A stretch of DNA of 64,000 nt from Diplolepis rosae (taxonomy: Eukaryota; Arthropoda; Insecta; Hymenoptera; Diplolepididae), in NCBI GenBank assembly GCA_030998225.1, contig JAPYXD010000391.1:4406501-4470500 (forward strand), given 5' to 3'. Positions 1 through 64,000 of the stretch are shown here, piece by piece (the first letter of the stretch is position 1; each line of letters starts with the position of its first letter). The position numbers and the translations under genes were made by a program. The notes below the pieces were generated by a model. It was not told the origin of the DNA. It was given only the letters and a program-made list of their open reading frames with translations, and searched no databases.

Positions 1-603
1 AACTTTTGTAAAAAAATTGTTCAAAGTTATTATTTGGGGTAAATTAGGTTTATAATGGTACAAACTGTTGCGTGCGAGTTAAGTGGGTTAATCTTTTTCT
101 TTTATTTGTGGATTAATTTTACATGGAATTTATTTCATGCTATATTGATTCGCAACTTAGAAGTGAGGTAAACCCACGCCTTGTAATGCCCGTAACAGGA
201 GCGCCTCGACAGCGCCGCGACTCAGTACTTCTGGACTCGCGAGCTGGTCTGAGATAAGGAATGCATCTTTTCCTTGAATTCCGAAGCGCGAATTAAAATA
301 CACTAATTTAAGGTTTTGTTAGAATTCGCACTCTTAAAGAAGTCTAAAGGGACCTTTCCAGGGTGAGAATATTTTGAATATTTTAAATATGTTTAAATAT
401 AAATGTCAACTAAGAACACGCGCGAGAGCCTTGTCAACGCTCAATCGCTGTAAAGCATAGGTTAGGTATGAAAGAAGGAACCAATGGAAAAAGCGCGAAA
501 GCAGGATTAAAATGCTCTACAACTAATTGATTCTCCGGAAAGCATAAAGGCCTGAGCGCGTAAACAGAGATTGCCTAGTAGGTAAGGGAGGGGATACGCG
601 TTT
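1..603. other. No gene recognised
   Basis: AT-rich sequence with a short GC-rich patch around 180-250. The open frames here are short, have no recognisable motif and look like chance. Nothing further can be supported. Confidence 0.5.
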
Positions 604-1272
604 CCATGCGCTGCGTTTAATTGAACACAAAATTTTGAAATCGTGGTTTCTGGGGTAATAATAATCAGATCGAGATGATTTGTGCACAGAAATTTCGGCG
701 AGTCCTTGCTGTTTCTGCCGATACAAATATTATTGTCAACTCGGCAAAACTTCAATTTTTTATTGATAATCAAAGTTTTCATAACTTTTAGTTCAAAAAC
801 TTCGCTATAAATTTACACATTGAACAGAATCAAAAATATCGTTTTATTTCTCATATATTTAGTAATAATGGAACAAAAATCCAGCATGATCGGATTATTT
901 TTGCAGCAATGACATGGATTCTTATGTGCTGAAACAACGATTCTTCATGCTTATATTCTATAAATATTTCCGTCAATAAAAAATCGCCGATTGTCAATTG
1001 TTAAATGCGAAACATTCTATTGTTTTGCTTGAAAATGCATTTGGCGAGCTCATTTCTTTTTAAAATTTGTTAGAGGAAACATCTTTTTTACACCTTTTTT
1101 TCTTGTAATATCAAATAACTCGCAGTTTTTCTCGCAGTAGTGATATACAATTATTTCTTACAATAATAAAAGACTTACGAAAATTTCTACGAAAGAATTA
1201 ACTCGATCTGATTATTATTACTCGAGAAACTGCGATTTTTAAATATTGTGTTGAATTAAACGCAGCGCATGG
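604..1272. repeat. Foldback/MITE-like element with 71-bp inverted arms
   Basis: Positions 604-674 and 1202-1272 are reverse complements with a few mismatches; both begin from the outside with CCATGCGCTGCGTTTAATT. The roughly 530-bp interior is AT-rich and non-coding. Similarity may continue weakly some 20 bp outward. No target duplication could be fixed, so the superfamily is unknown. Confidence 0.75.
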
Positions 1273-1395
1273 CAACCAATATCCTAGCTGTAACTTAGAA
1301 TAGGCGCTATATGCTGCAATGTAATCGTACGAGTAATCGTCTATTATAAAATAGGCAGTATACGCATACACCATAATTATTTAAAATAAGGGAAA

Positions 1396-2433
1396 TCAAT
1401 TGCGAGAGTAAGATATACTCAATCGCCGTATGAGATAATAATAGAATGAAAGAGAGCGTGAGAACAAATAATTTAACCATTCGACGAGCCATTTTTCGAC
1501 TTCTTCAAAATTGACGAAGCGCTGCTCTGCGAGTGAGTGTCCCATCGATGCGAAAAGGTGATAGTCGGACGGGGCGAGGTCTGAAGAGTACGGCAGGTGC
1601 GATAATATTTCCCAATTCAATGCTTTTAATGTGTTCTTCACCACTTTAGCGGTATGAGACGGTGCGTTGTTATGTTGTAGGATAACTTTGCCATGTTTTC
1701 GGGTCCATTCCGGCCGTTTTTCGATCAACGCATGATTCAAATTGATAATTTTTTGTCGGTAGCGATCCGTATTCACCGTCTCACCAGGTTTTAATAACTC
1801 GAAGTACACCACACCACACTGGTCCCACCAAACACAGAGCATTGTCTTACGGCCAAAGCGATTTGGCCTTGGAGTCGATGGGCCGACCTCGCCAGGTGAA
1901 AGCCATGATTTTTTCCGCTTCGGGTTCTCGAAATAAATCCATTTTTCGTCCCCCGTGACCATTCGATGCAGAAAAGATTTCCTTTCGAACCGTTGAAGCA
2001 GCATTTCACAAATGGTTTTTCGATTTTCCATTTGTCTATCGTCCAGTTGGTGTGGTACCCATTTTCCATACTTTTGGATTTTTCCCGTGGCTTTTAAACG
2101 TTGGCAAATTGCTCCTCGGGTCACATTTAGTGTTTGTGCCAATTGTTGTTGCGATTGGGTTGGGTCGTCATCCAATAACGCCTGCAATTCCTCGTCTTCA
2201 AACTTTTTCGCTGCACCAGGATGTTCATTGTCTGTTAAATCGAAATTTCCACTTTTAAATTGACAAAACCATGTCTCACATGTTCTAATCACTGGAGCAT
2301 GTTCACCATAAGTTTCTACCAGAAATCGATGAGCTTCAACTGCTTTTTTCTTTTGATGAAATAAGAAAAGCAACGAATGCCGCAGATGCGATTTACTTGG
2401 AACGAAACTCGACATATTCACTGAGGTAAACAA
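1396..2433 (-). pseudogene. Mariner transposase, truncated and catalytically dead
   Basis: The frame encodes a mariner-family (DD34D) transposase, the nuclear enzyme that cuts and joins element ends at TA sites. The likely native start is the Met at 2415 (MSSF). An N-terminal helix-turn-helix region comes first (about residues 25-130 of the open frame). The first catalytic Asp is kept in a VTGDEKW motif, and the third in APSDYHLF. The second, normally HDNA, reads HNNA (codon at 1669-1671), a change that should abolish catalysis; spacing to the third Asp is 34 residues. The protein leaves the family pattern after about 1480, so the normal C-terminal 30 or so residues are missing. Terminal repeats were not identified. 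Family assignment is firm; inactivity is inferred. Confidence 0.93.
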
Positions 2434-3672
2434 CTATGATGCCATTAATTTGGCAGAATGTAATTGTGTATTTTTGAAGGTTATTGTCCATAGAAAAATA
2501 TGACATAGATGCCAAATCATAGAAATGTATACATATCTCTAGCGACATCTATGAGTAAAACCGGCAAATTCCAACTAACACCCCTGGTATACCACCATAG
2601 CTTTCTGCCGTTTCTTAATTCTGTCTTTCGTTCACCCATCAACAGCACCATACAGAATAGAGGTGTGCAAAAAGATTCGATTCGATTTTCGACATTCGAT
2701 CGGCCGCCCGTCGAATGTCGAATAATCGACATCCGAAGCCGAATTGAATGACGGATTTTTAACATTCGACCGGCGCAGTATGTAGTTTGCAATTTTTAAT
2801 CAGACATTACACAATATACATTGAATAGTTATATTTTAGAATTTTTTGTTTATTTCTCGTTATTTTGGCATAGGGTCAGTTTCTTCTTATTTTCTTTGAT
2901 TAAAATTATTATTACATTTAAAAATGCGCAAAAAGAAAGAAAGGCAAACGTTTCAGCCACATATGGGGGCCCTCTTCAGTGCCATAAATTCAAAGATTAG
3001 TTCAAAATTTCTGTAAAACATTAGAATATAGGAGATAATTGAAATAAGGATTATCATAGAATTCAAAAACTTATCTCATAGCTTGCAATTTAAAATGAGG
3101 TAGTCCAGTATGCAGCATCACGAATTGAGAAAATATTTAGAGTTCACTGTGAATAAAAAACTGGATAAATAAAAAAACATAAAAAATTTTGCACACGAAC
3201 CGACTGGAATTTAAAAAAAATTTGATTATTAAAGAAGGATGCCAAATTGGTTATCAATGGAAAAACGTGAACAAGGTTTACATTTTTGGAAACTTTTCGT
3301 GAAGACTTTGTTACCGGAGTCTCTCACAGAATGATCTGAACTGTTTTAAAAACTGACTCGGGACATGTGGCTTTGCTGACCGACAATTTTTTTTTTATAA
3401 GCAATCCTGAGAGGTTCTTTTCCTCCTTGAAGAAGACTATTGTCCTATATCTAGTTAAGAAATTCGAGACGTTTATGGTGATTTTCACGAGTGGACGAAG
3501 GAGTGTATTTTTCAAGAAACGATTTTTTATATCAGCTTCACGGACAATCCATTTAACATTGAATTTGCAAGCAAGGCATTACAGAAACATAAATTATTAT
3601 AATATCTATACATGTAGTTTTACTCAATATTATTTGAGTATGTTAAGAAATAAATAAAAAAATTGAAAGTTG
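2434..3672. other. Non-coding, repeat-like sequence
   Basis: No gene recognised. Around 2680-2775 there is a cluster of short TCGAATGTCGA-type repeats in both orientations (TCGAATGTCGAATAATCGAC at its centre), possibly the edge of a hAT-type element. The remainder is AT-rich without a credible reading frame. Confidence 0.45.
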
Positions 3673-4219
3673 TTTATCACTCCATTCAGATTTATTCTGA
3701 GATGTTTTGAAAAATAATACATTTATCTTTAAAAAATAACAAAAATGCAATTTTAGTATTCGTCATATTAAGTATCACATTTAAAAAGTATTATTAAATT
3801 TAATTTTCATAGCGCCTCCTTTGAAAATTCGATTTTCGGTACCTGTAGAGCGGGTTGAAACTACGATTTTCAACCCTAGGGTTGAAAGTCGCTGTTTCAA
3901 CCCGCTCCACAGTTACAGCCAATCAGATTCTCAAAAGAGTTGCTATGAAAAATAGTATACATTACTCGAAACAAAACACAGCGAAAGCATTTCGTGTGAT
4001 TGCAGCCCTCGTTTCACTCGGGCAGAGCAAACTTCACACTCATGCAATCGCTCTGTTTCGCCCTTGTAATGTAATATACTATTGTTCTGCAAATGGTCAG
4101 AACTATGAGATATTGTGATACTTAATATCACGAATACTAAAATTGCATTTTTTTTATTTTTTAAAGATAAATGTATTATTTTTAAAAACATCTCAGAATA
4201 AATCTGAATGCAGTAATAA
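3673..4219. repeat. Foldback element with about 106-bp inverted arms
   Basis: The left arm 3673-3779 and right arm 4114-4219 are near-perfect reverse complements; both contain TTTATTCTGAGATG and TTTTAGTATTCGT. The interior is itself palindromic: a 60-bp hairpin at 3848-3907, and a second imperfect palindrome at about 3950-4085 centred on a Cys/Arg-coding-like GC-richer stretch. It carries no transposase. It lies directly upstream of the mariner remnant at 4287. Confidence 0.85.
3848..3907. repeat. 60-bp hairpin centred on AACCCTAGGGTT
   Basis: Two 30-nt arms, GAGCGGGTTGAAAC... and its complement, pair with only about four mismatches and no loop. The centre is the perfect palindrome AACCCTAGGGTT. 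It lies inside the foldback element and would extrude a cruciform or fold as RNA. Confidence 0.85.
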
Positions 4220-4286
4220 ATTAATAAATAATAATTTTTCTGAACATACTGTTAAACGACTAAAAGTGATTTTTTCGATTTTTACA

Positions 4287-4782
4287 ATGCCTCAATTTGT
4301 TGAGCAAAAAAGTGCGATTAAATTTTGTTTGCGGAATGAAATTTCAATTGCGGAAACGTCCAGAATGTTGCAGAAGGCCTTCGGTGATTTGACCATGTCG
4401 CAGAAAAATGTTCATAAGTGGTACAAAGACTTCAAAGAATGCAGAGAACGTGTTGATGACTTGGAACGCCCCGGACGACCATCAACATCAACTGACGAGC
4501 AACACGTCAATCAAATCAAAGAATTAGTGCACAAAAATCGTCAATTGACAATTAGAGACCTTGCTGACACTATTGGCATTTTAAGAGGATCACTCAAAAC
4601 CGTTTGAAAAGATATTTTGGACAGACAACTCGTGGTTTTTGCATCACGATAGTGCGCCGTCTCACGCTGCACTCGTTCTTCGTGACCATTTCACCAAAAA
4701 CGATTGGAAAAAACGTTGGCATAAGTGCATTATATCGGGAGGGGATTACTTTGAAGGGAATGAAATTGATTTGGATAAATAA
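4287..4782 (+). pseudogene. Internally deleted mariner-like transposase
   Basis: Two pieces of a mariner-type transposase. Piece one (4287-4607) starts at ATG (MPQFVEQK) and encodes about 106 residues of the N-terminal DNA-binding region, with two helix-turn-helix units typical of Mos1-like proteins and the linker motif RPGRPS; it ends at TGA. Piece two (4633-4782, another frame) holds the second catalytic motif HHDSAPSH with its Asp intact, then jumps to the family's C-terminal end (RWHKCI...YFEG). The first and third catalytic Asp regions are therefore deleted. It cannot encode an active enzyme; at most a DNA-binding fragment could be made from piece one. Confidence 0.85.
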
Positions 4783-7087
4783 ATGAAGATTTTTCATTTT
4801 ATAATAAAATTCACCTTAGTTTTTGCCCCTAGTAGTAAAGTAGAAAGTTTTTGAACTCTACCAAAAATATATTTTAAAATGTAAATAGTATTCTTAAAAG
4901 GGTAAAACGGAAGCAATTTCAGTGTATATATACATGTATACACAATTTTCATTGTATTATACACATAGAAACATTTTAACAAATTACTCAAACATCTGGA
5001 CACTAATGAATCTTGTGTAAGAAATTTGGGCTTTCAGGGAGTTTTTCTCGCTGATAGAAACATATTAGGTGGGTGATGTTTTGAAAAATACGGTTTTTTA
5101 GAGAGGTTAAAGGAGAGTGTGGCTAATTCATGTAAGCAGTGCTGATTAGCTCCACCATTGCCGGTACATCTTCCGGTATATTTTTTTATTTAACTTTTTA
5201 ACGATACTCAACAATTCTCGAGGTAAATATGTATTGAAAGCAGTAAACAGGTTTTAAAAAATATAATCCTAAATTAAAATAACGCTCATGATCTTATAAT
5301 TAGGAATGATTATAAATTTGAATATTGATTTTCACCATCTTTAATTAGTATACCTTTATATACACATACTTTAATATTTTTTTTATTATCAATTTTTGTT
5401 CATATACATTCTTTCTTAAAATATTATAGATTTTATCTTAATACGTTTTATATATTTGTTCTCAAAGTTATTCCTTTTTTTACTTTGTATCATTTATTCG
5501 ATTTCCAGAAATATTTTTATTTTTTTACACTGTACTGCATTTGCCAATGAATTGTATTTGTAACTATTTATATTTACAATTGTCTATTTATTACGAGTAT
5601 ATATTTCTTAATAAAAGGAAACAATATTTATCAAATCCATCTTATCACATTTTTTATCTTTTCAATACTTTTATAAACAGAGTTACAGTTTAGTTAGTAC
5701 GTTTTTATGCTTTTCGAAATCTCGCGCGCATTTTTAACTTGTGTACCAATGATGGCCTACTTTCGGATAGTGGTGAAACTCTCCTTTTAGCCTCTCTACG
5801 GTTTTCAACTTTTAAACGCCACCTCAACGATATTTTCGTGTCCAAAGAACTTATTAATCGAGTCGCCAGTAATATTTCAGTATGCGCGGTGTGGTCCCCG
5901 ACATAATTTTCTTTTAAAAGTTTAAATAGAGTTCCCTCATTAAGAATACAGAGAATAACTCACTCATTTTTTACTGGAAAAAAATCTACAAATTTTAATC
6001 TCAGCATTTTTTTTATAAAATGTGTTTTTTGTTTAATTTTTAAAAAATCTATTGAAAATCAAAAATATAATTTTCTAATCAGAATATGTCATTTACGGCG
6101 TCTTATATGATGTCGTATTTTACAATAGAGTAAAAAACGAAAAAAAAACGTAAACATATGAAACTGTTCGATTCAGTAAGGTCTCCAAATTTTTGTCACA
6201 CAGTTTCTGATAACATATATATTTTTTGTTTTAATTTAAAAAAATACCATTATAATTCAAAAATTTCATTTTTAAAACAACTTATGTATGATACGAAAAA
6301 AACGTTGAGTTGGAAAATTATTTGCCTGAACGAGGTCTACAAATTCTCATCAAGATAGGTTCATGCTACTTTTGTGGGGAAAAATTATAAAGACAGAAAT
6401 ATAGCAGGAACGAATACTTTTGTAGGAGAGAGTAGTGATTTTACGCATTTGATTTTATATAACCTTAAAGTTGATTTTGTGAAATTAAAATCTACCTGTG
6501 AGTACATTACATAGTTGCTGTGACTAAATTACTTTAGGCGCGGCGACCATTTTTAGTACGTACACTGACGGGTCAACAATTGTTTGAATTCAACCACAAA
6601 AAGCAGTTAAGGAAAATTTTAACTACATATATCACGTCACAATGCCCAGGATTTTTTCTCTGTGTATATAATTTATTGAAGAATTATAGAAATACAAAGA
6701 AAAAATCAAGCGTGAGTATATCCGGTGCACTACGTTCGATGTACATTAAAAGTGTGCAGATTGTCAGATCACATTTTTATTGATTTGTACTTTTTTGCAA
6801 ACGCTTACATCATTGAATTTTTCGAAATTGAATATCCGGATCGAAGAATTCGTCGAGCGCTTGGGCTCCGAAATAAACTATGCCTTATGGACATTTTTGA
6901 CGACGAAAAAAAATACGATGTTATAAAACTCATAAAGGCACATATTTTTTTCGAATAAAGTTTTTCGATGAAACAATTATCTCTTGAAATAAAAAATATC
7001 AATCGAAATTTTTTAATTTTTGTAAATTAATGTTTTCCCAAACTAAATTCATCACAAACCGGCTTAAAAATAAAAATTTTGCATCGA
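4783..7087. other. Non-coding, with fragments of dispersed repeats
   Basis: No credible gene. A short inverted pair (about 5085-5120 and 5770-5810, AGAGAGG..AAAGGAGAG) suggests a decayed MITE. About 6290-6355 is an inverted copy of the repeat also found at 18300-18400 (shared GATGAGAATTTGTAGACCTC on the opposite strand). A plus-strand open stretch at 6800-6955 contains DRRIRRALGL but matches nothing I can name. Confidence 0.45.
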
Positions 7088-7261
7088 GCTTCAACTCAGA
7101 CATTCTTTGAACTTCTCTGATACGGACAAAGTCTTAAAAAAGGTGAAAATCCCCCTATCCTAAAGTTTATTTAGTTATAAACTGATTCGACAAAGAATAG
7201 GGTTTTTCATTTTTTAGTAAGCGAGGAAATCTTTGACTATACAAGTATCCGCAAACTTCCA

Positions 7262-8493
7262 GTGACAAAGTCGTCTCTCAAAGAAGAGATGACATGTGGC
7301 GCTCCTCAAGGGTCGCGGGTGGGTCCACTCGTTTGGAACATCATGTACGATGACTTTCTGCGCATGGACCTGCCTGCTGGAACGAGCATCGTCGGCTTCG
7401 CGGATGACGCACTTGTCGTGTGCGCCGCTGACGACGTCAGAATCCTAGAGCTGAGGATCAATGAAAGTTTGTGGCGAGCGAAGCGCTGGTTGGATAGCAG
7501 AGGCCTTAAAATGGCCCCTGAGAAAACCGAGGCTTTGCTCGTTACGGACAGGAGATCCTTCCAATATCCGAGGATCGTTCTCGGAGAGCATGAAGTCGAG
7601 TGGAAAACAAGCATTAAGTACCTGGGGGTGCAGCTGGATCGTAGGCTTAGCTTTGGCGAACACCTAAAGATCGCATCTGCCAAAGCCATCCAATGTGGAG
7701 CGATCTTGGCCCGGCTTATGCCAAATATTGGTGGACCCAGGGAAGCGAAAAGAAGACTGGTGGCAAGCGTGGTCCATTCGAAGCTGCTTTATGCAGCTCC
7801 GGTCTGGGCCAATGCCTTGCAAAACCATGCTATCCAGAAGAAGCTGTTCTCAGCGCAGAGACTTGTCGCGCTGAGAATAGTTTCGGCATATAGAACTATC
7901 TCGACGAGCGCTGTGCTGGTCCTGGCGAGCGTCCCGCCAATAGATTTATTGGCGGAGGAAAGGCAGGAAACCTTTCAGCTTCGCAAGGAGCTTACCTGCG
8001 CCGACCTGCAGGAAATCGCTCGCGCGAAGGAGGCCATCCGCAAGGATGGAAGGAGCAGACTCGTCGAGAAATGGCAGTTGAGATGGCATGGTGAGCAGAC
8101 AGGGAGATGGACCTACCGCCTGATCCCGGAGCTCGCCACCTGGCTGAACAGAAAGCACGGGGAAGTCGGCTTTTACTTAGCACAAGCGCTCTCGGGCCAT
8201 GCTTGTTTTAACGCGTACCTAGGCGCTTTAAGAAGAGATACGAGGAGACGTGTTGCTACTGCGATTCCCCGGTGGATAACGCAGAGCACGCACTCTTCGT
8301 CTGCGCAAAATGGGGTGTGGCTAGGGAGGTCCTCGGTCAGGTGGTGGGTTCCGAACTTACTCCTGACACGATGGTCCCCCTCATGCTCCAGTCTGAACGG
8401 TTCTGGACGCTCATCGAGTCATTCGTCACACTTGTGATGAAGACGAGAGAACTTGATGGGCGTCGAGATCGAAACAACGGGGAGGGCCAGTAG
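7262..8493 (+). pseudogene. Reverse transcriptase C-terminal half, copy A
   Basis: From the 5' junction the frame encodes the palm and thumb of an R1-clade-like reverse transcriptase: the GAPQGSRVGPLVWN motif near the start, then the FADD catalytic motif (7398-7409), which is intact in this copy. One base is missing near 8237 relative to copy D, so the reading shifts. The C-terminal zinc-knuckle region resumes in another frame at 8272-8493. There is no native start codon; the frame opens at GTG in flanking DNA. Non-functional by truncation and frameshift. Confidence 0.88.
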
Positions 8494-8862
8494 AAATCGC
8501 ATCGGGGCCTGCACCTGCGGTCCCGCGTCTCGGGTAGACTTGACTGTCCGTGTCGTTCGGGGGAGGAATCTGTTTGTTTCTCCCCTGGGTGGCGCGGCTA
8601 GTCGGTTATCCTAGTGGGCGTGTGGCCGCGGAAGGAAGTTCCGAGCGAACGGATGACGGAAGAGTCGTACGCGACTTTAATGGAACCAACCACGCGTGAA
8701 GTTTAAAGCCGAAAGGCGGTTCCGCGGGTGGTGTATTGGTTCGAGAGAGGGGGTTTTTTGGTTTTAACAGGTATGCCTAGACCCGTCCTAGGAGAGTCCT
8801 GTACAACGTCTATAAAAGATTTTGCCATTTTTCCTCCTCACAAAAAAAAAAAAAAAAAAAAA
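7270..8862 (+). mobile_element. Non-LTR retrotransposon copy A (R1-like), 5'-truncated
   Basis: A 3' fragment of a non-LTR element with a long GC-rich 3'UTR and a 21-nt poly(A) tail (8842-8862). It starts within the reverse transcriptase domain. Comparison with the uninterrupted opposite Maverick terminus (about 30990-31050) suggests roughly 15 bp of target were lost instead of duplicated, with microhomology at the 5' junction. Confidence 0.85.
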
Positions 8863-9870
8863 GTAGTTTTTGTGAATGTTTGGAGTCAGTAAGATAATTT
8901 CACGAGTTTTTCAATTGTTAAACTAAGCGCTCTGCGTGATACGAACGATGCGCTGACGCTCTGGCATCATCAACATTTCTCGCTTTAGTTCGTGTTGGCA
9001 TAGAAAATAAAAAAAAAACACGTTTTAGCGTAAATGAAATACTGGGACAGAAAATTTAGTTTTAAATGCATTCAGCCCTGAATTTATTTTCTTCGAGGTG
9101 AAAACATCATTTTGGCTGTATTCGAGCTTTAAGGCAAAAAAAGTTTTAGTCTTTCTATAAAAAAGTTTTAAAAAAGTGTATAAAATATTAATGAAAGTTA
9201 TTAACAATGTTGCGTGCACACCACCATATCGAAAAAGGCATAAAACGTAGCAGAAATGAAAATATGTGAGCCTGTCGCGTCAACAAAAACGCTTGAAATG
9301 CTGTATGTTGAAAATCAAAATCATATTCATAAATTGCTTTGTAACTGTATTATCAAAAAGATGTTTGGGTTCACTATTCACTCTACAGTATTTTACAGTT
9401 TACTAGTTTTTTGGAAAATTCTGGAAGATTATGACGTCATAGAGCCTCTTTTTAGGCTAAATGGCGAGGTTTTTTGGAAGTTTCTGGAAGTTTAAAATGT
9501 CATAAAGCCTCTTTTCATGCTAAATTGTGAGTTTTATGGAAGGCTCTCGAAGCTTATGACGTCAGAGAGTCCTCATTTGGTACATGTCCGTGCTAAATGG
9601 TAAGATTTCTGGAAGGTTCTCGAAGCTTATGGTATTACACTATATCCTGTGATTTCGTTGAAGGGCAAACGATTAAAAAATATTCCTTGGAAATAGAGAG
9701 GTGGGATATAAGAATGCATTCGTTATATTGTTTAACGTTTAGGATGTTTACGGTAATAAATAAATTAGATATGAAAAATGCCCAAGCGCAGGACAAATGA
9801 ATTATAAAATATTTCTTGGAAATATAGAGGCGGGATGTGAGAATGCATCTTATATTGATTAACGTTCAAA

Positions 9871-10052
9871 ATGTTTTAAATAATGACTTTGATAAAATTG
9901 TTGGTCTCATACGACGCCTTGAATCATGCTATAAAATTACATTAAATAAATGTTGTATTGTTTAACGTTTAGAATGTTTTTAATAATGACTATGATAAAG
10001 ATGTTGGTCTCATACGTTGCCTTGCATCATGGAATAAAATTACATTAAATAA
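9871..10052 (+). repeat. Two-copy tandem repeat, 103-bp period
   Basis: Blocks at about 9871-9948 and 9974-10052 share GTTGGTCTCATACG and AAATTACATTAAATAAA, about 88% identical by eye. They lie just inside the Maverick left terminus. Confidence 0.7.
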
Positions 10053-10260
10053 ATTTTGCATAAACAACTTCAAGAAAAATGTTCTTGATGGGAACCAGCT
10101 ATATAGGTATATGTGAAATATTTCCATTAAGTTTTAATCATTTCTCTTATCTCTGCGAAATATGAAGAAGGGGTAGACTCATTTCTATAAATTGATTTTT
10201 TTCCAATGTCTGAACAATCATTTGCAATTAATGCATTGCACACTTACTTAAAACGTTATG

Positions 10261-10526
10261 GATTCTGAAAACTACAAGAGATTGATTCTCCTTATGGATC
10301 AAGCTTATACAATCCTAAAAAAAGAAGAAAAACTAAATTACAATAAAATTGAAAAGTGGATAAAGTTTGGTAAAAAAAAAATATCCGGTATTTGAATAAA
10401 TTTTTGAAAAAGAACAAGAAAACTTTGTCAGTGCATCAAAAGACGAGCACCACATCAGCCATTGAAGTATTGAAAGCAATTAATAGGAAGATAACACAGT
10501 TGAAGAAGAAAGGTGGGATTATATAG
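10261..10526 (+). pseudogene. Small lysine-rich Maverick ORF with frameshift
   Basis: Starts at ATG 10261 (MDSENYKRL). It is open to the 10-A run at 10372-10381, where the frame is lost, and a second open segment continues in another frame to TAG at 10524. Combined length would be about 90 residues, with a Lys-rich second half. It overlaps the first readable codons of the polymerase remnant. No family recognised; it may be a small Maverick protein ahead of the polymerase gene. Confidence 0.4.
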
Positions 10527-10615
10527 ATACTACATTTCATAATAGAATAAGAACTATTTCTATTGTCAATTTAGAGCATAAAGATTTAAAACGCTTTTTT
10601 GAGGATACGAAGCAG

Positions 10616-11038
10616 ATGATAGTTAAAAAAATTAAAAACTTTCAAACTGCAAATGAAATAATTTTACAATCAACAGATTTGATTGATTGGTTTGATAGAA
10701 AAATAGAAGACCAACTTTTAGTTATGGTAGAGGAATTTGAACAAGAGAAATCAGGCTGGTCTTTAATTGAAATTATGAATCTACTCTTAAATATAAATAA
10801 ATATGCACCATTTAGTATAGGGTTATCAACATATACTAGTTTACCCAACTATATTCAAAATAAGAAAACTGTAGTTAATATAAAAAATAATAATCTGTAT
10901 TGTTTCTTTTGGTCAGTTGTAGCAGCATTATATCCTGTTGACAGAAATCCTTGTTTAACATCATGTTATCCTCATTTCAATGAAGTTTTGACATATGATG
11001 ATATAAATTTTCCAATTAAATTTTCCGATGTTCAGTAA
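10616..11038 (+). pseudogene. Polymerase B remnant, N-terminal segment
   Basis: About 140 residues from ATG 10616; the same frame is open upstream to about 10503. It matches the region upstream of the exonuclease in Maverick polymerases, with a run NNLYCFFWSVVAAL resembling the family's CFLWSVLAAL-type motif. It ends at TAA 11036-11038. The next segment continues in the same frame after nine bases, so this is a nonsense mutation and not a gene end. Confidence 0.8.
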
Positions 11039-11047
11039 TTTGAAAAA

Positions 11048-12049
11048 ATGAACAATTTGAGTATTAATATTTATGGTGAAAATCCTGAAGAAAATGTAGA
11101 GAATTTGAATATTGTACTATTATATTTGAGTCAAGAAAAATCTGATTTGCCTGCAATTCATCTTCTAATGATTCAAAATAAAATAATTGATGTTTATAAT
11201 GAAGATTATGTAGATAATGATAGAATTGGAATTAACAGCCTTATATATCACTTCTTATGGATAATGAATTTATCTAGATTAGTGAGGGAATGTATATCAA
11301 AATATTGCAACCATATTTTAATGTGTGATAGATGTTTATGTCATTTTGTAAAGAAAAACTCTTTTCAAATGCATAGACGTCAATGTAAAAATATGAGTAA
11401 ATGTCGAGTAATTTTACCTACTATAGATGATAGAGTTTTAAAGTTAAAAAATTATCGACACAAAGAAAAAGTTTCATTTGTTGTTTATGCTGATATTGAG
11501 TGTCTTTTGGAGCCAGCCACCCACACACACACTAGTAATACAACAGTGCATCAAAAGCATGTTCCGACAAGTGTAGCTTACAATGTACAATGCAGCTATG
11601 ATCAGTCTCTCTGTGAAATTGAAAATTATCGGGCTAAAGATTGTATTGAATGGTTCGTAAACCAAATAAAAAGCTCAGTTGGAAAAGTTGATTCTTATTT
11701 GAAAAATGTAATACCAATCAAGGCATTAACATTAGCTGAAAAAAAAGAATTTCAATTAGCAAAAATCTGTCACATTTGTGAAAAATCTTTCCACCCTGGT
11801 AATATTAAACATCGTGATCATTGTCATTTTACAGGTAGATATCGTGGTGTAGCTCATCAAAGTTGTAATATAAATTATAAAGATTTACACATAATTTCAG
11901 TAATATTTCACAATCTTTCAGAATATGATTTACCCTTTTTAATTAGTAATTTAGCAACTAGTTTTGAGGGAAGGATTGATTTATTACCTATTAATAAAGA
12001 GAAATATATTTCTTTCACAAAACATGTAGATAATACAAAAGTAAAATGA
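11048..12049 (+). pseudogene. Polymerase B remnant, exonuclease segment with zinc motifs
   Basis: 333 residues. A CxxC..H..C zinc-finger-like patch (CDRCLCHF, about residues 98-120) precedes exonuclease motif I (FVVYADIECLL, near residue 148; Asp and Glu kept). An HNH/endonuclease-VII-like ribbon follows (CHICEKSF...HRDHCHFTGRYRG, about residues 240-270), then the exonuclease II region (FHNLSEYDLPFL). The ribbon insertion is typical of arthropod Maverick and adintovirus-type polymerases. It ends at an in-frame TGA; the next segment continues in phase. Confidence 0.88.
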
Positions 12050-12073
12050 AGATTTATTGATTCTTTTAGGTTT

Positions 12074-12210
12074 ATGCCTAGTAGTCTTAATAAATTAGCC
12101 TCTTACTTGAGTAACGATGAAAAAAAGGTAACAAGAAAATATTGTAGATATGATCTCGAATTTAATTTACTAACAAGAAACGGTGTATTCCCATATGAAT
12201 ATATTGATAA
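12074..12210 (+). pseudogene. Polymerase B remnant, end of exonuclease region
   Basis: Opens in the frame of the previous segment after the TGA ([12 protein letters not shown]) and runs to about FPYEYIDN, where family similarity stops abruptly at the inserted MITE cluster. Codons after about 12210 belong to the insertion. Confidence 0.75.
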
Positions 12211-12456
12211 CACAGGTCTGCAAGGTTTTGTTGTTGAAAAGCTATGGGTCGTTTCCGGAGTAATTTTTGACGTAGAATCCGAATCCGGAATCAGAATCAG
12301 CCTATCACGTCAGAATTTTCAGATATTTGAGGTTATGTGCTCGAATAATGGGGTTTTTCGCTACTTTTGAGGTTATGTACAGGGAGCAAGACATTTTTTT
12401 GGTTTTTTTCTTAAATGTCATCATTTAGTACTACTCTTTCCCTTCAAAATGAGCTA

Positions 12457-13838
12457 TTAACCGGTTTCCGCCGATAACCCCACTCGCGGTACATCGGTCT
12501 TCGGGAGCTCATAACTAATGCTTTAGGCTTCAAAAAAAATTCAGAGAGGCATATTTTTAAAGTTTAAGACCTGCCCTTCTCCATAGCGAACTCAAAATTG
12601 GTTCGACATATCACGATGGTGATAGTTGGGCAAAATAAACTTTGTTTACGGCAGACAGACGTTAGGAGCATTTTGATAATAGTATTTTGAAATTTGAAAT
12701 TTTTTTTTTACAGCAATAAACTCAAAACGAAAACTGGAAAGCATAAAATGTTTCACGAATTAACCAAAGAATCCAAGATAATCTTTTGGAAGCGTTTTGA
12801 ACAATTTTTGGATTTTGTAAAAATTTAAGTGCATTCTTTGACTAATTTTAAGAACTTTTTCACTCTTGGTGTTTTTTCCGAAAGTTCATAGTTTTCGATT
12901 TAAAAAATCATGAATGTATTTGCAAAAACTTTGCGGTTAGGGCACCATTTTGAAAATGCCAAGGCCTAAAATCGAACTTTGAACCATGGATTCTTAAATT
13001 TCAGACATTTATTCCACCGATTGAAAAGGTTCCAGGTTGATTGCTGACAGGAAAGCTCTTGAAAATTCAGTTTTTGAAAAAAAAGAGTGGAAAAATCATG
13101 CTTTTTTTTGTTTAAACAACATTTTTTCATAATTAATGATATGTCGAAGCAATTTTGAGTTTGCTATGGAGAAGGGCAGGTCTTAAACTTTAAAAATAGG
13201 TCTCTCTCAATTTTTTTTGAAGCCTACACGGAGAAAAAAATATAACTATTATAGTAGGCTGAGCTCTATCCTATTAAAGCACCGAACTTAATGTGCGAAA
13301 TTGGTATGAGCTTCTACCATTATTGGTATCAACTCATGCATTTTTAGCATGAAATGTCCTATACTATAAAATAAACAAGCGCATGCCATTATTGCTAGTG
13401 TCATATGCTGTCATAGCAAGGTTCTCGCCTGACTACGGTTGTAAGAGAACTCATACTGAAATAGGATGAATTTCTTACAACCGAGGGAACACGTGAGGTG
13501 CTACGTCCGAAAGTAGGCGTGGCCTAATACCTCGGTTGTAAGAGAACTCATACTGAAATAGGATGGGTTTCTTGCAATTATAGTAAGGCGAAGTTCGAAA
13601 TATTTTCGCAAGGCACAACTGCTCTAAAAACATAAAACTTGCTACTTTTTTAGCATGAAGGGATCCCTGCTTAAAATGTGTGATTTTTTCACCAAGATAG
13701 CAAGAACGAAACCTGCTACAAAAGCATGACTAGTGCTCTTACTATTATAGTCAGATTTTTTTCTCCGTGTACAGCATTAGTTATGAGCTCCCGAAGACCG
13801 ATGTACCGCGAGTGGCGTTTTCGGCGGAAACGGGTTAA
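12457..13838. repeat. Foldback element with about 155-bp arms
   Basis: Left arm 12457-12612; right arm 13138-13226 continued at 13770-13838 after a nested MITE. Shared landmarks are TTTCCGCCGA, CGGTACATCGGTCTTCGGG and CTGCCCTTCTCCATAGC. Arm identity is about 93% by eye. The single-copy centre (12613-13137) is non-coding. Confidence 0.85.
13227..13769. mobile_element. 543-bp MITE with TA duplication, Tc1/mariner type
   Basis: Inverted ends CACGGAGAAAAAAAT...ACTAT.ATAGTA of about 30 bp, flanked by TA (13225-13226, 13770-13771). The intact other arm of the host foldback (12520-12530) shows the site before insertion with a single TA. Inside are two direct copies of CGGTTGTAAGAGAACTCATA (about 13437 and 13532). 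Confidence 0.88.
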
Positions 13839-13947
13839 ACAGTCATGAGCGATTTTTTTTCACAAAGATACGGCCATTACATGTTTTGACATTTATCAGA
13901 AAAACCTTATGAGCATTCACATTGACTCTTTGGTGCATACCATTCTG

Positions 13948-14183
13948 CATTTGAAAATTTATCTTGAAAATTTGTGCTTGCCGGTTTTGAAGGTCTGTAA
14001 ATAAGAATTTACAGTCAGAAAATTGACATTAGAGAGCAAAATCGTTTAATTTCGTAAATTTCGATCCGCCATTTTGAATCCGCCATCTTAGAAATGGAAA
14101 TGTCAATTTTCTGAGTGTAAATTCTTATTCACAGACCATCAAAACCCGCAAGCACAAAGTTTCAAGATAAATTTTCGAATGCA
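13948..14183. mobile_element. Palindromic MITE, about 236 bp
   Basis: Arms 13948-14032 and 14099-14183 are reverse complements with about seven differences over 85 bp (shared AAAATTTATCTTGAAA and CAGAAAATTGACATT). The short centre contains ATCCGCCAT. Its right end coincides with the point where the polymerase coding sequence resumes. Confidence 0.85.
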
Positions 14184-14535
14184 ATATCGATTGCCACCAA
14201 AAGAAGCATTTTATTCTGAATTAAAAAATAAAAACATTACAGAAGAAGATTATACGCATGCATCGAAAGTATGGGAAGTATTTAATGTTCAATCTTTAGG
14301 TGAATATTCAGATCTTTACCTCAAAACTGACATTTTATTTCTATCAGATATTTTTGAGAATTTTAGACGTCATTGTTTATTAACGTATAATTTAGATCCA
14401 TTGTATTATTATACAGCACCAGGACTTGCATTTGATGCGATGTTAAAACATACAGGAATCGAGCTAAAATTATTAACTGATCCCGATATGTTGCTTTTTA
14501 TTGAGAGTGCTATAAGGGGTGGTGTGTCACAATGA
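14179..14535 (+). pseudogene. Polymerase B remnant, linker and palm start
   Basis: About 118 residues, the first few derived from the MITE end. It contains the conserved [18 protein letters not shown] and the following [20 protein letters not shown] block, characteristic of protein-primed polymerases just ahead of motif A. An in-frame TGA closes it; coding similarity continues beyond. Confidence 0.85.
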
Positions 14536-15263
14536 TCAAACAGATATCCTAAAGCAAATAATCGTTATATGGAATCGAATTTTAATGCTTATGATTATAT
14601 CTTTTTATATATATATTTTATATAAATAAATAAATTTATAAATTATATATATTACAAATATATATATTCTTTTTTATTTCGATATAAATAATCAATATGG
14701 GGCAGCTATGGGTCAATCTTAACCTTATAGTAATTTTGAATGGATTCATAATTATGCAACAATTAACTTTTCGAATATTCCTGATGATTCATCTGAAGGT
14801 TTTATACTTGACTTTGATTTGGAATATCCTGAAAGACTCTATGATTTTCATAAAGATCTACCTTTATGTCCAGAGAATATTGTACCTCTTAACTCGAAGT
14901 ATAAAATTCCAAAATTAATGACAATTATATTATCCAAGAAAAATTATATTCTTCACTACAGGGATTTATAACCATACTTGAGTTTGAGTGTGAAATTGTT
15001 GAAAATCCATAGAGTTTTGAAATTTAATCAAAAATCGTGGTTAAAGAGCTACATTGATCTATATACAGAATTAAGGAAAAAATTAACAAATGATTTTGAA
15101 AAAATTTCTTATAAATAGATGAATAATTCTGTATTTGGAAAAACTATGGAGAATGTTCGAAAACACTAAGTTGTTAGACTTATTACAAAGTGGGAGGGGA
15201 GGTTGAGCCGAATCTCTAATCGCAAGACCAAATTTTCATAGCTGCACCATATTTGATGAAAAT
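14536..15263 (+). pseudogene. Polymerase B remnant, motif A and B region, heavily broken
   Basis: Motif A survives as FDINNQYGAAM near 14674-14706, after an AT-rich expansion at 14590-14670 that replaces coding sequence. A long readable stretch follows in the same frame (FILDFDLEYPERLYDFHKDL, about 14795-14865). Motif B is recognisable as MNNSVFGKTMEN near 15118-15155, directly after a stop. About 15165-15245 is unrelated filler. No single frame is open. Confidence 0.75.
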
Positions 15264-15899
15264 ATGGTTATAATAGAACTCAATCGTTTGAAAATCAATT
15301 TTAACAAACCCATTCATATTAGATTTACAATCCTTAGAATATCGAAAATAATCATTTACGATTTTCATTACAATTATATGAAAAAGAATTTTGGAAATAA
15401 TGTAAAGTTACTGTACACTGATACAGACAGTTTCATTTATTATATATTTCTTCCAGATTTTTATGAATATATTATACGTGATATAAATATGTTTGATACA
15501 TCTGATTATCTTTAAAACAATGTTTTTGGTATTTCTTTAGTAAACAAAAAGGTTTTAAGTTTGATGAAAGACGAAAATAATGGTAAAATTATGACTGAAT
15601 TTGTGGGACTACGATCTAACTTATATTCATTTAAAGTACAGGGTAATAAAGAAGTAAAAAGAAAAGCTAAGGGTGTTAAAGGACCAATTTTGAAAACAAT
15701 AACGTTTGATGATTACAAACAGTCCTTATTTTTTTACCAAAACCTTGTAAAATCTCAATTCATGATTCGAACTAAAAAACATCAAGTACATACAATTCAA
15801 CAAAACAAAGTCGTCTTAAGTTGGCAAGATGATAAAAGAATGCTTCTCCCTAGAAATAAATACAAATACTTTACCTTGAGGCTAAAATTCAAAACATAA
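15264..15899 (+). pseudogene. Polymerase B remnant, motif C and C-terminus
   Basis: Motif C, YTDTDS, lies in the first segment (15264-15515) with both catalytic Asp intact. The frame closes with TAA at 15513-15515 and reopens downstream in another frame (15561-15899), covering the thumb and terminal region: EFVGLRSNLYSF, then KRKAKGVKG, a signature of this polymerase group. The end at 15899 seems the natural C-terminus. Confidence 0.85.
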
Positions 15900-15921
15900 A
15901 CATTGATAAACATAAATAATC

Positions 15922-16062
15922 ATGGATGTTCTTTTCGAGGTGGGACTTATGGTAACAGATCATATTTCTAGCGATAAGCCTCAAAATATAAAAGCAGGTT
16001 GGTACAGCGAAGATGACAGTCTTTGTGAAACAGAGGAGCAGAAAGAAACTACAAAGGAGTAG
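15922..16062 (+). CDS. Short ORF after the polymerase, unknown
   Basis: 46 codons from ATG 15922 to TAG 16060-16062, with an acidic Glu-rich C-terminal half. It begins 20 bp after the polymerase remnant ends, in the same direction. The Lys/Glu-rich reading continues past the stop in the same frame, so it may be the first part of a longer broken gene. Not recognised. Confidence 0.25.
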   Translation: MDVLFEVGLMVTDHISSDKPQNIKAGWYSEDDSLCETEEQKETTKE

Positions 16063-16189
16063 AAACTGCAAAGAAGAAGGAAGAAGGTGAAAAAGAAGAA
16101 AGGGGCTGGAAATGAGGCAAAAAAGAATATAAAAGGATAAAATTTAAAAAAATGTAAGTAATAAAAAAAATATATTATACATTTTATAA

Positions 16190-16975
16190 AAATGTCAAAT
16201 TTAAATTTTTTTAAAAATTTTAGTAACTGAATAATTAACCTTTTTTCAAATGTGAATCTTCATTGTATTCTACTGAATAATTGAAATATTTTTTAGAAGA
16301 ATTTTACGATTTTTTGTATCATGTTTAACCCAAGGGTTGAATTCAGTAAAACTCTTCTACAAAATATTTTAATTACTCAGTAGAATACTATGAAGACTTA
16401 CATTTAAAAAGTATTAATTATTCACAGATACTAATATTTTTTGTAAAATCGACCTTGTACCCCTCAAAGAATTTTATTTTATAAAAATGTCAACTTTCAA
16501 TCTTGTCAGAAAATTTTAGTAACTGTGAATAATTAACCCAAGAGTGGAATTCAGTAGATTTTAAAAAAATATTTTAATTATTCAGTACACTTTTTTATGG
16601 CATAAATTGGAAAAATGTTTGTAGTATGATTCCTCTTATAGCAGTCGACCGGCAATCGAAAGACCTGGGCTCGAATCCCAGCGCAGTCAAAAGCATCTTT
16701 TTTTCCACAGAAAGATTTTTAAATTCTTTAAATATTTGAATTCAATTGCTTTATTTGCGATATAAGAGTTTGAAATTGTCTAAGAGGACACCTGTCGACA
16801 ACGTATTCTATCTGATACGCGACTAGAGGACCTCCGATAATGTAAGCAGTGACAAGAATTTCAAACTCACCTAATTCAGTACAATAGTATGAAAACTCTT
16901 ATTAAAAAAAAAATTAATTATTCAGTGACTAAAATTTTCTGAAAGGATTTGAAATTTAACATTTTTTTATAAAAT
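16190..16975. repeat. Palindromic AT-rich repeat interrupted by a tRNA-like unit
   Basis: Several inverted pairs share TTATTCAGTAG.ATAC and AAAATATTTTAATTA (for example 16258-16310 with 16345-16405). A second pair, 16493-16545 and 16905-16965, shares CAGAAAATTTTAGT. A 240-bp partial copy of the 339-bp unit seen at 41.7-44.8 kb sits inside (16641-16880). Confidence 0.7.
16641..16880 (+). repeat. Single, 5'-truncated copy of the 339-bp tRNA-like unit
   Basis: Begins at GCAGTCGACCGGCAATCGAA, so the D-arm half of the cloverleaf is missing. It keeps the T-arm (GGGCTCGAATCCCA) and the unit's downstream section (TTTCCACAGAAAG, GACACCTGTCGACAACGTAT). It is more diverged than the array copies, so it is an older member of the family. 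Confidence 0.85.
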
Positions 16976-16977
16976 GT

Positions 16978-17804
16978 GTGTACAGCTGCTACTTCTCTCC
17001 CAACGATACTTTCGAGGTCTTCGAGACCCAGATCCTCCTTGAGGAAAGCCTCAGAGAGGCTAGTGGGCGGTCCACTGTGGACGCTATCCAAGCTCTGGTT
17101 AACATCGCCACAAATGCAAGAAATGGAACTGGTAAGCGTAAGGGATTCTGCACGTTGATCAGCATTGACATACGCAATGCATTCAATACCGGGAGGTGGA
17201 ATATCTGCATCGAGGCGATAATGCGGAAAAATGTTCCAGACTACCTGTTGCGAATGATAGATGGCTATCTGAGCGTTAGGTGGGTGATGTATGAGGGCGA
17301 CAAATGGTCTTTCAAAGAAGAGATGACATGTGGCGCCCTTCAAGGGTCGCGGGTGGGTCCAGTCGTTTGGAACGTTATGTACGACGATTTCTTGCGCATG
17401 GACTTGCCTGCTAGAAAGAGCGTCATCAGCTTTGCGGATGACGCGCTTGTCGTGTGCGCCGCTGCCGACTTCAGAATCCTAGAGCTGAGGATCAATGAAA
17501 GTCTGTGGTGAGCAAAGCGCTGTTGGATTGCGGAGGCCTAAAAATGGCCCCTGGGAAAACCGAGGCTTTGCTTGTTACGGACAGGAGATCCTTTCAATAC
17601 CCGAGGATCGTTCTCGGAGAGCATAAGGTCGAGTGGAAAACAAGCATTAGGAACTTGGGGATGCAGCTGGATCGTAGGCTTAGCTTAGGCGAACACCTAA
17701 AGATCGCAGCTGCCAAAGCCATCCAATGTGGAGCAAACTTGGCTCAGCTTATGCCAAACATTGGTGGACCCAGGGAAGCGAAAAGGAGATTTACTTATTT
17801 TTAA
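16978..17804 (+). pseudogene. Non-LTR reverse transcriptase fragment, copy B
   Basis: R1-like similarity is clear from about 17060 (GRSTVDAIQA) to 17796. It covers fingers and palm, with FADD intact at about 17440, and a TGA at 17509-17511 with the reading resuming in another frame. The 80 bp before 17060 are not the normal upstream sequence. Both ends are cut: no 5' start, no 3'UTR and no poly(A), so this is an internal fragment left by deletion or rearrangement. It lies inside the Maverick between polymerase and capsid remnants. Confidence 0.85.
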
Positions 17805-18299
17805 CTTAGCTTGCTCTCAATTGACCTAACTTGTTTAGTAAAATATAGTACAGTTTGTTTTTTATTGCTTGGCACCACTACTTTTTTATTAACTTTATTA
17901 CAAGAAAAAGTGGTTGTGCTGACTAATAAAAAGTAACTGTGCCATATTTTTTAGATCAAAAAGTTTTCTCATAATGTAACATATATTATGAAAATTTCAT
18001 TTTTTATCATTTTAAAAATGTATTTTTTTTAGAATGGAGTATTTTTTTTATCTTACCCTATGTAAGAATATACACATTTTCTCAGAGTCAATAAATTTGT
18101 TTTTGAGTTTAAGTGAAACAGGAAATTCAATTCACTTAAGGCTCTATCGGCCTTAAGGAACACATTTTCATCATGACACTCGCGCTTCGCGCTTGATTTT
18201 CTGTATACATTTCAGTAATTTTATAATAGACATATCACATATTTAGGCTAAGAAATGGAATTTTTTTTCAATAGTGTTTCTTATAATCAAAACATAAAA
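17805..18299. other. No gene recognised
   Basis: AT-rich, non-coding. It contains a short GC-rich motif ACACTCGCGCTTCGCGCTTG near 18176-18195. It may replace the lost remainder of the capsid gene whose start lies at 19693. Confidence 0.4.
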
Positions 18300-19300
18300 T
18301 ATACATTCTGTCGAGAAGTGTTTTGATGAGAATTTGTAGACCTCATTTCAGCCAATAATTTTCCATCTAAACGTTCTTTTTTCTGTATCTCACATATTTT
18401 GTCTAAAAAATCGAATTTTTAAATTTTAATCGTATTTTTGGAATTGAAACGAAAAATATATGTTCTATCAGAAAATGTGTGAGACAAAAATTGTAGATCT
18501 TTTTGAAACGAACAACTTTGCATTCTTACGTTTTTTCGTATTTCACACATTATTTTTTTATTTAATTGAATTTTGGATTTTCAATAGTATTTTTTCAATC
18601 AAAAAGAAATATATACATCTTATGAAAAAATGTTGCAATTCAAATTTGTAGATCTTAATGTAGAAAATAATTTTGTATAACTTTTTTTTCATATCTCGTA
18701 TAATTTAACTGGAAAATAGAATTTTGATATTGACTTTCTTCAAGTTTTAACATGCTGTAACATTTCTAATTTTTTTTTACCCAGTGGAGTGGAAGCGTTC
18801 CTTTTTTCACAGAAAATTTCTTCAATTTATATTGAAAAATTCCATCTTGTTTAAAATAACGTTAAATTAATTCTAAATCATAGGTTGATGAGGTCGATAT
18901 GGTAGAGTTCCGTTGTCACTGATAGTGATACACTCTTCTAATGATCGGCATAATCGACTGAAATGATTTGGAAAAATCAGATTTATAATTTTGGTTTAAT
19001 CAAAGAATGTTATGAAGATAATTTGTAGAGTTTTATGAGCACTATCAAAAACCAGTATTATAATTTTTGATTTTTCCAAAAAGTTTTTTTCAAAAACACA
19101 AAAAATGGTCTAGTTTCCTCAATTTTGGTTGGATATGGCTGGTTAACGAACTTGTCCTTACTTTTTCGGCTCCGATAAAGTGTGCCCAAGCTCAATTCAA
19201 TCTGATGATTCCATCGAGAGTTATCGAATATACGACCTACAGACAGACAGACACTCTCGTAAAAACCACTTTTTCTGACTCAGGGGGTCTGTCCGTGAAT
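18300..19300 (+). repeat. Dispersed repeat ending in a CAGA run, with a nested insert
   Basis: Closely related to 35960-36600 (shared GGCTGGTTAACGAACTTGTC, TTTTTCGGCTCCGATAAAGT, ACAGACAGACAC, then TCAGGGGGTCT). Between about 18775 and 18975 it has extra sequence absent from the other copy. That insert is an inverted relative of about 32590-32720 (GATACACTCTTCTAATGATC region). It abuts and truncates the capsid-type gene at 19330. Confidence 0.8.
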
Positions 19301-19329
19301 CCCGGGACCAGCTAAGCGGAGGCTGGGCC

Positions 19330-19693
19330 TCAGGAAACTGGGGTATGCTGATGCATAATTTTTTATAAGACTTGTGAGACCAACCTTTTTGTTCTTATCA
19401 ATCTCTACAGCATTAAGTTCGTAACGTGCTTCTTCAAATAAATGATAGATGTCATTGATAATACATCTAGTATTATTAACTAGAGTTCCACCTTCTTTTA
19501 CTAATTTCCCTTGAATGTGGAGTGAACTTTTACTTGGTAAGAAGCAGTGATCTTAATTTTGAACAGCAATTCGGATTTCATCACTGTTATTGAAGGTAGA
19601 CGAGGCATAAGGTAGATGTGCATGCACTTCAACATGTGCTATAGATTCATCATAGACAATAAGTCTTGAAATACTTAGTATTTCCTCTTCCAT
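19330..19693 (-). pseudogene. Maverick capsid-type protein, N-terminal part only
   Basis: Reads leftwards from ATG at 19691-19693 (MEEEILSISR). The pattern HLPYASSTFNNSDEIRI and, later, NDIYHLFEEARYELNAVEID resembles the N-terminus of the large arthropod Maverick protein thought to be the double-jelly-roll major capsid protein. An in-frame TAA lies near 19554, and the coding similarity ends at about 19330 where the CAGA repeat begins. Only about 120 residues of a protein normally several hundred long remain. The family match is from memory of conserved patterns, so the capsid role is moderately sure. Confidence 0.65.
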
Positions 19694-19746
19694 TGCAGAC
19701 TTTGAGACATTTATAAATATAAATTATAATACAGATACAAAAGAAT

Positions 19747-19872
19747 TTAAAACTTTTCATTTTTTATTTTATTCCTTGAGCTATGACCTTGAGGTCCAAG
19801 TTCTTTAGGAGTTGAATATTGTGTGGTCTTAACACCTTGAATGCAGGTTTGTGACTGACTTTTTTGAGACAT
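19747..19872 (-). CDS. Small ORF between capsid-type genes, unknown
   Basis: 41 codons, ATG 19870-19872 to TAA 19747-19749 (MSQKSQSQTC). It is hydrophilic, rich in Ser, Gln and Lys, and in the same direction as the flanking capsid-type remnants with short gaps, as in the compact gene order of Mavericks. Not recognised. Confidence 0.35.
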   Translation of the reverse strand: MSQKSQSQTCIQGVKTTQYSTPKELGPQGHSSRNKIKNEKF

Positions 19873-19927
19873 ACTACCTCACTATTATAACTAAAACCGA
19901 TTTTTCTATTAAACACAATTCCCATAA

Positions 19928-20354
19928 TTATAGAGATTTTATATGTAATCTAAGTGCTATGGTTTCACCTCGAAAATTTACTATATTTCCGTCTTGATCA
20001 ACTATTCGTAACTGAATTTGATCAATGGTCTTGACGGCAATTGGTAAGTAAATGACGTGTGATGGCACCTCAACTATTTTATATCCTTGTGGTATGATTG
20101 GAAAAAAATCATGAATCGTGTGCACCTTTCGATCATTGATGTACGCACCTGTAGTGACATTGCACTCAATTCTTAGTGAGTTTTCTCTGATTATCAACAC
20201 TGGTGAATCAGATTGATAAACTTTATCAGCTTTAGGTATCTGCGGTTTGAATCCTAATAAATGAGCTATAGAATCTGCCTTTTTACAATTTATTTCACGA
20301 TTACAAAAAATTTCACTGCGTAAAGTATTATTATTAGGTACAATGTTGATTTCA
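19928..20354 (-). pseudogene. Penton/minor-capsid-like gene, 3' part
   Basis: Open leftwards from the retrotransposon junction at about 20354 to TAG at 19928-19930, about 140 residues. The end, RIVDQDGNIVNFRGE followed by an Arg/Leu-rich tail, is a conserved C-terminus in arthropod Maverick proteins likely to be penton-type capsid components. The N-terminal part lies beyond the 2.36-kb insertion at 22755-23021. Codons visible here show no internal stop. Confidence 0.65.
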
Positions 20355-20367
20355 ATTCCTTTTTTCA

Positions 20368-22722
20368 GAGATTTACCCGCTCAAAGGGTGATTCTCTGCT
20401 GCGCGAGGCATGGAAAAGGGCAAAAGCAGCTTTGAGGCAAGGCATAAAGAAAAGCCGACTTCAATTCTGGAAAGACTTGATCGGTGAGGTCGAGAAGGAC
20501 CCATGGGGTCTCGCCTTCAAAATAGTCACCAAGACATTGGTAGCTAGAAGAAAGGCCCCGGGCCTGGATAATCCCGATCGAGTCAAGTACATTGTGCGAA
20601 GCTTTGTTTCCACACGTGGAGCCGTTCCAAAGACAGGACCGAAGTTCCTGCGTGGTCTGGCGCGAGGAACTCTTCACTCTTGAGGGACTAAAGAGAGCGG
20701 GTGGAAGGCTTAAGGCAAATACAGCGCCGGGTATCGACGGGGTGCCGAACGAGATCCTCAAAGAGGTGATCGGGGCATACCCGGAGATCCTCCTGGAAGC
20801 CTTCAGCTCCTGTCTTCGGGAGGGGAGGTTCTTCGTAGACTAGAAGAAGCAGAAGTTGGTCCTGCTGAGGAAGGGCAACAAAACTCTAGAAGATGCCTCA
20901 TCCTATACATCTATTTGTTTACTGGATACAATGGGGAAGCTCCTAGAGGAAATGATCCTACAAAGACTACAGGGTCACATGGTCGGCAAGAACGGTCTCT
21001 CGGAAAACCAGTTCGGCTTTTGGAAAGGCATTTTAGGCAATTTAGGCCACTAAAGCAAGAAGAGGAACTGATAAGCGTAAGGGATTCTGCGCGTTGATCA
21101 GCATTGACATACGCAATGCGTTCAATACCGCGAGATGGAACATCTGCATCGAGGCGATGATGCGGAAAAAGGTTCCAGACTACCTGTTGCGAATGATAGA
21201 TGACTACCTGAGCGACAGGTGGGAGATATACGAGGGCGACAAGTGGTCTCTCAAAGAAGAGATGACATGTGGCGCCCCTTAAGGGTCACGGGTGGGTCCA
21301 CTCGTTTGGAACGTCATGTATGACGATTTCCTACGCATGGACCTACCTGCTGGAAGGAGCATCATCGGCTTCGCGGATGACGCACTTGTTGTGTGTGCCG
21401 CTGACGACGTCAGAATCCTGGAGCTGAAAATCAATAAAAGTCTGTGGCGGGCAAAGCGTTGGTTGGATAGCAGATGCCTGAAAATGGCCCCTGAAAAGAC
21501 CGAGGCTTTGCTGGTCACGGACAGGAGATCCTTCAAATACCCGAAAATCGTTCTCGGGGAACATGAAATTAAGTGAAAAAACAGCATTAAGTAACTGGGT
21601 GTGCAGTTGGATCGAAGGCTTAGCTTCGGCGAACACCTGCATATCGCGACTGCCAAAGCCATCCAATGTGAAGCCGCTGACTCGGCTCATGCCCAACATT
21701 GGTGGCCCCAGGGAAGCTAAGAGAAGGCTGGTGGCGAGCGTGGTAAATTCGAAGATGCTTTATGCAGCTCAGGTCTGGACAAGTGCCTTTAACAACCATG
21801 CTATCCAGAAGAAGCTGTTCTCGGCACAGAGAGGTGTGGTGACGAGAATTGTCTCAGCATACCGAACTGTGTCGACGAGTGCTGTGCTGGTCCTGGCGAG
21901 CGTCCCGCCAATTGACTTATTGGCGGAGGAAAGGAAAGAGACCTTTCAGCTCCGTAAGGAGCTCACCTGCATAACCAACCTGCAGGAAATCGCTCGCGCG
22001 AAGGAGGCCATCCGCAAGGATGGAAGGCGCAGACTCGTCGAGAAATCGCAGACGAGATGGCATGGTGACCAATCCGGGAGATGGACACACCGTCTAATCC
22101 CGGAGCTCGCCACCTGGCTGGATAGATAGCACGGTCAATTCGGCTTATACCTGGCGCAAGCGCTTTCGGTTCATGGTTGCTTTAATGCGTACCTGAAGCG
22201 CTTCAGGAAAAGAGACGATGACTCGTGTCGCTACTGCGGATCTCGTGTGGAAAATGCAGAGCACACAGTCTTTGTCTGTGCCAGGTGGCACGCTGGTGAT
22301 GGAGAGGAGGGAGCTCGATGGGCGTGCAGAGCGCGGCAACAACGAGGGCCAGTAGAAATCGCATCGGGGCCTGCACCCGCGGTCCTGCGTCTTGGGCGGA
22401 CTTGGATGTCCACGTCGATCGGGGGAGGAATCTTTTTACTCCTTCCCTGGTTGGCGCGGCCAGTCGGGCTGCCTAACGGGCGTGTATCCACGGATGCGAG
22501 TACCGGACGAACAGATGACGGAAGAGTCGTACGCGACTTTAAGCTGGAACCAACCGCCGCAAAGTTCAAAGCCAAAAGGCGGTTTCGCGGACGGTGTATT
22601 GGTTCGAGAGAGGGGGTTTTTAGTTTTAACAGGTATGTCTAGACCTGCCCTAGGAGAGTCCTGTACAACGTCTATAAAAGATTTCGCCACTTTTCTTCCT
22701 CACCAAAAAAAAAAAAAAAAAA
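20368..22722 (+). mobile_element. Non-LTR retrotransposon copy C with 13-bp target duplication
   Basis: 5'-truncated but the longest copy here, starting upstream of the reverse transcriptase domain. It ends in the family 3'UTR and poly(A) (about 22705-22722). Target duplication ATTCCTTTTTTCA (20355-20367) / ATTCCCTTTTTCA (22723-22735), one mismatch. It inserted in the opposite direction to the capsid-type gene that it splits. Confidence 0.92.
20380..22360 (+). pseudogene. Non-LTR ORF2 remnant, copy C
   Basis: Reads through the linker upstream of RT (LREAWKRAKAALRQG, DPWGLAFKIVTKTL), fingers (TAPGIDGVPNEILKE), palm with FADD (near 21373) and thumb. Stops and shifts occur at about 20681, 20841, 21050, 21280, 21575 and 22126. 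Compared with copy D about 150 bp are deleted near 22290, removing the region after the zinc knuckle. Dead. Confidence 0.85.
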
Positions 22723-22754
22723 ATTCCCTTTTTCATCAAAACATTCTGTAAATA

Positions 22755-23021
22755 TTAGTGGATATCTTCTATTTCATAGCTACCTGTTGGTATAATAATT
22801 TCTTCCTTATCTACATAAAACTGATTTCGGCCAATATCAACTTTTGGAATTGAATTGAATGTTAAAAATTCAACGACACCGAGAACGTAGTTTTTATTTG
22901 GTGACAGTTCAATTGGTGGAATATATTGGGTTTCCAATACTGATGAATGTCCTGATAAGGTTAAGGTAAAGGAATTATTGGAAACTTTTTTTATATGCAA
23001 CTCAATGCGTACCTGGTCCAT
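22755..23021 (-). pseudogene. Penton/minor-capsid-like gene, 5' part
   Basis: 88 residues from ATG 23019-23021 (MDQVRIELHI), with the block SPNKNYVLGVVEF and a PTGSYEIEDI end typical of this Maverick protein. The frame then runs into the duplicated target and poly(A) of retrotransposon copy C. Its remainder is at 19928-20354. The part visible here has no stop, so the retrotransposon may have been the first inactivating event for this gene. Confidence 0.65.
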
Positions 23022-23192
23022 TTTTATTATCTAAATTGGAAATAGCTGATTCTAATTCACGAGGTTCTATTATTGGCAATGCATTTCGCATAAATACACG
23101 TCGAAAATGTGGTATTTTCATAGATTTTGCATATTTTACTAAATCAAAGTCAATCAACGCTCGATGTGGTAATTTTATTTCGTGTTTTTTTT

Positions 23193-23615
23193 TTAGCTTT
23201 TTTGCCTTTTTTTAACTTCAAAATCAATTTGAAGCCCTAAGCCATCTTTATAAGGCTTGAGACCTTTCCCGAAAGCTATAGACAACATCATTTGATTGTA
23301 ACGTTGACTTTCTTCTAGCTGTTTTTTAGCTGCATTCGCATCATTGACAGCTTTGGCTATACCAGCAGCTCCACCTGCTAATGCTCCAGTAGCACTCAGG
23401 CCTGCAAAAATAGGCAAAAGATAGGGTAGAAAGCCTCCAACTTTTCTGGGTACAGGCAAACTTTGAGGTTTGTTCACATTTCTTTTCCCACCAGCCTTCC
23501 TGACAGCTGCGCGTGCACCCTGGAGTGCAGATTTAATAACTGAGTGTGTATCTTTACTACGGACTATACAGTCTGTTGCACAAGAAAAGGTACGCGTTTT
23601 CTCAGAAAGTTTCAA
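23193..23615 (-). CDS. Maverick minor-capsid-like protein, chimeric N-terminus
   Basis: 140-residue frame. About the first 16 residues are encoded by the inserted Tc1-like DNA, so the native N-terminus is lost. Native coding begins near IVRSKDTHSVIK. A Lys/Arg-rich stretch is followed by a hydrophobic, Gly/Ala-rich segment (GGFLPYLLPIFAGLSATGAL, about residues 75-95, probable membrane-active helix) and a coiled segment. This order resembles the Maverick/adintovirus protein with a hydrophobic loop next to the penton gene. The role as minor virion protein is inferred from position and pattern. It ends 170 bp before the penton-like gene and runs in the same direction. Confidence 0.55.
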   Translation of the reverse strand: MKLSEKTRTFSCATDCIVRSKDTHSVIKSALQGARAAVRKAGGKRNVNKPQSLPVPRKVGGFLPYLLPIFAGLSATGALAGGAAGIAKAVNDANAAKKQLEESQRYNQMMLSIAFGKGLKPYKDGLGLQIDFEVKKRQKS

Positions 23616-24129
23616 AAATGTTTATTCCTTTCTTTCATGTCATGACTGTACGTTCGAAGGGCTACGGTGTAACCACCGATTCGTTTCAGTCTTGTTTGAA
23701 GTGTCAGATATTACACAACATTAAGCTATGAGTGCTATCTACGCTAAACGTTACGAAGCTGTTTTTTTGTGCACCCATGTACGCGGATCACATCTTTCAT
23801 ACTCAGATGCTGCCAAAGTGCCTATAAACTCTAAGCACTTCGTGCAAATGTGGGTAGAGCGGTATAGGGACACAAAAACCATCGATGACCTGCCAGGGAA
23901 AGGAGAGACGCGAGCAACGTCCAGTAAGGAGGATAAGATGATCGTTGCACTATTCAAGCACAACCTAACTCTCCGGCTGCGTGAAGCCAAATCTAAGCTA
24001 GCGGAGAAGGGACTACACGTTAGTATAAACACCATAAGACGCAGATTAGCTGAAGCGAAAGTGCAGTATCGTCTCACGAGGCAGAAACCCCTGCTCTCAG
24101 AGGTTCACATGGAAAAACGCTTGGTATGA
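23569..24129 (+). pseudogene. Tc1-like transposase, DNA-binding part only
   Basis: Starts with a plausible inverted-repeat end CAGTCTGTTGCACAAG preceded by TA (23567-23568). The frame from ATG 23728 encodes about 133 residues of the bipartite paired-like DNA-binding domain, ending RLTRQKPLLSEVHMEKRL, the usual junction to the DDE domain. No catalytic domain follows: Maverick-like sequence resumes after the TGA at 24127-24129. The right end is not visible. Confidence 0.8.
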
Positions 24130-24189
24130 TCTGAGTTTTCAAAAAAGTAATGGTTTACTTGAACTTTTACTTTAAAAAGTACCTGAAAA

Positions 24190-24530
24190 GTCTCTTATAA
24201 GTGCCGATGATCTTGATAATTATAAAAAAAAATTATTATTGCAACAAACGCTCATAAAAAGCATTATAAAGCAGAAAATGAAGTTCGTGACAGTAAATCC
24301 TTTAAGTATGAAAATTTTATTGAAAGATTGATTTCTACATCTTCTTCACGGAGTAAAAGCCGAAACTCATCAGGTCAAGGAATTATACCACAACATATGA
24401 TTGCTAGAGAGGGAAATCAATTAGATTACATTTACGTTTACTTTTACCATCTCAAGCAGTTGGAAATCCAAGTCATGCAAATGAAATTATTTGAATCATT
24501 GAAAGAATAAAATGTGGATTCAATTTAGTT
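24190..24530 (+). pseudogene. Unidentified Maverick gene, decayed
   Basis: One frame reads SFKYENFIERLISTSSSR and, after a Ser-rich run, PQHMIAREGNQLDYIYV. A shifted frame then reads LLLPSQAVGNPSHANEI. The second pattern recurs, as I remember it, in a conserved but unassigned Maverick protein. Stops and at least one frameshift break it. It precedes the integrase remnant in the same direction. Confidence 0.4.
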
Positions 24531-24541
24531 TACAAGGTAAT

Positions 24542-25006
24542 TATAAATGGTTAAATATTTTACCAGATCTTATTTCTTGTTAAAAGGATACAAAGCATCG
24601 AACAATTAAAATGAAACCAAAAGATGTCACTAAAAAAATGAAAAAAACAATTTTATTCAATGTATATAAAAAGTTTAAAGTTAAAACTTTGAGAAAAATT
24701 AAACAAAAATTTAAAATTGGTGATAAAGTCAGAATAAGCAAGTTCAAATATGTTTTTAAAAAAGATTATACACCAAATTGGACGACAGAAGTATTCACAG
24801 TTAGTCAAATAAAAAATACTGAACCAACGACATACTTGCTTAAAGATTATCAAAATAAACTTATATCTGGTAGCTTTTATGAACAGGAATTGGTAAAAGT
24901 TAAGAATCCAGATATCTATTTGATAGAAAAAGTACTTAAAAAGCGCGGAAAAAATACTATGTGTAAAATGGTTAGGTTTCGATAAATCTCATAATAGATG
25001 GTATAA
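24542..25006 (+). pseudogene. Maverick retroviral-type integrase, C-terminal part
   Basis: Integrase inserts the element into chromosomes. What remains begins with the end of the catalytic domain (a TKHRTIKMKP block around 24588-24622) and continues in the open frame from ATG 24611 (124 residues). An SH3-like region follows (KFKIGDKVRISKFKYVF), then the TPNWTTEVFTV and TYLLKDYQ motifs, and the start of a chromodomain-like tail where TAA lies near 24983 and readable sequence stops at about 25006. The zinc-binding and DDE core are missing. Assignment is firm; function is lost. Confidence 0.85.
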
Positions 25007-25009
25007 CGG

Positions 25010-26290
25010 GTGACCTCCGCTGAAACGTCAGAAATAAAAAGCATTTAACAAAGCGGACCCGAGGATTCGGGATTACCCTCGGTGTCACCGGCGTTACTAA
25101 GGCGGCTAAAATAATGAGCGCCTGGCGTCTCTCGACGCCATATTTATAAAAGCAACGACCCTGAAAATAAAAGCTTAGCATGCAAAAAAAAGGCGAAGCC
25201 AAGCAGGGTTTCCGGCTAGGGTGATTATGGATTCGGGAGTCCGGATCAGGCAAGGTTTTAGGTTAGGAAAGGAATCTTAACCTAAACATAGAAGCTCTTG
25301 TGCAAATAAAATAATAAAATAAATTAAGCAAATAAGAACTAAGCTACAATTTATTTAGTTATCGGGCAAGGCCCAGGCTCGATACAAATTCAAAAGAGCT
25401 GACAACAAAAATTATCAAAATATCGTGGCCAACATGGCTCGTGGTACAAGAAAAGAGGCAAAGCTCTAAGACAGCCTAAGAGCCATGGTTAAAAAAAGAA
25501 TAAGAATTTTAATACAGCCCGGAATAGAGTCTCAAAGACTTACCGAGGATCTGGCCGCGATCTCGCGCCTAATGGCGTCCAAATCAAAATCTCCGGTGGC
25601 GTCCATTAAAGGATAAAACTCTTAACAATCTTCCTTCTTTGGCTATTTGCCCCTCAGATTGCAACGACAGAATAAAGCTGCGCGCCAAAGGTGTCGCGCA
25701 GTTTTATTACATCAGCTGGAAAGGCTAGCGCACGCGCGTGAAGCTCAGGTTTGCGCGGGCGACTCGTCTTGTGAGGACGACGGCGCCAGGCAACCAATGA
25801 GCTGAAGCGTCTATCGGTCAGCTTGCCCCATTGGCTTAAAACGTAGAGGGGTGCGTTTAAACTACGTTGAGTTTGTACTGCACAACACAGCAGTTACAAA
25901 TAGACAAGGCTAAATTAAGATGTATAATACAATTTCTAATTGTTCCAACCCGTCATGCCCTCTCTATATTAATTATAATAATAATGGTGCGACGGTGTTG
26001 GAAACCATGGACTGCAGCACGTGGTCGTTTCAGATGCCATGCCTGCTGGGTGATGCCCTCTGTGGCTTGCCTGTGAACCCCTCTGCGTGCGATGGTAACA
26101 CAGCGATCTCCTTGGCGGCGCCTTTCAAGCTGGTGTTTTTCAATGAAACAAATAAAAAAAGAAAACGACCAGAAAAACAATAAAAAAAATAAAAGAATTT
26201 TGTGAGCAGCTCTCAGACTATCCCTGACAGTTTTGAGTTTTAATTAAAAGGTGGCTTGGGCTCGATCCTGTCGTTGCCGGTCGAGGTAAA
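25010..26290. other. GC-rich insertion downstream of the integrase, possibly LTR-like
   Basis: Composition differs sharply from its neighbours. On the minus strand it shows promoter-like order: CCAAT-type motifs near 25800-25840, AATAAA near 25672, then a short ATG frame (MDATGDFDLDAIRREI, near 25605) followed by a good splice donor (CTCG|GTAAGT, near 25545). That would suit the 5' end of a retroelement or a gene, but no repeat pair, PBS or polymerase was found. Identity uncertain. Confidence 0.35.
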
Positions 26291-26547
26291 AAAAGTTAAC
26301 GTAATTTACCACGTTACAATGGATAATTAGAAAGTATGTGTCAGATTTTGTACTTTATTTCTGAAAAAAAAATCTCCTTTTGAAAAATATATAAAGCATC
26401 TGGTATTTATTTCTATTCTAAAAAAGACACACAAACTTCAATAAATCTTTCCTTTTTTATTTTCTTTCTAGATATACATTATATACTTCCTCACATATTT
26501 GTATAAGATGGAATGTAACTATCTCTAGAAATAAAGTTTCTATATTT

Positions 26548-27280
26548 AAATTTTTTTCACACCTTTTTTCAACAATTTCTTCAACACTTTATAAACATTT
26601 TGCTTTACAAAATTTTCCAAATTTTTCACGCATTGAAAGTTAACATTATACCACACTATTTCACCGATAGTTTCAACAATTATATCTTTAGCTCGCTGTA
26701 AATTCAATATCCATAATTCATCTAGATGTTGACTTATGCAAAAGTTTAATTCTTCTAGAACAAAAAACGTTGATTATTGCATTGTGAAGTGATGTGCTAA
26801 TGAACTTTTAGATACATGTTCCACTGATACTAAACGATGATTGTTCCAAATTATGAATCGAAGAAGAAATGTTTGATAGTTGATAATTTGAGAGTCTATT
26901 TCCTTGTTGAAAAACATTCTCATTTCTTTAAAAAAAACTATTTAACATCTTCCATTTTTTCAGACTTAGAGATATGAATGCTTGTGGCTACTCATTAATT
27001 TCACTCTTGCAGTAATATTTCCGTTTTTATCTAATTCAGCGCCGACTATCACTTGTTTTATATATGATGCACTTAGATTGTAGGTAGTAGAATGTGCTAA
27101 CTGATTTTTTGTGAAACGGTCACGATTCATATTAGCTGACAGTAACCACGACATACTAGCGACATAGTACACGCGGCGCAGTAGGAACGCAGGGGTAGTG
27201 GTACCAACAGTCTCCGCTAGGCTCGCAGCGCGAGCCTGCTCACAGTAGACCTGTGATATACATCCTTCAGATGCAAACAT
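26548..27280 (-). pseudogene. Unidentified conserved Maverick gene, decayed
   Basis: An open frame from about 27280 contains a likely native start at 27128-27130 (MNRDRFTKNQ), then a conserved-looking block SASYIKQVIVGAELDKNG and a stop at 26966. Further left a second readable stretch in another frame (EELNFCISQHLDELW..., 26690-26760, then VKNLENFVKQNVYKVLKKLL to about 26580) seems to be the same gene after frameshifts. The YNLS-(x)-SYIK-(x)-VG pattern occurs, as far as I recall, in an unassigned Maverick gene. Confidence 0.4.
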
Positions 27281-27460
27281 GGGGAGAACTAAGAACCCGC
27301 AACTTTTCGTTCCTGGTTTCCATGCTTTTCAGAAAACTTACATTATTTCACAAATTCGAGTTCTGAGTTCTCGCCTGGACGACCCTTGCTTGGCCATTTC
27401 CATTGTTCTATTAAGTACCTGGGCCTCCATTATTCTGGGCGACCGATGAATTACCTATGT

Positions 27461-27479
27461 CCCCCCCCCCCCCCCCCCC
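27461..27479 (+). repeat. Poly(C) tract, 19 nt
   Basis: An uninterrupted C run in an AT-rich setting. It could be a real homopolymer or an assembly scar. Confidence 0.9.
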
Positions 27480-27817
27480 ATCGAGTTATGCGTTCCTTCG
27501 ATGCTTATGTCAAAACACGATTTCAAAATTTCCACTAACTTATTTGTAATACGTTATTAATAATTTTAATTTCTTTTTCATTCAGCATTATTTAATTATT
27601 ATTCATTATTTTTCATCAATCAGTCCGTTCTATCTCAAAGTCACTGTAACGTTATGGATCAATTCGTGTAAGAAGTAGAAAATCTGATCAATTATCTACA
27701 TCTCTAAAAGAAATTATCCATGAACTTTCTATTGACGTAGTTTCGTGGATGTAGATCCACATAGGATAATAATGTTGTTAAGTAAAATTTAAGAAAGGAA
27801 AAGGAAAAAAGGGAATG

Positions 27818-28010
27818 TATCTGTAAGGACTAATTATAGTTTTTAGTTATACAATTGAAATATAAGTATAGCATTAATCTTCGCTCGTTATAGTTTGTTA
27901 AAAAGGGAGAAGAAATATATCTGTAAGGACTAATTATAGTTTTTAGTTATACAATTGAAGTATAAATATAATATTAATATTTGCTCGTTGTAGTCAGAAT
28001 GTAATATTGG
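27818..28010 (+). repeat. Two-copy tandem repeat, 100-bp period
   Basis: CTGTAAGGACTAATTATAGT starts at 27821 and again at 27921, and the blocks match over about 90 bp. They precede a GC-richer segment (28010-28170), so they could be duplicated upstream elements of a retroelement LTR. Confidence 0.8.
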
Positions 28011-28233
28011 AAGTGAGAGGAGCGAAGCCACGAGCGTCCGTCAAGCGCAAGCGATGACGATGCTCTGATCCTATTGGTATCTTGCGCATCAGATTCATTC
28101 AAGCAGGCGACTCGAGAGGAGTAAGTCGCACCGGCTTCCTAAGCAACTTTTGACACTTCCAACCTGGGAAGTGGTCAAATAAATCATCAACTATAGAAAA
28201 GCAGCTCGCAGTGGTTTATTTCTCAAACCCAAC

Positions 28234-28458
28234 AGTTCTTTTAAGAACTAATACATAATCCTTCAACCAAACAGTTCTTTTAAGAACTAATATATAATTT
28301 CTCAAACCCAACAGTTCTTTTAAGAACTAATACATAATCCTTCAACCAAACAGTTCTTTTAAGAACTATTATATAATCGTCAAACCAAACAGTTCTTTTA
28401 AGAACTATATACTTCTCTATATGTCTATATTTTTTTGAAATAAGCCCTTTTCAGGGCT
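28234..28458 (+). promoter_or_regulatory. Five tandem histone-like stem-loops plus a sixth
   Basis: The 16-nt perfect hairpin AGTTCTTTTAAGAACT occurs at 28234, 28273, 28313, 28352 and 28391 (39-40-bp period, each preceded by AACC(C/A)AACA or similar). A sixth hairpin, AGCCCTTTTCAGGGCT, is at 28443-28458. All have a 6-bp stem and a 4-nt U-rich loop, the geometry of the metazoan histone mRNA 3' stem-loop; the last one matches its YYYTTTTCARRR pattern. An AATAAA lies upstream (about 28180). No histone gene is adjacent. Confidence 0.7.
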
Positions 28459-28600
28459 ATCGACCGAAAGGAACACTCGATCTCGCTGCTCTGAGTTGTG
28501 GCCGGACGGTCCCATTCAAGCCTTACGACCTTAAAGGTCCTCAAGGGGTACGCCTTATCTCAAAGGCCCTCACGAGGCACACCTTACAGGCACGGGTTGG

Positions 28601-29107
28601 ATGGCCCTCAACGCCAAGCAACGAAGAGCTCGCCGACGTTACCTGGAAAAGTGCCGGCTCCTGGCAGAGGCGAAGAAGAGTGCCTCCAGCCACGAAAGGG
28701 GGACGCTACCAGCTGGTTGCCCGACTTTGGCTGCCGATCAGAAGACCCAGCATCCAGCTCCTGAAAAGGTGCCACGCAAAGACACCGCCTGGCACAGAGA
28801 ACCGCCAACGACACCCGTCACTCGGCGTCCACCACCGCCACCATCCAGCGAGCATCCTCGCTACCTGCTGCGCCTACGACGCCGGACGAACGCCCGGTAC
28901 TCCAAGGCCCGGCGTACGCTGACCTTCACCGAGGGCCTTCGTAAGCTCGCCTACCCGGCGAATCTAGAGGGACGTCTGTCCCTCCATCGTTCAGCCAGTG
29001 AAAGGAACTTTGTCCTGAAAAAGTTCCTGGCGGCCCTGCGGACACCTTCACCACTCGACTCCCCTACCACTACCTGCCCTAACCTCTCCTTCTACCTCCA
29101 AGATTAA
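28601..29107 (+). CDS. Arg/Pro-rich ORF, unknown; possibly retroelement gag-like
   Basis: 168 codons from ATG 28601 (MALNAKQRRARRRYL). The N-terminus is strongly basic, followed by a Pro-rich segment with a PPPPPSS run (about residues 75-85) and a basic LRLRRRTNARYSKARR patch. Base composition is GC-rich, unlike its surroundings but like the flanking 28.5-29.5 kb, so the segment probably entered as one insertion. No zinc knuckle, protease or polymerase follows. Function not recognised. Confidence 0.35.
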   Translation: MALNAKQRRARRRYLEKCRLLAEAKKSASSHERGTLPAGCPTLAADQKTQHPAPEKVPRKDTAWHREPPTTPVTRRPPPPPSSEHPRYLLRLRRRTNARYSKARRTLTFTEGLRKLAYPANLEGRLSLHRSASERNFVLKKFLAALRTPSPLDSPTTTCPNLSFYLQD

Positions 29108-29559
29108 CCACCCCCCCCCCTCTCTGCTATACCATCCCTGTCCCTACACCAACGACTTCCTTCCCCTCAAAACGGATTCGCGTTTCCGAACGCCGCGAAC
29201 CTGATGGATCGAGTAGCTAGGTAAGCGGTCCAGGTTCACGAGGCGCGGGTCCCGAACGAGGGTCTACCTCCCCCCTGGCGGCTATCACACTCCATTGATC
29301 GCCATCCAGGTCCCTGGACTAGGAAGTCTCGCTAGCTCTACCTCGTGCACTACCTCCCACTTTCTCCCATTCATAGAAGTGTGGATGGTATCACTCGAAA
29401 CCGCGTGTTTATAACGGAGCACTCACAACTCTCAGCAGTATCTTCAGCCAGGGTTCCACCACCCATCGCCCCAACAGTCTGCGATATCTGGAGTATTTCA
29501 AACACCTTCGGTGAAATAAAGGATCAGCTACGAAAGGAGCATTGGTAATTATTTTGTAG

Positions 29560-29760
29560 AGTGACTCTGGATACGCTGCCCCAGGCTCCAGACCACTCTT
29601 TAATTTTTTGGATATGCTAAATCGTTTTCTGGGTACGATGCTCCAGGCTCCAGAAGACGATAATTAATTTAACGACACACCCGCTAGGTAAGCTGCCCCA
29701 AGCTCTAGCAGATGTGTATGATTTGAAATGCACCTCTCTAGGTACGCTGAATATTAGATC
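29560..29760 (+). repeat. Three to four degenerate units with CTGG...CCAG stems
   Basis: Units such as TCTGGATACGCTGCCCCAGG (about 29567), CTGGGTACGATGCTCCAGGC (about 29629) and CTAGGTAAGCTGCCCCAAGC (about 29683) repeat at roughly 55-65 bp, each able to fold as a small stem. They are probably the 3' end of the 27.3-29.8 kb insertion. Confidence 0.55.
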
Positions 29761-29924
29761 TTGCCTCAATCAATCGTTTGGTCTCTTGAATATTCTTCAA
29801 TAGCTTGTTCACTCTAACTGGTATATCACATTTATTTTTTTCAACTTTGTACATGTGACAAAAATGGATGTAACGTAACTAAACAGAGATCCACGGGTCG
29901 CTTCCTTTTATATCCACAATTAAT

Positions 29925-31190
29925 GGTATCCCACCTTTCTATTTCCAAGAAATATTTTTCACATAATTTGTCCTTCGCTTTGACATTTTTTCATATCTAA
30001 TTTATTTATTACTATAAACATCCTAAACGTTAAACAATATATCGAATGCATTCTTATATCCCACCTCTTTATTTCCAAGAAATATTTTTCAATCGTCTGC
30101 CCTTCAACGAAATCCACAAACGTCGAGTTCTTTCTAGACGCCAACTTCCCCTATACTTCGAGAACCTTCCAGAAATCTTAAAATTTAGCACGGGCATGAA
30201 CCGAATAATGTCTCTCTGACGTCATAAGATTCAAGAATTTTCCAGAAAATCATCGAAATTTAACATTGATACTGACCAAATGACGATGTCTCTCTGACGT
30301 CATAAGCTTCGAGAACCTTCCATAAAACTCACAATTTAGCATGAAAAGACGCTATATAACGTCATGAACTTCCAGAAACTTCCAAACAACCTCGCCATTT
30401 AGCTTAAACAGAAGCTCTATGACGTCATAATCTTCCAGAATCTTCCAAAAATCAAGGCTTCGGAAATAGTCTCGAGTGTCGGTAAATGCCGGTGCTGGAA
30501 TTTGCATTCATTGGAAAGGATAACGTGGAAATCATTTCGAACTTTATCAGATTTCTGATCTTCAAACAAAAAGTAATACATTTCTTTAATTACAGCAAAA
30601 CCTATCGTAGCCAATATTCCACTCTGACGCGTCACGTTATTGGTCAGAAAATTCGCGTGGTTACGGCAGGCTGAAACACTGGCTCCTTATATTTTTGTAA
30701 AACATTTTGGAAGAAATAAAAAATAAAAAAATGAATAATTCAAATTTTATGGGCGTTCAACTTATTACTATTGTATAGCCTTGTTTTGAAACATAATGAA
30801 CCTTTACATAAATAAAATTAGAACATGTAATTTCTTTTATTGCACTTACTCCTAGATTGAACGCTTACGGAACCAGTTCCAGCGCGTCAGCGTATCGTTG
30901 GAATCACGCGGAGCGCTTAGTTTAATAATTGAAAAACTCGTAAACTTATTTTATTATTGACTCCAAACTTTCACAAAAACTGCTTTAAACTATTCTTGAC
31001 AACTTTCTTACTGAAAGTTTGCGGAAACTTGAATAGTCAAAGACTTTCTCACTTACTGAAAAATGAAAAACCCGGTTCTTTGTCGAATCAGTTTATAATT
31101 AAGTAAACATTAGAACAAGAGGATTTTCAAATTTTTCAAGACTTCGTCCGTATCGGAGAAGTTCGAAGAACGTCTGTGTCGATAATAAAA
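29925..31190 (-). repeat. Maverick right terminal inverted repeat
   Basis: Uninterrupted partner of the left terminus. It preserves the pre-insertion sequence of the site occupied by retrotransposon copy A on the left, and carries the same TGACGTCA blocks (about 30291-30300, 30420-30428). Confidence 0.85.
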
Positions 31191-31493
31191 CCAACTCAAT
31201 TATTTCGGCTTCGAGAATTCCTATAATATGTCTGAAGAGATCTTAAAAGCTCGAATTTCTTCTTGATTCAAACTCAATTTGAGTATTTTTTCATTGAAAT
31301 TTTTGTTGAACAATTCTTTTTTTGCAAACGCAAGTAAAGTAGCACTTTATTGTACCGCGACGAGCGGTACGTAAAGTAACAGTAAGGAGGGGGAAATGAG
31401 AGAGTAAGAGAGAAAGAGAGAGAGATGCGTGCGCGTGCTAGGTAAACAAATCAAAATCGAAATATTTTAATCGCGAAAAAGCCAAGATAAAGC

Positions 31494-31875
31494 ATGGCCA
31501 ACGAGTCGGAGTCGGCTGAGGAGAGTGAAGTTTTCTGTACCACACCTGAAATCCAAAATGCAGGAGGTACCATGGTATCTTTAAAAAGGTATGGAGGTAA
31601 AAGTCGGACAAAGTTGCCGAAAGGTACAATACATCGACGTGTCATTCCACAACACAAAATCTACGGCAGAAATGGTCACCAAAAATTTCCACATACCATC
31701 GACTTTACGCGCCGAAAATTTCGAGAAGACTGAAACAGAAATGTTTTTAGAAGAAATGGAATTGGCGTACGATCCTCGGGAATTTTGGCATCCGATAATT
31801 GAACCGCCGAAGAAAAAGTTGGAATTCAGCGAAACATCTTTGACCAGCGCCACTGAACAAAATATCAATGTTTAA
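31494..31875 (+). CDS. Candidate small gene or exon, unknown
   Basis: Two overlapping frames. One starts at ATG 31494 in a good initiation context (AAGCATGG) and encodes an acidic start (MANESESAEESEVF). The second, in another frame (31591-31875), encodes EFWHPIIEPPKKK and ends at TAA. The first is best up to about 31590 and the second after it, so a frameshift near there, or splicing, would give one protein of about 125 residues. Just outside the Maverick right end. No family recognised; codon-like composition is the only support. Confidence 0.35.
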
Positions 31876-33551
31876 AACACTAAATTCGATGCCAATCTCA
31901 ATGCAAAGAACATAACCTCGAAATTCATCAATTGTTCGAATATTAAAATAACACTCAAAGACTGAATCCGAATTTCTTCGTTTCTTCCGTCATAAAATAA
32001 CTATTTTTATTCGTTTCGAATTACTTACAAATTATTATTTACTTACGAATTACTGTTTCCTTTTAAATTACTGTTTATCGTTCGATAAAATTTTCGTTTC
32101 AAATTATTTTTGTTTCATAATTGTTCAAACATTATTTGTATAAAAATTCATCGTTTACTTGAAAAATTATACTTCAAGACCCAAAATTAGATACAAATTA
32201 ACCAAAACAAATGGATTCGTTATTTTTTTTTTTGAATAATTATTAAATAAAGAATAGAACAAAAGGAAAAGTTTTGTTTAAATAATAAAAGAAAAATTTC
32301 AATAATTGTTTTCAGTTTTGCCAGTAATAACAGGCTCTCTATTATTTATTTGTATCAACAGTTTGTAATATTTCATGGATATAAAATCAATACATCAATA
32401 TTTCAGGAATCAAATTTATGAATTTTTATTAGACGAATGGGTGGACTTATTTAAAACTATTTCTATAATGTAAGCGATGTATGTATAATGGCTATTAAAT
32501 TAATTTTTTTTAACGATCGCAAGAGAAAAGCTTTTTTAATTTCTCAAATTCTTGAAACTTTGTTTGAGAAACACTCTAAAATAATAATTATTTCTTTCCA
32601 AATCATTTCAGTCAGTTATGTCGATTATTAGAAGAGTGTATCACTAACCGTGATAACGGAACTCTACTATATCGACCTTATCAACCTGTGATTTAGAATA
32701 AAATTTAACATCATTTCTGTGACAAGTTGGAATTTTCTATATATCTATATCTAAGCTACAGAGTTTCGAAACAACTTTTCTTACAGAATCTATTTACGCC
32801 AGTTCGGCTACGGTTATATCATGAAATAATTGAGGCTCGGGTTCCATAACTGACGGATCGCGTGGTCTAGTAGGCAAAAGAGGGGATACCGCAATGCGCG
32901 AACTTTTTTTTTCATTTAAATAAAAAATTTAGAAAAATGATCAAAGAAATATGTCAGCACATGTTAAATGTCGTTCCGCATATGTTTTCTTCCATAAATT
33001 TTTGCGTCAGAACTCTAGTTTTTTTTTACGATCGAAGAGAACCGTATTTCTTGAAGGTACCAAATCGATCAATTTTCCACAATCAACTTTCTGTTTTTCG
33101 TACAAATTTGTCAGAAATAGTCTGAAATTTTATCAACAGACTCAAAAAACCCTAGAGCTTCAGATGGTTATGTTCAACATAACAAAATTCTCAATTTGTT
33201 AATAATTTTTATTATAACAGTTGCGAAGAATTTATCGCGAACAACGGTAATTTATTGCATTAAATAAGTTCACAAATTGTCGAAAAATTTATTACTATGG
33301 TCGTGAAAATGTCCCAAGAAATGAATCCTGAAGTTGGAAGGAAAAGATCAAAGACCATAATTCTGATAAAGTTTATTTTAAATTTATTCAAATTTTTTTA
33401 TAGTGGAGGTACTGGCTTGATTCAAGCTAGCACCTTCACACAAAATTTTAGTTTTTAGAAAAAGTATTAGTGACAAATAATCGGCCATGGAGCCCAAAAA
33501 ACTCCAAAAAAGCCCAAAATTCAGATATAAAAAATTGGGGAATTCCAATTA
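31876..33551. other. No gene; one dispersed-repeat segment
   Basis: AT-rich. About 32590-32720 is an inverted relative of the insert at 18850-18970 (GTGTATCACTAACCGTGATA region). About 32853-32905 has a box-A-like TGGTCTAGTAGG but no box B, so no tRNA is called. Confidence 0.5.
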
Positions 33552-33860
33552 TCTGGACTTAGTGTACATGCATAAAAGGTCATATTGTTTAAACAAATTG
33601 TCAATTGGAAATTTTGTTGGTCAACATCATTTGTACACTTTGCATAGAGTTTTATCCAAGCATTAGTTTTATTTGTTCTACTTAAAAAAGAAAAGTTAAG
33701 TAAAAAATAAATTTTCTGATCTCAGCGTGCATGCATAAAGGATCGTATTGTTTAAGCAAATTGTCAAATAGAAACTCCAGTGGTCAGCATCGTTTGTCCA
33801 CTTTGCATAGAGTCTTGTCCAACCACTAGTTTTATTTGTCCTGCTTAAAAAACAACCATC
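33552..33860 (+). repeat. Direct duplication, about 168-bp period
   Basis: Blocks starting near 33555 and 33723 share TGCATGCATAAA, ATTGTTTAA.CAAATTGTCAA and CACTTTGCATAGAGT. About 82% identical by eye, so an old tandem duplication. Confidence 0.8.
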
Positions 33861-34899
33861 TACATGTAAATTGTTAAGAAAATGTTGTTATGTTTTATGT
33901 GAAATTTTTTTTTTTAATATTTCAATTTTGAAGTGTGGGCAAACGAAAGCAATGTATGGACAATTGTGGACAAGCGATCTTGAATCTTTATTTGTTCAAA
34001 ATAATAATTTTTTATAATCAGTGGTTCTCAACCATTTTTTTGAAATTGTTAATAAAATTTAAACAAAGGCTGTAAAAAAAAACTAATGGGTAGACAAATG
34101 TGGGCCTAACTTGGACAAACGTATGTCATTGATAAGAGTGTTCTATTCAAATACATGGGTGCCAACTTCACAGACCTAAAGTACGCAACATATAAATGAG
34201 GTTATAAATTTTTTTTACAATTTTCTCGCTCTCATATTTACAATTATTATGCATAAACTCACATTTCGTTACGAAGAACCGACAAATATATTTCTTTACC
34301 GCACTCATTATTCATTTTGCAATATAATTAATCTTAAATCTGTATTTTTAGTGACATTGTCATATATTAATGTAACAACAGAAACGGAATGACGTCGCGC
34401 CTCTATGTCACATGCCGAGGGCGTTATGGCGCCAATTCTGGCACGTTTGAATATACTTATTTCTTTTTATTAATTAAACAAGTTAAATGAAGTTCAAAAA
34501 TCAAGGAAAAAAATCAATGATGATAATGTGATCTAAGAAATACAATACTACTGAATTAAAAAAAAAGTTAAACGTCTATTCACGCGCTACGAGTTTTATA
34601 ACATTGTTTACAATGTCCGAAAGTAGCATATGAATCAATTGACCTGGCTGTGATGAAATAGTTTGTTTTGCGGATATTTTTCACTAGTTTTTCAGTCGCT
34701 TCTTTAGTCGCATTGTAGTAAGAATTAAACGTGTCCACTGATTTTTTTTTTTTTTTTGTTAAGAATTTTTGGAATTTTTGTCATCAATGATATTTAATCC
34801 TATGAATGTGATAAATATGTTGCTAGTAACATTTCAAACGGTGTACTTGATGGAAACTCCCGTAACTAGGGAGAAAATTCAATTAGAAGAATCAATTGA
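33861..34899. other. No gene recognised
   Basis: AT-rich and non-coding. A patch at 34380-34440 is GC-richer and includes GACGTCGCGCC, without a nameable feature. Confidence 0.45.
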
Positions 34900-35910
34900 A
34901 AAAATGCTATAAAATAGCATATTTCAGTTCTCTGAAATAGAAGTGTGGGAAGCAGTGTCTTTGGATTCTTCGGAGCCGTTTAAGGACTGTGAAATAGCAG
35001 CAATTGATGAGGACGATAAAGATCTGGACTGGTCTGAAGAATCATATTCCGGAGTTTGTTCACAACGTGACATAGACGTTGATCTGAAATATAAAGGGAG
35101 AGGTAGAATTTTGGAATAACAACGGGAAAAGGCGCAAACTTGGTAATGTTCAACATAAGTTTAAATTTTTGTCTTCTGAACGTCAATTAAGAAGATGGGC
35201 TAATCAATTGGAGGTAGGGAGAACCAAAAAAGAAAAGTTGTTAAAAATTTCAGAGTATGTAATACAAAAATTGAGGAGTGCCATTAAGGCTGGATATATT
35301 TTGCATGATAGAGACCTTCTGCAATGGGCTTTAAAAGCATATAAAGAGTTGGGTGATAATAGCATAGTATTTAAAGCTTCTCGAAAGTAGATACATAATT
35401 TTTTTTAAACTTATCGTATTGTTTCAAGAAAAGTAACCAAGTTTGTTATGCGCAAGACTATAGAAGATGATGAAGTTTTAAAAACAAAAGCTATATAATT
35501 CGTTAATGAGATAAACCCTTTGGTTGCGAGGTATGGACCAGAAAATCTGTACAATTCTGATCTGAAATTCATTCTGGACGTACTTTGGTAATCGAAGGTA
35601 CAAAAAAAGTAGAATGTGTTGTACAGTCAGTATCATGGAGAATAAACATAAGGAGACCAATCCCTTGTGCATGAACTTCACAAAAATTGAGCACGTTTTT
35701 GTCGGAAGTACATGGAAAAAGTACAAGAACTTCCCAATTGATGGCGCGAATGCAAGTGGCGTGATACAAAATTTGGAGATTTTGAGAATCTTGTAGATTT
35801 TGCATTTGAAAAAAAATATGCAAAGAAAGTGTGCATTCTGTGAGAAAACGCCAATAGTAGGATGCCCGTGGTGTTTAATTTTAATGAGTGATATTTTTGT
35901 GACAAATGTG
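34900..35910 (+). pseudogene. CENP-B/DDE-type (pogo/jerky-like) transposase remnant
   Basis: An acidic leader region (34930-35095) is followed by NNNGKRRKLGNVQHKF and the open segment from about 35169 (SSERQLRRWANQLEVG...), a helix-turn-helix of the CENP-B/Tc5 class. The first Asp of the DDE core is likely the one in YGPENLYNSD (about 35535-35565). Stops appear at 35388, near 35496 and repeatedly after 35590, and the frame changes at least once. Downstream of 35600 only scattered fragments remain. Dead. Confidence 0.7.
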
Positions 35911-35959
35911 AACCTTAAAATATGACCAACAATACGTATATACATAAATTCTTACGTTT

Positions 35960-36600
35960 TTTTCGTATTTTACATATTATTGTTAAAAAATTGAATTTTG
36001 GATTTTCAATAGTTTTTTTTTTTAATTAAAAAGAAAAATATGCATCTTATGAAAAAATGTTACTATTCAAATTTGTAGGTCTTTATGTAGAAAATAATAT
36101 TGTATCATAACGTTTTTTCGTATCTCGTATAATTTAACTGGAAAATGGAATTTTGATATTGACTTTTTTCGAATTTGAATATGCTGTAACATTTCTAATT
36201 TTGATTTAATCAAAAAATGTTATCAGGATAATTTGTAGAGATTTATGAGCACTATCAAAAACCGGTATTGAAATTTTTGATTTTTTCAAAAAATTATTTT
36301 CAAAAACACAAAAGTAGTGCTCAATTCCTCAATTTTGATTGGATTTGGCTGGTTAACGAACTTGTCCTTACTTTTTCGGCTCCGATAAAGTGTACCAAAG
36401 CTCAATTCAATCTGATAATTCTATCGAGAGTTATGCCGCACACGACCTACTACAGACAGACAGACAGACAGACACTTTCGTAAAAACCATTTTTTCTGAT
36501 TCAGGGGGTCTCAAAACGTAAAGATTTGATGAAAATTTCGAAAGTCATTTTTCACATAAAACCAATACCTTCTCATCCATGATGAGAATGTAAAAATATT
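35960..36600 (+). repeat. Dispersed repeat with CAGA run
   Basis: Same family as 18300-19300, here without the nested insert. It includes four units of CAGA at about 36456-36472 followed by a conserved TTTTCTGATTCAGGGGGTCT. Its distal end (AAGATTTGATGAAAATTTCG) also occurs inverted at about 38885-38990. Confidence 0.85.
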
Positions 36601-37064
36601 TATCCGTATTGACCTTTTCCAAAATATGCTTAATTCTAGAAAACTAATTGAACCTATTGTAGGTAAATGGCAATTTTTGAAATAACTATTATTGCGTTTG
36701 TGCAAGCATTACGCGTTTTTTGAATTTTTTATTGGAAGATATATATACTAATTAGGGGTAGTTCACCCTTGGTGGTGGTGATAAGTTGTTCAATCACTAT
36801 TTACTATTCATCAATTTTTTACTTAAAATTAATGTATAACAAGCTTGTAAAGCAAAATAGAATGGAAAAATATTGTTCTAGTTAGAAATATTTTTGTTCT
36901 CCGATAAAAACTGGAGGGGGTAGTTTTACCCTTTAAATATGAAAAAGGGCCGATATAAAAAAAAAACACGTATCGCTTATGTTTTCGCCCTCTACAACAT
37001 ATCCAAAAACAAAACAAAAATCGGAGCCGGACACATGGGGAACATTCCTTGTCAGTACTTTTAG
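36601..37064. other. No gene recognised
   Basis: AT-rich, with no motif, repeat partner or frame I can support. Confidence 0.45.
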
Positions 37065-37635
37065 CCTTTTAGCTGCGGGGAAATTTCAGTACAAATCGAC
37101 CTCTTATAAAATCCAAAATTAATACATAAAATCACTGGAAATCTCAAATAGATTCATGAAGGTTTGAGAGGGTATTTCTATGTAATTTCACGCGCTGAAT
37201 ATGAAAAAAATAGTAAAAAATTCCCGTAGACTCATTTGACCTTGAAAATCGCCATTTCAAGGTCAGATTTTATTTCTAATGTAAGACAAGTTTTTAGAAG
37301 GTTTTTATATGTAGTTTGATGCGCTGAATACCCAACTCCAACTTTCGCTTATGCAAAAAATAAATTTGACCTTGACTAGATTTTCAAGGTCAAGGATACC
37401 TCCAGTGATTTTTTCAGTATTTTTTTCGTATTCAGTCTATCAAATTACGTAGGAGAACACTCTGAAATCCTCACTTCTACTAGAAATGAAATTTGACCTT
37501 GAAATACCGATTTTCAAGGTCAACAATGTTTCAAGGAATTTAAAAACTATTTTTTACGTATTAAAAACATCAAATTTTGCCTAAAAACATTAAACATTTT
37601 GTGCCTCTTGAGTGGTCACCCCCGCAGCTAAAAGG
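37065..37635. mobile_element. 571-bp piggyBac-type MITE with six TCAAGGTCA sites
   Basis: Ends CCTTTTAGCTGCGGGG and its complement are perfect 16-bp inverted repeats. The flanks are TTAG (37061-37064) and TTAA (37636-37639), suggesting the TTAA target of piggyBac with one mutation. Inside are three inverted pairs of TGACCTTGA/TCAAGGTCA: 37237 and 37257, 37367 and 37384, 37494 and 37514. TCAAGGTCA is the optimal monomer site of FTZ-F1/ERR-type nuclear receptors. Confidence 0.75.
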
Positions 37636-37636
37636 T

Positions 37637-38345
37637 TAATTACGTCCGATTTGCAGTGTGTAAGCGAGCATTATCATGTAGGAAATTGGCCTATCTTTGT
37701 TTACTAGTCCTGGCTGTTTTTTTGCCAGATTCTTTATCATATTGTCCAGTTGGTTGCAGTAGACTTCTGCTGTGATCGATTGACCAGGTTTCATGAAGCT
37801 ATAATGAATTACACTGTGGCTGCTCCACCAAGCAGTAACCATGAACTTCTTTTTATGAGTGTTCGGTTTTAAGCTGTATTTTGGTGCTTCATTCTTATCT
37901 AACCAGCTTGCTAAACGTTTGCGATTATCATAGAGGATTCATTTTTCATCATAAGCAACGATACGATAGATAAAAGACTCTCCTTTATTCCGCGAAAGTA
38001 AAGAAACGCAAGCATCGAGACGTTTTTTCATCTGATGTGCGTTTGATTCAATATGGTTAGGATGGAAATACCAAATTTCGATGGTAACTTACGAATATTT
38101 TAAGATGTGTAACTCTCGACAATAACTTTCAGTTCATCATTATTTACTTTGGGTTTGGGTTTTCCACGTGGTTCATTTTCAAGGCTGAAATCCCCAAAAC
38201 GAAATTTCGCACTCCAAAACGATACTGTGCTGTGGCTAGTTCAACCTTCTCGAAACAGACAAACTCTCAAGGTTTACGAGATATTTGCAGTTGATAATCA
38301 TAGCCCGAGATCCCATTGCGTGATAGTCCGTCATAAGGTCAGTGA
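37637..38345 (-). pseudogene. Mariner transposase remnant
   Basis: Reads leftwards. Scattered N-terminal pieces (about 38345-38000) lead to the catalytic region with AYDEKWI (first Asp kept, about 37955). The open segment follows (VTAWWSSHSVIHYSFMKPGQ, 37842-37700), then a one-base shift before HDNARLHTAN at about 37685-37640. The third catalytic motif and C-terminus are absent; the piggyBac-type MITE begins at the break. A different mariner lineage from the two at 1.4 and 4.3 kb. Confidence 0.8.
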
Positions 38346-38496
38346 ATGGAAGTTATAATTATTGTAGGGGACAACTAGAGCTTTAAAAAAATATAGGTCT
38401 GTAAGTTAAATTTTTTTCTTCAGGTAATAGCATGGAAGTTAATAAAATTTTGCACCTAATCAGTCAAATTTAAAGAAAAAATTTTAATATTATAAA

Positions 38497-38880
38497 AATT
38501 ACAAAAGAAAAGTTCGGATTTTGATCTTTTAAAAAAATGTTAATTACCATGAAAATAATTAACATTTTTGAGAGTTTTTGGTCTGATTTTAAAGGTAAGT
38601 CTTCAGAGTATTTTACTAACGTATCAAGATATTTCTAAATTTAATTGTAATATAATGTACAACAGGACCAGCAGAACATCCCTTGACTGCCTCTTTTCTT
38701 TTATGAGAATCGCAAATTCAAACCAAAGAGAGTAAGCAAGACACGATCATTTAGAAAAACAGCAATTGTTTTCCCCATGATCGTGTTACCTTTTAAATAA
38801 AACCAAAGTCTTTCTAAAATGTTAATTATTTTCATAGTTATTAACATTTTCCAAAAAGATCGAATTTCAACCTTTTTTAC
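38497..38880. repeat. Inverted-repeat element, about 80-bp arms
   Basis: Arms at about 38497-38590 and 38795-38880 share ATGAAAATAATTAACATTTT and flanking sequence in inverted orientation. The non-coding centre contains a GC-richer patch (38665-38775). Confidence 0.75.
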
Positions 38881-40017
38881 ATTTTCATCATATGAGAAAA
38901 TATTGGTTTTAGTGAAAAATCACATTCGAAATTTTCATTAAATCTTCACGTTCAGACACTCCCTGGGTCAGAAAAAACGGTTCATTTCACTATATTATGC
39001 AAGTTTCAATACATAAGCTTAAATAAACTTATTTTGACGTAAATATGAAGTAAATAATTTTTTATAATTTTATAGATCAGTAATAATGAAACAGGACTTA
39101 TATCGACCCTTAGTATTAATATTCAAATATTGTTGATGTTCTTAGTTGGCTTTAGGGTCCAGAAAAAATGTAACTCAAAGTTTCATATTTTCAAACGTTT
39201 CGACTCAGATTGGAGTCCTCATCAAAACTTAAAAAAAAATTTGTATGAAAATACAAAGGGAAAAAAACTTAAAAGTTTGCACGTGTAACCAATGAACATT
39301 GTGGTAAAAATTATATAAAAAAATTGCAAGTGTGAAACTATAAAATTTGTCTAAATAACTAAATTTGCAACAACAAAAAAATGAAAACTGTACAAACGTT
39401 TTCTTGTAAAAATACTAAGGGGAGAGAGCTAAGAAATTGCACGTGTGACCGACGAACATTGTGGCACAGAATGACATAAATGAATTGTACATGTGAGATA
39501 CTATAAAATTGATCTAAACTAAATTCAACAAAATAAAAACTGTGAATAAAAAGTCTAAAAAAATTGTGAACTCATCACAATAAAATATCACCGGAACAAA
39601 AACTGACCTGTTATTTGTTTAAGTGAAGAACGATATGAAAACTGTAATCAGGGTTGCCACAAGTTTCAGTATCCTAATTTCCCTGACTTTTCCCTGACTT
39701 TTCAAGCTGATTTCCCTGACCAAAATCTATTGTAAGAGGACTCATCTCGGTGGAACTATGTTCCTATTATATAATATTTGCGTGTTTTTCCCTGTTATTT
39801 TTCAACAGAGAGGATGTTAAATAAGAGAAGGTAAGATAGAAACAACGTATTTCTATTTATTTATTTTTTATCAAAACTTAAAAGGAAACGAACTGGTATG
39901 CCATAACTTGCATGTTGCCATCGAACGTTAAACATAAAAAATGGCATCACAGGAAATTTATAACTTTTTGGTTATATCAATCACAGCGGGGTCAACTTAA
40001 AGAGATCAATCTTACAT

Positions 40018-40229
40018 ATTAGTAGTTTCATTGTTTAAACAATTTTCGCATGTTTGACCCCTCAGTGAAAAAATATTTAACATCTTCCGATCTAATTGAG
40101 TCTCCACTTTTATTAAATATGCGCTAGTTACATTGTGACATAGCGCATATGATACTTCTTTTTCCACATTTTTTCACTGAGGGGGCAAACATGCGAAAAT
40201 TGCTTAAACAATTAAACTACCAATATCTG
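40018..40229. mobile_element. Palindromic MITE, about 212 bp
   Basis: Arms 40018-40077 and 40166-40229 pair over about 60 bp (shared CAATTTTCGCATGTTTG, CCTCAGTGAAAAAAT). The centre has its own short palindrome, ATATGCGCTA...TAGCGCATAT. Confidence 0.85.
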
Positions 40230-41689
40230 TAGTTAATTAACAAAATAAAAATTATAAAAATATTTATCTGAAACCTAACGTAATAAGCTAAAAAATGAAA
40301 CAAACCCGAAATCGATTTAATTATTTCAACCGGAGATAATGAATTTTAAGCACAAGAGACTTTAGCATTTTGTCCAATTTTATCAAAAGTTTAAATTAAT
40401 ATATCTCTCAAAAAATTTTTTTTTTCGAAAATCCTGATATATGTGTCGATTAAATTAATAAAAAGATGCCACAGAATAAAATTTAAGACTTTTAAAAATG
40501 TGAACAATCTTCTTTTTTTGAAATCCGTACGATTTGCAAAGGAATGTCCTATATAAGTTACAATAAAAGTTTATGTAATATTATTTTTTTTTTAAAGTTC
40601 TCATTTCATAATTAGTTTATACATGCTTGTTCTGCAAAATCAACTTGACAGAATAGAGTAATAAAGTTTCGTTGTTCTTACTTCCAAATTACTTTACAGA
40701 CATTTATTCTTATTATAGCTACTTTTCTTTTGAAAAAAGTATTCCAGCACGTCATCCTTCAAAAATTTTCGCCAATAACAGAGTAAATAACAAATTACCA
40801 GTTTTACTGCCTATTTACCGAATTACGGTAAGAAATTACCAGTGACCAAAAAATGGCGGTATCGGCACATCACTAGTCCAGAAGCAAAGGCCGAACCATG
40901 TTTGCCTAGCAAGAGGAGCACTTACTGTCGTTTAGCCGTAAGAATGTGAAACCACGCGAGTATACGCAGAACGTGGATGTTTTCGGCCTCCACCACTGAC
41001 CCGTGTGGATCTGCACACAATCAAACTTCGTTCAAACGTGGCGCGAAGCAGAAGACATATTTAAAATGACTAAATATATAATTTAAGAAATTACCCTCCT
41101 TTTTTTGATGTTTTAAAAAACCTTCACCTAAAATGAATATCTAAAAGATTTTTTTCGAATTTTAGGATGATTTAAACACTTGAGAAAAAAAATGTTCAGT
41201 AAAATGTATAGTTCAATAAATGTTAAAAGCTTCAAAACAAAATATAGATTTATATATTTTTTAGTATTGTAAATAAACTATTTAAAATGAAAAATTATGC
41301 CTAAAATACTTTATATTAAAATGTTATAAATATAAGAAACATAAATTGTATTTAAATTTACACACAAAATTAGACAATAAGATTTTTTTGATAGAAAGCA
41401 ACATGAAAAAACATTAAATTCCAATAAAATATTCTTTAAAGTTTTTGAAATATGTAACATTTTTTATGAAATGTCGTTTTCGAATCCCAAGTGCGAATAA
41501 GAGGTTTCATTGTTTGAAAAGAAATCATGCCTAAATTTGGATACGAAATTACATCATAAGATTTCTCTGCTGTGAAGGAAAGTTGAAGAATATTTCGTTC
41601 AAATAAAGTGCTTCGAAACAAATTTTTTAATATATATTTTATTATATTTTTTCAATATATTAGTGTAAATAAAGGGTTAAAATTAATTA

Positions 41690-44600
41690 GTTGAGTTTGA
41701 AATTTTTTCCACAGAAAGATTTTCAAATTCTTTAAATATTGAATTTATTTGCATTATTTGCGATATAAGAGTGTGAAATTGTCTACGAGGACACCTGTCG
41801 ACAACGTATCCTATCTGATACGCGACTAGTGATCCTCCGATAATGTAGGCAGTGACAAAAATTTCAAACTCAACTAATTAATTTGGAATCATTTACAGCC
41901 GCAAGGCTGAGCCACTAGGCGATATAAGGAGATCTTCCTGTGGAGAAAGAGATGTCGGACGCCTGTGTAGCTCAGTGGTTAGAGCAGTCGACCGGCAATC
42001 GAAAGACCTGGGCTCGAATCCCAGCGCAGTCGAAAGCGTCATTTTTTCCACAGAAAGATTTTCAAATTCTTTAAATATTGAATTTATTTGCATTATTTGC
42101 GATATAAGAGTGTGAAATTGTCTACTAGGACACCTGTCGACAACGTATCCTATCTGATACGCGACTAGTGATCCTCCGATAATGTAGGCAGTGACAAAAA
42201 TTTCAAACTCAACTAATTAATTTGGAATCATTTACAGCCGCAAGGCTGAGCCACTAGGCGATATAAGGAGATCTTCCTGTGGAGAAAGAGATGTCGGACG
42301 CCTGTGTAGCTCAGTGGTTAGAGCAGTCGACCGGCAATCGAAAGACCTGGGCTCGAATCCCAGCGCAGTCGAAAGCGTCATTTTTTCCACAGAAAGATTT
42401 TCAAATTCTTTAAATATTGAATTTATTTGCATTATTTGCGATATAAGAGTGAGAAAAGGTCTACTAGGACACCTGTCGACAACGTATCCTATCTGATACG
42501 CGACTAGTGATCCTCCGATAATGTAGGCAGTGACAAAAATTTCAAACTCAACTAATTAATTTGGAATCATTTACAGCCGCAAGGCTGAGCCACTAGGCGA
42601 TATAAGGAGATCTTCCTGTGGAGAAAGAGATGTCGGACGCCTGTGTAGCTCAGTGGTTAGAGCAGTCGACCGGCAATCGAAAGACCTGGGCTCGAATCCC
42701 AGCGCAGTCGAAAGCGTCATTTTTTCCACAGAAAGATTTTCAAATTCTTTAAATATTGAATTTATTTGCATTATTTGCGATATAAGAGTGTGAAATTGTC
42801 TACTAGGACACCTGTCGACAACGTATCCTATCTGATACGCGACTAGTGATCCTCCGATAATGTAGGCAGTGACAAAAATTTCAAACTCAACTAATTAATT
42901 TGGAATCATTTACAGCCGCAAGGCTGAGCCACTAGGCGATATAAGGAGATCTTCCTGTGGAGAAAGAGATGTCGGACGCCTGTGTAGCTCAGTGGTTAGA
43001 GCAGTCGACCGGCAATCGAAAGACCTGGGCTCGAATCCCAGCGCAGTCGAAAGCGTCATTTTTTCCACAGAAAGATTTTCAAATTCTTTAAATATTGAAT
43101 TTATTTGCATTATTTGCGATATAAGAGTGTGAAATTGTCTACTAGGACACCTGTCGACAACGTATCCTATCTGATACGCGACTAGTGATCCTCCGATAAT
43201 GTAGGCAGTGACAAAAATTTCAAACTCAACTAATTAATTTGGAATCATTTACAGCCGCAAGGCTGAGCCACTAGGCGATATAAGGAGATCTTCCTGTGGA
43301 GAAAGAGATGTCGGACGCCTGTGTAGCTCAGTGGTTAGAGCAGTCGACCGGCAATCGAAAGACCTGGGCTCGAATCCCAGCGCAGTCGAAAGCGTCATTT
43401 TTTCCACAGAAAGATTTTCAAATTCTTTAAATATTGAATTTATTTGCATTATTTGCGATAAAAGAGTGTGAAATTGTCTACTAGGACACCTGTCGACAAC
43501 GTATCCTATCTGATACGCGACTAGTGATCCTCCGATAATGTAGGCAGTGACAAAAATTTCAAACTCAACTAATTAATTTGGAATCATTTACAGCCGCAAG
43601 GCTGAGCCACTAGGCGATATAAGGAGATCTTCCTGTGGAGAAAGAGATGTCGGACGCCTGTGTAGCTCAGTGGTTAGAGCAGTCGACCGGCAATCGAAAG
43701 ACCTGGGCTCGAATCCCAGCGCAGTCGAAAGCGTCATTTTTTCCACAGAAAGATTTTCAAATTCTTTAAATATTGAATTTATTTGCATTATTTGCGATAT
43801 AAGAGTGTGAAATTGTCTACTAGGACACCTGTCGACAACGTATCCTATCTGATACGCGACTAGTGATCCTCCGATAATGTAGGCAGTGACAAAAATTTCA
43901 AACTCAACTAATTAATTTGGAATCATTTACAGCCGCAAGGCTGAGCCACTAGGCGATATAAGGAGATCTTCCTGTGGAGAAAGAGATGTCGGACGCCTGT
44001 GTAGCTCAGTGGTTAGAGCAGTCGACCGGCAATCGAAAGACCTGGGCTCGAATCCCAGCGCAGTCGAAAGCGTCATTTTTTCCACAGAAAGATTTTCAAA
44101 TTCTTTAAATATTGAATTTATTTGCATTATTTGCGATATAAGAGTTTGAAATTGTCTACGAGGACACCTGTCGACAACGTATCCTATCTGATACGCGACT
44201 AATGATCCTTCGATAATGTAGGCAGTGACAAAAATTTCAAACTCAACTAATTAATTTGGAATCATTTACAGCCGCAAGGCTGAGCCACTAGGCGATATAA
44301 GGAGATCTTCCTGTGGAGAAAGAGATGTCGGACGCCTGTGTAGCTCAGTGGTTAGAGCAGTCGACCGGCAATCGAAAGACCTGGGCTCGAATCCCAGCGC
44401 AGTCGAAAGCGTCATTTTTTCCACAGAAAGATTTTCAAATTCTTTAAATATTGAATTTATTTGCATTATTTGCGATATAAGAGTGTGAAATTGTCTACTA
44501 GGACACCTGTCGACAACGTATCCTATCTGATACGCGACTAGTGATCCTCCGATAATGTATAGGCAGTGACAAAAATTTCAAACTCAACTAATTAATTTGG

Positions 44601-44789
44601 AATCATTTACAGCCGCAAGGCTGAGCCACTAGGCGATATAAGGAGATCTTCCTGTGGAGAAAGAGATGTCGGACGCCTGTGTAGCTCAGTGGTTAGAGCA
44701 GTCGACCGGCAATCGAAAGACCTGGGCTCGAATCCCAGCGCAGTCGAAAGCGTCATTTTTTCCACAGAAAGATTTTCAAATTCTTTAAA
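41690..44789 (+). repeat. Tandem array of a 339-bp unit, nine tRNA-like copies
   Basis: Period is exactly 339 bp for eight steps and 341 bp for the last, where a TA insertion makes GTATAGGCAG near 44557. Copies differ at only a few positions (e.g. GAGAAAAGGT at 42450, GATAAAAGAG at 43457, a variant eighth unit around 44147-44214), implying recent amplification or homogenisation. Each unit holds, in order, TTTCCACAGAAAG, a TTTGAAATTGTC...GACAAAAATTTCAAA inverted pair, and a 72-nt tRNA-like block. Unit edges both lie near TAAATAAAGGGTTAAAAT (41667 and 44784). The minus-strand 66-codon frames that recur in each unit are by-products. Confidence 0.95.
41961..42032 (+). tRNA. tRNA-like sequence, first of nine (GGC anticodon position)
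   Basis: 72 nt with a perfect pol III box A (TAGCTCAGTGG) and near-perfect box B (GGCTCGAATCC). A cloverleaf can be drawn: 7-bp acceptor with one mismatch, D-stem GCTC/GAGC, anticodon stem with one mismatch and loop CCGGCAA, T-stem CTGGG/CCCAG. Position 33 is C instead of the invariant U and GGC is not a normal eukaryotic Ala anticodon, so a functional tRNA is unlikely; a tRNA-derived SINE head fits better. Other copies start at 42300, 42639, 42978, 43317, 43656, 43995, 44334 and 44675. Confidence 0.6.
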
Positions 44790-45269
44790 TAAAGGGTTAA
44801 AATATTTAATAAATATATACATATACACTATATTTAAATATGCATACAAAATAAAACTGAAATTTCTTTGGTATGAAGCAAAATTATTAATTATTTAACG
44901 CACTTTTTTGAATGATAGTTTTATCGATAAACATTACGGAAATCCCTGTTAAAATTAACATTTTGAAGAAAATTTCTTATTTTATTAGTTTAACAGGCAT
45001 TCCTTAGCGAATTTATAAGTTGCACACGCAGAAAAAAGTTTAGTAAAATTTACAGAAAGTTCAGTACTTATTTTTACAAATTGAATTTTGAGTAGATATA
45101 TTACCAGAAATCTGGTGCAATGAACAGTTTTTTTGTACAGTCCACTTAACTTCCAGTGAAAGCTACCAAACTTGATTTTTTTCGTATCTGATAGATTTCA
45201 CTGCATGCTAAGGGAAACGTACAGAAAATATGTATACATGCACATGCATCAACTTTTGTTTCCAAAATT

Positions 45270-45440
45270 TTGGAAATGGTAAAGAAGATAGAAACAGTCA
45301 TAGATAGACTACTTTTGGTTTTGACAAAGAAACGAAATTTTCTGATACGTATTTTTTTTTTAATTTAAGTTTTTTTAATTTCGAAACCGCAGTAGTCTAT
45401 CTACGTCCGTTTTTATCGTCTTTATCATTTCGCAAATTTT
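45270..45440. repeat. Hairpin element, about 70-bp arms
   Basis: 45280-45350 and 45370-45440 are inverted copies (ATAGTAGACTAC-type motif ATAGATAGACTAC/GTAGTCTATCTA). A related arm occurs alone at about 56305-56355 (ACGTAGATAGACTACTTTTG), so it is a dispersed family. Confidence 0.75.
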
Positions 45441-46430
45441 GAGCAGAAAATACCTAGCTCTTAAATACTTCAATACATTTCCTAAAAAGCTAGTTTTTTT
45501 CCATTCTATAGAGTTTTTGAATTTTCAAATTAAGTCTCTGCATATACAACAAAAACACAATATTTATTTTAAACTTGAACCTCATATTTATTGTAAAACA
45601 CAATTTTGTGCATAATTTTTAAATTACAATAATAGATTTAAAAGATACACAAAGTTTAAATCGATATATATTTTTTTAATTATTAACATTTCTTGACTTT
45701 CAAATGTTAATGCAAAATCATATTTCAAGTGTCTAAATCATTCTAAAAAGTTAACAAAATTTTTCAGGTATTTTTTTTGGGCAAATATTTTTCAAAATAT
45801 ATGAAATCAAATAATTTAAGTTATTATTAAATAATTTAAATTTAAATTAAATATTCCATAAATAATGAATTGGCGTGTCTTTTGCGCTTTTTTTGCGTGG
45901 AGTCAGGAAAAACATACATAATTTTACTGAGTCAACAATTTTAAATAGTTATAGCACAAAATTTTTGCAAATTTAGTAGATATTTTAATACAATTCACCG
46001 CTTTTTGGAAAGTATAATACATTTGCTGATAATCATTACCAAAATGCCAGTAAAATTAATAAAATAAGCAATTATCTTCAAAATGTTGATTTTAACAGGC
46101 ATTTCCGTAATATTTATCGACAAAACTATTATTTAAACAAAATTTGTTTCGAAGCATTTTATTCAAAGGAAACAGTCTTCAACTTTACTTTATAGCAGAG
46201 AAATCTCATGATGTAATTTCGTATCCAAATTTAGGCATGATTTTTTTTTAAACAATGACACCTTTTATTCACATTTGGGATTCGAAAACGACATTTCATA
46301 AAAAATGTTACATATTTCAGTCAGTTCCACGATCTGAGAACACTTTTGCTAGCCTGTGTCTGCTGCGGCGAGTTAACCGAGCAAGAAGGAAGAAGAGTTG
46401 GAAAAACTGACCGCGGCACAGTGAAACGCA

Positions 46431-46709
46431 CACGGAGAAACTTTTTATATCAATTTTTACTATAGTATTTTTCAATTTAGGGAAAAACGTATCACATTGA
46501 GAATTTTTGTTAGTAACAATACTAAACTTTATAATAATGATATGAAACTTGAGCATAGTTCATAGCAAATTTTACTATAGTTCATACTAAAGTTTTATAT
46601 CATTATTGTAAAGTTTAGTATTTTTACTAACAAAAATTCTCAAAGTGATACGTTTTTCCCTAAATTGAAAAATACTATAGTAAAACTTGATATAAAAAGT
46701 TTCTCCGTG
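46431..46709. mobile_element. 279-bp palindromic MITE with CACGGAGAAA ends
   Basis: Nearly the whole element is a palindrome (arms about 125 bp; shared GGGAAAAACGTATCAC). Its ends match those of the MITE at 13227-13769 over CACGGAGAAA, and both carry an ACTATAGTA-like motif near the end. The flanks read CAGTGAAACGCA and CAGTAACGCA, which could be a 10-12-bp duplication; the simple TA seen for the relative is absent. Confidence 0.85.
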
Positions 46710-48362
46710 CAGTAACGCACGATCTGGCCACAGCGATTCCCTGACTAAACCTTAAATTCCCTGACTTTTCCCTGACTTTTCCAGACCACTACGATTTCCC
46801 TGACTTTTCCCTGACTTCCCTGACTTCCCTGACTTGTGGCAACCCTGTGTAAATAAAAGGTCTAAAAAATGTTAACTTATCACAATAAAATATCACCAAA
46901 ACAATAAAATTGACCTGTTATTTGTTTCAGTAAAAAACGATATAAATGAATTGTGCATGTGATATACTATAAAATGGGTCTAAACTAAATTTACAAAAAA
47001 TAAAAACTGTACAAAAATTTTTTCTATAAAAATCTAAAGAAAAGAGACTTAAAAAATTGCACGTGTGACGTATAACCATTGTGGAAAACGATATAAATCA
47101 ATCACATATGTGAAGCTGTAAAAATGTTTCTAGATATAGGTATCAGAACATTCAACTCAATTCAATTCAATCTTAATCTTGCGATAATGTGACTGAATAA
47201 AAAACCCCCAGTCACATGTTTCGGTAGATTGCGGTAGAAATTTATAACAGTTATATTCAGACTGTTTATGACTCGTTTCAAATTTCATAGCCCTCTTTTG
47301 TGACAGTATCCTGGTCATCTTGTTGACATCATTACACACTTTTTTTTCTCTCGTTTCCCAACAAACGAGACTCTCCAAAGTAAAAAACTTCACCCTCCAC
47401 TTTACTAAGCTTTTTCCAAGGTTGTTGCCAAATGCAACTCAGTTTTGAAGAAAAATCCGTAGTGACAGGATTGTATATACAAAAATTATGTGGTCACCTT
47501 GTTCCCGACGAAATAAAAGAAAGAAAAAAAGGAAATTTATGATTATGTCATTCCAATTATTTTCTTATTTTTTTTTTTTCACCAACGATTTGTCCCTCTA
47601 CTCAATCAAATAACAGGTCAGTTTTTGTTTTGGTGATATTTTATTGTGATGAGTTCACGGGTTTTTAGACTTTTTATTCACTGGTCTTATTTCGTTAAAT
47701 TCAGTTATTTTTAGAACATTTTTACAGTTTCACGTGTGTAATTGATATATATATATAGTTTCCCACAATGATTATACGTCACACGTGGAATTTTCTAAGT
47801 CTCTTCTCTTTGGATTTTTATAGAAACAATTTTTGTGCAGTTTTTATTTTTTGTAAATTTAGTTTAGACCAATTTTATAGTATATCACATGTACAATTCA
47901 TTTATATCGTTTTTTACTTAAACAAATGACAGGTCAATTTTTTTGTTTTGGTGATATTTTATTGTGATGAGTTCACATTTCTTAGACCTTTTATTCACAG
48001 TTTTTATATCGTTCTTTACTTAAACAAATAACAGGTCAGTTTTTGTTTCGGTGATATTTTATTGTGATGAGTTCACAATTTTTTTAGACTTTTTATTCAC
48101 AGTTTTTATTTTGTTGAATTTAGTTATTCTAGAACAATTTTACAGTTTCACATGTGCAATTGATTTATATCAGTTTGTACCACAATGTTCATCGGTCACA
48201 CGTGCAAATTTTTTAAGTTTCTTCCTTTGTATTTTTTATAGAAATAAATTCTCACTGATGAAGACTCCAATTTGAGTCGAAACGTTTGAAAATATGAAAC
48301 TTTGAGTTAGATTTTGTCTGGACTCCAAAGCCAACTAAGGACATCAACAGTATTTGAATATT

Positions 48363-48602
48363 TATAGATTAGTTACACTATCTAAAAAAGTGTACCAAAA
48401 AGATGGGTTAGAACTCGTATTTCAGTTCTGGTCGTTTATTATTCATATTTTTTACCCATTCTGGGTCAAATTTCTCTCTGTATACATGAAATAAAATTAT
48501 TTACGTTTTTAATGTGTTGAAACTTGCTTAGCATAGTAAAATAATTGTTTTCATTCATGAGGTATACCTACATCTTAATGATAAGAAATTATCCAATTCA
48601 TA
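48363..48602. other. Spacer between foldback and ISL2EU-type element
   Basis: Too short and AT-rich for a gene; no motif seen. The TA at 48601-48602 is the left target duplication of the next element. Confidence 0.5.
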
Positions 48603-48733
48603 TTGGGATCTGACATAGGGGCGTGGCCAAAATATCAGGTGTTTAAATATGGCCGACGTAAAGTACACTTCAACATTGACAGCAATGGGAAAAATTGTTT
48701 TTTTTGGTTGAAAATTAAGCGAAAAGTTAAAAT

Positions 48734-50350
48734 ATGATTGTGACAATCAGTGAGATATGTAAGTGGGCGGCAACTGACTCCTCCAAACGCAATTTCAAAG
48801 GAGGAGAACAAGTTTTAAAAGCGGGACATATAATAAAATGTGGACAGATATTTACACCGAAACCGCAAACAGAAAATATTAGTATTTTTTCCTCCTGTGT
48901 GAGATCGTCGGGAACGACAACGAACAAACCTCACAGTATCAACGGAAAAATTTCACGCAGTGGTGAAATCATAAACTTTACGTGTTCGTGCAAAGCCGGG
49001 TCAGGAGAAAGATGTAAACGCATCATAGCAACTCTTCTATTCTGTCACTCGTAAGATTGTTAGCATATCAGATCATTGCAAAATTCATACACTTACGCAA
49101 CTTACAGACTAAATATTTTTGAAATTTTGTAGGGTAACGATTGCAGATCTACCAGTATTTTCTTCGACGGACTTAGCGTGTGTCTGGAAAGAGAAGCATA
49201 AAATTGCACTGAAAAATTATGATGCCAATCCCCTCCAAGAGCATTCTTGCTTTCAAGAAAATATGCGACGAAACAAAACCCTGGACGTGTCGAGCAGTGA
49301 AATTTTGGACCCGTACGAAATAATCGCTAATATGCTCCCGGATTCCGCTCTCACAAAACACATGTAAGTATTTGAAGACATTTTTCAATATAATTTAATG
49401 AATTCGCAGTAAATTAATCTAATTATTCATTACATTTGTGTCTCAGGGTTGGTCGACACTCACCACTTACAAATGGCAGTAGACGCGAACTCGAATCTCT
49501 TAGCGAGGAAGAAGAATTTGCTGCTCGTGCAATATTTTCAAACTCAACGAATGTGTTGATGGATACACTGGCGGATGTTGCAACTGTTCCAATGAAAAAT
49601 TGTTGCAAAACAACTTTTTCAGATCTGTGCGGAAATTACGCAGAAATTTGCAGAGCAACGAGACTTTCCAAAGCTGCGTGGGCCAGAGAACGACAATTTC
49701 GTTTCACTGGTTCTACATGCTACGGAATGTATACGTACAGTATAAATACTGACAGGAAAATGAACAAAGCAAACTGGGAAAAAAAGTGTTTCTCCCACGT
49801 CAATCCACAAGCCTTCACGTCCAAATATACTCATCATGGAGTGAAGAGTGAACCTGAAGCTCGTCAAGCCTTCATTCAAAAAACTGGCAAAAAGGTAATT
49901 GAAGTTGGACTGGTTGTATCGCAGAAGAATCCGTGGTTGGCTGTGTCTCCAGATGGAGTAATCTTTGAAAATGAAGTTCCCGTTGAAGTTCTGGAAATAA
50001 AATGTCCCATCAGTGGAAAAGTATTGACTGCGAAAAGTGCCATGGACAAAAGTTGTAAACAGTTGTGTTTGAGAAAAATTAAAGATCAGTATTTTTGTAA
50101 TCCAAAGAGCAAATATTATGGACAAGTGCAAATGAGTATGGCTGTTTTGAATATTCCAAAGACATCTTTTGTTGTGTATGCGTCGTATGATAAGAGTCTC
50201 GAAATTATTTCAGTTCCTCTCGACTACGATTTCATATTTGTTGTGTTGAGTGAACTAAAAAGTGTATATTTCCGACATTTCTTGCCATTTATTTGCTCAG
50301 TTGACCATGAAACGCAAGAAAATATTCCAAATAATTGCAAATATGTATAA
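48734..50350 (+). CDS. YqaJ-type exonuclease with SWIM-like zinc motif, three exons
   Basis: Exons 48734-49050, 49133-49363 and 49447-50350, with donors GTAAGA and GTAAGT and acceptors TTGTAG and TCTCAG; phases match, giving about 483 residues. Exon 1 ends with a SWIM-like zinc motif, CSCKAGSGERCKR, whose expected final His (CKH) is Arg. Exon 3 holds the lambda-exonuclease/YqaJ fold: SEPEARQAF (helix), SPDG with the catalytic Asp, LEIKCP with the Glu-x-Lys pair, and YYGQVQMSM. The partner protein of ISL2EU-type transposons is thought to process DNA during transposition, but its exact role is not established. The start at 48734 is the first ATG in frame. No stop or shift is visible, so it could still be expressed. 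Confidence 0.85.
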
Positions 50351-51123
50351 ATTGGAGTTTTCGGCATTGAAGATACATGTATTTTTTACTCTCACTCGGA
50401 AACAATTAAGCTCTTCGTTATCGTGAGAAACTTTTAACATTTCAGCGACAATTACATCGGTGGAGAATATTTTTTTACTCGATCGTAGATCACATGCTAA
50501 AGTAGTAGAAACTATAACACTGTTATTCAATGATAGGAATATGTATTTAAAGAAAAACCTGTGTCACTTGAAAAGTATCATATTTTTATTGTAAAGCTAC
50601 ATATGTTACATATTTGTGTTGATCTATGAATAAAATGTTTACGTTCATTATCTCGCTTTCTGTACATTACTGCATACTTTTCCCAGAAACTGTACTGCCG
50701 ATGAAACAATATTGCATTTTTTACGTTGATTTGAAGATATTGATCATTATAAGTTTGATTATTGATTATTTTTTTATATTCATTTACCTTATTTCAATTG
50801 ATTCCATAATCATATTGATTTGTGACATTTGTACTGTAATATTACATCAATAATGTATAAATTAAAGGATTTTAAGGTCGTGCAATGATAACAAATTTCA
50901 TATAAAACTACGCTTTTCTTGAATAAATTTATAAAAGTAAGGTTTCTCTGTGGTCTATTTACTCAATTACATATATTAATATGTGTAAGTTAATTCACTT
51001 TACTTACAATTCTATTGTCTTCTTATCAAAAGCAACTACAAAATTTACATCATATTACGTGCGAAAGCAACATACAAATTTGATCCCAGCGGTTCGGGTC
51101 ATGTTTCTAGATATATTTCTTAT
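50351..51123. other. 3' regions of the two ISL2EU-type genes
   Basis: Non-coding stretch between the convergent genes. AATAAA at about 50630 (CTATGAATAAAATG) could serve the nuclease gene; the minus strand has no unambiguous signal. Confidence 0.5.
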
Positions 51124-52840
51124 TCAGGGGTTTTCATTTGAAGACATGAATTTGTCGTCGCTCAAAATTGGAGCTGACGAATTAACAGTAGCACATATAA
51201 CTGTGAAAATTTCAGAGACAAATCTTACAAGATGACTTGGCATAACGCCAGCGACAACTTCGAAATTTTTTATTCGCTGATTAGATCTCTCAATGTGTAC
51301 TCTCGCACTAACAATGTTCTGCGTCAAAAGTGATTCTGCTTTGGAAAACTGTTGTTTATTTCTCAGAAATGGTGGCCTTATACATTTAAATACATGTAAG
51401 TCGCAAACATTGTCAATCAAGAATCCTTTGTCTACCATTATTTCATCTCCAGATTCCAGTAAATTAATGAGTTCGCTCTGCTCAAATATAGCTTTATCAG
51501 AAGCTCTTCCGCCGTACGGCTGACTAACAAACGAAATATTTCCCGCTGGAGTAACTCCTGTTAAAATTTTGATAGTTTCACCTTTTTTGTAGTGTGAGTA
51601 AGTTAATATTTTACAACAGAGATTTTTCGGATTTTGAATAAAAATTTCAGTACAGTCCAACACAATTCTAACACTACGGAAATCTTTGAAGCACAGTGGA
51701 ATGTTTTTTGAAATTTCATCTCGTGAAGGCCACGGAATAGCTGGTTTCAAACTTGCATTTAATAAACAAATTGTTTGTTAAAAAATTCGAGTACAGTGCC
51801 TTTCACTACAACAATCGAATAAAACTGCCAACAAAGCATACGATACATTGTGCTTCAGTTTCAAATACGTCATGACAATTTTATCACGCAAACTCATTTT
51901 GACAGTCCCGTTATCTACGTCCACATGAAAGCAAGAAGCCAATTGTAAAATACACGCGAGAATCGAGAAAGATTCGATACCTGTCACTGTGCTTAAGTTC
52001 CCATCGGTTTTGATGCAATCTACGAAACTAGATTTCAGGTCCCCGCTTTTCACTTCGACGCATACATCTTTACAATAATTTTCTAGCAGATCGTTACCTA
52101 CTTGTACGCCAACATCAGCAAACTTTCTCTCATTTTTATCAGTTGTGAGACCTACGTACATGTACATTTTCCCGTCGAGATTCAAGTATTTTTCGATATA
52201 AGACGTTTGTTGTGATTCAGCCTCATTTTCGAAATTTTCAAATTCCATTTTCTCGTGAATGGTATCCTCAGAATTTTGGTTACGCTGCTCTTCGTCGTTT
52301 TTCGAAGATTCCTGCGCTTTCAAAGATTCTTGCGCTTCCTTTTGCAATATCCGCTTTTCTAACCTCTGTTTACGACGTTTGACACTTTCTGTTTTTATTA
52401 ACGAACGAGGTGGCAAATCACATGATGGAACTGCTATTTTCTTCATAATTCTTCGACTTGCAGACACTTCTAAAAATTATTCGAAAATTTAGATATTGTT
52501 ATTTGTTAATTTCTATGATGTAAAAATATTCTCTAAACAAAGTTGTTGACAAACATTTCTTACCGGGAAAAAAGTAATCATGCTTAGTAAAATGTCGTGA
52601 ACACACTCTCGTATAGGACTTCACAATTTTGATATTTGTAGCTATTTTCCAGGCGGCGAAAATATCAATATTTTCCGGATTTCCGAAGTAATTGTTCACT
52701 TTAACAGTTCTTTGGTTAGAACTTGGAAAGAAATGAAAGCTTAAATTCAAGTTTTCATTGGAACTAGCGCGGCAATTTTCAACAGCACAATAATATGCAC
52801 GTTTTCTTTTCAATCGGGGAGTAAAACTAATGCCATCCAT
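51124..52840 (-). pseudogene. ISL2EU-type THAP/DDE transposase, one nonsense codon
   Basis: Exon 1, 52840-52564, encodes a THAP zinc domain (CAVENC near residue 18, the conserved AAW, then CSRHF and YFFP) and ends at donor GTAAGA. Exon 2 begins at 52469 after TTTTTAG and continues in phase with SASRRIMKKIAVPS, a Lys/Glu-rich coiled region, and a helix-turn-helix (LKHNVSYALLAVLF). The catalytic domain shows LDCTEIFIQ (first Asp), YGGRASDKAIF (second) and MVDKGFLI, ending in ERSNQRIKNFE. One in-frame TAA at 51778-51780 lies between the helix-turn-helix and the DDE domain, with the frame open on both sides. The only GT...AG pair that would remove it spans about 43 nt, probably too short for an intron. 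Confidence 0.85.
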
Positions 52841-52965
52841 GTTGAAGTAATTAATTAATTAAGATTTCATGGATTTTTCTCATTTACTCATGTACTTTGC
52901 TGTACTTTAGACTAGTTCTTAAAATGGCCACCAGATGTCGTATCCCCTAATGTCAGATCCCAATA

Positions 52966-53563
52966 GGCTTTCATTCTACATGCAAATACTGAGGATCACA
53001 GTCGAACTTCTCTTATCATTTTATACAAAAAATGACGACTTATTTTATAGGGCGAGTGGACTATATACTGATATATCCTACTGTTAAACCCAATTAATTT
53101 TTTCAATCTATTAATTTCTTTTTAAGTTGACCTTCATGAAAAACTAAACTTTAGAAAATCATGTGTAAAATTCCACAAAATAATGAACATAAAATACCAG
53201 TCACTTCTAGGTTGAAATTAAAGAAAACTTATTGTAAATTAACTTACAGAGCGTAAAATTCTACCCAGATTCTCTATTTTCAACGCCTATTGTAAAATTA
53301 CCCACAAAAATAACGATATTCTACCCGTGACCTGTAAATTTACATAAAATATTTTCTCTGTTACTTTCAGTTCCAGTGTAAGTTTACATTAGGAATAACT
53401 GGTATCTTGTGTTCAAGCATTCTTAGTGTAATTTCACGTTTCTCGTAAAATTTCGAGGTTTTAGTGAAGCACCTTTAAAAATTCACAAAACTCAAACGGT
53501 ATTAATTAAATCACATTGTTTTTTATAAGGAAATTTAGAAAGTTGAAAGATCGTATATATTAC
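52966..53563. other. No exon recognised; AT-rich palindromic patches
   Basis: Several CTGTAAATTTAC/GTAAATT-type inverted pieces between 53200 and 53440 suggest a decayed MITE. If the CHMP4 gene is intact this is the start of its first intron. Confidence 0.45.
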
Positions 53564-53741
53564 CTCTTTTGTTTTTAGTGCCATTTTTTCTGGCTAACTG
53601 AATCTCAAGATCTATCTTTCCTTCCAGAAAATCTTGTTTTTTCATTAGCATTTCTTCTGTCTCACGTAATTTTTGTATTGCTTCTGCAGTCGATGGAGCT
53701 ACTGCTTCCTTCTTTCCACCAAATATTTTGAAGAAACTCAT
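53564..53741 (-). CDS. shrub: CHMP4/shrub (ESCRT-III) first coding exon
   Basis: Encodes the N-terminal 59 residues of CHMP4/Snf7 from MSFFKIFGGKK (ATG 53739-53741) through EAIQKLRETEEMLMKKQDFL to GTKNKR. It ends in phase 1 at a good donor (AAAAGAG|GTAATA). CHMP4 polymerises on membranes to drive vesicle budding into multivesicular bodies and scission. The segment is the basic amphipathic start of helix 1, and match and length fit the insect gene's first exon. An upstream in-frame ATG at 53753 would add four residues. No downstream exon is visible to the left in this window, so either the first intron is very long and full of transposons, or this exon was left behind by duplication or rearrangement. 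Confidence 0.88.
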
Positions 53742-54056
53742 GTTTAATTTCAACTCTCATAAAACGCCACAATAAAATTTGTTCCCTATCGAAAACTAAA
53801 AACCATGGAGAATAGACATAAGGAAACTAATCTCTTATGACCAGCCCCCGGAATCTCTGGAGTTGAAAATGTCACAGATGTTGACCGTTGGCCACCGTGG
53901 CGCTGGCTGTTCATGAGGCCGACCTTATACAGATTAGCATTATAGAACATTGAAATTTAACGTTTTTTGTGAAAAATTGGTGTCTGAAGTGCTTTTGTGT
54001 GCTTTTTTGTTAAATTGAAATGGTTTTAACAGTCGGTAATATAAAAATTTAAGTGA

Positions 54057-54130
54057 AAATGCGGAAATTTGTTGCTGTAGGTTGCAAAACAGGCTACACG
54101 TAATGCTCTGAAAAAGTGCATTGTTTTGTG
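54057..54130 (+). pseudogene. THAP domain fragment
   Basis: ATG 54057 begins MRKFVAVGCKTGYT, a standard THAP N-terminus, but TAA follows at once. After it, CSEKVHCFV continues in frame before similarity fades. About 24 codons remain of a domain of roughly 80. Confidence 0.6.
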
Positions 54131-54243
54131 GTTTATTTATCATGAGCGCCTTTAACTTATTAAAATCTAATCTATACTAAATTTAAAACGCTTTGAATAA
54201 AAAAATCAACAAAGCTGACTGACTGAACCTAAGGTATTATAGA

Positions 54244-54953
54244 TAGGGATGGGCGATCTTCGAAAAAAAGAATAGATTCTGAAATTATTGATTTAATTTG
54301 ATCGATTAATCGGTTAAAAAGATCGATTTTTGAATCGATCTTTAAAAATCGATACCTTTTTCTGAAAATGATAAATTTCTGTAAAATAACCTTTTTTAAA
54401 AATGTTTTATAACAATTGGAGATATAATTGTTACTTGCATATTTTGTGAATTTAAATTATCAAAATAAAAAAGTGTTTATATCAATAAAAAAGGAAATTA
54501 GGCTTAAAAAACACACTATATTTGCGAATCAGGAACATTTTTAATTTTTTTAAATTGCACAATTTCTAAAGCAATGCGTATTATTAGTGATAAAGTTTCT
54601 GGCATAAATATGAAGTATTACTATAAAGTTTATAATATTAATATACTTTGAACTTTGCATTTCACTTAAAGTATTATTTATGATAAAATTTCTGGAATAA
54701 ATATGAAGTATTATTATAAAGTTTATAATATTAATATACTTTGTATATCACATTAAGGATATTCTCGTGGTCGACCCCTTGATCTCACTTTTAAACTAAA
54801 AAACAGTTCATAGGAACAGTTCATAGAAATAGGAAACAGGAAAAAAAGAAAGGAGAATCGTTCGTAAAGATCGAAAAAAAATATCAATCCAACCGATTAA
54901 TCGAGTAAAAAAGATCGATCTCCGTAGAATCGAATCGAGATCGCCCATCCCTA
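54244..54953. mobile_element. 710-bp hAT-type MITE with perfect 8-bp duplication
   Basis: Ends TAGGGATGGGCGATC / GATCGCCCATCCCTA; flanks ATTATAGA at 54236-54243 and 54954-54961. The subterminal regions carry GATCGAT-rich palindromes. Inside, a 63-bp block (54588-54651) is repeated at 54680-54742. No coding sequence, so it depends on a transposase supplied elsewhere. Confidence 0.92.
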
Positions 54954-54961
54954 ATTATAGA

Positions 54962-55639
54962 TAAAATACACATAATAAATTATTTGCATATGAGATCTAA
55001 ATATCCATTATATTATTATGAAATATAGTATATTATGTTGATTATTATTTATTACAAACATCTTTGTTCTTAGTGTTTTCAAATACTTATAAAGGAATTT
55101 TATAAATTCTTTATATTTGTTACTTTTTCAAATGTACGTTCATTCCTTATGTGAAAGTTTTGTTCATAAAAATGTAATTTTTTCAATTACTGAGAAGTTT
55201 TAAAATATAAAATACAATATGTCCTATAATAAAATCTAATTTTTCTAACAAAATCAAGATGATATAATTAATACCCGTATTATAATTCAATTTAATGGAA
55301 TTTCAATAGCCAATTTTTTTATTATAATATATACGACTGATATAATATCAATAATATTGATAATATAAATAAATATTGTATTTTTATTTAATAATCACAA
55401 TGTAAATATTAATGTTAAAACGAAGATAACAGAACTTTGATTTCAATTTCAAGCCAGAATTACAAAGACAATTTTCGCCCAAATTTCAAGCATATTACCC
55501 TTTATATCAGTAAAAATTGCTTTAAATAATATTTAAAACTTTCTAGTTTAATGTGTTGTAAAAAAAAATATGATCAAGTAGTTTTTATCCCCAAAAATTT
55601 AATTTTTATGGATTTTTCCCATGCATTAAAATGAATTCA
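54962..55639. other. AT-rich interior of the P-like remnant
   Basis: No frame, motif or repeat partner recognised. Confidence 0.45.
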
Positions 55640-56717
55640 GGCCTCATGAACAATCAGCGCCCCTAGCGGCCACTGTCAATTCTTGTGACATTTTCTTTTC
55701 GCGGATTACGTGCATTTTGGCTAAGATGCAGGGGGCTGCTTATGACCAGCCGTATGCATCAGAAAATAAAATGGCGCCCCGTTAGTGTCCTAAGTTGAAT
55801 TCCTAAGTTAGTTTGCCGAATCGTCACACGCGGCGCTAACTATATCATCACTCCCAGAAAATTCACAGTAATATACAGAGAATTTAATATAAAAATTTTT
55901 TAAAATATATTATTCAATGACATAAAGAAATAAAAGACATGAGACTTTAAATTTTATTTATTATTATCATATCATTTTTTTGAGGCAAAATTAAGTTGAA
56001 AAATGGTAAAAGAATGAGAAATTCTGAACAAGAAATTAAGAAACTGTAATCATTTTTACCTGGATGCTGTGAAAGTTTAAATTTAGGGAAACAAAGTTGT
56101 AAAAGTTCAAATTCGTGAAATCATTCATAAAAAAAATATAAAAATACTTTTAATGTATTTCTAAGTTACATATTTTCTATTTTGTTTCTGATAATTAATT
56201 TTCACAATTTGTGGGATCCGCTTTTTAGGTATCAAAATACTTTGAATTTTTACAACTTTTTGTTTCCCCAAATTTCAACTTTCACATTTCGTGAATGTTA
56301 GAGACGATGAAAACGGACGTAGATAGACTACTTTTGGTTTTGAAAATGAAAAAAAATTTAATTGTTCTTATTATACTGTTTTCATTAATGTTATTTAACT
56401 ATTTTCAAAATATAAATTAATATTCTCCTTTTTTTATATTCTATTTTCTTTAATTATTCATAATGATTTAATAACTAATTTAATAACTAATTACAACTCT
56501 CATCAACTTCATTCCTTGTTCAGAATTTTTCATTTTTTTCCATTTTTCAACTTAATTTTATCTCAAAAAAATAATTTAAATGCATTGATATGTAGACGAT
56601 TAAATACAAAAATTTAAAAAAGTTATTATTCAATGCCAAAAAGGAATAAACGAGATATTAATATTTAAATTCCAATATCAGCTAAATGTTTGAAAATAGT
56701 TTTTGTACGAGATAAAT

Positions 56718-58436
56718 ATGAATAAAAACCCGGAGATCCTCCTAGAAGCCTTTAACTCCTGTCTTCGGGATGGGAGGTTCTTCGCAGATTGGAAGAAGCA
56801 GAGGTTGGTCCTGCTGAGGAAGGGCAACAAACCTCTAGGGGTTGCCTCGTCGTATAGACCAATATGCTTATTGGATACGATGGGGAAGCTTCTGGAGGAG
56901 TTGATTCTACAACGGCTTCAGGCTCTCTTGGTCGGGGAGAACGGGCTCTCGGAAAGCCAGTTCGGATTCAGGAAAGGCAGATCCACTGTGGACGCCATCC
57001 AAGCTGTGGTTAACATCGCCACAAATGCAAGAAAAGGAACTGGTAAGCGTAAGGGATTCTGTGCGTTGATTAGCATTGACATACGCAATGCGTTCAATAC
57101 CGCGAGATGGGACATCTGCATCGAGGCGATGATGCGGAAAAATGTTCCAGACTACCTGTTGCGAATGATGGATGACTATCTGAGCGACAGGTGGGTGATA
57201 TACGAGGGCGACAAATGGTCTCTCAAAGAAGAGATGACATGTGGCGCTCCTCAAGGGTCGCGGGTGGGTCCACTCGTTTGGAACATCATGTATGATGACT
57301 TCCTGCGCATGGACCTGCCTGCTGGAACGAGCATCGTCGGCTTCACGGATGACGCACTTGTGTGCGCCGCTGACGACGTCGGAATCCTAGAGCTGAGGAT
57401 CAATGAAAGTCTGTGGCGAGCAAAGCGTTGGTTGGATGGCAGAGGCCTTAAAATAGCCCCTGAGAAAACCGAGGCTTTGCTCGTTACGGACAGGAGATCC
57501 TTCCAATATCCGAGGATCGTTCTCGGAGAGCATGAAGTCGAGTGGAAAACAAGCATTAAGTACCTGGGGGTGCAGCTGGATCGTAGGCTTAGCTTTGGCG
57601 AACACCTAAAGATCGCAGCTGCCAAAGCCATCCAATGTGGAGCGAACTTTACCCGGCTTATGCCAAACATTGGTGGACCCAGGGAAGCGAAAAGGAGATT
57701 GGTGGCCAGCGTGGTCCATTCGAAGCTGCTTTATGCAGCTCCGGTCTGGGCCAATGCCTTGCAAAACCATGCTATCCAGAAGAAGCTGTTCTCGGCGCAG
57801 AGACCAGTCGCGCTGAGAATAGTTTCGGCATATAGAACTATCTCGACGAGCGCTGGGCTGGTCCTGGCGAGCGTCCCGCCAATAGATTTATTGGCGGAGG
57901 AAAGGCAGGAAACCTTTCAGCTTCGCAAGGAGCTTACCTGCGCAGACTTGCAGGAAATCGCTCGCGCGAAGGAGGCCATCCGCAAGGATGGAAGGCGCAG
58001 ACTCGTCGAGAAATGGCAGATGAGATGGCATGGTGAGCAGACAGGGAGATGGACCTACCGCCTGATCCCGGAGCTCGCCACCTGGCTGAACAGAAAGCAC
58101 GGGGAAGTCGGCTTTTACTTGGCGCAAGCGCTTTCGGGCCATGGCTGTTTTAACGCGTACCTGAGGCGCTTTAAGAAGATAGACGAGGAGACGTGTCGCT
58201 ACTGCGATTCTCCGGTGGATAACGCGGAGCACGCACTCTTCGACTGCGCAAAATGGGGTGTGGCTAGGGGGGTCCTCGATCAGGCGGTGAGTTCCGAACT
58301 TACTCCTGACACGATGGTCCCCCTCATGCTCCAGTCTGAACGGTTCTGGACGCTCATCGAGTCGTTCGTCACACTTGTGATGAAGACGAGAGAACTTGAT
58401 GGGCGTCGAGAGCGAAACAACGGGGAGGGCCAGTAG
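56718..58436 (+). CDS. R1-like reverse transcriptase, N-terminally truncated
   Basis: 572 codons without a stop. The ATG at 56718 is in the duplicated target, not in the element, and happens to be in frame. Order: RT fingers from NPEILLEAFNSC, palm motif ALISIDIRNAFNTARW (first catalytic Asp), GAPQGSRVGPLVWN, the catalytic box as FTDD instead of FADD with one Val codon missing downstream, thumb, and a C-terminal CCHC zinc knuckle (CRYCDSPVDNAEHALFDC, near residue 490). The endonuclease and ORF1 are absent. Ala to Thr before the Asp pair and the codon loss may impair activity. The clade is judged from motif resemblance to R1/TRAS-type elements. Confidence 0.88.
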   Translation: MNKNPEILLEAFNSCLRDGRFFADWKKQRLVLLRKGNKPLGVASSYRPICLLDTMGKLLEELILQRLQALLVGENGLSESQFGFRKGRSTVDAIQAVVNIATNARKGTGKRKGFCALISIDIRNAFNTARWDICIEAMMRKNVPDYLLRMMDDYLSDRWVIYEGDKWSLKEEMTCGAPQGSRVGPLVWNIMYDDFLRMDLPAGTSIVGFTDDALVCAADDVGILELRINESLWRAKRWLDGRGLKIAPEKTEALLVTDRRSFQYPRIVLGEHEVEWKTSIKYLGVQLDRRLSFGEHLKIAAAKAIQCGANFTRLMPNIGGPREAKRRLVASVVHSKLLYAAPVWANALQNHAIQKKLFSAQRPVALRIVSAYRTISTSAGLVLASVPPIDLLAEERQETFQLRKELTCADLQEIARAKEAIRKDGRRRLVEKWQMRWHGEQTGRWTYRLIPELATWLNRKHGEVGFYLAQALSGHGCFNAYLRRFKKIDEETCRYCDSPVDNAEHALFDCAKWGVARGVLDQAVSSELTPDTMVPLMLQSERFWTLIESFVTLVMKTRELDGRRERNNGEGQ

Positions 58437-58786
58437 AAATCGCATCGGGGCCTGCACCCGTGGCCCTGCGTCTCGGGTAGACTTGGCTGTCCGCGTCGTT
58501 CGGGGGTGGAATCTGTATGTTTTCTCCCCTGGGTGGCGCGGCTAGTCGGTTTGCCTAGTGGGCGTGTGGCCGCGGATGTAGGTTTCGAGCGAACGGATGA
58601 CGGAAGAGTCGTACGCGACTTTAATGGAACCATCCACCCGTGAAGTTTAAAGCCGAAAGGCGGTTCCGCGGGTGGTGTATTGGTTCGAGAGAGGGGGTTT
58701 TTTGGTTTTAACAGGTATGCCTAGACCCGTCCTAGGAGAGTCCTGTACAACGTCTATAAAAGATTTTGCCATTTTTCCTCCTCACC

Positions 58787-58814
<28 letters not shown>
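56729..58814 (+). mobile_element. Non-LTR retrotransposon copy D with 12-bp target duplication
   Basis: 5'-truncated insertion. Target duplication TATGAATAAAAA at 56717-56728 and 58815-58826; 28-nt poly(A) at 58787-58814. Its 3'UTR is shared with copies A and C, ending TATAAAAGATTTTGCCATTT. The duplication is perfect and the frame is open, so this is the youngest of the four copies. Confidence 0.95.
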
Positions 58815-58817
<3 letters not shown>

Positions 58818-59497
58818 GAATAAAAAGGGGAAAATTTAATTTAAAATATTCAAATAATATTATTATTTAAAGTCTGATCTCTTTTATTTGTTTATAGCAT
58901 TGAATAATATATTTAAAAATTTTTTTCATTAAATTCTTCGTATGTTACTGTGCATTTTCAGGGAGTGATGGTACAGTTAGCGCCACGTGTGACGATTCGG
59001 CAAACTAACTTAGGAATTTAACTTAGGACACTAACGGGGCACCACGAAGGAATAATAAGGAGACCTATCTCCATGTAAGCGACTTGGCAGGAGCAACGGC
59101 ACGGTAAGTGCCCGGCTTGTAAGTTGGAAGTAGTGGAAAGGAGTGCGCAAGGGCGCAGTTTTCCTCTTCTTACTCACGAGAAAATGTGCGAGTGAGACGA
59201 ATTTGTCAAATTGATCCAGCCCCGTCCGACTCTTTAGTATTTCAGCAGAAAACTTTCGGTCCTTATTGCTACGAGTTTCTATCTTATAATTTTCGCCGTA
59301 CGGCGGCGCTTCCCGCGTGTAGGCCTACTCTCACATGCAGTTGTATGTAAACGATGTAAACAAATGAGATAAATACAAATAAATATGTGTTGAAAAAACT
59401 AAATAATATTGAAATAATAGTGGATTAAATTATAAAAAAATGGTGGATTCAATTAAAATAATCTAGTGCTGTATTATAGTGGATCAGTGATAATAAA

Positions 59498-59737
59498 ATG
59501 GTTAATAAGTGCATCGCCCCAAACTGTTCATCGGGTTACAGTTCAATTCGTGCTAACAGCGAGAAAATTCATTTTTTCAACGTGCCTAAAGATTTAGTTG
59601 CTGAATATCAAAAAGCAATAAAAAGAAAAAATTTTATTGTAACAGCCGGACAGTTTGTTTGCGAGAAACATTTTCTTAAAGAAGAGGTTATTTGGAAGAG
59701 AGAAGTAAAGGATCCTGCTGGAAATGTTATATCATCG
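59498..59737 (+). CDS. THAP-domain first exon, P-transposase-like
   Basis: 80 codons from ATG 59498 to donor TCG|GTATGT, phase 0. It has the C2CH THAP layout: CIAPNC, FFNVPKD, AIKRK, then CEKHF, ending W-K-R-E with DPAGNVISS as in P-type transposases. THAP domains bind element ends in the nucleus. No further exon is recognisable inside the element or to its right. As it stands it could encode only a DNA-binding fragment. Host THAP genes are an alternative, but the flanking inverted repeats favour a transposon. Confidence 0.75.
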
Positions 59738-59770
59738 GTATGTATAAATGAATATATAAATAATAATTAA

Positions 59771-60976
59771 TATCTGTGTAAAACTTAATGTGATAAATTT
59801 TTAAAAAGTTTTAATAGATATCATTTTCAATTTTTATTGCTTCAATTGTAATGTCCGAATTCTAACCTAAAGAAGATGTCTGTTGTTTTCCGGCTGTTCC
59901 TCTGACTTTTTTTTCCATCTCTTATTATTCTTGAGTTCCTTTATGTTTGGGATGGTTTTAGTTTAAATAAATAAATGAAAATATGAAGATGTTACATTAG
60001 CTAATTTTCTTACCTTTTATTGTAAGAAAAATTTATTTTCAAATTAATTCCAAAATTTTTCCCAATTATTCCTTGAATTAGTAAGCCAATTTTCCAGAAG
60101 AATAATTTCCTTCAAAAAAGTAAAATTAGCGAAAAATATACATAACTAAGCTAATTTTAAACAAATCGCATGAAACAAAATTTATTGTTAATGCCAAAGT
60201 AGAATGTCTCTTTGAATAGCATCATCGTAAGAGAAACGCATTTGAGTTGATTTTCTGCGAATTTAAGTAAACATTGTGCAATACTACTTGCAAATTAGAA
60301 TTAGAATCGTCAAGAAAAAGCTGAGATTACGGAAGAAAGCGCCTTGAAAAGAAAAGCAGCAAAGCTGTGTGATACTTAGTTTTTTAGCCTTGTAACGTAT
60401 ATTATTTATTAAATTAAAGTTTTTTATTGCGAAAGAGACTCAGAGCTATGTTTTATTTAAATTATTGTTTTACTGTGTTAACATTTTATATGCTTTTGAA
60501 AAAAGCAATAAATCAATGTTCTACTTCATTTTATTTTATTAATAAATTATGTATTTTATTAATACTGGAATTGATATATTTCATAAATGTGAAAAAGAAA
60601 TATATATACCGTTCAGTCTTTCAGACCCCAAAATGTATTTTTCACACTTGATATATTTATTCATTTCCCTTATTCAACAAATTTTTAATAACTCTAATAT
60701 ATATCAAATTTTCTTTTCCTATTTAACACAATTTACGTTCATTATTCGTGTTATTCGTTAATAAGACTACTAACTTTTGAAAATCCTTACATTAAAAAAT
60801 ATAATTATTTCACAATTTATTTCTCTCCTTCCATTATTTTATACATATAATTAACACTCTAGAAATAATCTATACTAACAAAAATAATAAATTTTTAAAG
60901 TAACTCGTCTTTAAACTTCGTAAATGTTAAATTAAAAATGTTTTAAACATTTCTCCCATTAGATTACATGTTATTG
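59771..60976. other. AT-rich interior of the P-like element
   Basis: No coding region supported; the short frames are Phe/Ile/Tyr-rich chance products of AT-rich DNA. Confidence 0.5.
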
Positions 60977-61076
60977 TAGGCCTACACGCGGAAAGCGCCG
61001 CCGTGCGACGAAAAGAGTAAGATAGAAACGCGTAGCAATAAGGACCGGCCATCTTTTTTTGAGTCGGACGGGGCTG

Positions 61077-61476
61077 AATTGATCTGAGCCAGAGTGGTTA
61101 TGTTGATTGATTTTTTGATCATTTGCAAGCGGCAGATATTTGCTCAATTTCAATTTAGTTTAAAAAGAAAAAAATATTATCTCAGGACTTCTATAAAGCT
61201 AAAGGAGTGCATTATAAAAGTGGTAAGTATATATCGAATATAAGATTGTAAATCTTGAAATTGAAATTATGGTATTTGTTATTACTTCGTAAATCGTGTG
61301 TTTAATAATGTTGAATAGTTTTTTCCTTTAAAGGTGAGGGGATTTAATCCGAGAAATTTTCAAGATTTTGAAGATCGCATGTAATATAATATAATGCATT
61401 TAATATAATAAATGTTTTTCTTAGCAATGTCGTGTCGCGTACCGGGTTGCATAACGTCTCTGGCTTAGATCAATTT
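61077..61476. mobile_element. 400-bp inverted-repeat insert in the P-like right arm
   Basis: Ends AATTGATCTGAGCCAGAG and AAATTGATCTAAGCCAGAG (inverted). The left arm of the host element shows the uninterrupted sequence. Near its right end (61426) ATG begins CRVPGC, possibly another THAP start, but it is closed by TAG after 14 codons. Confidence 0.7.
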
Positions 61477-61582
61477 GACAAGTTCGTCTCACTCGCACAT
61501 TTTCACGTAAGTAAGAAGAGGACAACTGCGCACTTGCGCACTCCTTTCCACTACTTCCAACTCACAAGCCGGGCACTTACCG

Positions 61583-63208
61583 TTGTCACGAGCCACGATA
61601 ATCCGTATTCCGCGGCGAAGGTGATTGGTTGGTTCTTTCTCGGTGTAAATCCTTGAAAGGAACCGGGAAAGTTTGAATCCGGAAATTTAATGAAAACAAC
61701 CTCAAATAGAATAAAATGTTTTGTAATTTATTGAATTCAATAAAGGTTAAGTCTGGGTTGACACAAATAAAATCCAAACGCGTTGAGAATTATCACAGGT
61801 TACAAAATATAAAGTTCTACGAGTTCGACGAGGGAACTCGTAGAAGGTTCGGATTTGTGAAAATCTAAAACGAATCTAACTGACTTGCACTCTACAAAAA
61901 GCTCAAGCATCCCCTTCACAGATCTCCAGCACGCATCCCCTCTCTCTCTCAATTCCACACTAAGGCCCTCGTTAGGCCCAGCCCAACTTCCCGGAGAAGC
62001 TCGACCAGGGAAAACCGAGCCCGGAGAAGCCCGATTCGGAAAACCCCAGTCCCAGCCTCTCTCCTCTCAGCAGCAAGTTTTTATGGTGCTTGCAGTGAAA
62101 GCGCAAGAGAAGGCAGTAAAACAGTAAATCTTAAAGGATTACTTTTTACTTCCTTCTGGCGACCAGACATGCTATTTTAATTCTTTTTAGGTCTACGTGA
62201 CTAAATAGTTTCTATATTCATTTACCTAGCCATTCGATTTAGTTTTTGCCTATCTAAAATATAAATGCATATTCCCTCTATAAATCCCTAGTCCTATTTT
62301 AAATTTAATTTATTTAAATCCTATAGTCCAGACTTAACCTTTCTTATCCTTAAAACTAGTATACATAGTATTCATAATAAACTTACAAGGAAATCTTACA
62401 ACTAATTTTACAATGTAGATGTTTCTAAAGCCGAACCAAATGTTTTACGGCTGCAAAAATATACAAATAGAATTCAGGTAGACAGAAGATGTGACTTTAC
62501 TATTGTCTTTTGTAAACCTAACATTTTTTTAAGCAATTAATGAAACATTTATTGGGTTCACTTCAATATAATTCTATCGATGTGTCGATTACGATTTTAC
62601 TATTTCAAGTAATAAAACTTGCTTTTGTTTTTAGGCATAAGTACAGTTATATCACCATTTTCTCCAATATTATTAGTAACTCCATAGTTTAATATTCAAA
62701 ATATTAATTTCTAAAAAATTAACGTTATATCCTCGTTTCCTATTGACTTTTAGTAAAAATAAATATAATAATACAAAATTTTGCAATGAAGAGTTTCTCC
62801 ATGTGTGTACGCGTACCTAATTGAAGAAGTGAACTTGAAAAAATATTTATAAATTTTTGCTTTTTTTTTATAAAACGCTACTTTATATGAAAACACAAAA
62901 CTCCATAAAACTAATGACTTTTTATGGAGTCAAATTTAATTTTTTTTATAGAGTCCAGTCTTTTTATGAAACGCGATTTTTTATAAAAAATACGAATCCT
63001 CATAAAAATACTGACTTTTCATAAGGTCAACTATAGAAAAGTTTTATAAAATTTAGTCTTTTAATGAAAAAAAGTTCTTTATATAAAAATAGAAAACTTT
63101 ATAAAACTCTCAAGGTTTAGTATATACAAAATTGGTACATTTATTCAGTTTTCATAAAATTCCATTATTAATACTCATAATGTATACATTTTTTTATAAT
63201 GTTCACTT
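61583..63208. other. No gene recognised
   Basis: A GC-richer patch at 61900-62060 with repeated CCCGGAGAAGC motifs gives a Pro/Gly-rich 80-codon frame (61885-62127) that looks non-genic. A small hairpin GTTCTACGAG..CTCGTAGAA lies at 61814-61845. 62860-63200 is rich in CTTTTTATAAA-type repeats in both orientations; these continue after 63927. Confidence 0.5.
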
Positions 63209-63923
63209 TGTCACGTCCCGCGACGTATTTGAATGTATATAATACACACAGGCTGAATTGAGTTAGAAATCTATGAGAAAATCGATAAAGGGGAATAGGG
63301 AGTAGGGGAAGTAGGGAGCAGTATAAGGCCCCTTCTCCTCTAAGAAGATATGACTACGTCACGATTTTCGCTGACCGTCAATTTGTATAAAAAATATAAA
63401 AGAGGCCCACACCAAGAGCAAGCAGTCAGTAAATTTTTTGTCTAGTTCGACACTTATATTTTCCTTCGGATTTATCACCGGTCTCGCGACAATAGTCCAG
63501 TGCGGCATTTCAATTTAACTTCGAAAATCTCTGAGTTGAGATTAATAAAATTCGACCGGGACAATTTAAAATCAAAGTTCGGGAGTCATAAAAGACATCG
63601 TGGACTTGTATAGATCTTTCTAAAGATCTTCGAACAGTGTGGATTAACCCTCAACATAAAGGTACCGAACCTCTCTCTATCTTTATTCTTTGTCTTTCTC
63701 TCACCCACGTACCAACCAGCCTGTACCTACATTATATAAGAATTGTCTTAACGAATGTGTATTCTGACCTTTTAACCAATAAAATAAATTCAATTTGTAT
63801 TATTTTCATAATCATTGTGTCTTTCATTGACTTATCCTCATCCCTAAGCGAGGATCATTCGATCCTAACTTAAAACGAGGAATCTTCGATCAAAGTAAGT
63901 ATTTACGTGCTTGTGACGTAACA
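63209..63923 (+). mobile_element. Solo LTR, 715 bp, Gypsy-like
   Basis: Begins TGTCACGTC and ends GACGTAACA (short inverted TG...CA ends), flanked by ACTT on both sides (63205-63208, 63924-63927), the 4-bp duplication usual for Gypsy integrases. No internal coding region, so it most likely arose by recombination between two LTRs. Orientation is set by the TATA box and AATAAA (63778-63783). Confidence 0.88.
63395..63431 (+). promoter_or_regulatory. LTR core promoter
   Basis: TATAAAAG at 63395-63402 and an arthropod initiator TCAGT at 63427-63431, spaced about 30 bp, mark the U3/R boundary of the solo LTR. Confidence 0.65.
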
Positions 63924-63927
63924 ACTT

Positions 63928-64000
63928 TATAAAAAAAAAAACTGTATGAAAATTTTACAAAGTTGACTTCATAAAAAGTCACCATTTTTATAACATTTTT
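63928..64000. other. AT-rich end of window
   Basis: Continues the CTTTATAAA-type repeat into which the LTR inserted. No gene. Confidence 0.5.

Follow-up and report, generated by a model that had tools for sequence, protein, structure and literature searches.

Satellite DNA can have SINE-like sources, and these have been reviewed (PMC9659126). In squamate reptiles, tRNA-related SINEs have given rise to tandem arrays known as sSat, which comprise from a few to many units and are described as having formed locally (PMC10702118). The available text of the same paper also presents tandem repeats of amphibians with a tRNA-like part and units of 200-360 nt, namely PolIII/TAN of the newt (about 360 nt), OAX of Xenopus, Rana/polIII, and Hy/polIII. 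The transition from a dispersed retroelement to a satellite is mostly argued from end products. The locus described here lies in a stretch of 64,000 nucleotides of Diplolepis rosae (assembly GCA_030998225.1, contig JAPYXD010000391.1, positions 4,406,501 to 4,470,500 of the forward strand), hereafter called the window. It retains a target duplication, an inversion joint, edge units with ancestral states, and a dispersed relative; with these four traces at one locus, the birth of the array, as an insertion followed by growth, can be ordered. The explanation that we consider best, and on balance probable, is that the repeated unit is a non-autonomous, tRNA-derived, SINE-like retroelement that was inserted by LINE machinery with twin priming and then grown into an array.

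The tandem array and its tRNA-like unit

Tandem Repeats Finder places the array at 41702-44791 of the forward strand (period 339 bp, 9.1 copies, 99% matches). It is composed of nine full units and a further 36 bp, and the unit-to-unit joints are exact head-to-tail. Successive unit starts are separated by 339 bp in eight cases and by 341 bp in one, the last full unit being 341 bp long. A sequence-only reading of this DNA had described nine near-identical copies at a fixed 339-bp period from position 41690 onwards. The copies and the array stand, the spacing is not strictly fixed, and the left limit falls inside an inverted 28-bp piece (41680-41707) that was absent from that description.

Each unit carries a tRNA-like cloverleaf on the forward strand, located at 41961-42032 in unit 1 and starting at 42300, 42639, 42978, 43317, 43656, 43995, 44334, and 44675 in the others. 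All nine score 56 bits with the Rfam tRNA family RF00005, for which the cut-off is 29 bits, and ARAGORN reports nine tRNA-Ala(ggc) and zero other tRNAs in the whole window. The unit has box A (TAGCTCAGTGG) as well as box B (GGCTCGAATCC), like the tRNA-related head of a tRNA-derived SINE; its box B differs from the consensus at one base. Nothing convincing was seen by eye for a second tRNA within the 81-bp leader or for box A/B on the minus strand. In the aligned copy the anticodon loop is CCGGCAA, with C at position 33 and GGC at the anticodon position, and the acceptor and anticodon stems each contain one non-standard pair. The cloverleaves, the intact boxes, and the C33 and GGC that set the loop apart from real tRNAs had all been noticed from the sequence alone and are borne out. 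The proposal of a satellite built from a tRNA-derived or SINE-like unit was also largely right, since both the tRNA derivation and the satellite-like homogeneity are supported. A SINE-derived satellite is recognized by at least four tandem monomers from a SINE-like element; here there are 9.1 units in one array, together with a dispersed single copy.

U33 is conserved in working tRNAs. Working tRNA-Ala(GGC) genes, clustered here and maintained for translation, would agree with nine identical cloverleaves of 56 bits, with a T6 terminator, and with a TATAAG upstream, but a functional tRNA gene has U33 and sound stems, whereas the unit has C33 and mismatches in the acceptor and anticodon stems, and it is also present as a truncated, retroposon-like copy. 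On these grounds such a cluster is rejected as extremely unlikely; the array is likely not a tRNA gene cluster by function.

The remaining parts of the unit, given here for the forward strand, follow the cloverleaf in a regular order. A T6 run, the likely pol III terminator, begins at unit position 82 (42042-42047), 9 nt past the tRNA, and is found in every unit. Next comes an AT-rich tail module with a hairpin (42048-42218), whose presumed 3′ terminus, CTAATT, ends at unit position 258; the single copy and the inverted left edge stop here. The 81 bp between this terminus and the next tRNA (42219-42299) presumably act as a 5′ leader and contain TATAAG 38 nt upstream of the tRNA. At the site of the T6 run the single copy has T7, which indicates that the ancestor already had a T run after its tRNA. 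In tests on the B2 SINE, TTTT terminated 65% of pol III transcription, T5 was effective, and termination rose to nearly 100% when TTTT was lengthened by one T, as given in the available text (PMC8466645). With a T6 run located 9 nt past the tRNA, these data lead to the expectation of pol III RNA without the downstream module, and the product, if any, should be short and tRNA-like instead of covering the whole unit. The earlier idea of a multi-copy pol III transcription array thus keeps its box A and box B, while whole-unit transcription becomes doubtful. A tRNA-derived SINE gives a pol III RNA of the whole element with no internal terminator; because of the T6 run (T7 in the single copy), the unit is called SINE-like here and not a SINE. 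Around the tRNA, ATCTTCCTGTGGAGAAAGAGATG and the T6 region form an inverted repeat with a score of 28 (shuffles 14.4 on average, s.d. 2.9); since the best of 1000 shuffles scored 37, nothing is built on it.

Array edges, single copy, and surrounding elements

The array is bracketed by an 18-bp target-site duplication, TAAATAAAGGGTTAAAAT, whose left copy (41666-41683) and right copy (44786-44803) match exactly on the forward strand. These 18 bp are the longest exact direct repeat spanning the two edges of the array, and there is no further copy anywhere in the window. When 2984 pairs of stretches were drawn at random from the window, no pair shared as much as 15 bp; the longest match was 14. 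The inverted piece at the left edge consists of 28 bp on the minus strand, with a 100% reverse-complement match to the 3′ end of every unit. All three joints show overlaps: 4 bp between the target duplication and the inverted piece on the left, 6 bp between the inverted piece and the first forward unit in the middle, and 6 bp (TAAATA) between the last unit piece and the duplication on the right. In twin priming, one target end primes at the 3′ terminus of the RNA and the other inside the RNA, where a few bases match; the two products are joined in the same way. The 18-bp duplication, the inverted 28-bp 3′ end, and the overlaps at the joints fit LINE-type insertion by target priming, with an inversion through twin priming.

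The perfect inverted repeat formed by the left 28 bp and the end of each unit, with TTAA at both, could alternatively be read as the signature of an internally amplified MITE with AATTAATTAGTTGAGTTTGAAATTTTT terminal inverted repeats and a TTAA duplication. A MITE has inverted repeats at both outer ends, but the right edge of the array extends 193 bp past the last inverted end, and it is at that outer edge, which has no inverted end, that the 18-bp duplication sits; the single copy, moreover, is truncated on the left and has the right end only. This reading is highly unlikely and is rejected on both counts.

The single copy is located at 16640-16876 (forward strand) and ends at CTAATT, a stop that the inverted piece of the array shares within a few bases. 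Identity to the unit extends to 222 of 241 aligned columns; the 236 aligned columns of unit positions 23-258 show 17 substitutions, and there is a single 1-bp gap. The copy is truncated at its 5′ side, where the first 22 of the 72 tRNA positions are missing, box A included, and its tRNA remnant (17 bits) is under the Rfam cut-off. It is flanked by an imperfect duplication on the forward strand with 15 of 18 positions identical, the left copy (16622-16639) abutting the element and the right copy (16885-16902) starting 8 nt past the 3′ terminus. As 12 of 400 random pairs equalled this score anywhere in 55-bp stretches, the duplication is weak by itself, and its position adds support. Target-site duplications and 5′ truncation, both features of tRNA-derived SINEs, are therefore found in this family (18/18 at the array, 15/18 at the single copy). 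The second insertion at 16640, with the common 3′ terminus, the truncation, and the 15/18 duplication, supports the insertional origin of the array. The tRNA part contains one of the 17 differences in 50 of the 236 columns (P of one or none, 0.089), a weak suggestion of constraint between the array and the single copy. The diverged copy that the sequence-only reading had placed at 16641 is thus real, and its view that the family is older than the array is supported: with seven variant events in nine units and 7 to 8% divergence from the single copy, the array is young compared with the family.

Both copies are situated in a nest of animal mobile elements. Ten frames of the window were tested, and the domains found in them include LINE reverse transcriptase, a mariner-type transposase, DDE_Tnp_4/HTH_Tnp_4, and YqaJ. 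For the LINE protein at 56700-58436 there are 769 relatives in the database; among the best 120 of these, the named ones are from insects and one (Lucilia cuprina) is called R1. Copies of one R1-like LINE are found at 7264-8862, 17071-17791, 20779-22723, and 57210-58807 (84-96% alike), and the three 3′ ends examined all have poly(A). The array itself is flanked by an older inverted pair, with arms at 41446-41640 (forward strand) and 46122-46319 that are 89% alike over 198 bp. Both the array and its AT-rich surroundings of about 150 bp are missing from the right arm, which places the array within additional sequence of the left arm. Wider inverted pairs also enclose the array, in agreement with the earlier placement of the array inside a transposon, as far as location within a nest of inverted-repeat elements is concerned. 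A perfect 15-bp inverted repeat, CAGGGTTGCCACAAG, is present at 39649-39663 and 46833-46847, with TTCCCTGACT repeats within each end (39678-39703 and 46757-46835); these ends resemble those of a hAT- or P-like element, 7.2 kb long, that would contain the array. Outside it there are long inverted arms (39114-39648 and 47993-48366, 84-89% alike) with inner 100-bp repeats, which have a foldback-like appearance. Elsewhere in the window, inverted arms with 63-bp tandem repeats (9403-9574 and 30285-30456) enclose about 21 kb with an Endonuclease_7-type match, other frames, and many insertions; this is perhaps a Polinton-like element, a name given tentatively. A near-perfect palindrome with 139-bp arms (46431-46569 and 46571-46709, 91% complementary) has a spacer of 1 nt.

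Proposed growth and origin of the array

The tRNA parts are identical in all nine units, and the full units differ in ten columns, which were counted as seven events by merging three near changes in unit 3 and taking a 2-bp insertion in unit 9 as one. At unit columns 71/85 the single copy has T/G, as does unit 8, unit 1 has G/G, and units 2-7 and 9 have G/T. Units 8 and 1 retain states that are also present in the single copy, and units 2-7 and 9 are derived. Copying of one template in a single pass would leave private changes only. The older states near the edges and the spread of derived units therefore speak against a single pass, and both unequal exchange or duplication after insertion and the insertion of an already mixed concatemer fit. 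All seven events are confined to unit positions 64-145, one quarter of the unit (42042-44414), with P about 0.0013 if changes are assumed uniform, in a test picked post hoc; simple exchange gives no explanation for this clustering.

Insertion of a ready-made array, from a LINE that copied a concatemeric RNA or went around a 339-nt RNA circle as proposed for retrozymes, is the principal competitor, and we regard it as rather unlikely. In its favour, the duplication brackets the entire array, the unit junctions are exact, and metazoan retrozymes are described, in the available text, as tandem units of 150-450 bp that sometimes have target duplications of more than 4 bp (PMC7229834). The unit was also closed to a circle and folded, each strand being compared with 100 dinucleotide shuffles. 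The plus strand folds at -103.4 (shuffles -75.1, s.d. 4.9), but the minus strand too folds better than its shuffles (-90.7 against a mean of -73.8, s.d. 5.4; z -3.1), so that inverted repeats in the DNA account for part of the fold. Further against this explanation, the nested ancestral and derived units do not suit one pass over a template, a difficulty that a mixed concatemer would avoid. A retrozyme has a self-cleaving hammerhead in each unit, yet the motif CTGANGA is absent from both strands of the unit, and in 41640-42420 no ribozyme matched Rfam up to E 10, the matches there being to tRNA and, weakly and below their cut-offs, to other families. With its defining motif missing, a hammerhead retrozyme is rejected. 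A ribozyme-free counterpart, in which the tRNA enzymes of the cell would cut and close the RNA in place of the hammerhead and the strongly folded 339-nt RNA with its tRNA-like part would be inserted by a LINE, from circles or concatemers, as ready-made arrays, is improbable; the involvement of RNA circles or concatemers, if real, would mean that tandem retroposition has a further route, one that needs no ribozyme. An error of assembly or polishing in the copy number is more improbable still. Near-identical 339-bp units are hard to count, and the changes of unit 3 and the insertion of unit 9 could be errors, but the array has clean boundaries and unit-specific variants, some of them shared with the single copy.

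In the preferred explanation, that of a SINE-like retroelement inserted with twin priming and then amplified, the element would be the unit of about 339 bp, made up of the presumed 81-bp leader, the tRNA-like head, the T6 run, and the structured tail ending in CTAATT. The RNA of this element would have been reverse-transcribed into the target at 41666 by a LINE, with the target itself as primer. Synthesis of the first strand, starting from the 3′ terminus of the RNA, would have covered only about 28 nt, and the other target end would have primed within the RNA at TAAATA, giving the inverted remainder. Twin priming would account for the opposite orientations of the array and the 28-bp end: in a minus-strand insertion, the 28 bp would represent the upright 3′ portion and the array the inverted 5′ portion. 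The insert would have exceeded one unit length, with its two ends overlapping by 36 bp, and most of the growth to the present nine units would have followed later, through unequal exchange or local duplication, which would also have kept the units similar. A short pol III RNA ending at T6 may be transcribed from each tRNA head, and whole-unit transcripts would have to come from read-through or another promoter.

Several points weigh on the other side of this explanation. The argument is built on one array and one single copy, and the first expansion would have been limited to 36 bp of homology. The ancestor, with its T run, already had no direct pol III route to full-length RNA, unlike a standard SINE. 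Between the 3′ terminus of the single copy and its right duplication there are 8 unexplained nt. As for a partner LINE, no 3′-end match was found among the LINEs of the window, where the R1-like ones end in poly(A) and the unit does not.

Comparison with described systems

Searches for the unit gave zero matches in phage records (blastn), in viral contigs (two patterns), and in genome contigs (one pattern), and three letter strings searched in the text of papers matched only an unrelated yeast paper. In the literature searched, as far as the available texts extend, a tRNA-like array with a bracketing target duplication and an inverted 3′ end was not found. The squamate sSat arrays, like the array in the preferred explanation, have grown in tandem from tRNA-related SINEs, in a different animal group from the host of this array. 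In all of them, as described in PMC10702118, the repeat (about 70-290 nt) falls short of the SINE in length, whereas the unit here seems to hold the whole element and a leader. The main text of that paper contains none of the terms 'TSD', 'target site', and 'rolling', while the present array is bracketed by a target duplication. The amphibian pol III-type repeats resemble the array, by description, in their tandem units with a tRNA-like part, and PolIII/TAN is similar in length; it is transcribed in vitro and, in the available text, has no known related SINE (PMC10702118), whereas the array has a separate retroposon-like copy.

Metazoan retrozymes, as presented in PMC7229834, are like the array in their low-GC, non-coding, non-autonomous tandem units of 150-450 bp and in the sometimes longer target duplications; the array differs from them by its tRNA-like part, with no hammerhead or other Rfam ribozyme found. 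A tRNA-like head such as that of the unit is known in insect tRNA-derived SINEs, for example HaSE1 (PMC3272025). According to the available texts, SINEs of the HaSE1 and Sbg9 type also have 5′-truncated copies and target duplications of 5-17 bp (PMC3272025, PMC9191728), and joined SINEs are known in dimeric form, such as Sbg9 of the cockroach (PMC9191728). The unit departs from these insect SINEs in the T6 run right past the tRNA, in its nine-fold tandem form, and in the inverted 3′ end. Taken as a whole, the comparison suggests that the array is a neat case of a known kind, seemingly on its way to becoming a small satellite.
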